From a virus: DNA of 35,846 bases. Below, piece after piece: positions 1 to 35,846 of this stretch. The position numbers were made by a program, and so were the translations under genes. The stretch lies in the IMG/VR virus record IMGVR_UViG_3300047666_000612, positions 1 through 35,846 of that record; one strand, given 5' to 3'. Positions within the stretch are counted from its first letter, which is position 1. Every line of letters starts with the position of its first letter. A model generated the notes under the pieces. It made no database searches. It was not told where the DNA came from and worked only from the letters and a program-made list of their open reading frames with translations.

Positions 1-1719
1 ATGTGGAACAATGACTGGAAAAAAGGAGAAGATTACCCTGCGTGGGGTGATAACGACGTATACAAAAAGACTATATCCGGGGGATATTTATTCGACGGAG
101 AAACGCCTCGTGAAGCATACCAAAGAGTCACTAAAACAGTTGCTCGAAGGTTATATAAACCTGAAATGGCTGAAACGTTTTTTAATTATATTTGGAATGG
201 CTGGCTTTGCTTGGCTAGTCCGGTACTCTCCAACACAGGGACTGATCGCGGCTTACCTATTAGTTGTTTTGGTATTGATGTTGCTGATTCGATCCAAGAT
301 ATTGGACAAAAAAATCTAGAAATGATGCTACTCGCTAAGCATGGCGGTGGAGTTGGTATCGGTATTAATCAAGTTAGACCCGCTGGCAGTAAAATAACAG
401 GTAATGGAACATCGGATGGAGTTATACCCTTCTGCAAGATTTATGACTCAACTATTCTTGCAACTAATCAAGGGTCAGTCAGAAGAGGTGCTGCCTCAGT
501 TAACATCAACATTGAGCACGATGATTTCGAAGAATGGCTTGAAATCAGAGAACCAAAAGGAGATGTTAATAGACAATCGCTTAACCTACATCAATGCGCA
601 ATTGTTGGCGATAAATTTATGCGTAAGCTTGAACAAGGAGATGCTGAAGCTAGGAATAGATGGAGCAAACTTCTTAGAAAGCGAAAAGCAACTGGAGAGC
701 CGTATATTATGTTTAAAGGGAATGTTAACAAAGCAAATCCAGAAGCATATAAACAAAACGGTTTAAAAGTTCATATGACTAACATATGTTCTGAAATTAC
801 ATTACACACTGATGAAAGCCATAGCTTTGTATGTTGCTTATCATCATTAAATTTAGCTAAATATGAAGAATGGAAAGACACTAACCTTATATATGACGCC
901 ACTTGGTTTCTTGATGGAGTTATGGAGGAATTTATTCAACGAGCAAAAGGTCTTAGAGGATTCGAGAACTCTGTACGATCTGCGCAGAAAGGGAGAGCAT
1001 TGGGCTTGGGAGTCCTCGGATGGCATACGTATCTCCAGGAGAAAGGCATTCCTTTCGAGGGTTTATTGGCTCAGTTTGAAACTAGGAAAATATTTTCACA
1101 GATTAAAATTGAAAGTGAAAGAGCCTCCAGGAATCTTGCTGAAGTGTATGGCGAACCTTTATGGTGTGTCGGCACTGGTATGCGTAATACTCACTTGCGT
1201 GCTGTTGCTCCCACTGTTAGTAATAGTAAGCTTAGCGGGAATGTTTCGCCAGGAATAGAACCCTGGGCCGCAAATGTATTCACAGAGCAAGGAGCAAACG
1301 GAACTTTCATTAGAAAGAATCCTACATTAGTTAAACTATTAAGAAAGCATAAGCTAAACAATGAAAAAATCTGGAGTAAAATATTGGCTGACGGAGGTAG
1401 TGTTCAAGATATCGTGGAGCTTGATAATATTACTGTGGGCCACGACATACCTGCTAAGGAAGTGTTTAAAACGTTTAAGGAAATTAATCAATTAGAATTA
1501 GTTAATCAAGCGGGACTTAGGCAACAATACATAGATCAGTCTGTTAGTTTAAACTTAGCTTTCCCTTCTACTGCTACACCAAAGTGGTTGAACAAAGTTC
1601 ATTTTCAAGCTTGGAAAAACGGTATTAAAACTTTATACTATACTAGGACTGAAAGTGTTTTACGTGGGGATATTGCAGCTGCAGCTATGAATGAAGATTG
1701 TTTAGCATGTGATGGCTAA
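1..1719 (+). CDS. nrdA: class I ribonucleotide reductase, alpha (large) subunit
   Basis: Reduces ribonucleotides to deoxyribonucleotides for phage DNA synthesis, with a radical-carrying beta subunit that is not in this window. The 572 residues show the catalytic set: Cys89 in PISCFG and Cys279 in CCLSSLNL (the active-site redox pair), Asn261-Cys263-Glu265 in NICSEI (radical cysteine and general base), the glycine-rich barrel strand GRALGLGVLGW, SGNVSPGIEP, the radical-transfer pair Tyr546-Tyr547 in LYYTR, and a C-terminal CLAC (Cys567/Cys570) that would be re-reduced by thioredoxin or glutaredoxin. It is shorter than cellular NrdA and has no N-terminal ATP cone, so allosteric on/off control by dATP is probably absent; this resembles the short phage-type NrdA. 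The ATG is at the first base of the window, so a longer N-terminus cannot be excluded. It is the only plus-strand gene and converges on the late cluster. Confidence 0.95.
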   Translation: MWNNDWKKGEDYPAWGDNDVYKKTISGGYLFDGETPREAYQRVTKTVARRLYKPEMAETFFNYIWNGWLCLASPVLSNTGTDRGLPISCFGIDVADSIQDIGQKNLEMMLLAKHGGGVGIGINQVRPAGSKITGNGTSDGVIPFCKIYDSTILATNQGSVRRGAASVNINIEHDDFEEWLEIREPKGDVNRQSLNLHQCAIVGDKFMRKLEQGDAEARNRWSKLLRKRKATGEPYIMFKGNVNKANPEAYKQNGLKVHMTNICSEITLHTDESHSFVCCLSSLNLAKYEEWKDTNLIYDATWFLDGVMEEFIQRAKGLRGFENSVRSAQKGRALGLGVLGWHTYLQEKGIPFEGLLAQFETRKIFSQIKIESERASRNLAEVYGEPLWCVGTGMRNTHLRAVAPTVSNSKLSGNVSPGIEPWAANVFTEQGANGTFIRKNPTLVKLLRKHKLNNEKIWSKILADGGSVQDIVELDNITVGHDIPAKEVFKTFKEINQLELVNQAGLRQQYIDQSVSLNLAFPSTATPKWLNKVHFQAWKNGIKTLYYTRTESVLRGDIAAAAMNEDCLACDG

Positions 1720-1754
1720 AGGCTAAAAGTTATAACTTTATGCTATGCATATTA

Positions 1755-1790
1755 ATTAAAAAAGGGCTCTCAATACGAGGGCCCTTTCTT
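1755..1790. terminator. bidirectional rho-independent terminator between convergent genes
   Basis: An 11-bp stem (1761-1771 pairs with 1777-1787, one G:U pair) closes a 5-base loop. On the minus strand the hairpin is followed by seven T residues, a textbook intrinsic terminator for the long late cluster. On the plus strand the tail is weaker (TTTCTTGGTT), so it may also end the reductase transcript. It lies 41 bases after the reductase stop and 37 bases after the last minus-strand microgene. Confidence 0.9.
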
Positions 1791-1826
1791 GGTTACAGGA
1801 ATTTTGGGTATGGTACGCCCAGTGTG

Positions 1827-1907
1827 TTATTCCTTGTATTTGTGGAACGTTAATTTATACATTAGCTTATTCCATTGATGCTGCAAATTGTTAATAAATT
1901 TTTTCAT
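1827..1907 (-). CDS. possible 26-residue microprotein
   Basis: Reading on the minus strand from the ATG at 1907 gives 26 codons ending in TAA: a basic, amphipathic peptide beginning MKKFINNLQHQWNK and ending FHKYKE. The start is three bases after the stop of the 46-residue gene, the tight spacing typical of this cluster, and it is the last reading frame before the terminator. I do not recognise it. A frame this short can arise by chance, so the call rests on its position alone. Confidence 0.35.
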   Translation of the reverse strand: MKKFINNLQHQWNKLMYKLTFHKYKE

Positions 1908-1910
1908 AGC

Positions 1911-2051
1911 TTACTTTTTTTTAATTTTTACGCAGTTATTAACCATTTTAGTTTTACCGCTAGCTGTTTTTTTACCGCTAGGAGATTTTTTTTTGCCTTT
2001 AGGTTCATAACCTATCCAGCAAGTCATTTTTTTGTAAAGTGGTGTTTCCAT
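1911..2051 (-). CDS. 46-residue basic Cys-containing phage protein
   Basis: The frame reads METPLYKKMTCWIGYEPKG at the start and MVNNCVKIKKK at the end, with a lysine/serine/glycine-rich middle made by two copies of a CTAGCGGTAAAA unit. Two cysteines sit near either end (Cys11 and Cys40). Short, basic phage proteins with an N-terminal CW/xGY motif and a C-terminal N-C-V motif followed by lysines occur in several marine and Bacteroidota phages to my recollection; their function is unknown, and a packaged or capsid-associated role is only a guess. The start lies four bases after the endolysin stop (TAA AGAT ATG), so it is translated with the lysis end of the late transcript. The second methionine (residue 9) is an alternative start. 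Confidence 0.7.
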   Translation of the reverse strand: METPLYKKMTCWIGYEPKGKKKSPSGKKTASGKTKMVNNCVKIKKK

Positions 2052-2055
2052 ATCT

Positions 2056-2442
2056 TTATTTTTTATTTGTTTTACTCCATCGAGCTCTTGTTCCTCTGAT
2101 ATCTACATGTGTAAATGTATTGTATATGCCTACACCTCCTAATGTAAATGATTCGTTTTTCATTAAATCATCTGTAATAGTAGCTATTTCGCTAGGGCTA
2201 AAAGCTTTTGACTTAATATCTGCGGCTTTACCTTTTAAATGTTGTGAATTTGTAGATCCACCGACGTCAGCATTATGTTCTTTGCAACGATAAGCATTGG
2301 TTAAATCTAATCTACCAACGGTATCTCTTAAAACCTGTAGGTTATCCGCCAATTCGCTTATGTTTTTCTTTACAAACTCAGGCATTTTACAACCGCACTT
2401 GCACTCAAACTCTTCTAAATTAAAATTACTTGTTAACTTCAT
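2056..2442 (-). CDS. endolysin, M15-family zinc peptidase (D-Ala-D-Ala carboxypeptidase-like)
   Basis: Probably cuts peptide bridges of the host peptidoglycan at lysis. The 128-residue protein carries the M15_3 signature: SQHLKGKAADI with zinc ligands His68 and Asp75, and GGVGIYNTFTHVDIR with His112 and Asp114. The N-terminal NFNLEEFECKCGC and a central NAYRCKEHN also fit peptidase M15 domains. There is no signal peptide, so export would need the holin at 32415-32813. I chose the ATG at 2442: it gives the family's usual N-terminus and lies just after the stop of the giant upstream gene (TAG T ATG). An in-frame ATG at 2484 would only add residues encoded by the upstream gene's repeat. A purine-rich AAAAAAGGA about a dozen bases upstream could act as ribosome binding site; it lies within the last GSKKGF repeat of the giant gene. 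Confidence 0.9.
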   Translation of the reverse strand: MKLTSNFNLEEFECKCGCKMPEFVKKNISELADNLQVLRDTVGRLDLTNAYRCKEHNADVGGSTNSQHLKGKAADIKSKAFSPSEIATITDDLMKNESFTLGGVGIYNTFTHVDIRGTRARWSKTNKK

Positions 2443-2443
2443 A

Positions 2444-5400
2444 CTAAAATCCTTTTTTGCTTCCAAATCCCTTTTTGCTACCAAAACCTTTTTTGCTTCC
2501 AGAGCTTTTCGAACTAACTGTTCTTGTTGAAACTGTTTTTGGTTTTTTACTTTCTGCTTTTATCAAATCAAATTCTTCGTTCTTAGCTCCAACATTCCAT
2601 GTCCTCCAACCTAAACCTAATGCTATTCTTTGAAACACACTGTTCCTAGCATCTAGCATTTCAGCAACACCTTTTGCTTCTGCTAAAGCTCTATCTAAAG
2701 GTAAATTAAGAGCAGCGGATCCTACGTTGGCTAGTATACTGTATGTTGATGACGGATTAAATCTACCATCTATAGTAACCGACCAAGGGTGTTTTTCTAT
2801 AACAGCTTTGTCAAATTGATACGTTTGAATACCAGAATATACTTTTCTAAGTTTAGATCCAATAGCTGGCGATAAGTTTGCTAGCTCAAGAATTGTTTTT
2901 GTTTGATCCCCTATAAAACCTTTTTCATCTTCTTTTTTCCATATAGCGTATGAATTCTTTAATGTAGTAAAGATTGCTCCATATATACCAGTACCTCTTA
3001 CCACGGAATCAGACATCCCATTTAATATATCTGCAGCTTTTTTCTCTAAAGCAACTTCTTTTTTATCTTTGTCTTCTTCTTCATCCTCGTCAAACCCAGG
3101 TATTAATGCAAATGCCGTTTTTGAAAGTGCATTAAACAAAAAGTTTTGCACAGCTCCAAAATAAAGTATCTTTGATATATGTGTCTTTGCGTCTCCACGT
3201 CCATTTACAAGATCCTGACCAGACTTTTTCATCAATCTAGTGTATTGCATTGTTGTGTTCTGAAACGATAAGATAAGACGTCCCGCAACGCTTCGCTGTT
3301 GTTGAGATACCAATGCTGGATCACCTGACTGCTGAGCTTCATCTGATAGTTTACTAAAATCTTGAAAAGCTTTTGTTTCAGCATCTTTTAAATCCATTCC
3401 TTCTTTCGTATAGGTCTTAACCCGGTTACGATACATAGAAGCACCACCTAGTGAAATAGCAAAGCTATCCGCAATCTGTGTTGGCGTAAACCCTATCTTT
3501 AATATATAAGCTATAATAGCTTGAGCTTTGTCCTGAGAATTCTTAGCCGCATTAGCAATTTCCGCTTCTTGAACATCTGACTTTAAACCACCTCTACGTT
3601 GTTTTAATTTATTTGAGTTAAAAATCATTGCAAAATCTTTCCAGTACTGAGGTTGATTTGCAAAAGCCAATGCAGCTTTAGCTGGGTTATTATCAGACCA
3701 GTTTATAAAGTTGGCTGACGAAAGAGTCTGTAGTATAGCTGATCTTCTGTTGAAGAACATTATTGTACCAATAGAATTGTTAACCCAATTTGTCCATTTA
3801 CTTGTTATAGCATCACCGCCTTGATTTGAACTATTACTACCAGACTTCATTGCGGAAATAGCGTTTTCAATTGCTTTCCTTGAAGCTTCACCATACAATG
3901 CTTCAACTTTGTTTAAATTCTTTTCGCTAAATACGATATCAACGTTTTCAATAAACTCAGTTAAGTATTCTTTTCTATTTGTTTTTTCAGTTAAATTATT
4001 TAGATCGCTTAAAGTTGTTTGAGCCAACCAATGTTCTCCTGGTTCTGGCCATGAGTCTTTCTTAGATACTATTAATAATCCGTCTGCAAAACTGCTTAGT
4101 TCAGGATCATTGGCTACAATATCGTTTAATTTCTTGTTATCTCTTTTAGATAGACCTGGTATTTCATTGCCGGCCTTGTTCCACAAATATACTCTAACAG
4201 CAGCATCGTAAGTATATTGCTCACCTTTAATCAACTTGTTTAATTTTTTCTTAACAGGTTTAAACATGCTAAGTAAAGCTTTTGTGTCCTCTTTAATTGT
4301 CTGTCTTGCTGATTCTAATGCTGCAACACCTTGGAAATAAGGATCCATCAAACTTTCTTCAAAAAACTTTTGATCAGCTTCACCCTGCTTTCCTTTACCT
4401 GCAAATTTGTATTGAGTTAATCCTCTAAAATCTTCTGCTGAAGGAGATATAAAGAACTTCCATTTACCTGTTTTTTTACCTCTTCTTTTAGCTGTTGCTT
4501 TAGAGAATTCTTTGAACGACTCAACACCCTTCTGGCGCTGTATCATGTTATTAAACTTAGTATCTAAGCTTTGTGAAAATTTAACCTTAGCTAATTGAAC
4601 TTTGCCTTTAACATCGAAAGTATTTAAAGCGTTTTTAACCGCTTTAACATTTCCTGTATGATCATCAGCAAAATAGAAGTCATTGTAGCCATCAGCTACT
4701 TTACCTACAACCCAATCAGCTTTAGCTTTAGGTGTTCCGTTGCCTAATCCAGTAATATTTTCTAAAGGTATATCTAACCCTAGTTCACTAAGAAATTCTT
4801 GAATAGGACCAGCAGCATCAGCAGGCCTTGCTGTTAAAACAAACACATCTTTAGTTCCTCTTTTGTCTGCTATAATTTTAGCAACTTCAAACAAAGGTCC
4901 TTTTTTACCGTCCATTACTTTACTAAACTCAGAGAAATCCCATTGAGCACCCTCGGCTTCCATCTTACCTGCGTCTTTAGCAAAAGTAGCAGCGTCAATT
5001 TTGCCTTGTTCTTTTATAGATTTTTTATCAAAAACTACAATATTGTCAGTGTCTTTACCGCTTTTTAAATCTGAATCAGTAAATCTTGAAGCTTTAATTC
5101 CTTTACTTGCAAGAGCTTTTGTTAGCTTGTTTAAGTCTGATTTAGAAAATGATTGTTCAAACCTGTCGTCAATTAGTTCGTATAAACGAGAATCGTCTAC
5201 AGTCCAGCCTTCTGCTTTAGGTTGTATACCTAATTCTCTAATAACTTCAAAAACAGCTTTTTCCGACGCAATGTCGCTTTCATTTAAAGCAAATCCGTTT
5301 ACTTCCCCGTAATTTCCTTTAGCGTATTCACTCGCTTGAGACTTGTCTTGTGAAAAGTATGCAAAACTTCCGGTGATATTTTTAATAGATCTTATGCTGC

Positions 5401-8400
5401 CTCCGTGATAAATTGCTGTTTCTCCAGGCATTGTGTATAACACGCTGCTTTTAGTTTGAGCTAATGTATCATCAAAATCAAATACTCGTATTTTTTTAAT
5501 TGATTTAGACCATTTATTACTCCTAGCATTATTGATAGCCTTTTGCTCTGTTTTTACAGGAGCAAGGTTAGCTTTCATTTCTTGGTTTAATTGTGCGCCA
5601 AGGGCTCCAGCTGGGCTTAATAGCGTATTGGTTTTAGCATCATAAAAAGTTACTCCAGCTTTATTCATTTCCTGGATCATTTCCGCATACCTAGTTGTCA
5701 TAACGCCTGCTCCACGAATATAATTAAGACCCATAAGTGATTGCAGTTTATTTCTTACTAGGCCCTTGTCCATGCCCTCCGTAATAAAAGCTGTGTCAAA
5801 ATCAGAAAGCTCTTCTGTTAGAATATCCAAGTCTGCTTTTTTGCCGGTCATAGAATATATATAAGCTGCGATAGCTACTCTATTGGCAGGCTTAGTATGT
5901 TCAAACACACCTTTATCAACCTTTCCGTCTTTTCTTCCAAAACCAAGTTTTACTAAATCCTTTAGACTAAGCAGTGTGCCATCTAATCTAGCAGGCATCC
6001 ACCTAGGAGCTGAGGTAATTTTACCTAATCCATCCATTGCTGCAAAAGGAGATCTACTAAGAGTTCTTTGAGCCGCTGAGGATATATCTGCTTTGTTAAG
6101 CGCTTCTATAAATGTTATTAAGCTAGCCTGGTATTCTTTTTTACCTTCTTGTAATTCTTGTAAGTATGCTTTTTTACCCTCGTTATCTAACTTATTGTAC
6201 GCAGATTTATCTTTTGACCAGAAATTTTTAGTATAAGCGTCGGTCCTAGTGGACACTTTATCTCCCATTTCAATGCCTTTAAGGAAATTCTGTTCAAAAT
6301 CAGCTACACTAACCATAAAAGACCCTCTATCCTCAACTTGCGTAGTCGGCATTTCGGTTTCTTTGTCTTTTTTATAATTTACCTTGCCTAAATCGTCTTT
6401 TACTAAAACAATACTATTAGGGGTAGCTCTGGTTTTTCCGTCCTTATTTAGCTTGCCTTTAAAACCGCCTAGTCCACTAGGGCTATAAATAGCTACAAAT
6501 ATATTCTTGATTTCATTACCAGTGAAACCTTTAGCGGCCAGTACATCTACAACCTTTTTAGCTGCTTCTCTGCCTTCGTTTATTCCTAATAATGTTTTGG
6601 TGTCAAGCTTTATATCTACACCATCAATTATCTGTTGAGCGGTAGCGTAACTATTCCCCCTAGTAAGACCTTCTTTAGTGTTTTCTTGTATATACTTAAG
6701 CGTTTTAAGCACACCTTCAGCTTCTTGTACTCTTTTAATACCAATTTCTCCAAAAGGTTTAAATGTATAATCTTTACTTAGTTGAGCTGCTATTGTTTTT
6801 AAATCACCTATTTTAAGGCCTTCTATTCGAAATTCCTCAAAGTGAGCTACTAAAGAGGTGTAAAGAGGCCTTTCATTATTAGGATCGTTAGCATGCATGA
6901 AAAACCTATTTTTAAATTCTTCTGTATTTATGCCGTCTACAATGTCAGATACAACTTCTAGCTCTATTGCTTTTAAAGAAAACTTAACCGTACCTCTTTC
7001 AGCATCTCTAGATATTTGTTCTACAAAATTATCAACTAAAACTTCATTTAAAGCAGTTTGATTTTCTTTAAAAGCCCTACGCACGTCACTGTTTTCATTC
7101 GCAAGCTCTTTAGCTAGTACTTCAAAGCCAGCCTCTTCGGCTAACGCTTTTCCTAATGATTCTCTTTTACCTCGTATAACTTTTCCGTCGCTACCAACAA
7201 AATTTGCTACAAAGTCTTCATTGCTAATGCTATCTTCGAATTTACCTTCTTTATTTTCAACTTGTATCGCTCTCCTAACTATTTCGTTACCAGAGGTGCC
7301 TCCTTTTTTATTAGTGGAAACCTTTTCTCGATCAATTTTTTTACCTTTCCATTCTGAGTAAGGAACAAAATTTGGCTTAAAAATATCATTACCATTACTA
7401 TCTTTCTTTCTTTTACCGTCACTATCTAAAACGTAAGTTCCTCCTACAGATTTTTCTATAGCAGTAGGTATAGCTGTCTGTAAATAAGTGGTTGTCATGT
7501 TTTCAAGAATAGATTTTTTATTATCTATCAAGTAAGTTTGATATGAACCATCCTTAGGGTTACCCATTCTATCTATAAGCTGCTTAGGAAGAGCTTTTGG
7601 ATCTTTAACAACATTACCTATAGCTTTTTTAATTTCAGCTATTAGAGGCGTTGTTTGAGCGTTGGCTCCTTTAGGCCTAGTAGATAATTTTGAAGTTAAT
7701 TTTGAAGTTATATCAACAAGTTTTGTTTTTATTTCATTTACAACAAAGCTAGGAATCATCTTAGAATTGTTGATTAAAGAAGCGTAGGTTTTTCTGTTGT
7801 CTGCGGTTGGTCCAGAGCTTTCTTCGTTAGCTATACTTTGCGCTTGTTTGTTGTCAAGATCCGTTTGATTTTTTAGTTTTACCGCCGCTATAGCTAATTC
7901 TTTTTCTGCATCAAGTCTCCTAAACTGTATATTTGAAAACACCCACTCCCCAAAAGTAATAGGAACTTTGCTATCTGTTTTTCTTTTTGCTGCGGGATCG
8001 TAAGTTAACCACCCTCTACGTATTCTTTCTAAAGTTATTCGAAATTTATCCCCTCCACCTACTTTCTTTTTAATTTGAACATAAATAAGCCCGTTAGGCT
8101 TAAGAGCGTCATTAATAGCTTCACCAACTTCCTCATTTTCTTTTAGCTCTTTGTTGGTCTTAATTTCTTTAGGAACCAAAGCGTTTAATTGGCCTATAAC
8201 TTGGTCTTCACCAATATCGAATTCCGTTTTTTTCTTAGGTTTAGACGCTTCTTTCCTTTTAGCCGCTCTAATTTTAACCTCTAAATTAGATTTAGCAGCA
8301 TTAAAACTAGCATCGTCATAGTCAAAGTCGGCTTTATCTAAGCTATCAAGCTCGTTTTGAAGAGTGCTTACTTGTGATACAGAAAATTTTACTTTTGCAG

Positions 8401-11400
8401 CCTTAGGTGGTTTTCTAGATATTATAAATGTATTATTTTTATAAGCAAAACTACCTCCTATTTTGTCAGCTAACGCTTGCCCTAGTGTTTTATATAATCT
8501 AATTCTACTAGGCTCTTTAGCTGTAAATATAACGCCTTCTATTTTTTTCTTTTTAGCTAAGTAATCAACTAAACCATTACCAGCAACACTAAAAACTTCA
8601 AGAGCGTTTCCTGTGCCTGTAATGTCTTTACCAAGTTCTGCGTCTCCAAATTCATAATGGAAAAATCTTTCAGAGCTTTCAATACCATCACCGTCTTTAT
8701 CTTCAGATATACCTAGCTCTTTAGCTATGTCTTCTATATCCTGGTATGTTTTACCTTCATCAAACTCCATAAAAGCAGTTTCTTCTAGGGTCATTTTAAA
8801 ATCTCTTTCGCCAACTTTGAAGTTAGTTTCTATAGCATCATCTGTTTGCTTCCATTTCAAATCCTGTTTAGCATTAAGACTAAAGCTGGCTTTGTCTTTT
8901 CCTGATGCAGCATCTTTATCCCCTTTAGCAAAATCTTTTAATTTACCTTTAAAGCTACCTTTACTAAAAGCCTTATTGTAATCCACTATAAAGTTCTTTA
9001 CACCTTCGGCACTGTCAAATTTTATATTCTTTATACCTATGTTTTGAAATATTTGTCTAAAATAATCTCCAATTTTTGATATATTTGTTTTATTTAATTT
9101 TACATCTTTTCTGGTTATAGCTTCAGAAAACAAAGGTAGTATTTCTTCAAAGAAATCATTAACGCTTAAATCCCCTTCAAGCATCATTTTCCTGTAAGAC
9201 TTAATTCTAGCGTCAAGCTCACCTCCCCCTTGCTCGTTTTTAATCATGGATTCCACTTCATTTAAAAGCAATGATCCCGCATCTCTTATTAGTTCAGGTT
9301 TGGAATTTAAAGCCGCTTTTAAAACTTTATGTAAAAATTCATGCTGACCAGTTGTTACAAAGCTATCCTTTAAAGCAGATTGTTTATTTACTATAAGAAC
9401 TTCTTTACCGTCTGCGGTTGTAATAAATGTGCCGTAATTATTTTTACTTTCTTCGGCCCACTTTTCTATAGCTTCTGGCCCTTTGTCAGCTATATCACTG
9501 GGCGCATTTTTTATTAAAAAATCTTTCATTTTAACGTCAGCATCTCCATCTATGTCATCGTCAAATATTATTGTTTCATCAACTTTAATACCTGTAGAGT
9601 TTAATGATTTGCTAACATTATTTATATCTTTATCAAATTTATTAGCTATGTCCCTTTTAACTCCACTTGTTTCTATTTGAGAATCAATTAACTTAATTTT
9701 GTCATTGATAGCGGGATGAAAAGCCGTATCAGTTGTTTTCTTTTTAGAAATTAATTTTTGTTTTTTTAGTAATAAATCTATTTGATCAGATGTAACATTT
9801 TCTGGAGAAGAATCTATAGCTTTATGTATATCTAAAGCAAATTGTCTAGCTTCAGTTAATTGTTTTTTAATCTCAGGATCTTTAACTTTCTGAGCCATAG
9901 TAGTTAATTGAAGATCTACCGAGGCTATGTTTCCTTTTATCTGGTTGTATATAAGTTTTTTCTGGTTACTAAATGTTTTAGCTGATCCCGAAAGACCCAT
10001 ACCCCCACTAAGCATAATCGTACCGGCTATAAGTTCTATCTGGCTATTCATAAACTCACTAGCTTTAGGTAAAGCTATACCGTAAGCAGCGTTTGTTACA
10101 AGGTTTACCCCCGCGTTTAATTGCTCCTCGCTCATCTCCTTGCCTATATTAACTAGATACTGTTTACCGGCTGTTTTTAAACCTTCTTTTGTAGCTACTT
10201 TCTTTAAACTACCTACAAAAGCATCTTTTATAGCTTTTCCTTCAATACCTTTTAAAAATTGACTATCTGGCATAATCATTTGGACCATAGCTTCTGTAGA
10301 TGATTTAACAGTAGCATAAGAGCTAGCTTGAAGACCATTTAAACCGAGTTTCTCGCCTTCTTTTTGATTATCCATAATAGTAGCTCTAAAAGTAGCATCC
10401 ATCATTATGATATTATCTTTAAGCTTTTGCGAAGCGGGAGCCAGCACTTTTCCTTTTGCCCCTAGCTTCATGTACGTGTTGCCAACAGCTTCTTTTAAGC
10501 CTTTAAAGTTACCTTTTCTAACCTCACTTATTAAGTAAGCTGTGAAAGGAACCATAGATACACCTAGCTTAGCATAATTTCTAGCTTCAAAATCTTTAAA
10601 ACCACCTTCTTCTTTAGTTATATTAAACTTTTCGCTAGTTGAACTAGGTAAAAGAGTTTTATTACCCCATTGATCCACTACGTCGCTAAAAGCATCAAAT
10701 GATGAATAATTGTCTTGATCTTGAAAAGCATCACCAAAACTAGTTAAAGCCCAAGTAGTAGCTCCAACAGTACCTTTTTTAGCCATTTGATAAAGTCCTT
10801 GAACAAGACTACCTCCTGTTATGTCAGCGGTTGCATTCCAAAAGCCATCACCAGCGTATTTTTCTCTAAACTTTTCTGCATCGTCGGATAGTTTAAACTT
10901 GTTGTTTATAGTCCCAATAGCTAAATCAACACCATAGTCACCCTCAAAAGCTTTTAACGTAGAATCGTTAACAGACGCTTGCTTATTGTAATTAGAAATA
11001 ACAGATTTACCCTGCTCCTTCATGCCATTAAAGGTTTCAACAAGAGAATTATACTCATTTATTTGCTCTTTAGTAGCATTAGAGTTTTTATCAAAAGTCA
11101 TTTTACCATTAGTAAGATCACTTATTGATTTTTTAACAGCTTCCTGAGACTTATTTATAGACTCTATTTCTGCTTCAGCTATTGCTCTTGACTCTAAGTT
11201 TAAGTTTTTTATTTGCTCTATTTTCTTTTTTACTATAGGTATTTTAACTTCTTTTATTAAGTTTTCTTTTTCTTCTAGCGTATAAAAGCCTCCAGCTAGT
11301 TTTTGCAACTGCTTATTATCAAGCTTGCTTACAACAGCATTTTCAACACTTTTATTTAAAGATACTATCTCGCTAGCTTCTTGATTTTTATAATAACTTC

Positions 11401-12067
11401 TTCCTTTAAATAAATTTAATATACTAAATTCGCTAGCTAAATCATCTACACTATTTCCAGTTGCTTTATTATTACCGGTGTTTTTACTTAGTTGATGTAT
11501 TGCGTCGTTACGTAATTTAAACTCTGGATTATTTTCCATTATTTTAATTTCAGCAACACTAGCTTCGTCAAAAGAATCTAATTGATCTTTGACATATTCC
11601 ACGCTTTCTAAACCAGGCATATTATTGTAAGAATACAATGTTGCTTTGCTTTCTAGTTCTTCTCTATCTTTTTGGATTTGGGCTATTCTAGCTCTATTTT
11701 CGCTAAAAACTTTGTTATTATCAACTGGCATGAAATCAGCTACTATATTGGTAGCTTTATAATCATCATCAGTTAAATCCATTATAGAACCAGGCTTGTT
11801 ACCTGTTCTTTGCTCGTAGTTGAAACTAGCTTGCTCGTTTGACAGTGGCTCCGAAGAACCATTTTCCGATGCTAAATCCGTATCTACTGCTTTGTTTACC
11901 GCTGTTACAGGTGCAGTTTCCGTTGCAACAGCTTTTGTCTTTACTAGTTTTGTTTCTTCTGCTTCAATTAAAACAGCACCATCACCATGTTTTGAATTCA
12001 TGAAAGATTGTACATCCTCTTCTTTAACGGTTACTATTTTTCCGTTTTTTAATTTATAATCTGGCAT
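2444..12067 (-). CDS. giant (3207-residue) polyvalent virion protein with peptidase, GNAT-like, HAD and ART-like domains
   Basis: Probably an internal virion protein ejected into the host, in the position of T7 gp16. In order: a short N-terminal module (MPDYKLKNGKIVTV) seen at the start of other such phage giants; long helical regions to about residue 850; a zincin peptidase with HEFLH (His909, Glu910, His913) and a likely third ligand in NDFFEEILPLFSEA; a GNAT-like domain at about 1065-1222 (GTGNALEVFS, SRIRLYKTLGQAL); unassigned regions at 1230-2190; a HAD phosphatase with DFDDT (Asp2197/Asp2199), VLTARP (Thr2412) and ADD (Asp2468/Asp2469), interrupted at about 2217-2355 by an ART-like domain; then a long C-terminal region conserved, as I recall, in marine Bacteroidota phages (FNRRSAILQTLSSANFINWS) with one hydrophobic stretch (ISKILYFGAVQNFLFNAL). 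(V)KFS motifs mark module borders. It ends in three GSKKGF repeats. Catalytic activity of each domain is inferred. Confidence 0.85.
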   Translation of the reverse strand: MPDYKLKNGKIVTVKEEDVQSFMNSKHGDGAVLIEAEETKLVKTKAVATETAPVTAVNKAVDTDLASENGSSEPLSNEQASFNYEQRTGNKPGSIMDLTDDDYKATNIVADFMPVDNNKVFSENRARIAQIQKDREELESKATLYSYNNMPGLESVEYVKDQLDSFDEASVAEIKIMENNPEFKLRNDAIHQLSKNTGNNKATGNSVDDLASEFSILNLFKGRSYYKNQEASEIVSLNKSVENAVVSKLDNKQLQKLAGGFYTLEEKENLIKEVKIPIVKKKIEQIKNLNLESRAIAEAEIESINKSQEAVKKSISDLTNGKMTFDKNSNATKEQINEYNSLVETFNGMKEQGKSVISNYNKQASVNDSTLKAFEGDYGVDLAIGTINNKFKLSDDAEKFREKYAGDGFWNATADITGGSLVQGLYQMAKKGTVGATTWALTSFGDAFQDQDNYSSFDAFSDVVDQWGNKTLLPSSTSEKFNITKEEGGFKDFEARNYAKLGVSMVPFTAYLISEVRKGNFKGLKEAVGNTYMKLGAKGKVLAPASQKLKDNIIMMDATFRATIMDNQKEGEKLGLNGLQASSYATVKSSTEAMVQMIMPDSQFLKGIEGKAIKDAFVGSLKKVATKEGLKTAGKQYLVNIGKEMSEEQLNAGVNLVTNAAYGIALPKASEFMNSQIELIAGTIMLSGGMGLSGSAKTFSNQKKLIYNQIKGNIASVDLQLTTMAQKVKDPEIKKQLTEARQFALDIHKAIDSSPENVTSDQIDLLLKKQKLISKKKTTDTAFHPAINDKIKLIDSQIETSGVKRDIANKFDKDINNVSKSLNSTGIKVDETIIFDDDIDGDADVKMKDFLIKNAPSDIADKGPEAIEKWAEESKNNYGTFITTADGKEVLIVNKQSALKDSFVTTGQHEFLHKVLKAALNSKPELIRDAGSLLLNEVESMIKNEQGGGELDARIKSYRKMMLEGDLSVNDFFEEILPLFSEAITRKDVKLNKTNISKIGDYFRQIFQNIGIKNIKFDSAEGVKNFIVDYNKAFSKGSFKGKLKDFAKGDKDAASGKDKASFSLNAKQDLKWKQTDDAIETNFKVGERDFKMTLEETAFMEFDEGKTYQDIEDIAKELGISEDKDGDGIESSERFFHYEFGDAELGKDITGTGNALEVFSVAGNGLVDYLAKKKKIEGVIFTAKEPSRIRLYKTLGQALADKIGGSFAYKNNTFIISRKPPKAAKVKFSVSQVSTLQNELDSLDKADFDYDDASFNAAKSNLEVKIRAAKRKEASKPKKKTEFDIGEDQVIGQLNALVPKEIKTNKELKENEEVGEAINDALKPNGLIYVQIKKKVGGGDKFRITLERIRRGWLTYDPAAKRKTDSKVPITFGEWVFSNIQFRRLDAEKELAIAAVKLKNQTDLDNKQAQSIANEESSGPTADNRKTYASLINNSKMIPSFVVNEIKTKLVDITSKLTSKLSTRPKGANAQTTPLIAEIKKAIGNVVKDPKALPKQLIDRMGNPKDGSYQTYLIDNKKSILENMTTTYLQTAIPTAIEKSVGGTYVLDSDGKRKKDSNGNDIFKPNFVPYSEWKGKKIDREKVSTNKKGGTSGNEIVRRAIQVENKEGKFEDSISNEDFVANFVGSDGKVIRGKRESLGKALAEEAGFEVLAKELANENSDVRRAFKENQTALNEVLVDNFVEQISRDAERGTVKFSLKAIELEVVSDIVDGINTEEFKNRFFMHANDPNNERPLYTSLVAHFEEFRIEGLKIGDLKTIAAQLSKDYTFKPFGEIGIKRVQEAEGVLKTLKYIQENTKEGLTRGNSYATAQQIIDGVDIKLDTKTLLGINEGREAAKKVVDVLAAKGFTGNEIKNIFVAIYSPSGLGGFKGKLNKDGKTRATPNSIVLVKDDLGKVNYKKDKETEMPTTQVEDRGSFMVSVADFEQNFLKGIEMGDKVSTRTDAYTKNFWSKDKSAYNKLDNEGKKAYLQELQEGKKEYQASLITFIEALNKADISSAAQRTLSRSPFAAMDGLGKITSAPRWMPARLDGTLLSLKDLVKLGFGRKDGKVDKGVFEHTKPANRVAIAAYIYSMTGKKADLDILTEELSDFDTAFITEGMDKGLVRNKLQSLMGLNYIRGAGVMTTRYAEMIQEMNKAGVTFYDAKTNTLLSPAGALGAQLNQEMKANLAPVKTEQKAINNARSNKWSKSIKKIRVFDFDDTLAQTKSSVLYTMPGETAIYHGGSIRSIKNITGSFAYFSQDKSQASEYAKGNYGEVNGFALNESDIASEKAVFEVIRELGIQPKAEGWTVDDSRLYELIDDRFEQSFSKSDLNKLTKALASKGIKASRFTDSDLKSGKDTDNIVVFDKKSIKEQGKIDAATFAKDAGKMEAEGAQWDFSEFSKVMDGKKGPLFEVAKIIADKRGTKDVFVLTARPADAAGPIQEFLSELGLDIPLENITGLGNGTPKAKADWVVGKVADGYNDFYFADDHTGNVKAVKNALNTFDVKGKVQLAKVKFSQSLDTKFNNMIQRQKGVESFKEFSKATAKRRGKKTGKWKFFISPSAEDFRGLTQYKFAGKGKQGEADQKFFEESLMDPYFQGVAALESARQTIKEDTKALLSMFKPVKKKLNKLIKGEQYTYDAAVRVYLWNKAGNEIPGLSKRDNKKLNDIVANDPELSSFADGLLIVSKKDSWPEPGEHWLAQTTLSDLNNLTEKTNRKEYLTEFIENVDIVFSEKNLNKVEALYGEASRKAIENAISAMKSGSNSSNQGGDAITSKWTNWVNNSIGTIMFFNRRSAILQTLSSANFINWSDNNPAKAALAFANQPQYWKDFAMIFNSNKLKQRRGGLKSDVQEAEIANAAKNSQDKAQAIIAYILKIGFTPTQIADSFAISLGGASMYRNRVKTYTKEGMDLKDAETKAFQDFSKLSDEAQQSGDPALVSQQQRSVAGRLILSFQNTTMQYTRLMKKSGQDLVNGRGDAKTHISKILYFGAVQNFLFNALSKTAFALIPGFDEDEEEDKDKKEVALEKKAADILNGMSDSVVRGTGIYGAIFTTLKNSYAIWKKEDEKGFIGDQTKTILELANLSPAIGSKLRKVYSGIQTYQFDKAVIEKHPWSVTIDGRFNPSSTYSILANVGSAALNLPLDRALAEAKGVAEMLDARNSVFQRIALGLGWRTWNVGAKNEEFDLIKAESKKPKTVSTRTVSSKSSGSKKGFGSKKGFGSKKGF
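2447..2500 (-). repeat. three tandem 18-bp repeats encoding GSKKGF
   Basis: The last 18 codons before the stop of the giant protein are three copies of a near-identical 18-bp unit. The repeats give the protein a basic, glycine-rich, phenylalanine-punctuated tail and place A-rich AAAAAAGG tracts just upstream of the endolysin start. Repeat-number slippage here would change the tail by six residues without shifting frame. Confidence 0.95.
5003..5419 (-). other. ADP-ribosyltransferase-like domain inserted in a HAD phosphatase domain
   Basis: Within the giant protein, residues about 2217-2355 begin with AIYHGG (Tyr2220, His2221), continue with FAYFSQDKSQASEYAKG (Tyr2237, Tyr2248) and end with DNIVVFDKKSIK (Asn2342). 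This order matches the small ART-like domains of phage polyvalent proteins (YHG..., FF/YFS-x(5-8)-A-x-x-YA, D-x-I/VVF). It sits immediately after HAD motif I and its usual follower VLYTMPG, and before the HAD sequence resumes with AATFAKDAG and DFSEFSKV, i.e. at the C1-cap position. The third catalytic residue of an ART (normally Glu) is not clear, so activity is uncertain. Confidence 0.6.
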
Positions 12068-12078
12068 AGTATATTTTT

Positions 12079-13599
12079 TTAATAAAATTCTTTTGTTATT
12101 GGATTGTATACTTGTTTAGGCTCGTCCCTCATTACACCGGTCGATTGCTTCGCTGATGTTTCTGAGTCTCTAGCCTCTTTCTTTTTATCTTTAAAGTGTC
12201 CGCTAACAAGTTTTTTAATAGCCATTCTTTTATTTCCATTTTTCTGGCCTAACAAGTTATCCATTCTGTCAACAACACTATTCACGTAATCCTGCATACC
12301 TGCTCGAGTGTTTAAATCAAATTTCATTGGCGTGTCAGTTACTATTTTTCTTTGTTTTCCATCAGTGTCTGTCTCGTAAGTTGTAACAGGCCTTATAAAT
12401 TCAACTGTATTATCTTGCTCATTAAAAGTAGCCCCCGCACCTACTATATTTATATTGTTTTGTACATCGCCAATAATGTCGTTAAAAATATCTTTAGCAT
12501 CTTCTTCTGGAGTTGTCGGATTTTCTCCTTGTTTGCCAGTGTATTTATAAGGCTTTTTAAGATACTCAGCTTGGTTAGCTACAAATTTAGTAGCTGCGTT
12601 AGTTATAGCATCTTGATAACCTTTTTGCACTAATGCTTCTGGTGATTTATCATCTTTATCAAAAATAAACCATTCTTTTGTTTGAGGAATTTCATCTGGT
12701 AGGTTGCCATCTTCATCAGGTGTTCTTAATACATTATTATACAAGGCTATAGCATCGTTGGAAGATAGTCCTGATATTACGTTGGCTCTAACTCCTTTTT
12801 TTATGCTATCTTCAAATTTTTTCCTATTTGGCAATACACCAACGGCTCTTCCATTTTCGTATATCTTTTCACCTCCTTTATATATATCGTTATTTGAGTC
12901 AGCGAAATTAAATAATTCATTAGTAAGACCTTGTTTTTTAAAAGAATCGACAGAAGGCTGCCAGTCTGGCACAAATTGCGGTAGCATTGAATCGCTTGAT
13001 GGATCAAATACTTTACCTCCATTTTCATAAGTTATTACTATGTTATTACTACCATCGCGAGTATAAAGAGCCGTTGTTTTAGACATAACACCGTCTGGGG
13101 TAGAATTGTAAAGACCTTCGTAAACTTTAAGCTCTTGGCCTTTAGAAATACCCCCCATAGTTCCAATAGGTAAAGCATACGCTGTATTAAAGGTAGTTTG
13201 TTTTCCAACATACTCTTCAGCAGCAGGTCTAGCTGCATCTCCTACAGTATTTGCTGTAGCTATTATTTGATTTTGATCAATAGATCTAGTTGGATTTTTT
13301 GATTCAATTTCATAAGCCTCATTAATAATCCCTTTTGCGCCTGTGCCATAATCCACTGTAGGGTACTTTAAATCGGTCCTCATAGCAGAAGAAACGTTTT
13401 TATTTCTTTCTTTTATTAAACCATTCAACCTAACTGTTTCTTGTGCTGCTCTTTTTTCTTTTTCTTGCTGTTCTTTAGCGTCGGCTGCTTTTACGGAATT
13501 AACGTAATTACCAAAAGATCCTGCAATTGTTTTCTGCAGGTTGGCATAATGCTGACCGGTTTGAGTGTCTACTACTTGTGTTGGATTTCTATAACTCAT
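12079..13599 (-). CDS. putative internal virion protein (gp15-like position)
   Basis: A 506-residue protein without a recognised domain. The N-terminal part (residues about 35-70) is rich in Lys, Glu, Ala and Gln and likely forms a coiled coil; the rest is mixed and polar with no signal peptide or membrane segment. It lies between the gp14-like and gp16-like proteins, 11 bases upstream of the giant gene, so by synteny it may be the second of three internal or ejected proteins of a short-tailed particle. The ending KQVYNPITKEFY resembles short C-terminal tails of other phage structural proteins, but that is an impression. A minor structural protein outside the ejection set is the main alternative. 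Confidence 0.65.
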   Translation of the reverse strand: MSYRNPTQVVDTQTGQHYANLQKTIAGSFGNYVNSVKAADAKEQQEKEKRAAQETVRLNGLIKERNKNVSSAMRTDLKYPTVDYGTGAKGIINEAYEIESKNPTRSIDQNQIIATANTVGDAARPAAEEYVGKQTTFNTAYALPIGTMGGISKGQELKVYEGLYNSTPDGVMSKTTALYTRDGSNNIVITYENGGKVFDPSSDSMLPQFVPDWQPSVDSFKKQGLTNELFNFADSNNDIYKGGEKIYENGRAVGVLPNRKKFEDSIKKGVRANVISGLSSNDAIALYNNVLRTPDEDGNLPDEIPQTKEWFIFDKDDKSPEALVQKGYQDAITNAATKFVANQAEYLKKPYKYTGKQGENPTTPEEDAKDIFNDIIGDVQNNINIVGAGATFNEQDNTVEFIRPVTTYETDTDGKQRKIVTDTPMKFDLNTRAGMQDYVNSVVDRMDNLLGQKNGNKRMAIKKLVSGHFKDKKKEARDSETSAKQSTGVMRDEPKQVYNPITKEFY

Positions 13600-13616
13600 T
13601 ATTTATTTTTTTTATT

Positions 13617-14354
13617 TTAACCAAAAACATCAAATTGACCTGCTGGACCTCCCATTTTTTCCTTAGGCTTTGCTGCTGCTCCTCCAAAAGAACTCATATA
13701 ACTACCTCCAATAGAAGCCAAACTTCCAACCATACCTGTTATAGCGCCTGTTCTATCTGAGCTAGCTTGAGCTTGTCTTTGCCCTGCACCTGATATTTGA
13801 GCTGATAATCTATCCATTTGAGCGGTGTCTCTGTTTTCTTGAGCACCAAATACAAATTGTTTTCCTTGAGCTTCAGCTCCTTGTATCCTTTGAGCTTCTG
13901 ACATTTTTTGCTGCTGCAATTGTTGTTCTCCTTGAGCTCTTAGCTTTTCGTTTTGAGCTTCTTGAGCCTCTATACTTGCAGATACACCTTTCTTGCTTTG
14001 TAAAGCTGCTTGAGCTAAAGCTGTTGCTCCACCTGCGCTTGCACCTGTAGCTCTAACGGTATCTAAAGTATTAGCTAGCGATATATCAGCTTCTTCTACT
14101 TGTATTTCGGCCGCTTGAGTAGCTACGCTTAGATTAGCCATAGGATTACTAAGCATAGAAGATAAATCTTTTACATCTTCAAAAGGGTTTATAATATCTT
14201 GTCTGTCGTTAATTAATGCATTTAAAGATCTTTGAGCCGCTGCTTTTTCAGCTGCTGCTTTTTGTTCTGCTCTTTTCGCTGCGCTACTTCCGAATAAGCC
14301 GCTAACAAAAGATATAGCTCCTGAGATTAACGGTACTGCTAATGGTACTGGCAT
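13617..14354 (-). CDS. putative internal virion/ejection protein, gp14-like
   Basis: A 245-residue Ala/Gln-rich protein. It opens with a hydrophobic, glycine-containing stretch (PLAVPLISGAISFVSGLFG, residues 4-22) followed by an Ala/Lys/Glu coiled coil, then GASAGGATALAQAAL and a long Gln-rich helix (residues about 130-190), a second small hydrophobic patch (AITGMVGSLASIGGSYM) and a Gly-rich tail. This composition and size are those of the small ejected core proteins of podoviruses (T7 gp14 type), which insert in the host membrane after ejection. It is the first gene of the three-gene ejection set and lies 22 bases after the tail-hub gene. Confidence 0.65.
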   Translation of the reverse strand: MPVPLAVPLISGAISFVSGLFGSSAAKRAEQKAAAEKAAAQRSLNALINDRQDIINPFEDVKDLSSMLSNPMANLSVATQAAEIQVEEADISLANTLDTVRATGASAGGATALAQAALQSKKGVSASIEAQEAQNEKLRAQGEQQLQQQKMSEAQRIQGAEAQGKQFVFGAQENRDTAQMDRLSAQISGAGQRQAQASSDRTGAITGMVGSLASIGGSYMSSFGGAAAKPKEKMGGPAGQFDVFG

Positions 14355-14376
14355 AGTTTATATTTTATTTTTCATG

Positions 14377-15816
14377 TTAATATGATGATTCTACAAAGTT
14401 AGAAGATACCGCAAATAAGTCTTTTGGACCACCTACGTCAGTCACGCTATCTGTAGACACGGTGACTGTTGCAAAATATCCTTTTATACCGCTAATTTCC
14501 ATTCCAAATAGTATCTCACCCTGGGTAGCTGCGCTATTGTTTACTAAGTTTGCAAAATATTTGTTTTCTTTTCTATCAAAACCTGCTCTATTTATAGGAG
14601 GGGTTAATGCTGCAGGGTAAACAGCACCGGCATCATCGTAAGAACCTTGAACGTAACTAAATACGTTTAAAGTTTTATCATTTGTAGATTCATAAACTGT
14701 TCCGTATAAGTCAAGACCAGTAGCATCGGATATAAAACTATCAACTTGCCAACCATTGCTGCCTTCGTAGTTAACTGTTTGGAAAACTTTAGACATGCTA
14801 ACCTTAGGGTTAAATACAAAAGTTATAGAAGATTTAGTTGTAGTTCCGTAAAAAGAACCTCTTGGCGTTGTTTCGTCATAATGAGCCCACACACCTAGTG
14901 TGCCGTATTTATTAGCACCTACTGTGTATAATTTATTTCTTAAACTAAGTACTTGTTCCGGGTTATAAGTAAAAAAGCTAGTCCAACCTAATACATCTTC
15001 GTCAAAGCAAAGAGTATTAAATTCAGTTGTGTTTACTTTTTTAGTTGATAATATATACTGTTTATTGTGAACATCCCATCCACCTACTATAGATCCAACG
15101 TCACCGTTTAAATCATCGTCTATTTTGTTTAAATCGTCTCTAAAGTAATCTCTCATACCGTAGTTTGATATTTCAGTTATACCATCCATAGATAACCTCA
15201 AAATAGCATTATTGTTTTTATCAGAAAAGTACTTTCTATAACCGTAAGCAGCAAAACTACCCGGGTCTCTACTTATTCCAAACTTACCAGCGTAAGGCAT
15301 TATTGTTCCTATAGTAGTATTAACGTTAGTAATACTTCCACCACCTTCAGCCGAGTATATAGCGTCTTTATCTATTAAAGCTCTAGACACTTTAGATTCT
15401 TGGAATATAAGTAAGTTAGTGTCTTCTGCATATAACTTTTGTATGCTTCCATTAGCTGGATCAGCACTTTTAGTTATTTCTTGACCAACTGAAAATACGT
15501 TAGTATTGTTTATACCTGTTCTGGAATTGAATATACCAGAATATATTAATGAATTTGATCTAATAGATGCGGCTGGAAAGTCTTCTACTAAGAAAGCTTT
15601 AACACCATAATCAACATTAGTGTTATTATAACCACCTCTTATTCTAGACTCTTCAATACTCCAGTTGTTAGCAGCGCTAGCAACACCGCCTCTAGAATAA
15701 CCTTCTAAAGAAACAGGTATTCCTCGCGAGCCATCCCATATAGGTTGGAGCGATTGATCTACAGTCTTTTTTAACAAGAAAGTGTTGTAAAATTTTACTT
15801 CTATAATAGCTGCCAT
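14377..15816 (-). CDS. tail hub / tail-associated structural protein
   Basis: A 479-residue, beta-rich protein with many Asn, Thr, Ser and aromatic residues. The repeated pattern of short strands (KQYILSTKKVN, LCFDEDVLGWTSFF, RNKLYTVG) resembles a propeller-like or fibre-like tail component; WTSFFTYNPEQVLSLRNKLYT is the kind of sequence found in proteins of the crAss-like tail next to the stabilisation protein. No enzymatic motif or signal peptide is visible. It follows the 1420-residue stabilisation protein by 30 bases and precedes the ejection proteins. I cannot decide between hub, needle and proximal fibre roles. Confidence 0.7.
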   Translation of the reverse strand: MAAIIEVKFYNTFLLKKTVDQSLQPIWDGSRGIPVSLEGYSRGGVASAANNWSIEESRIRGGYNNTNVDYGVKAFLVEDFPAASIRSNSLIYSGIFNSRTGINNTNVFSVGQEITKSADPANGSIQKLYAEDTNLLIFQESKVSRALIDKDAIYSAEGGGSITNVNTTIGTIMPYAGKFGISRDPGSFAAYGYRKYFSDKNNNAILRLSMDGITEISNYGMRDYFRDDLNKIDDDLNGDVGSIVGGWDVHNKQYILSTKKVNTTEFNTLCFDEDVLGWTSFFTYNPEQVLSLRNKLYTVGANKYGTLGVWAHYDETTPRGSFYGTTTKSSITFVFNPKVSMSKVFQTVNYEGSNGWQVDSFISDATGLDLYGTVYESTNDKTLNVFSYVQGSYDDAGAVYPAALTPPINRAGFDRKENKYFANLVNNSAATQGEILFGMEISGIKGYFATVTVSTDSVTDVGGPKDLFAVSSNFVESSY

Positions 15817-15846
15817 ATATACATAATTACTTAATTTTTGTTTTTA

Positions 15847-18800
15847 TTACTTTAAGTGAGCAGTTAGTTCCAATGGTTGCCTTTGATATAACTTATTGAG
15901 TTCCACATTGTCCCCTAAACCAGAAGCTATCAATCCACCTATAACGTAATTGTGTTCGCTGTCTTTTTTGTCTCCATCAATTTCTAGATTGTAAAAGTTT
16001 TTTACATATTCTTCAGATACCTTGCCTTGAGAAGCTAAAGAAACCCATTCGTCGTTTATAAATATAGGGTGATTTTGTTCTCCTGTTATTCCATTAATTT
16101 TAACAACTTTAGCGTCACTGTTAACTATATGTTTTAAAGCTTTTGTTACAACGCCCTTAACAATTAAACTATCTTTAAAAGATTTAACTTCATCACCAAC
16201 TTCTATAAGGTCAATGCTTTTAAAATGGCCGTCATACATTTCAACTTCGTCTCCTTCAATAAAGCAGCACGTGTTTCCTCCAGTTGGGTTTCCAGGAACA
16301 GTTGTTCCGTTTAGGTAACTTATTTGCCTATCGTCTCCACAACAAGCAGCACACCAAGTTTCAACAGCTGGGTTGCCGTTACAATCTGTATAACTAACAG
16401 AAGCACCACCGCCATATGTGTTGTTAGAGTATCTAGTTACGGTTATGCAACCGTCTTCTGTTAAAATTACATCAAAAGTACATATTGAAGTAGCTGGACC
16501 GGCATCTGACAACACCAAAGTAACAGTATATGTTCCAGCGGTATTAAAAGCGGCTGGCTTAGATACCACACAGCTAAAAGGAGTGTTAGGATCTGAAGCG
16601 TTCCAGTTAGTAGTTGTCTGTATAAAGGTTGGAGAAACAGCGGACCCGCTAGAATCTACTGTTGATATTGAGAAAGACAAGCCTTCGTATATACCTAAAT
16701 AGCTTCCTGTTGGAGTGTTTTGAGATATATTAGCGCCGTTTACTCCGTAAAAAGTACCAACAACAACATCTCCCGTTGTACCTTTGTTTATAGTGCCTGG
16801 ACAAGTGGTTGCCACCGGAGGGTTTGCGTTTGTAACATACGCTGGATTAACATTTCCAAGAGCTGCGTATTCTATTAGTTGAGCACTAAATTCCGCCCCA
16901 GCACTGTCTAACGTAACAACTGTGAAATAAAATATAAAGCTTTTATTTTGTATGCCGTTAATACCATAAACCCAGTCAAAATTATTACTTGAAGGGGCTA
17001 CCGTGTTAACTTTGTATGAACCATTCCCTTCGTCTGAAAGACTAAATCTTGGAGCTGCAACAGCAAAAACCTCTACAGGAGTACTTTCCAATGTTTTAAC
17101 GCTCGTTAAGGTAACGGAGCTTATAGATGCATAAGGTATTGTTGCGCCAGCAGCGTCTAATATAGTAAAACCCGCGGCTCCGGTTATTGATTGAGGATTT
17201 GATACGGCTTCCGTAAAAGTTCCAGTTGACCATCCACCAAGCGAACCAGCTCCGTTAGACTCATTTAGTATTAAAGTATTTAATTCACTAACTGATCCAG
17301 AGCTTGACGACTCCCAAAATATATCTAAATTTGACTCTACAGGCGTAGTTTCAAACACAGCTAAGCTAAATTCATTAGCATTTTGTGGCGTAAAAGTTAA
17401 AAGCGTATTGTCTGTAAGCGTTTGAGCTTTATTGACCACAACCGTACTACTACCATTATAACTAACAACTATTGTGTTTTCAGCAACGTCAGCTCCCCTA
17501 ACTATATCTCCTTGAGAAATAACCCCTTGTACATTGTCCACCGCTATAGTTATTGTTGTAACTGCGCCATTTGTTAAAGCGTTTGAAGAAGTTGTAACTA
17601 CACCAAACTTTTTTCTTGTAGATATTTTAGCTATTAAAGGGTTTGACTCTATTTCATAGAAATCGGTTGTAGCTATATATTGTAAATCCTCATCAGCGTT
17701 GAACAAGTCGTTGTTTGTAGCTATTGTAGACACTGTGCTAGAAAATCTACCTGGAAAATATTGTGAATTAGCAGTTGGTGCCGCGCTAGAATTGTTTTCT
17801 ACTCTACCAAACAACTGAACACTACTTCTAAATTGTTTTTGCTGTGGCCCTACTTCTGATAAATCTCTAGGCACTTTATTTATATTGTCATTTAAAAGAA
17901 CAGCAAAAGAAGTTTTTCCAAGTTCTAGCGTGTTGTCTCTAGGGTAAGCTGCAAGGACACCGGGTAAATATACATTGTAATATTCTTGTTCTGTTTGTTT
18001 AACCACAATCTTATAAGAATACCATCCTAAAGGATTGTAAAGAGAGCTAGTAGTATCTCCTTCATAAACCCCAGGTTCATTAGTATTTGTATTTGCTGTT
18101 TGCCCACTCAAAACGCTGTTAAACAAAACTTTCAACGAATCACCTGCCCAGTTATAAGAATCTGTACCACTGGCTCTATAGGGCGAGTATATAGTAGATC
18201 CTACATACTGCAGTCCACCTACGTTTATACTAGTTAAAGAGTTGGATAGTATTACACTAGAAGATCTTCCAAATTTATCTGAAAGAACAACGCCTACTTG
18301 ATAGTTTCTATTTTGCTTTAAAGAATGATTAGGGTACTCAGTAATACTTGTTGTATTTATTTCGTCACCAACAGGTTTAACCGTTAGCGTATAATTTGAT
18401 GCTGATAGTGTTTGTATTTTGTTTGTTTCTAACACAGACCCACTCCAAGAAACTATTTTCGATCCAGCAGCTATGGAAGCGCCTGTTAAATCTCCTCCAA
18501 TAATCACGTTTCCTGCAATTATAGTGGCATTTATGCTAGTAGTTCCATTTCCACCTAAATCAGTAACATTTAAAGTGCTTACGTTTAAATTGAAAGGGCT
18601 TTTTTCTGATATAAGTAAATTATAATCTAAAGAAGCCGGGGGGGTATGTTTATCTTGGAAATTACTATAAACTACCCTATTACTTATAATCTCTTGACCA
18701 AAAGCCTTTACAGGAACCTTATCGTATACTCTAATTAGCTCGTCTGCTGGAAGGGTTTTAAATGGTTTTTTTGATTGATAATTATAAATATAGCTATTGT

Positions 18801-20109
18801 TATCGCCAACAGTGTCGGCTTTTACGGCAACCATGTCTACAGTATCTATAACCTTAACCGCTAAAGCGTCTGATTCTTTGTAAAGTATATCTATAGAAAT
18901 AATTCTTAATGGGTTTATACCGGTAGCAGTAATTTCTCCTTTAGCAAAAGGAAGAGGTATTACTAGTAATGTTTTATTAACTTTGTTTTCCATGAATTCT
19001 ACTATAGTGCTTCTATAAGCGGCAGATTCATCATCAACGTCTATGTTAAAAGGATTTGGTATTGGTTGGTTATACATGAAGTACCCATCTTGCTTTGGTG
19101 TAAATGCTGTTTGCGTAAATGGCGAAAATATAGAATATTCACCATCTTCAAACTGAAACCTATAAGCGAATCTAACAAATTTATCTTCTAAAAAATTAGG
19201 ATCCCCGTTGTATGTTGGGTCAAAATATTTGTTGTAATTAAATATTAATTCTAAATTAGCTAATTGCCCTGTAAAAGGGCCTATTGAAGTGCTTGTTACA
19301 AGTTGAGTTGCATTTCCAGGATTGTAAGCGCTTACAATTGCGCCTGTGTTTACCAAAACCGGTGGATTTTGAGACACATCAACATAAGCTATACTAGCTC
19401 CAACCACTATATCTCCACTAACAGAGTTAGGAGGTACAGTAAAAAGAGTTGTAGCATTAGGAACTGAACCGGTAATATCACCTGTTCCTCCTCCTGGATA
19501 AAACTTACTAACAACATCGTACAATGTAGTTTCATAACTGCCAGGTGCTAAATCACTTTCTCTATAAAGTTCTATTGATTGATATGGATTGTACTTAGCT
19601 ACTGATATTTGATCTTCAATTGAGTAATATGTACTGCTTTCAAGAGCTCTACTTAAGTTTATTTTTCTAGGCTGATTTCTATTATCCGTCCAAAACAGTA
19701 AATTTTCTAAAACATTTATACCATATATCTTGTTCAATGTTGAGAAGTTTAAAAAAGCGCCTTGTACTAAAATACTTGAAGCGTTTGTTAAAGTGTTGTA
19801 GGCTATTATAAAATTCTTAGCATCCTTATCATAAGCTGCAACGGTATTATTTGTAAGAAAAACATACATAGTATCATTAAGCTCATTAGCTAAGCTGCCT
19901 ATGCTAGTTAACCCGTTTATTCCAGTAAGAGTAGAAAAGTTAACAACTAAACCGTTTCCTAGAGCATTTTCTAAAGAACCTACGCCTGCACCTTCTGATT
20001 TACTTACTTGAGTGTTTATAGCATTTCTGTACTCGCCCGAAGGCAACAGTCTAGCGTCCAAGTCTTTATTCATCTTGGACTTTATAAAAGCATTTTTAAC
20101 CTCTCCCAT
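15847..20109 (-). CDS. tail stabilisation protein (crAss-like), with C-terminal Hint domain
   Basis: Probably closes and stabilises the connector below the portal, comparable in place to P22 gp10. The N-terminal 400 residues contain features I associate with crAss-like stabilisation proteins: MYVFLTNNTVAAYDK, LFWTDNRNQPRKINL, AKYNPYQSIEL and RFAYRFQFEDGEYSIFSPF. Residues about 400-700 are beta-rich (FKTLPADELIRVYDKVPVKA, QEIISNRVVYSNFQ). Residues about 1130-1240 look Ig/PKD-like (AAFNTAGTYTVTLVLSD). A cysteine-rich linker then leads to a Hint domain from Cys1282 to the end. The gene starts 5 bases after the upstream connector gene. The large mid-protein insertions and the Hint domain are unusual for this family as I know it. 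Confidence 0.8.
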   Translation of the reverse strand: MGEVKNAFIKSKMNKDLDARLLPSGEYRNAINTQVSKSEGAGVGSLENALGNGLVVNFSTLTGINGLTSIGSLANELNDTMYVFLTNNTVAAYDKDAKNFIIAYNTLTNASSILVQGAFLNFSTLNKIYGINVLENLLFWTDNRNQPRKINLSRALESSTYYSIEDQISVAKYNPYQSIELYRESDLAPGSYETTLYDVVSKFYPGGGTGDITGSVPNATTLFTVPPNSVSGDIVVGASIAYVDVSQNPPVLVNTGAIVSAYNPGNATQLVTSTSIGPFTGQLANLELIFNYNKYFDPTYNGDPNFLEDKFVRFAYRFQFEDGEYSIFSPFTQTAFTPKQDGYFMYNQPIPNPFNIDVDDESAAYRSTIVEFMENKVNKTLLVIPLPFAKGEITATGINPLRIISIDILYKESDALAVKVIDTVDMVAVKADTVGDNNSYIYNYQSKKPFKTLPADELIRVYDKVPVKAFGQEIISNRVVYSNFQDKHTPPASLDYNLLISEKSPFNLNVSTLNVTDLGGNGTTSINATIIAGNVIIGGDLTGASIAAGSKIVSWSGSVLETNKIQTLSASNYTLTVKPVGDEINTTSITEYPNHSLKQNRNYQVGVVLSDKFGRSSSVILSNSLTSINVGGLQYVGSTIYSPYRASGTDSYNWAGDSLKVLFNSVLSGQTANTNTNEPGVYEGDTTSSLYNPLGWYSYKIVVKQTEQEYYNVYLPGVLAAYPRDNTLELGKTSFAVLLNDNINKVPRDLSEVGPQQKQFRSSVQLFGRVENNSSAAPTANSQYFPGRFSSTVSTIATNNDLFNADEDLQYIATTDFYEIESNPLIAKISTRKKFGVVTTSSNALTNGAVTTITIAVDNVQGVISQGDIVRGADVAENTIVVSYNGSSTVVVNKAQTLTDNTLLTFTPQNANEFSLAVFETTPVESNLDIFWESSSSGSVSELNTLILNESNGAGSLGGWSTGTFTEAVSNPQSITGAAGFTILDAAGATIPYASISSVTLTSVKTLESTPVEVFAVAAPRFSLSDEGNGSYKVNTVAPSSNNFDWVYGINGIQNKSFIFYFTVVTLDSAGAEFSAQLIEYAALGNVNPAYVTNANPPVATTCPGTINKGTTGDVVVGTFYGVNGANISQNTPTGSYLGIYEGLSFSISTVDSSGSAVSPTFIQTTTNWNASDPNTPFSCVVSKPAAFNTAGTYTVTLVLSDAGPATSICTFDVILTEDGCITVTRYSNNTYGGGASVSYTDCNGNPAVETWCAACCGDDRQISYLNGTTVPGNPTGGNTCCFIEGDEVEMYDGHFKSIDLIEVGDEVKSFKDSLIVKGVVTKALKHIVNSDAKVVKINGITGEQNHPIFINDEWVSLASQGKVSEEYVKNFYNLEIDGDKKDSEHNYVIGGLIASGLGDNVELNKLYQRQPLELTAHLK
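15850..16266 (-). other. Hint (hedgehog/intein-type) self-processing domain
   Basis: Residues 1282-1420 of the stabilisation protein begin CFIEGDEVEMYDG, continue with SIDLIEVGDEVKSF, and contain EQNHPIF (His1347) and NLEIDG followed by HNYVIGGLIASG. This is the order of Hint blocks A, B and F. The nucleophile would be Cys1282. There is no C-terminal extein and the intein-terminal His-Asn dipeptide is displaced (GGLIASG instead), so the domain fits N-terminal cleavage or hedgehog-type transfer better than splicing. Confidence 0.75.
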
Positions 20110-20114
20110 TTAAT

Positions 20115-21338
20115 TTATGATTTTATCCATTTAGATTTACCTCTCATTACTTGAACTATTTCATCAAGTTTTATATTAGATAATCTTATTTTAGCATTTC
20201 TAAGTTTTGAAACTTTTTCCCTGTTTAATCTATTTATTACATATTCAGGTTGACCTGACCTAGAAGCCACAACAGCATAATGCATATAAGCGTACATAGC
20301 CTCTTCCGCCATCTTAGGAACCTTAGTATCAAGATCGTAAGCTAAGCCATCAGAAATGTACTCTAAAATGATTAGAGCGCTTGCTAGATTATTTGAAAAA
20401 GACATTTTTCCTTCTCTGTGATTTATAGTAAACCAACCATTAGTTTGAGAGTACTGTGGATCAAGTCCGTATAATTGACCTTGCCCTATATCTCGGCTAT
20501 TATCGTAGCCGTCGTAGTCAAAGTTTATTTGACGTAAGTTGTTAGCCTGACCGTTAAGCAAGTTGTCGTCAGCTCTAGCCCATCTAGCTTCTATTATCGA
20601 TGTTCCCTCTAGGTTCTCGCCAAAATTGTCTTGAGTAGGTACTCCAACACTATCTTGCAAAGGCATCGACCCAGGGTTGATAGTTAAATTATTAGCTGGG
20701 TATATAGGTCTTTTAACCCCCATGCTATCAACCCAAGACATCTTAACGTAGTTAACGTAATCTTGAGGTATTACCACACTAAGACTAGGCGGTATACTTA
20801 ATTCTTGAGATTTAATACTATTAAGGGTGTCATAGCTAAACTCCTGCATTGCTCGCTTTGCGTGAAATATAAGGTCAGTTCTTTTAACACTAGGTATATT
20901 TTTACCCGCTCCGACGTAAGCAACTTGAAAGTTGTTTATTACATCGTTTAATTTTATGTACGAATAGTCATCATAATTTTCTTCAACAGCAGTTCCAACA
21001 GCATCTCTGTTTCCATAGTTACCGCCGTCTAGACTTTTAAGTTGAACTACTATACTATCGTTTACACCTAAACTAGGTATAGCTATAGTATTACCTACAA
21101 CAGTATAAATTGTTGTTATTTCTGTATAAGTTAAAACACCTGGAACAGCCTTATATAGTTTAAAGTTATTTAAAGCATAGTTTATGTCAAGTGGATTCCA
21201 AGCGTTAGCGCCGCCAAACACTAAGGTAGTATCAAATGTAGTGGTAAAATTTTGAGCAGCACCACCAACAACAGCTACTGCTAGGAATTTTTGAGAACCC
21301 GCGTAGTATTGTTCATTAGTTTCTGTTATAAGTCCCAT
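20115..21338 (-). CDS. connector / tail tubular-type structural protein
   Basis: A 407-residue protein, likely part of the ring or tube stack between portal and tail. The N-terminal about 120 residues are a beta-rich insert; the middle has DLIFHAKRAMQEFSYDTL, LSIPPSLSVVIPQDYVNYV and KMSWVDSMGVKRPIYP, a pattern I recall from crAss-like and other Bacteroidota podovirus proteins next to the stabilisation protein. The C-terminus is helical and basic (REKVSKLRNAKIRLSNIKL). It begins 3 bases after the preceding connector gene ends. The exact ring position cannot be told from sequence. Confidence 0.75.
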   Translation of the reverse strand: MGLITETNEQYYAGSQKFLAVAVVGGAAQNFTTTFDTTLVFGGANAWNPLDINYALNNFKLYKAVPGVLTYTEITTIYTVVGNTIAIPSLGVNDSIVVQLKSLDGGNYGNRDAVGTAVEENYDDYSYIKLNDVINNFQVAYVGAGKNIPSVKRTDLIFHAKRAMQEFSYDTLNSIKSQELSIPPSLSVVIPQDYVNYVKMSWVDSMGVKRPIYPANNLTINPGSMPLQDSVGVPTQDNFGENLEGTSIIEARWARADDNLLNGQANNLRQINFDYDGYDNSRDIGQGQLYGLDPQYSQTNGWFTINHREGKMSFSNNLASALIILEYISDGLAYDLDTKVPKMAEEAMYAYMHYAVVASRSGQPEYVINRLNREKVSKLRNAKIRLSNIKLDEIVQVMRGKSKWIKS

Positions 21339-21341
21339 TTA

Positions 21342-22088
21342 TTAACTTTTTTTATTTATTTCTTGTGATTGAACCTGTTGAGCAGCTACCTGTATAACGG
21401 TAGGATCTTCTATTACCAAACCAGCATAGAATAATACTTTTAATATAACTGTTGTTTGTTCTGAAGACATTAATTCAAAGTCTAAAGAAGATAAAGGATT
21501 GTAAGTGTACTGACCTAATGTAGTCCCTACATCAAACCCCCAAGTAACATTACGCGGTTGTCTAACGTAATTGACCTCTAGATTATTTACTATAGTATCT
21601 GGGCTAACAAATATTTTTTGATTTTCATATAAGTAGGTAGGAAAAGATAATGTTGATGCTGTTAGCTGTGATCTTTGAATATTATAAAAAGTAGTCCTCC
21701 CGAGTCTTTCTAGCTCTACAGTAGAATTAGTAACAGAAGTATAAACTACTTCGCCTAATTGGTGCACGGAGGTATTGTCGCCAAAGGCGTCTACAGTTGG
21801 AAGTGTAAAGTGGGCAGGAACAGTACCTGCAGTTGCTACAAATGTAGGAGCTCCAAAAGTTTTAAATACAGATAATTTCTCATCTATACTTGCTATTCTG
21901 TCAGCGTAATCAACATCCGCTTGTGGAACTCTAAGTTGTTGGTTTAAATCAGAGAAGTATTGTTCAAATATTTCTAACTGAACTTGATTAGCTATACTAT
22001 TAAATTCAGTAGGGGTCATATAACCTCTCTGCTCTTTGTTTAATAGTAACAAAACAGTTCTGTATACTGTATTTACATTTATTGCCAT
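21342..22088 (-). CDS. connector / ring protein
   Basis: A 248-residue protein starting MAINVNTVYRTVLLLLNKEQRGYMTPTEF. The helical N-terminal part (RGYMTPTEFNSIANQVQLEIFEQYF) is typical of the small connector proteins of crAss-like and related Bacteroidota phages as I remember them; the second half is beta-rich (FVSPDTIVNNLEVNYVRQP). The leader TTTATTATAATAAATAAACAAAAATG is A-rich without a Shine-Dalgarno, and a GC-rich hairpin lies about 20 bases upstream of the start. It is followed immediately by the tubular-type gene. Confidence 0.75.
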   Translation of the reverse strand: MAINVNTVYRTVLLLLNKEQRGYMTPTEFNSIANQVQLEIFEQYFSDLNQQLRVPQADVDYADRIASIDEKLSVFKTFGAPTFVATAGTVPAHFTLPTVDAFGDNTSVHQLGEVVYTSVTNSTVELERLGRTTFYNIQRSQLTASTLSFPTYLYENQKIFVSPDTIVNNLEVNYVRQPRNVTWGFDVGTTLGQYTYNPLSSLDFELMSSEQTTVILKVLFYAGLVIEDPTVIQVAAQQVQSQEINKKS

Positions 22089-22110
22089 TTTTGTTTATTT
22101 ATTATAATAC

Positions 22111-22130
22111 GGGCCCGAGTTAACGAGCCC
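22111..22130 (-). other. intercistronic GC-rich hairpin
   Basis: In the minus-strand transcript GGGCTCG and CGGGCCC pair (7 bp, one G:U) around a TTAACT loop. There is no T run after it, so it is more likely an mRNA stabiliser or processing site, or a weak attenuator, than a full terminator. The half TCGTTAA recurs in the hairpin after the capsid gene. Confidence 0.65.
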
Positions 22131-22147
22131 TATATTAATATTACATG

Positions 22148-22969
22148 TTATTTTAAGTTTTTCTCCACTGACCTAAAAACTTCTACACCTTCGTCGGTTT
22201 TAAAGTAAGCGGCCATTGCAGAATAAGGATTCTCATCGAAAGGAACTGTCATTAGTTTTCTTCCAGTTGAAGCCCAAGTAAATGTTCTTTGATCCTGAGA
22301 CAATACTATAATACCAGATTCCGAAGCTCTAATAGCTACATTTCTAAGTTGAACGTTTTCATCATTAGCTAGATCTAAGAATAGCACTGGATTGTTCTTA
22401 GCAAACAACAGTAAATCTCTTTTAAGCTCCTTAGAACTCATCTTACTAACCCCAGATCCTAGTTCTACCCTCATGATAGCTTCAGCTTGATCTATTTCCA
22501 TTTCTCTAGCCGATAATAAAGCATCAATTTGAAGATCTAATACATCTAAGTCATCTTCAGCTTCTTCAGCGGCGCTAAACTCCTCAAATATTCTTCCTTT
22601 TAAAGGATGATATATTGAAAGTAGCTTTTGCAGGTTTTGCATTTCTTTTGGCACTCTTAAATCACCATCAGCAAACTGTATGTGACCTAATGTGCATTCT
22701 CCTTTTTGTTCGTCTACTAACGGAGATGATTGATTAGTAGCGTATCTTATTTCTCTTTGTACACCAGTGATCTTGTCAAAATATAATAGCGGATGCTTTC
22801 TAGTGTGACGACACGGTACTGTTAGAGTAAGAGGGCTTTTATTGCCTCTTAAATAATAAATTCTATCTTTAATTTCCCAAGTTGGTTTACTTGGCTGAGC
22901 AGCCTTTACAGGTTGTGCTTTAACTTGAGGTGCTACCTCAACTTTTTTAGCTTGTGCTTTTGTAGCCAT
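22148..22969 (-). CDS. conserved capsid-adjacent phage protein, function unknown
   Basis: A 273-residue protein with a basic Ala/Gln/Lys-rich N-terminus (residues 1-30, probably disordered), a beta-rich part (IYYLRGNKSPLTLTVPCRH, HPLLYFDKITGVQREIRYA), and an acidic helical part (EEAEDDLDVLDLQIDALL) followed by SKMSSKELKRDLLLFAK and NVQLRNVAIRASESGIIVL. I recall similar proteins directly downstream of the capsid gene in crAss-like and marine Bacteroidota phages, with no assigned function. Position suggests a head-completion, decoration or assembly-factor role. It starts after a 134-base gap holding structured RNA, the largest gap in the structural block. Confidence 0.7.
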   Translation of the reverse strand: MATKAQAKKVEVAPQVKAQPVKAAQPSKPTWEIKDRIYYLRGNKSPLTLTVPCRHTRKHPLLYFDKITGVQREIRYATNQSSPLVDEQKGECTLGHIQFADGDLRVPKEMQNLQKLLSIYHPLKGRIFEEFSAAEEAEDDLDVLDLQIDALLSAREMEIDQAEAIMRVELGSGVSKMSSKELKRDLLLFAKNNPVLFLDLANDENVQLRNVAIRASESGIIVLSQDQRTFTWASTGRKLMTVPFDENPYSAMAAYFKTDEGVEVFRSVEKNLK

Positions 22970-22972
22970 AAT

Positions 22973-22986
22973 ATGATATAATATAA
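22973..22986 (-). promoter_or_regulatory. leader element TTATATTATATCAT, copy 1
   Basis: On the minus strand the 14 bases TTATATTATATCAT lie three bases before the ATG of the capsid-adjacent gene. The identical 14-mer lies at the scaffold gene start (25763-25776). It may be a shared translation-initiation or RNA-processing element; no promoter function is shown. Confidence 0.4.
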
Positions 22987-22999
22987 ATGTTTATTTAAT

Positions 23000-23038
23000 G
23001 ACAATAGCCTGTTACTATAATATATACTAGCTAATGTC
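23000..23038 (-). other. possible second stem-loop in the gap after the capsid gene
   Basis: GACATTAGC and GCTATTGTC can pair (9 bp with one mismatch) around an AT-rich loop of 21 bases. With the stronger hairpin next to it, it fills most of the 134-base gap. The pairing is modest and could be chance in AT-rich DNA. Confidence 0.35.
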
Positions 23039-23045
23039 ACATAAG

Positions 23046-23085
23046 AGTAATAGTTACCCCCGTAGTTTTAACGAGGGTAATTACT
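23046..23085 (-). other. stem-loop just downstream of the capsid gene
   Basis: In the transcript TTACCCTCGT and ACGGGGGTAA form a 10-bp stem (one G:U) with a 7-base loop, extended after a small bulge by AGTAA/TTACT pairing. It starts about 20 bases after the capsid stop codon. There is no T tract after it, so transcription probably continues; a 3'-end protecting or processing role for the abundant capsid mRNA fits better. Confidence 0.7.
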
Positions 23086-23103
23086 ACATTAATTTTGAAT
23101 CTT

Positions 23104-24543
23104 TTAGATTCCTTTGAATAATACAAAGTTGTTAGCAGCTTGAGTTACTAAACATCTTTCAGATAGGAAGTTTACTTCCATTGCATCCAAAGTAGATGTT
23201 GTTGCTCCTCCAGCAGAACCAGTTAACCAAGATTTCATACGTCTATCATCAGATGCAGACGCTCTATATCTTACGTGTAAGAAAGGTCTTCTAATGTTAG
23301 TTCCTAAAATTTGATCATATACTGTAGATGTTCCAGCAGGTACTAATACTCCTTCAACAGAAGATATACCAGTTGAAGCTCCACGAGTAGATGCGTCATT
23401 TAAGTATTTCCAGTCAGTTTTGTAAAAGTCATAAGAACCTCTTCTAAATCCTGAGAATCCTAAGTTCAAAGCCATTTCTTCTGAATTTTCGAATAAACCA
23501 AAAGCAGTACCTCCAGCGAATCCACCAGAAATAGAAGCTAACATATCGTCAAAATCTAAAGACGTTTGTCTTTGTAAAAATAGCATGTTCTCTTCAATTG
23601 CTCCTTGTGTATCTAAGTTCTTTAAGATAGCATCAAATTCGTCTAATCCAGCAGCAGCAGTAAATCCTACCTCTACGTTTCCACGAGTTTGGATAGCAGC
23701 AAATAAACCTTGTGATCCAGGGTTTGTTGCAACAGTTCCTAATTGGCTGTACTCAGCTTCTACCATACTCATTTCTAAATAGTCTTCAAAACGTAATCTT
23801 GTTTCAGATTCAGCTTTTAAATACCATAAGTATCCAGATGTTCCGTCTTCAGTAGCAACTTCTACCCATCCAATTTGTGACATATCAGAACCAGAAATTG
23901 TATACTGATTTCTTAATATAATAGGAGAGTTAGAATATTGTGTGAAAGATGGAGTAACTGATACTCTAGCTCCTGTAGCAATGTTAGATCCTTTAGCATA
24001 GTCAGAACCGTATACAAATACCTTGATACCTGTTCCTAAAGCTACTGCACCAGCAACTAAGTTACCAACAAGACCTGCATTGTCATAAGATTGTACAGTA
24101 AAGTTACCACCAGCACCAGGTACAGAAGCAGTTACGATAGCTTTAGACTCAGCTCCGTTTGCAGGATTTAAAAGTACTACAGTGTCGTTTACAGATATAA
24201 CATTTGTATCAGCAGCAGCTACAGCAATAACGTTTGTAGTTGCACCAGCAGCTACAACATTCGCAGCAACAGAAACTCCGTTGTAAGAGATGTGTAATCT
24301 ATTTTGTTCAGACCAAATTACTTGATCAGACGTCATTGGCATTTCAGCGCCAACCATTTTTAAGAATCCAGATAACGTTCTGTTTCCATAACGCTCTACT
24401 TCTTGTTCATAAATTTCAGGTAAATACTGTTGAGCAAAGTTGTTTGCACCAGCACCAGCTCCGTTAAATTGGAGGTAGTTACTCTGTAAAGGTTGTTGTA
24501 ATTGACTCGGTTGAATTGAACCGAATTGTGGAGTTAAACTCAT
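23104..24543 (-). CDS. major capsid protein (HK97 fold, crAss-like)
   Basis: Forms the icosahedral shell. The 479-residue protein has the sequence landmarks I associate with crAss-like major capsid proteins: YLPEIYEQEVERYGNRTLSG, VGAEMPMTSDQVIWSEQNR, LHISYNGV, and at the C-terminus FLHVRYRASASDDRRMKSW, GGATTSTLDAMEVNFLSERC and NNFVLFKGI. A beta-rich segment at about 95-200 (alanine, valine, asparagine-rich) probably forms a surface insertion. It follows the scaffold gene by 12 bases and is followed by a strong stem-loop, as expected of a highly expressed message. The leader AACTAAAAAACAATTATTATG has no Shine-Dalgarno. Confidence 0.92.
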   Translation of the reverse strand: MSLTPQFGSIQPSQLQQPLQSNYLQFNGAGAGANNFAQQYLPEIYEQEVERYGNRTLSGFLKMVGAEMPMTSDQVIWSEQNRLHISYNGVSVAANVVAAGATTNVIAVAAADTNVISVNDTVVLLNPANGAESKAIVTASVPGAGGNFTVQSYDNAGLVGNLVAGAVALGTGIKVFVYGSDYAKGSNIATGARVSVTPSFTQYSNSPIILRNQYTISGSDMSQIGWVEVATEDGTSGYLWYLKAESETRLRFEDYLEMSMVEAEYSQLGTVATNPGSQGLFAAIQTRGNVEVGFTAAAGLDEFDAILKNLDTQGAIEENMLFLQRQTSLDFDDMLASISGGFAGGTAFGLFENSEEMALNLGFSGFRRGSYDFYKTDWKYLNDASTRGASTGISSVEGVLVPAGTSTVYDQILGTNIRRPFLHVRYRASASDDRRMKSWLTGSAGGATTSTLDAMEVNFLSERCLVTQAANNFVLFKGI

Positions 24544-24555
24544 AATAATTGTTTT

Positions 24556-25764
24556 TTAGTTAAATTTATTCTTTTTAATACTTAGTTTTGAAGAATTAGG
24601 ACTACTAATCGATTTAACTTTAAATCCACCTATGAAACCATCATTGCCTTTGGTAGCTCTAGGACTATCTTTTAGGTTTTTAGATTTGTTAACAACGTCG
24701 CGGACAGCGTCAGCTTTACCTTGTTCATAGAAATGATTTACAATTGCATCTCCATTAGAAGCCATGTACAAAGCCTTGTGATAGCCTTTTGAGTCATTCA
24801 TAACACCTTCTTTATTTAGGAACTTACCTACAAAGTTGTTGATGTCAGATTGATCGGTTGCAACTTTATTAGAATCTTGTACTCCATACCTAAATTTCTT
24901 ACCACTGACATCGAAATCAAAACCTTTGAATTCATCAGAAAAGTATTTGTTTGTATTGGACTTAAACTCTAAGTGTTGCTGTTCAGCAGTCTCTTGGTCT
25001 TTATTGAATCTGTTAAAAAAGTCTGTAGCTTTTTGCTGCTCTTGAGTAACGCCCGGTCTCAACTTGATCTCGTCGTAATATTTACTCTTCGTGCTTTCTA
25101 AAAAGTTTTTAGCTTTTGCAACTTCTTCTTTAAACGCAATCTTCTTTTTGCGTATATCTCTTTCCTCATCTATATCTTCATCATACTCGTAATCTTCTAA
25201 GATTAAATCTAAGTCTTCAGGCTCTAGATAAGGTTTTACTTTTTTATAATATTCTTTTAATAAAACACTTTCATCAATATTTGAATAATCAGCGTTTAGT
25301 CTAACGTAATCCTCGACTGTTCCTCCTGTGTCTTCCATAAAGCTAACTAGCTTTTCAACATTTTCTGGTAGTTTTCTACCTAAAACTTTTTCGTCTCTTA
25401 CGGCTTCTTGAGCTTGCTTGGTTACTTGCTTTATTTCTTCGTCAGTTACTTCTTGTAAAGGCGTGAACTTGGTAATAGCATCTTTAGCGGGCTCTTCGTC
25501 TCCTTGTCCCACTTCTTGCAATCCCACTTTGGGTTGTTCTGTGAGTAGCACAGGCTCCTCTGCTTCTTGCTTTTGAACGGCATTTTCTTCAGGTTTTAAT
25601 GTGTCGTTAGGAATTACTACTTTAGTAACTTCTTCTTTGTTTTCTAACACAGGCTCTTTAATACTAACCTTTGTTATAGCCGTAGCTTCTTGACTTAACT
25701 GTTTAGGCTTAGTGCTTTTTCCTTTTAAAGAAAACTCACCTTCCTGTTTAGTTGCTTCTTCCAT
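24556..25764 (-). CDS. putative scaffold protein
   Basis: A 402-residue, strongly charged protein between portal and capsid genes. The first about 110 residues are Glu/Lys/Val/Pro-rich and probably disordered; residues about 110-270 are helical and acidic (EPEDLDLILEDYEYDEDIDE), and the C-terminus is basic (SKLSIKKNKFN), the usual layout of phage scaffolds whose basic tail contacts the capsid protein. No protease motif was seen, so a separate prohead protease, if there is one, is not obvious here. GEFSLKG near the N-terminus resembles the (V)KFS linkers of the giant virion protein. Function is inferred from position and composition. Confidence 0.65.
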   Translation of the reverse strand: MEEATKQEGEFSLKGKSTKPKQLSQEATAITKVSIKEPVLENKEEVTKVVIPNDTLKPEENAVQKQEAEEPVLLTEQPKVGLQEVGQGDEEPAKDAITKFTPLQEVTDEEIKQVTKQAQEAVRDEKVLGRKLPENVEKLVSFMEDTGGTVEDYVRLNADYSNIDESVLLKEYYKKVKPYLEPEDLDLILEDYEYDEDIDEERDIRKKKIAFKEEVAKAKNFLESTKSKYYDEIKLRPGVTQEQQKATDFFNRFNKDQETAEQQHLEFKSNTNKYFSDEFKGFDFDVSGKKFRYGVQDSNKVATDQSDINNFVGKFLNKEGVMNDSKGYHKALYMASNGDAIVNHFYEQGKADAVRDVVNKSKNLKDSPRATKGNDGFIGGFKVKSISSPNSSKLSIKKNKFN

Positions 25765-25776
25765 GATATAATATAA
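25763..25776 (-). promoter_or_regulatory. leader element TTATATTATATCAT, copy 2
   Basis: The same 14-mer as at 22973-22986, here with its last AT being the first two bases of the scaffold ATG. Its use at two genes flanking the capsid gene is suggestive, but AT-rich leaders converge easily. Confidence 0.4.
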
Positions 25777-25799
25777 TTAAATAGTTAATTTTGATAGTG

Positions 25800-28196
25800 C
25801 TAGAAATTCTCTAGCCCGAAACCTCCTAGGGTATCATTTCCGGATGACTCAAAATTTGTTGGTAATGAATCATTTTGTCTTTGTGATATTAACTCTGATT
25901 GTTGAGTTGCTTGTATTTTAGTTCTTTCGTCTTTTCTATCCTCTATCTCTTTTTCTTTCGATCCTTCAGAGTTAGCTTTGACTTGAGCAAGTTTCATTTG
26001 ATAACCAAATTCTTCAGCCATTAAACCTCTTTTTATTTCAGCTTCAGCTTGCATTCTTTGTATTTCAAATTGAGACTTAGCTTGCTCAATACTTACTTTC
26101 TCAGCGGTTATAGCTTGTTGCTTTTGAACTTCGTTCATTGCTGCTTGCTCTGCTTGTTGAGCGTTTGCTTGCGCTTGTGCTTGTATATTTGCTTGCTTTT
26201 GTTTTTGTTCTCTTTCTAGTTTTTGATTTTGCCTAAGCTTTAAAAACTGATTAGCTAGTTTTTGGTTTTTAATATTTCTAATATCTATGGCATCCGATAA
26301 AGCTATAACACCTGTCTGCAAAGCCATTTGAACATTTTGCTCTAATAAAGCTTTTTCATGCTCTTCAGGTTCAATTTGTATGTATATACCAAAATCATGT
26401 ATTTGTAAATTCATTAACTCTTCTAAAGTTTTAACGTTAAAAGAACTAATAGAATTCCTTAAAGCGTTATGTAACAGCGGATTAGCAATAACATCTGCAA
26501 CTTTTAAACTTATGTTTTCGCATACTCTTAAAGTTACATAAAGCATAGAATCTAATAAATGTTTTGTAGCAACATTAGAAGCGTTTGCCGCTAATTTTTG
26601 AACACCAACTAAAGCGTCTTTGTCTGTTTGGCTACCGTCTCTAGCTTCGTTTAAACCGGTTACATCTCTAATCATCTGTAAGTAATATTGATACGTACCA
26701 ATAAGACTTTGTATTTTAGCTTGCCCAGAAGAAGAACTTAATTCTTGAATAGGTATTTTACCTGCATTCATACCACCTTCTTGAGTAAGTGATCTACCTA
26801 CTATAGAACCTGTTTGAAAATACATATTTAAAGCTTCAGCCGGGTTATAGTTAGTACCATTACCTAGATCTACTTCAGCTAAACCATCCATGTCCAGGAA
26901 TACACCATCCGGCACTATTCTAGACATCACCTGTTGAAGTTTAAGATGCGTTAGTTGAATCATATCAGCAAAACCTGTTATTCTACTAACTATAGATTCT
27001 ATTCTACCTCTGTACATTCTAGGAGCAGATATGCAATAATTCATTTCAACTTTTGTTGAGTCAGCTGTTGGTCTTGTCATATTTTCAGCCAACTCCCAAT
27101 TTAACATATAATTATTACCTAATACTTTTGCTCCTGTATATAAAACCTCTATGGTTCTATAAACTCTTTCAAAGTTGTCATTAGGCGGTGGATTAAATTC
27201 ATCAGTTTTTTCTAAAGCTTTTTCTAAACCTTGTTCTGTTTTTTTAATCTTAAAAACCTGATTCATGTATGTCTTATACTCAAAGTACATTACTTGAACC
27301 GTATTGCTATCGTAGTTACCCCAGTTTTGTAAATACTGAGAATTACCAGGCATTTTTTGTATTTTTAACAACTCCTCTTCAGGTATGTCGGGAAATTGTT
27401 TTTTTAATTCAGGTATAGTTATTGATTTAATTTCTCCTGCATAATATATATCTTCAAAATTAGGATCTTCTGTATATGAATAAACCAAATTAGCTGGATC
27501 AACATATTCAATCTTTATACCTTCAGTAGGGTCAAATCTAGTTTTTGCAGCGGTAATACCTATTACGGTTAAATCACTAGCTATTCTTTTCTTTGTTTCA
27601 TCGTACTTGTTAGCAGCTAAAACATTTGATATAACCTCTTCTTCGGCTATTTCAATGCTTTGCTTATAGTTGAGTTGCATGTGCAAATCTAGTTCATCCT
27701 TGCTCTCAGGTAATCCAGCTATATCGCCTGTAGAAGACAAATCAATATCCATTTGCTGCTTCATATTTACTAAGGCAGCTTTAGTAGCTATATCTTTTTC
27801 TATAGCTTTAGCATAATCTGTTTTAACTTTTACAGAAAAAGGATCTTGCGCGTAGGTGGTTATATCGTAAGATTTATTAGACATACCGTTAACAACTATA
27901 TCAACAAATTTTGATATAACAGGAACTGGCTTCCAGTCTAAATTAAGATAAGACAAATCACCATTTATAGATAATTCATCTTTATACTTTTGAATACTTT
28001 GCTCTCCTCTAGCATACTGCCTGAGTTGGTGAAAGCTGTTATAACTTTGTGTATATCTATTACCAGATCGACCTCCTTGAAACCATTCTTGCTCGATAGC
28101 CTGCGCAACTTGCATACCATATTCGTAGCTTGATTTTTCTTCGTCGCTAACTACTTGGCTAGGAAATGAACTGTTACTATTAGTCTGTATTCTCAT
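25800..28196 (-). CDS. portal protein (crAss-like)
   Basis: Forms the dodecameric DNA channel at one capsid vertex. The 798-residue protein matches crAss-like portals as I recall them: RQYARGEQSIQKYKDELSI, SYLNLDWKPVPVISKFVDIV, EYVDPANLVYSYTEDP, MNYCISAPRMYRGRIES and a conserved MIRDVTGLNEARDGS. Residues about 660-760 are a long Gln/Ala/Glu coiled coil, probably the barrel and crown region in the capsid, and the tail ends NDTLGGFGLENF. The start codon directly follows the TerL stop (TAAATG), so the two are translationally coupled. Confidence 0.92.
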   Translation of the reverse strand: MRIQTNSNSSFPSQVVSDEEKSSYEYGMQVAQAIEQEWFQGGRSGNRYTQSYNSFHQLRQYARGEQSIQKYKDELSINGDLSYLNLDWKPVPVISKFVDIVVNGMSNKSYDITTYAQDPFSVKVKTDYAKAIEKDIATKAALVNMKQQMDIDLSSTGDIAGLPESKDELDLHMQLNYKQSIEIAEEEVISNVLAANKYDETKKRIASDLTVIGITAAKTRFDPTEGIKIEYVDPANLVYSYTEDPNFEDIYYAGEIKSITIPELKKQFPDIPEEELLKIQKMPGNSQYLQNWGNYDSNTVQVMYFEYKTYMNQVFKIKKTEQGLEKALEKTDEFNPPPNDNFERVYRTIEVLYTGAKVLGNNYMLNWELAENMTRPTADSTKVEMNYCISAPRMYRGRIESIVSRITGFADMIQLTHLKLQQVMSRIVPDGVFLDMDGLAEVDLGNGTNYNPAEALNMYFQTGSIVGRSLTQEGGMNAGKIPIQELSSSSGQAKIQSLIGTYQYYLQMIRDVTGLNEARDGSQTDKDALVGVQKLAANASNVATKHLLDSMLYVTLRVCENISLKVADVIANPLLHNALRNSISSFNVKTLEELMNLQIHDFGIYIQIEPEEHEKALLEQNVQMALQTGVIALSDAIDIRNIKNQKLANQFLKLRQNQKLEREQKQKQANIQAQAQANAQQAEQAAMNEVQKQQAITAEKVSIEQAKSQFEIQRMQAEAEIKRGLMAEEFGYQMKLAQVKANSEGSKEKEIEDRKDERTKIQATQQSELISQRQNDSLPTNFESSGNDTLGGFGLENF

Positions 28197-30407
28197 TTAT
28201 TGTATCATTTTTGATGATGCGCCTTTATTGTCGTATTTCTTTATACCTAAATTTATACTCCTGTATTCTTTCTTAGCTGATGGTACGTATCTATTCTTGT
28301 TACACGCCATTAAAGCTAATCCAGAACTTATAGATGCATCATGCTTTGTTCTATTGTTTATATTAAACCTTGCCCAGTCTTCTAATGTTCTTTGAAAATA
28401 CATATCACCATAACCCCCATCGGTTTTACCAATACTAGTATTTATATATGTTTCTATAGCTGCTGCGTGAGCTTGCTTTATATCTTCACTAGAGTTAGGT
28501 ATTCCACCTATTTCTCTTTCTGTTATTGATAACTTGTTCCAAGCTTTATCAGGTCGATTCATAGAGTAACCCCTATAGCCTCTTCTTTTAAAATGATACA
28601 GTAATCTAGGTTTGTTGTTTTCACATAATATTGGCATACCGTAAAATACGCAAGCCATCAATACATCTTCAAAAAATATTTCAGCAGTTTGAGGTCTAGC
28701 TATATATTCTAAAAAGAAATGATTAGGAGGTACGTCCTCCATACTAAACTTAGTTAAACCATGTAAAGATCCGTTAGACCCTCTTCCATCAACTGTACCT
28801 GATATATCATAACTGTCGCAACCAAATGCTCCACAGTGTTCGTTTGCTGGATACTTACTTCCATTCCTTACTATTACGCGGTTTTGTAAATTAACAGGTG
28901 GAACCCAAGATATCCTAAACCTACCGTCTTTATTTGGTATAAATATAACGCTTGAATCTAATTTGCCATCTTGCCATTGAAAACTACCTGTAGTAACTAT
29001 CGCTGTATTTCTAAGGTCTGCATTGTAATCTATTTGCTCGTATATTTTCGTCAGGTTAAATAAAGACTCTTTTGCTTCGTCTCTGAATGCATGCTCTTCA
29101 GTTCTTGGAAATTGTCTATAAAATTCATTCAACCCGTCTTGGTCATCTTTTAATCCTTCTACTTCATTCTTCCAAAACTCTATAACACCTAATGTTATCT
29201 TATCTCCGAATACATCTAAAACTTCTTTTTTGGGTGTATCGAATACAGGAAACCCATAAGAATCAATGTATCCCTCGTAGTTCCATTCCATAGGTATGAA
29301 CAAAGAATAGAGTCCTGAGCTAGTCTGCCCGTTGCGGTTTCTCTTTGTAACGTCTGATCCATGGTATAGTTTTTTAAAGTTTTCACCACCTTTATCTAAA
29401 GCATTTGATGTTGAACCCATCATACACTTTCCAATAATTCTAGAACCTAATCTTAACGTTGTTTTGGTAACCCTCCAGTTGTTGAGGATGTTGTTCGGCC
29501 TTTCCCACTTACCGCTCTCATCGTGGACGAGTAGTTTGAGTTTCTCCCCATCATAGGCGTTATCGCCCGTGTTTTTCCAGTCAATCGTGGTATCAAGACC
29601 CGTGAGCGTTTCCGTTTGTACTTTCGAATCGAGTCCTCTACGGGTAAGCTTGGATGCGGGTACACGATAGGCAAGTTCGGTTTTGGGCCTGTCCATTCCG
29701 TCCTGAATCGGTTTAAAGAAAAACGGGTAGTTAACACTAATGGGTACAACTTTATCTGTGAACATCTTCTTCGCATCGGCTCCAGATTTGGACAAAATCC
29801 CAAACCGTGAATCGCTTGATATGGTTGCCATGTTAACAGCCTCCCCTGACGCCATGAATGAAAAGCCTGAACGTCTGTTCTTGAGATATGACATACCATA
29901 ACATCTTTTGTCTGCTTTGCAAGCCTCCCAGAATAAATAGAATAATCTATTGGACTCTCTAAAATCTGGCTTCCCAATATCAATTTTGGACCATTGCAAG
30001 TACATGTACTGAGTACCAGTAATATAAGTAGGCTTGTCTTTGTTAAAAAACCAATAACCTTTTTCACGCCTTTGAAATTCTTCTTCAATATAATCATACC
30101 ATTCTTCTTTAAATTGTTCAGAGTAATTCTTCCAATCAAAAACAGTTTTAATATTTTTTAATTCTTTGGGATACTCAGCAGCCACCCATTTGTTACCTTC
30201 ACTTTTAACTACGTTAGTAGCTTTAGGTAAGGCTATTACTAGATTTTGTATTTCATAAATCTCCCCAATTTCACCGGTCTTACTAATAACCACCATTTCA
30301 TGATCTTCATCATAACCGTATTTCCATTTCTTAAATTTATTATTTTTATTTAAGATCTTGGGTTTAACGTGGTCAGGTAGAATTTTGTATAATGACTGCT
30401 CGTACAT
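28197..30407 (-). CDS. terL: terminase large subunit
   Basis: Packages DNA into the prohead using an ATPase and cuts concatemers with a nuclease. The 736-residue protein shows the crAss-like form: TYITGTQYMYLQWSKIDIG, Walker-A-like KNRRSGFSF (Lys176-Phe184), Walker B LKLLVHDESGKW (Asp296, Glu297), a coupling region around GKCMMGSTSNALDKGG, and a C-terminal RNase-H-like nuclease beginning at GCDSYD (Asp531) with a later acidic part near FFEDVLMACVFYG. The Walker A lacks the usual GKS/T, as I recall for this group. The start overlaps the stop of the upstream small gene by one base (TAATG). A central stretch of about 420 bases differs in base composition from the rest of the gene. Confidence 0.95.
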   Translation of the reverse strand: MYEQSLYKILPDHVKPKILNKNNKFKKWKYGYDEDHEMVVISKTGEIGEIYEIQNLVIALPKATNVVKSEGNKWVAAEYPKELKNIKTVFDWKNYSEQFKEEWYDYIEEEFQRREKGYWFFNKDKPTYITGTQYMYLQWSKIDIGKPDFRESNRLFYLFWEACKADKRCYGMSYLKNRRSGFSFMASGEAVNMATISSDSRFGILSKSGADAKKMFTDKVVPISVNYPFFFKPIQDGMDRPKTELAYRVPASKLTRRGLDSKVQTETLTGLDTTIDWKNTGDNAYDGEKLKLLVHDESGKWERPNNILNNWRVTKTTLRLGSRIIGKCMMGSTSNALDKGGENFKKLYHGSDVTKRNRNGQTSSGLYSLFIPMEWNYEGYIDSYGFPVFDTPKKEVLDVFGDKITLGVIEFWKNEVEGLKDDQDGLNEFYRQFPRTEEHAFRDEAKESLFNLTKIYEQIDYNADLRNTAIVTTGSFQWQDGKLDSSVIFIPNKDGRFRISWVPPVNLQNRVIVRNGSKYPANEHCGAFGCDSYDISGTVDGRGSNGSLHGLTKFSMEDVPPNHFFLEYIARPQTAEIFFEDVLMACVFYGMPILCENNKPRLLYHFKRRGYRGYSMNRPDKAWNKLSITEREIGGIPNSSEDIKQAHAAAIETYINTSIGKTDGGYGDMYFQRTLEDWARFNINNRTKHDASISSGLALMACNKNRYVPSAKKEYRSINLGIKKYDNKGASSKMIQ
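29461..29880 (-). other. GC-rich patch inside terL with shifted codon choice
   Basis: By hand count 201 of 420 bases are G or C (48%), against 33% and 38% for two 60-base rows nearby in the same gene (28921-28980, 29221-29280). Third codon positions are mostly G or C (CTC, GTC, AAC, CAC, AAG, GAG), unlike the TTA, AAT and AAA preferences around it. The patch covers Walker A to just past Walker B (residues about 176-316) and the reading frame is intact. Confidence 0.8.
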
Positions 30408-30682
30408 TATTTAGATCTACCTTCAGCGAATCCTTTAAAAGCTTTTTCTTCTTTAGCTCCTTTAGGTTTCTCGTTAAGAATATTATCTTCTTCATCTATA
30501 CGTTTAAGTATTTCAAAAGCATCAAATATTGCTAATTTTTTAGTAGCAGCGGCATTTTTAAGTTTGTCTGCTGTTAAATCATCATCTGAATCTACAATAA
30601 GTTCTTTAGCTACTTTAACTAATTCCGCTATCGCGATGTGCCCAGCTTGGATTATACTCAACTTGGTTTCCTTGGTGTTCAT
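30407..30682 (-). CDS. small protein upstream of TerL, candidate small terminase subunit
   Basis: A 91-residue, mainly helical protein with SIIQAGHIAIAELVKVAKEL and LKNAAATKKLAIFDAFEIL, followed by an acidic and then basic tail (GFAEGRSK). I recall this KNAAATKKLAIFDAFEIL pattern in genes just upstream of crAss-like TerL. Position and helical content suggest a DNA-recognition or small-terminase role, but no helix-turn-helix is certain. It overlaps the upstream gene by 68 bases out of frame and overlaps the TerL start by one base. Confidence 0.75.
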   Translation of the reverse strand: MNTKETKLSIIQAGHIAIAELVKVAKELIVDSDDDLTADKLKNAAATKKLAIFDAFEILKRIDEEDNILNEKPKGAKEEKAFKGFAEGRSK

Positions 30683-31232
30683 ATTTGATTACAATATCAT
30701 TAGATTTCATACAGAAAACCCTCTGCTCATCAACGATAAAATCCCATTCACTGTTAGGAGTAAATCCTACAACGTCACCTGGGTTAATATTAAGCGCTTT
30801 TAAGGAGTTATTACCATACTTTAGTATACCAATAAGCTTTTGCTCTTTATCGTTCGTTAGAATGTCTTCATTTTTTAGAGGCATTACAAAGCATCTGTCT
30901 CCAAATGATTTCCAATCCTCTGTATTTTTATACAAATATATTTGGTCTACAGCACAGAAATATAAATCATCTTTAAAGTATGACCTACTATTTTTCTTTA
31001 CACCTTTCATGTCATAGAATACTCTAAAAACATTGTGATGTATTAGCACTATATCTCCTTTTTGTATACTTGTTTTGAATGCTTTTGGTGTTTCCACTAC
31101 AACGGCTAAGTTGTTAACAGATTTAAAACTTTCTATCTTAGTATTTAAAACTAAAGTTTTGTCACCAATCTTTATCTCGTTTTCATATCTATCACCAAGA
31201 GGTTTGATGATGAAGTCGTACAAGCTCTTCAT
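30615..31232 (-). CDS. protein with two GroES-like beta-barrel repeats, function unknown
   Basis: The 205-residue protein appears to hold two copies of one pattern: IQKGDIVLIHHNVFRVFYD ... SYFKDDLYFCAVDQIYLYK (about residues 58-105) and INPGDVVGFTPNSEWDFIV ... VFCMKSNDIVIKYE (about 152-192). GD-V-x-F/H ... Y/V-F ... DI resembles the core of GroES/Cpn10 co-chaperonins, including the final DI-x-V/I. The resemblance is by eye only. As part of the packaging block it could be a folding factor for the capsid protein or a structural beta-barrel protein. Its start overlaps the upstream stop by one base (TAATG), and its last 68 bases overlap the next gene. Confidence 0.7.
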   Translation of the reverse strand: MKSLYDFIIKPLGDRYENEIKIGDKTLVLNTKIESFKSVNNLAVVVETPKAFKTSIQKGDIVLIHHNVFRVFYDMKGVKKNSRSYFKDDLYFCAVDQIYLYKNTEDWKSFGDRCFVMPLKNEDILTNDKEQKLIGILKYGNNSLKALNINPGDVVGFTPNSEWDFIVDEQRVFCMKSNDIVIKYEHQGNQVEYNPSWAHRDSGIS

Positions 31233-31459
31233 TAATACTCTAAATCGTATTCAACAGATATTGCCATGTTAGAATTGAATTTCTTCCATGGCATTACCTC
31301 ATCTTCTTTTTTAATGTATATACTGTAAGAGTTTGATTTTTGATCGTGTAGTATAGCTGTAATAGTATGTCCCCCATAAACGTTTTGCCCAACTGCATAA
31401 TGCATGGCATCGTTCTTATAGTCAGAACCTATACTGATCTTTCTTACAATAGAGCTCAT
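31232..31459 (-). CDS. small conserved phage protein, unknown
   Basis: 75 residues, beta-rich, with MHYAVGQNVYGGHTITAIL and IYIKKEDEVMPWKKF, ending ISVEYDLEY. I believe similar short proteins lie upstream of TerL in other crAss-like phages, but no function is known to me. It is linked on both sides by TAATG stop/start overlaps, so its expression is tied to the packaging genes. Confidence 0.7.
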   Translation of the reverse strand: MSSIVRKISIGSDYKNDAMHYAVGQNVYGGHTITAILHDQKSNSYSIYIKKEDEVMPWKKFNSNMAISVEYDLEY

Positions 31460-31725
31460 TACACTTTTTCCATAACAGGTTGAGCTTCATTTTTTTCAAC
31501 AATAGTATAACTACCATCAGATAAGTCAATATTAATTTGGCCATACTCTTCTTCTAGCTCTTTCTTGGTTGCTTCTAAAGTCTCTGCCGCTTGCACTTGA
31601 ATGTGTAATGCTTCATGCTTTTTACTTTCAATAAAACCAATATTAATAAATGCTGCTTGCAATTTAGCTTGTTGATCTTTGATTGTTTTTAACTGCTCCT
31701 CTGTAATTTTTGTTACTTCACTCAT
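31459..31725 (-). CDS. small coiled-coil phage protein
   Basis: 88 residues, nearly all helical: ITEEQLKTIKDQQAKLQAAF, then KHEALHIQVQAAETLEATKK and ELEEEYGQINIDLSDGSYTI. This coiled coil followed by YG-x-INIDL-x-DG is a common form of small phage proteins in Bacteroidota phages as I recall; a structural or assembly role is possible. It is first of the coupled 88-75-205-91-TerL-portal run and has its own 50-base leader containing a 13-base element also found upstream of the secreted-protein gene. Confidence 0.7.
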   Translation of the reverse strand: MSEVTKITEEQLKTIKDQQAKLQAAFINIGFIESKKHEALHIQVQAAETLEATKKELEEEYGQINIDLSDGSYTIVEKNEAQPVMEKV

Positions 31726-31736
31726 AATTTTAATTT

Positions 31737-31749
31737 ATTAGATTTGATT
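31737..31749 (-). promoter_or_regulatory. leader element AATCAAATCTAAT, copy 1
   Basis: The 13-mer AATCAAATCTAAT (minus strand) occurs in the leader of the 88-residue gene and again, identically, at 34053-34065 before the secreted lipocalin-like gene. A regulatory role is not proven. Confidence 0.3.
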
Positions 31750-31775
31750 ATATTTATATAGTCACTTGTTTATTA

Positions 31776-32408
31776 TTATTTTAACGCTACCATAAGAGAG
31801 GCGCCAGATGCGTTTGAAACGTAGTCAATAGCAATTGGTAATATTGTTCCTACTGGAATATCCGTAAAAGTAACACCGTGGTCTGTAAAGTTTGGTAAAA
31901 GTGTTTTAACACTTCCAATTGCAAAAGTACAGTTTAGTCCACTTGCAGCTTGTTGCACAGTACATATGTCTCCTACAGAATAATTAGTTCCTGCCGCGTT
32001 TCCAATTGTTATTGCTGTTACAACACCTGCTACAGCTGTTATATTTACTGTTAAACCTGTTGGTTGTTGAGCTGGTGACTTATAAACCAAACTAGTAACT
32101 GTTGTTGCTAAGTTTGTTGCCGTAGTATAACCTGTTCCTCCTGAAAACCCAGGATAAGAAGGGTTAGCCGGAAAAGTTGTTGATAAGTTTAAACCAATTA
32201 CAGTGTCTACTGCCCCTGTAACTCCTGATAGTATTGCTACTATTGTACCAGCACCGCCGACATATATTTGTGAACCTGTTAAGTTAGTTCCTAAAGTTCC
32301 TGATTGATTTTCAAATAACCAAGCAGAAGCGGGGGTAATGTTAACATTTCCTCCTCCAATTTGTAATGCTTTGCCAAAAGCTCCAGCTATTATTGCTTGT
32401 GATCCCAT
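31776..32408 (-). CDS. Gly/Thr-rich structural protein, possible head fibre or decoration
   Basis: 210 residues, beta-rich and low in charge. It contains two GTGY/GTNY-type turns: FSGGTGYTTATNLATTVTS and TAITIGNAAGTNYSVGDICT followed by NCTFAIGSV, the kind of short beta repeats found in phage appendages and fibres. The end (GVTFTDIPVGTILPIAIDYV, SGASLMVALK) resembles a globular beta domain exposed on virions. No signal peptide, no enzyme motif. It sits between the holin and the packaging run, where crAss-like phages often have head-surface genes; the role is inferred. Confidence 0.6.
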   Translation of the reverse strand: MGSQAIIAGAFGKALQIGGGNVNITPASAWLFENQSGTLGTNLTGSQIYVGGAGTIVAILSGVTGAVDTVIGLNLSTTFPANPSYPGFSGGTGYTTATNLATTVTSLVYKSPAQQPTGLTVNITAVAGVVTAITIGNAAGTNYSVGDICTVQQAASGLNCTFAIGSVKTLLPNFTDHGVTFTDIPVGTILPIAIDYVSNASGASLMVALK

Positions 32409-32414
32409 GTTTAT

Positions 32415-32813
32415 TTATTTATTTTTAATTATTGATTTTGCCTTTTCCCAAGTTCTTCCCACGAAATAAGCCCCGTAAACGGTAACCAATAATGTTTGAA
32501 ATATTGGTATGTATTCTTTTGCTATTTTAAAATCACCTATGTTACCATCTGTAAAAGCTAATAAGCTAAATACAAATGTTAAAAACACTAGAACTAAAGG
32601 TCTAATGTTTTTAGCTAACCAACTATCAGAATTCATATCTGCATTCCAACGGTCTGTTACTTGCTGCTGAGCATTATTGTCAGCTTCTTCAAGAATGATT
32701 TGAAGTTGTTTTTTTATTTCAAGCTTCTCTTCTTCAGTTGTTGTAAGCTTGTCAATAACATTACCAATCTCTTTGATAACGCCACCTGTAAGCCACGCAA
32801 ATATTTTTTTCAT
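32415..32813 (-). CDS. holin-like membrane protein
   Basis: 132 residues: a short amphipathic start (FAWLTGGVIKEIGNVIDKL), a charged helix rich in Glu, Lys and Gln (residues 25-55), the conserved-looking NSDSWLAKNIRPLVLVFLTF leading into a first membrane segment (about 71-88), a short polar loop, and a second membrane segment (about 101-119, IFQTLLVTVYGAYFVG) with a Lys-rich tail. This fits the 3TM holin family associated with gene-transfer-agent release (DUF/PF11351 type), though I count two clear membrane segments. It would let the M15 endolysin reach the cell wall. Lies 6 bases upstream of the Gly-rich protein gene. Confidence 0.8.
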   Translation of the reverse strand: MKKIFAWLTGGVIKEIGNVIDKLTTTEEEKLEIKKQLQIILEEADNNAQQQVTDRWNADMNSDSWLAKNIRPLVLVFLTFVFSLLAFTDGNIGDFKIAKEYIPIFQTLLVTVYGAYFVGRTWEKAKSIIKNK

Positions 32814-33350
32814 TTATTTCTTTTTCTTTCTACGATTATCTAATGTTGAACTACCTACTTGAACTCCTCCTCTAGGATATTCGTCATAATCTGAATTACC
32901 ACTAGGCGTTAGAGTCACTCTGTTGTTTCCAGCCTTATTTGCTTGCTTCTTTAAACTTGCGTAACGCATGTTTCTTCTTGAAACTTGAATATTGTTACTA
33001 CTCCTCCCCGTATTAATGTTGTAATTTCCTTTTTCGTCAATACTTTTTATGGTACCTTTTCCGAACTTATCTCCTTGTTTAGGCCATAGATTTAAGTTCT
33101 TCATTTTTTGATTTTTGTTAGCATTACCTATGCTGTCTCTTTCTATGTCTTTTTTGTACATGGATGTAACTATATCGTCTTTAAACTTATCCCCACTAGA
33201 AGTAGGAGCAGGAGTATTATTAACGTATTCTCCTCCAGGGGGAGCATAGTTTTCACCTTTTTTTTCATCTGTTACTTGTAGTAAAGCAGAAGGAATTCCT
33301 GCACCTGTTTTTTGCATTGGACCACGTCCTGCGCTTTGTTTGTAAGCCAT
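32814..33350 (-). CDS. MAYK-tag small virion-type protein, paralogue A
   Basis: 178 residues starting MAYKQSAGRGPMQKTGAGIP followed by SALLQVTDEKKGE. I chose this start over an upstream in-frame ATG at 33455 because the first 25 residues match paralogue B (MAYKQEPGGGPKMKTGAGIP) and because the two leaders are also nearly identical. The rest is Lys/Asn/Gly-rich and probably disordered, with GTIKSIDEKGNYNINTGRSS (a short beta pattern) and a very basic end (LDNRRKKKK). Function unknown; the N-terminal similarity to other small proteins here suggests a shared partner, perhaps the capsid. Confidence 0.8.
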   Translation of the reverse strand: MAYKQSAGRGPMQKTGAGIPSALLQVTDEKKGENYAPPGGEYVNNTPAPTSSGDKFKDDIVTSMYKKDIERDSIGNANKNQKMKNLNLWPKQGDKFGKGTIKSIDEKGNYNINTGRSSNNIQVSRRNMRYASLKKQANKAGNNRVTLTPSGNSDYDEYPRGGVQVGSSTLDNRRKKKK

Positions 33351-33369
33351 AATATTTATTTGTTTGTTG
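33351..33369 (-). repeat. duplicated leader CAACAAACAAATAAA(A/T)ATT before the MAYK paralogues
   Basis: The sequence before paralogue A (CAACAAACAAATAAATATT then ATG) nearly repeats that before paralogue B at 33670-33688 (CAACAAACAAATAAAAATT then ATG), one base different. The duplicated unit thus included the translation leader and the first 25 or so codons. Confidence 0.85.
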
Positions 33370-33669
33370 TTATTTATTAGTAGATTTAGAATCACTAGAT
33401 AATTTTTTAACTCTTTTACCAGGAGTGTATTCAAAAGAACCTCCCATGCTCTCATTAGAGCTTACTTGATATGAACCAAAATTTCGCTTACTACGTTGTA
33501 CCGTGTGATTTGGAAACCTAGATTGAACAAGATCAAATTGTTTATTAATAACATTGTCTTTAGGGTCTTTTTTTCCCTTTTTCTCATCTGTTGATTGAAG
33601 TAAAACAGAAGGAATTCCTGCACCTGTTTTCATCTTTGGTCCACCTCCTGGTTCTTGCTTATAAGCCAT
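33370..33669 (-). CDS. MAYK-tag small virion-type protein, paralogue B
   Basis: 99 residues starting MAYKQEPGGGPKMKTGAGIP then SVLLQSTDEKKG, the same opening as paralogue A with few changes. After residue 35 the two proteins diverge: this one continues with FDLVQSRFPNHTVQRSKRNF and MGGSFEYTPGKRVKKL. Basic and serine-rich, no enzyme motif. Tandem duplication with loss or replacement of the C-terminal half is the simplest reading. Confidence 0.8.
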   Translation of the reverse strand: MAYKQEPGGGPKMKTGAGIPSVLLQSTDEKKGKKDPKDNVINKQFDLVQSRFPNHTVQRSKRNFGSYQVSSNESMGGSFEYTPGKRVKKLSSDSKSTNK

Positions 33670-33674
33670 AATTT

Positions 33675-34049
33675 TTATTTGTTTGTTGCTAAGTCTATAT
33701 AAAAATGTGATAATTTTTTAACGGTAACAGTTTTATTTAAGTCACCAGTATATTCACATATCATTGTGTTTGAATCTTTTAAAATGTATTTAATATCAAC
33801 GTAGTACCCGTTATCTGGATTATGTAGTTTAGTTGTAAAAGTTTCTCCATTGCTACTCACAATGTATTCTTCTATAAAATCATTTTCAGAAAAGCTAGTG
33901 TTAAACACTTTAACCGGTTTAAAGTCATCAGTTATGATGGTCATAACATATGAAGATGTTTCACTTACCCAAGAACCTTCCATTTTATTTATTTGGGCAC
34001 TTAATAGTAATGTTGATGTTAATGTTAATAATAATAGTAATTTTTTCAT
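33675..34049 (-). CDS. secreted lipocalin-like small protein with signal peptide
   Basis: 124 residues. The start MKKLLLLLTLTSTLLLSAQ is a classic Sec signal peptide of Bacteroidota type with probable cleavage after SA before Gln19; no lipobox cysteine is present. The mature part (GSWVSETSSYVMTIITDD, NGYYVDIKYILKDSNTMIC) resembles a short calycin/lipocalin-like beta-barrel. In a phage cluster an exported protein could act in lysis or as an envelope modification such as superinfection exclusion; neither is shown. It shares a 13-base leader motif with the 88-residue gene, and lies between the MAYK paralogues and the mini-peptidase. Confidence 0.75.
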   Translation of the reverse strand: MKKLLLLLTLTSTLLLSAQINKMEGSWVSETSSYVMTIITDDFKPVKVFNTSFSENDFIEEYIVSSNGETFTTKLHNPDNGYYVDIKYILKDSNTMICEYTGDLNKTVTVKKLSHFYIDLATNK

Positions 34050-34052
34050 TTG

Positions 34053-34065
34053 ATTAGATTTGATT
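34053..34065 (-). promoter_or_regulatory. leader element AATCAAATCTAAT, copy 2
   Basis: Identical 13-mer to that at 31737-31749, here ending three bases before the ATG of the secreted-protein gene. May be an initiation leader. Confidence 0.3.
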
Positions 34066-34080
34066 TGTATACTTATATTG

Positions 34081-34404
34081 TTACGTGTATTTTAACTTAT
34101 TTGCTTCATAAGCTTCCTTTTCCCAAGGTAGGTTTTTATCACCTTCATTCATTTTTGATCTTGGTATTTTTTGACCTTTCCAATAAACATTGTCATTGTC
34201 ATAATCAAGATCACCTCTCTCCATTTGATCTAAGTGAACTTTCTCGTGTCTAACCACATCTTCCTGCTCTAGTGGACTTAAGTTTTTATCTACTATTATA
34301 GAACCGTTTTTATTAGCTTGACCCATAACTCCTTCTTCTGTATCCATTTGGTATATAGGAGTGTTGTCCATAGATAACTTACCCATTTTCATTTTATAAG
34401 CCAT
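34081..34404 (-). CDS. minimal HExxH metallopeptidase-like protein with MAYK start
   Basis: 107 residues. RHEKVHLDQM holds the zinc motif HExxH (His53, Glu54, His57); LPWEKEAYEAN (Glu95/Glu97) is a plausible third ligand, as in compact gluzincins where H-E-x-x-H-x-x-Q is followed by a W-E-x-E-A-Y helix. The middle has YDNDNVYWKGQKI. The N-terminus MAYKMKMGKLS shares the MAYK...G start with the two paralogues nearby. Small peptidase-like proteins of this form occur in other Bacteroidota phages as I recall; substrate unknown. It could mature virion proteins or act as cargo. The next gene's ORF follows with one base between the stop and this ATG. Confidence 0.75.
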   Translation of the reverse strand: MAYKMKMGKLSMDNTPIYQMDTEEGVMGQANKNGSIIVDKNLSPLEQEDVVRHEKVHLDQMERGDLDYDNDNVYWKGQKIPRSKMNEGDKNLPWEKEAYEANKLKYT

Positions 34405-34405
34405 A

Positions 34406-34612
34406 TTACTTTATAGGTGTTTCTATTACGTATTTAGCTCCAGGAAATATATAATCATGCCCAGGGTACATTGTTTTTGTGTATCCATTATTGTCAACAC
34501 CTAAAACCTTGAACTCTACTCCTTTCATTGTAATTTTATTTCCCATAATCTTGTTTTGAGAATTATTTACGTCAGGGCTATTTTTTAAGTATCCAGTTTT
34601 TGTTGTCTTCAT
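34406..34612 (-). CDS. small conserved phage protein (ITM-G-V motif)
   Basis: 68 residues. TKTGYLKNSPDVNNSQNKIM then NKITMKGVEFKVLGVDNNG and MYPGHDYIFPGAKYVIETP: a short basic/Asn-rich start followed by a compact beta pattern with G-x-D-x-x-G and PG-x-x-Y-x-F-PG turns. I recall close relatives as unassigned small proteins in crAss-like and flavobacterial phages. Probably a virion-associated protein; not more can be said. Confidence 0.7.
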   Translation of the reverse strand: MKTTKTGYLKNSPDVNNSQNKIMGNKITMKGVEFKVLGVDNNGYTKTMYPGHDYIFPGAKYVIETPIK

Positions 34613-34623
34613 AAAGATGATTT

Positions 34624-34654
34624 AAAAATACCACAGAATTTTTAGGCTCTGTGG
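34624..34654 (-). terminator. possible intrinsic terminator after the 122-residue gene
   Basis: CCACAGA and TCTGTGG form a 7-bp stem with a 10-base A-rich loop, followed by TATTTTTAAA in the minus-strand transcript. It lies just after the stop of the 122-residue gene and just before the next start, so it probably reduces read-through after an abundant message rather than ending it. Confidence 0.55.
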
Positions 34655-34666
34655 ATATTTAGTTAA

Positions 34667-35035
34667 TTAGGCAGTCCAAGCGTTTTGTGTATACACTACG
34701 TTTGTCTGTCTTACAGTAATTGGCTGTCTACCAGAACCAGTTTGTGGCACTGGAGCTTGCAATACAAGCACAGGCGATCCTACAGTAGATACAATACCCC
34801 CTGGATTAGCTCCCATAGCTTTATAAATTGCTTCTACTACCGAGTTGTTAGCTACACCTGCTGCTAATGCTACAGAGTGAGTAATAGCCCAAGCAGAAGT
34901 TGCACTAGTGTTCAATTGAACAGTTGTGATAGTTCCTGCTCCGTTAGTTGTTACTGCTGCGATTTGATCAATCGCAATTAGCACTGTTGGCTGGTTTGCA
35001 GCAGCAGTACAGTTAAATTTAATAAATTTTGCCAT
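34667..35035 (-). CDS. small Ala/Thr/Val-rich structural-type protein
   Basis: 122 residues, low charge: MAKFIKFNCTAAANQPTVLI then IDQIAAVTTNGAGTITTVQL and SVVEAIYKAMGANPGGIVST. The composition and beta pattern are those of small abundant virion proteins such as decoration or minor capsid proteins; I recall similar MAKFI proteins in flavobacterial phages. The strong-looking hairpin after it fits high expression. The leader contains short TTAGTG repeats. Confidence 0.65.
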   Translation of the reverse strand: MAKFIKFNCTAAANQPTVLIAIDQIAAVTTNGAGTITTVQLNTSATSAWAITHSVALAAGVANNSVVEAIYKAMGANPGGIVSTVGSPVLVLQAPVPQTGSGRQPITVRQTNVVYTQNAWTA

Positions 35036-35040
35036 TTTTG

Positions 35041-35063
35041 TTAGTGTTAGTGTTAAGTTAGTG
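35041..35063 (-). repeat. short TTAGTG repeat in the leader of the 122-residue gene
   Basis: Three copies of TTAGTG (plus-strand reading) in 23 bases, in the untranslated leader. Could be a binding or initiation element, or simple slippage. Confidence 0.4.
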
Positions 35064-35104
35064 TGTGGCGTTTTTGAGTTTTATAACAGACCTCTACTGT
35101 TTTA

Positions 35105-35572
35105 TTAGCTCATTTTAGAATCTGAAGAGTAAGCTCCTTTGCCTTTGCTCTTTTCCATTCCTTTTGACTCGTCTCTACGATCTTTTAAAGATTGAGAATT
35201 TTTACCGTCTTTTGCCCCTAAAGTTTCGTCTAGTCTATCGTTATAACCTTGTTGTTGTAAAGGAGAACTTGAAGGCATATAGCTTTGAGAATGTCTCGAC
35301 ATCCAAGAACCGGATGCTCTAGAAGCTATAGGATTATCATTTAATAAGTTGCTTTTTTCTTGCTTGTTAGACTCATACCCTTTATTTTGATTATGTAAAG
35401 GAGTCCCTTTCATTTTAGGACCTTCGCCAGCTGCTTCTTTTACGGCCTGCTTAGCTTCGTACTTACCGTCTTTTCTTACAGACGCGCTTGATGATTTAGA
35501 ATCCGCAATAGCGTTACGAGATTCGTCTTGTGAAATTTTTTTTCTTGATTTTTTTAAAGGTGATTTTTTCAT
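35105..35572 (-). CDS. disordered, highly charged small virion-type protein
   Basis: 155 residues, rich in Lys, Ser, Asp, Asn and Gln with no hydrophobic core. It starts MKKSPLKKSRKK, has GPKMKGTPLHNQNKGYE, SWMSRHSQSYMPSSSPLQQQ and SLKDRRDESKGMEKSKGKGA. Proteins with the KSPLK/MKGTPLH and DRRDESKGM motifs recur in Bacteroidota phages as I recall, always short and disordered, function unknown; GP(K)MK is also shared with MAYK paralogue B. A DNA-binding or packaged internal role would suit the charge. Confidence 0.65.
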   Translation of the reverse strand: MKKSPLKKSRKKISQDESRNAIADSKSSSASVRKDGKYEAKQAVKEAAGEGPKMKGTPLHNQNKGYESNKQEKSNLLNDNPIASRASGSWMSRHSQSYMPSSSPLQQQGYNDRLDETLGAKDGKNSQSLKDRRDESKGMEKSKGKGAYSSDSKMS

Positions 35573-35583
35573 TTTGTTTATAT

Positions 35584-35846
35584 TTACTTTTTAGATTTAT
35601 TTTTTTGACAAAAACTACTAGCTGCAGCAACACTGCCAAACCCCCATTTTTTTAAAGCCATTGCTTTTTTGGTAGGTTCACCATTAGCTTCTTTCATTGG
35701 CCCTTTCATACCCGCGAATCTACAAGCAAAAGAAGTTCTACGAGGGCTTGTACCGCTCGTAAGTCTTTTACCCATACCTGGGTTTTCTTTTCGCATTTTT
35801 TTATTTTGCTTCTCGTAAGCCGCATCTTTTATCTGAAGCGGAGAAT
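35584..35846 (-). CDS. partial small basic phage protein (DUF6321-like), 5' end outside the window
   Basis: The C-terminal part reads TSFACRFAGMKGPMKEANGE then PTKKAMALKKWGFGSVAAAS and SFCQKNKSKK. The R/F-AGM-x-GPMK ... ALKKWGF pattern is that of a short protein family found in many marine phages (I believe DUF6321), of unknown function. An ATG at 35796 could be the start, but the frame remains open upstream to the window edge, encoding SPLQIKDAAYEKQNKK, which looks coding and like the SPL motifs of the neighbouring protein. I therefore treat the gene as truncated by the window. Confidence 0.75.
   Translation of the reverse strand, partial: SPLQIKDAAYEKQNKKMRKENPGMGKRLTSGTSPRRTSFACRFAGMKGPMKEANGEPTKKAMALKKWGFGSVAAASSFCQKNKSKK

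What the first reader, a model, noticed from the sequence alone, without database searches (positions are those of the whole stretch)
5003..5419. ART-like domain inserted into the cap position of a HAD phosphatase within a virion protein
HAD motif I (Asp2197-x-Asp2199) and its usual follower VLYTMPG are cut off from the rest of the HAD fold by about 140 residues reading YHGG ... YFSQDKSQASEYA ... DNIVVFD, the order seen in small ADP-ribosyltransferase-like domains; HAD sequence then resumes (AATFAKDAG, DFSEFSKV, VLTARP, ADD). A nested ART/HAD unit could add ADP-ribose to a host target and process phosphate groups in one injected polypeptide. Both activities are inference.
Basis: partly seen in the sequence, partly recalled or inferred. 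Interest (0 to 1): 0.8.

Follow-up and report, generated by a model that had tools for sequence, protein, structure and literature searches.

The report
ADP-ribosyltransferase-like domain nested in phage phosphatase
A marine phage's giant, probably injected, protein carries one enzyme-like domain (an ADP-ribosyltransferase fold) spliced into a loop of another (a phosphatase), and in related phages that same loop is empty or holds a DNA/RNA-end kinase instead, so it looks like a natural swap site for tools the phage brings into its host.

Summary
In ORF 2444-12067(-) (3207 aa), residues ~2216-2354 (window ~5006-5422) interrupt a HAD phosphatase between motif I (D2197-x-D2199-x-T2201) and the rest of the fold, inside the flap loop where HAD C1 caps sit. 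AlphaFold2 gives a confident two-domain model (pLDDT 89.8). The insert matches Pfam ART-PolyVal below that family's cut-off; Foldseek finds PARP/KptA-type ARTs and HADs in PDB, and ART-PolyVal proteins in viruses. Relatives 83-85% identical in DNA on both sides lack the insert. Eleven distinct HADs carry the ART; 51 carry instead a P-loop kinase whose nearest solved structures are T4 and Clostridium polynucleotide kinases. A tree needs at least 14 changes of state (9 forced). Two phages share a 95%-identical ART inside HADs only 58% identical. ART alone, or kinase alone, also fills the slot without a HAD. The ART is under purifying selection (dN/dS 0.04-0.18). The protein has a zincin HExxH, as polyvalent effectors do. 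I read it as an exchangeable-cargo site in a polyvalent protein of a Flavobacteriia-type podovirus. Both activities and ejection remain inferred. New variant of a known kind.

The parts
2444..12067 (-). 3207-aa giant multidomain (polyvalent-type) protein, last gene of the head/tail block
   Evidence: ORF; follows terminase, portal and structural genes by PHROG matches; same place and size as a 3668-aa 'structural protein' in Flavobacterium phage elemoA_7-9C
5423..5500 (-). HAD N-part, residues 2190-2215: strand 1, motif I D2197-F-D2199-D-T2201, first flap strand VLYT
   Evidence: motif and AF2 strands; motif I in all 123 HADs scored
5006..5422 (-). ART-PolyVal-like domain, residues ~2216-2354, nested in the HAD flap
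   Evidence: empty site in L002-L004; Pfam PF18760; AF2/Foldseek
5405..5407 (-). H2221, candidate ART His in strand 1
5357..5359 (-). Y2237, candidate ART Tyr in strand 2
5156..5185 (-). LYELIDDRFE, most conserved motif of this ART subfamily (YELIDxRFE invariant)
5027..5029 (-). D2347 just after strand 5, candidate third ART residue (D of H-Y-D; D2331 and D2341 are alternatives)
   Evidence: H-Y-D description in PMC5512222
4598..5005 (-). HAD C-part, residues 2355-2490: second flap strand, core, motifs II-IV
   Evidence: 85% DNA identity to L002-L004; phrog_415 polynucleotide kinase E 7e-6 for the window, 3e-8 for L002
4823..4840 (-). HAD motif II VLTARP (residues 2410-2415)
   Evidence: conserved in all 123 HADs scored
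4661..4675 (-). HAD motif IV YFADD (residues 2465-2469)
   Evidence: conserved in 122 of 123 HADs scored
9329..9343 (-). zincin-type HEFLH (residues 909-913), the metallopeptidase signature common in polyvalent proteins
   Evidence: HExxH at residues 300-1500 in 137 of 145 giant relatives against 0.5 in shuffles
4571..4588 (-). KVKFSQ module-edge motif just after the HAD (residues 2494-2499)
   Evidence: KFS[KRQL] about 5x over shuffled giant proteins; same motif follows ART-only and kinase-only slots

Best explanation
The giant protein is a polyvalent effector of a podovirus whose portal is nearest to those of Flavobacterium and Cellulophaga phages. One of its slots holds a HAD phosphatase related to the phosphatase half of phage polynucleotide kinases. 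The flap hairpin of that HAD, where C1 caps grow, is a recurrent landing site for a second enzyme domain: nothing (commonest), a polynucleotide-kinase-like P-loop kinase, or, here, an ART-PolyVal-like domain. Most likely mechanism (inferred): the protein rides in the virion and enters the host with the DNA. There the ART adds ADP-ribose to a host macromolecule, in the manner of T4 Alt, while the still complete HAD independently removes terminal phosphates. The flap is used because it tolerates a whole domain whose two ends lie close together without breaking the phosphatase. Shown by computation: nesting, fold class, empty sites, swaps, independent movement of the ART, selection on the ART, intact HAD motifs. 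Inferred: ejection, both activities, targets.
For: Confident AF2 model with flap strand 2209-2212, then ART strands, then flap strand 2355-2357. ART-PolyVal is the only Pfam family that recurs, listed for all ten relatives scanned at E 4e-6 to 0.13. Foldseek: tankyrase, KptA and diphtheria-toxin-type ARTs plus HADs; viral ART-PolyVal and 'large polyvalent' proteins, and full-length nested matches in two uncultured-virus proteins. Empty site in relatives 83-85% identical. 212 distinct HADs with N-part: 150 empty, 51 kinase, 11 ART, no other insert. Tree: 14 changes, 9 forced by starred branches; ART 6, 4 forced. ART 125/132 identical in L087/L090 while HAD-C is 76/130. ART dN/dS 0.04-0.18. HAD motifs intact with or without insert. 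ART without HAD in L082-L084, L096, L097; kinase without HAD in L133, L139-L141. Zincin HExxH. Kinase-nested model: best PDB hits T4 PNKP and C. thermocellum Pnkp.
Against: The ART match is below Pfam's cut-off (18.3 of 31.2 bits; best relative 28.0) and the PDB Foldseek E-values are above 0.03. By my reading of the PARP motif the residue in the place of the PARP Glu is N2342, and some relatives have lost the Tyr or the His, so activity is not assured. No proteomics for this phage; the giant protein has no sequence match in cultured phages, so ejection rests on synteny, size and the polyvalent analogy.
Confidence: 0.6

Rival explanations
1. Coupled nucleic-acid end enzyme: the nested domain works as a functional cap over the HAD active site. 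With the kinase inside, the unit is a polynucleotide 5'-kinase/3'-phosphatase with nested topology. With the ART inside, it ADP-ribosylates or de-phosphorylates RNA/DNA ends that the HAD also processes, for example to undo host tRNA or DNA cleavage on entry.
For: HAD matches phrog_415 polynucleotide kinase; kinase-nested model aligns over 350-375 columns with T4 PNKP and also with the CthPnkp kinase, same order by sequence profile; KptA-type ARTs, which act on RNA 2'-phosphates, are among the Foldseek matches. The insertion point is where substrate-choosing caps lie.
Against: ART and kinase each also fill the slot with no HAD at all; most HADs found have no insert; the KptA matches are weak and the ART has H-Y residues rather than the KptA set (family knowledge).
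Confidence: 0.25
2. The ART-like domain is no longer a transferase: it is a nucleotide- or protein-binding cap that tunes the HAD, or a decoy.
For: PARP Glu position reads N2342; Tyr to Phe in the L001 group; His to Ala in L096/L097; strongest conservation is in YELIDxRFE rather than in the triad.
Against: The window keeps H2221, Y2237, Y2248 and D2347, compatible with the H-Y-D pattern described for polyvalent ARTs; the ART also lives without a HAD.
Confidence: 0.13
3. The insert is an ordinary, lineage-specific HAD cap or an assembly chimera.
For: Caps at this place are common in HADs.
Against: Relatives 83-85% identical lack it; it occurs in several independent contigs, on its own and in other proteins; it has an ART fold and profile.
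Confidence: 0.02

Closest known systems
ART-PolyVal (PF18760) domains of phage polyvalent proteins (Iyer et al. 2017, PMC5512222)
   Same: fold class, profile match, His in strand 1 and Tyr in strand 2, Asp at strand 5, giant multidomain phage protein with zincin metallopeptidase signature
   Different: below the Pfam cut-off; own conserved motif YELIDxRFE; lies inside another catalytic domain; the main text of the 2017 survey does not mention HAD domains
T4 polynucleotide kinase/phosphatase (PseT) and bacterial Pnkp
   Same: HAD phosphatase of the phrog_415 type; in relatives a kinase of the T4/CthPnkp type in the same polypeptide
   Different: kinase sits inside the HAD flap instead of in front of the HAD; the window has ART instead of kinase
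T4 Alt and other head-packaged ARTs
   Same: predicted virion-carried ART acting at entry
   Different: Alt is of the R-S-E clade and not nested (PMC5512222)
HAD C1-cap phosphatases
   Same: insertion point between the two flap strands
   Different: known C1 caps are lids such as small helical bundles, not a separate enzyme fold that swaps with another enzyme

Membership tests
HAD superfamily | DxDx[TV] motif I, Thr/Ser motif II, Lys motif III, acidic motif IV | tested here: met
   all four in the window and in nearly every relative, with or without insert
HAD superfamily | HAD fold with flap after strand 1 | tested here: met
   AF2 model strands 2192-2197, 2209-2212, 2355-2357; PDB matches to HAD phosphatases, with weak E-values
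HAD superfamily | phosphatase activity | not testable with these tools
   needs assay
ART-PolyVal (PF18760) | score above Pfam gathering cut-off (31.2 bits) | tested here: not met
   window 18.3 bits, best relative 28.0 bits
ART-PolyVal (PF18760) | H (strand 1), Y (strand 2), D (strand 5) | tested here: inconclusive
   H2221 and Y2237 in strands 1 and 2; D2347 just after strand 5, D2341 inside it; not all conserved in relatives
ART superfamily | ART fold | tested here: met
   model pLDDT 89-97 over most of the insert; tankyrase prob 0.77, KptA, CRM197, and viral ART-PolyVal matches; PDB E-values weak
ART superfamily | NAD+-dependent transfer | not testable with these tools
   needs assay
Phage polyvalent proteins | giant multidomain phage protein with several catalytic domains, often a zincin MPTase | tested here: met
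   3207 aa; HAD, ART-like and HExxH; no Pfam MPTase match found
Phage polyvalent proteins | carried in the virion and ejected | not testable with these tools
   synteny with an annotated giant structural protein only
Polynucleotide kinase/phosphatase (for the kinase-nested relatives, not the window) | T4/Cth Pnkp-type kinase plus HAD phosphatase in one chain | tested here: met
   Foldseek 2ia5 E 2.8e-7, 4gp7 E 5e-7; phrog_505 and phrog_415; strict Walker A pattern in 31 of 46; activity untested

The most novel reading that the evidence does not exclude
The HAD flap of these ejected proteins is a natural enzyme-in-enzyme exchange site. By swapping a polynucleotide kinase for an ADP-ribosyltransferase inside the same phosphatase, phages switch one injected nucleic-acid-end enzyme between repairing ends (kinase + phosphatase) and ADP-ribosylating them at the moment of entry.
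Probability: 0.25. Interest if true: 0.8.

Novelty: new variant of a known kind. Interest (0 to 1): 0.62.

Why it matters
ART domains in polyvalent phage proteins, HAD phosphatases and PNK-type kinases are each known, but one catalytic fold nested in the cap site of another, and swapped at that site many times among close relatives, is not described in the papers I could search. It gives a ready series (empty, ART, kinase; nested and alone) for testing whether HAD caps can be whole enzymes and what phages bring along to survive entry. It also shows that phages exchange effector domains below the level of genes.

Tried and rejected
(1) Ordinary HAD cap: rejected by the empty sites and the ART fold. 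(2) Assembly chimera: rejected, several independent contigs. (3) Pfam on the whole 3207-aa protein shows neither domain; the segments had to be searched apart. (4) Direct sequence search of PDB with ART or HAD profiles found nothing useful. (5) INPHARED has no sequence relative of the nested unit or of the giant protein. (6) Genome scan: 16 loci, most in MAG contigs of assorted phyla that look like binned phage pieces, not informative for the host. (7) Other kinds of insert at the site: none among 212 distinct HADs. (8) Frequencies of the three states are biased by the queries (kinase and ART queries enrich those states); with the HAD query alone, 6 of 80 loci had an insert. (9) The kinase-nested AF2 model is only of medium quality (pLDDT 73, shallow alignment), so its fold search is backed by sequence profiles.

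Full report
What was checked. The window is an IMG/VR virus record of 35,846 bases. ORF 2444-12067 on the minus strand encodes 3207 residues.

Context. The record carries terminase, portal, several PHROG 'virion structural protein' families, a holin and a GroES-like gene in one block on the minus strand. The portal is 42-50% identical to those of Flavobacterium elemo phages, Maribacter phage Panino and an uncultured podovirus. The giant ORF closes the block. In elemoA_7-9C the gene at that place encodes 3668 residues and is annotated as a structural protein; in MW202828 it is of similar size. Sequence similarity between these giants and the window's could not be detected, so virion membership is an inference from position. 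137 of 145 distinct giant relatives have an HExxH between residues 300 and 1500, against 0.5 expected from shuffles; zincin metallopeptidases are the commonest domain of polyvalent proteins (PMC5512222).

The nesting. Ninety-three viral loci encode relatives of the region. In most, motif I and the VLTARP motif are 78 residues apart. In the window an extra 135-140 residues stand between VLYTMPG and KIDAATFAK. Against L002-L004 the DNA is 83% identical up to residue 2215 and 85% identical from residue 2355 on, with about four codons in the empty site. The AF2 model of residues 2178-2505, made with 52 homologous rows, has mean pLDDT 89.8 and pTM 0.79. Strand 2209-2212 and strand 2355-2357 lie where the two flap strands of a HAD are expected; [quoted passage not shown] The insert's strands are at 2216-2223, 2236-2239, 2255-2262, 2326-2332 and 2339-2345.

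Is the insert an ART? Pfam ART-PolyVal is the only recurrent family match: E 0.0043 for the window and 4.2e-6 for L082, always below the curated cut-off. Foldseek against PDB returns tankyrase-2 PARP domains, KptA and a diphtheria-toxin chain among HAD phosphatases, with E-values above 0.03. Against viral models it returns two uncultured-virus proteins over the whole nested unit (E 2.5e-18 and 9.6e-15) and several ART-PolyVal and large-polyvalent proteins. H2221 lies in strand 1, Y2237 in strand 2 and D2347 directly after strand 5, compatible with the H-Y-D pattern of polyvalent ARTs (PMC5512222), but Tyr is Phe in the L001 group and His is Ala in L096 and L097, and the invariant motif is YELIDxRFE. 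So the fold class is well supported, strict Pfam membership is not met, and activity is open.

A swap site. With profiles for the HAD halves, the ART and the kinase, 212 distinct HADs fall into 150 empty, 51 with a P-loop kinase and 11 with the ART, and none with anything else (shares are biased by the queries). The kinase matches AAA_33 and zeta-toxin families well above cut-off. Its nearest solved relatives by profile are the C. thermocellum Pnkp kinase chains, ahead of zeta (these entries are named 'Metallophosphoesterase' in that file and 'polynucleotide kinase'). By fold the nested kinase/HAD model is nearest to T4 polynucleotide kinase/phosphatase. The HAD itself matches phrog_415, polynucleotide kinase. 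A tree of the HAD C-part alone needs 14 changes among the three states, 9 of them forced by starred branches. L087 and L090 share 125 of 132 ART residues but only 76 of 130 HAD-C residues, so the ART moves between HADs. ART without a HAD fills the same slot in L082-L084, L096 and L097, and kinase without a HAD in L133 and L139-L141. The ART is under purifying selection and HAD motifs are kept in every class.

Interpretation. The slot behaves like a cargo bay: the HAD tolerates a domain in its flap, and ART or kinase also occur without it. That favours independent activities in one ejected protein over an obligatory ART/HAD reaction. The kinase version, however, is a plausible polynucleotide kinase/phosphatase with an unusual topology, and this leaves open that the ART version also acts on nucleic-acid ends. 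Both enzymatic activities, ejection and targets need experiments.

Novelty. The components are known. The main text of the polyvalent survey lists ARTs and zeta-type kinases and does not mention HAD phosphatases, and searches of the open library for ART with HAD in virion proteins found no report of nesting. Most subscription papers are outside that library, so an earlier report cannot be excluded. I rate it a new variant of a known kind.

Noticed in passing
residues ~1062, 1228, 1696, 2186, 2497 of the giant ORF (e.g. window 6974-6988 and 4571-4588, minus strand): A K-F-S-[KQLV]-type motif recurs at module edges of the giant protein; KFS[KRQL] is about five times more frequent than in shuffles (homologous copies are not independent), and blocks of DNA similarity between relatives begin or end near it (1658-1698 and 2170 onwards shared, 1698-2170 swapped). 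Possible recombination edge or processing site for the built-in metallopeptidase.
   Followed up: partly
L032-L034, L068, L118-L132 and others: Kinase-in-HAD fusion with fold-level similarity to T4 polynucleotide kinase/phosphatase but with the kinase inside the phosphatase flap; found more often than the ART version.
   Followed up: partly
window 15847-20109 (-), residues ~1282-1403 of that protein: A Vint/Hint (intein-like) domain above the Pfam cut-off at the C-terminus of a 1420-aa predicted structural protein.
   Followed up: no
window 9329-9343 (-): Zincin HExxH in a region with no Pfam match; HExxH present in 137 of 145 giant relatives.
   Followed up: partly
L095:5867-6244, L099:6001-6387, L117:6001-6336: Relatives of this ART subfamily in other places of giant proteins, without the HAD slot; the subfamily is wider than the nested form.
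   Followed up: no
L180, L185: HAD C-parts on very long branches with a kinase nearby in the same protein but no ordinary nesting; possibly rearranged versions.
   Followed up: no
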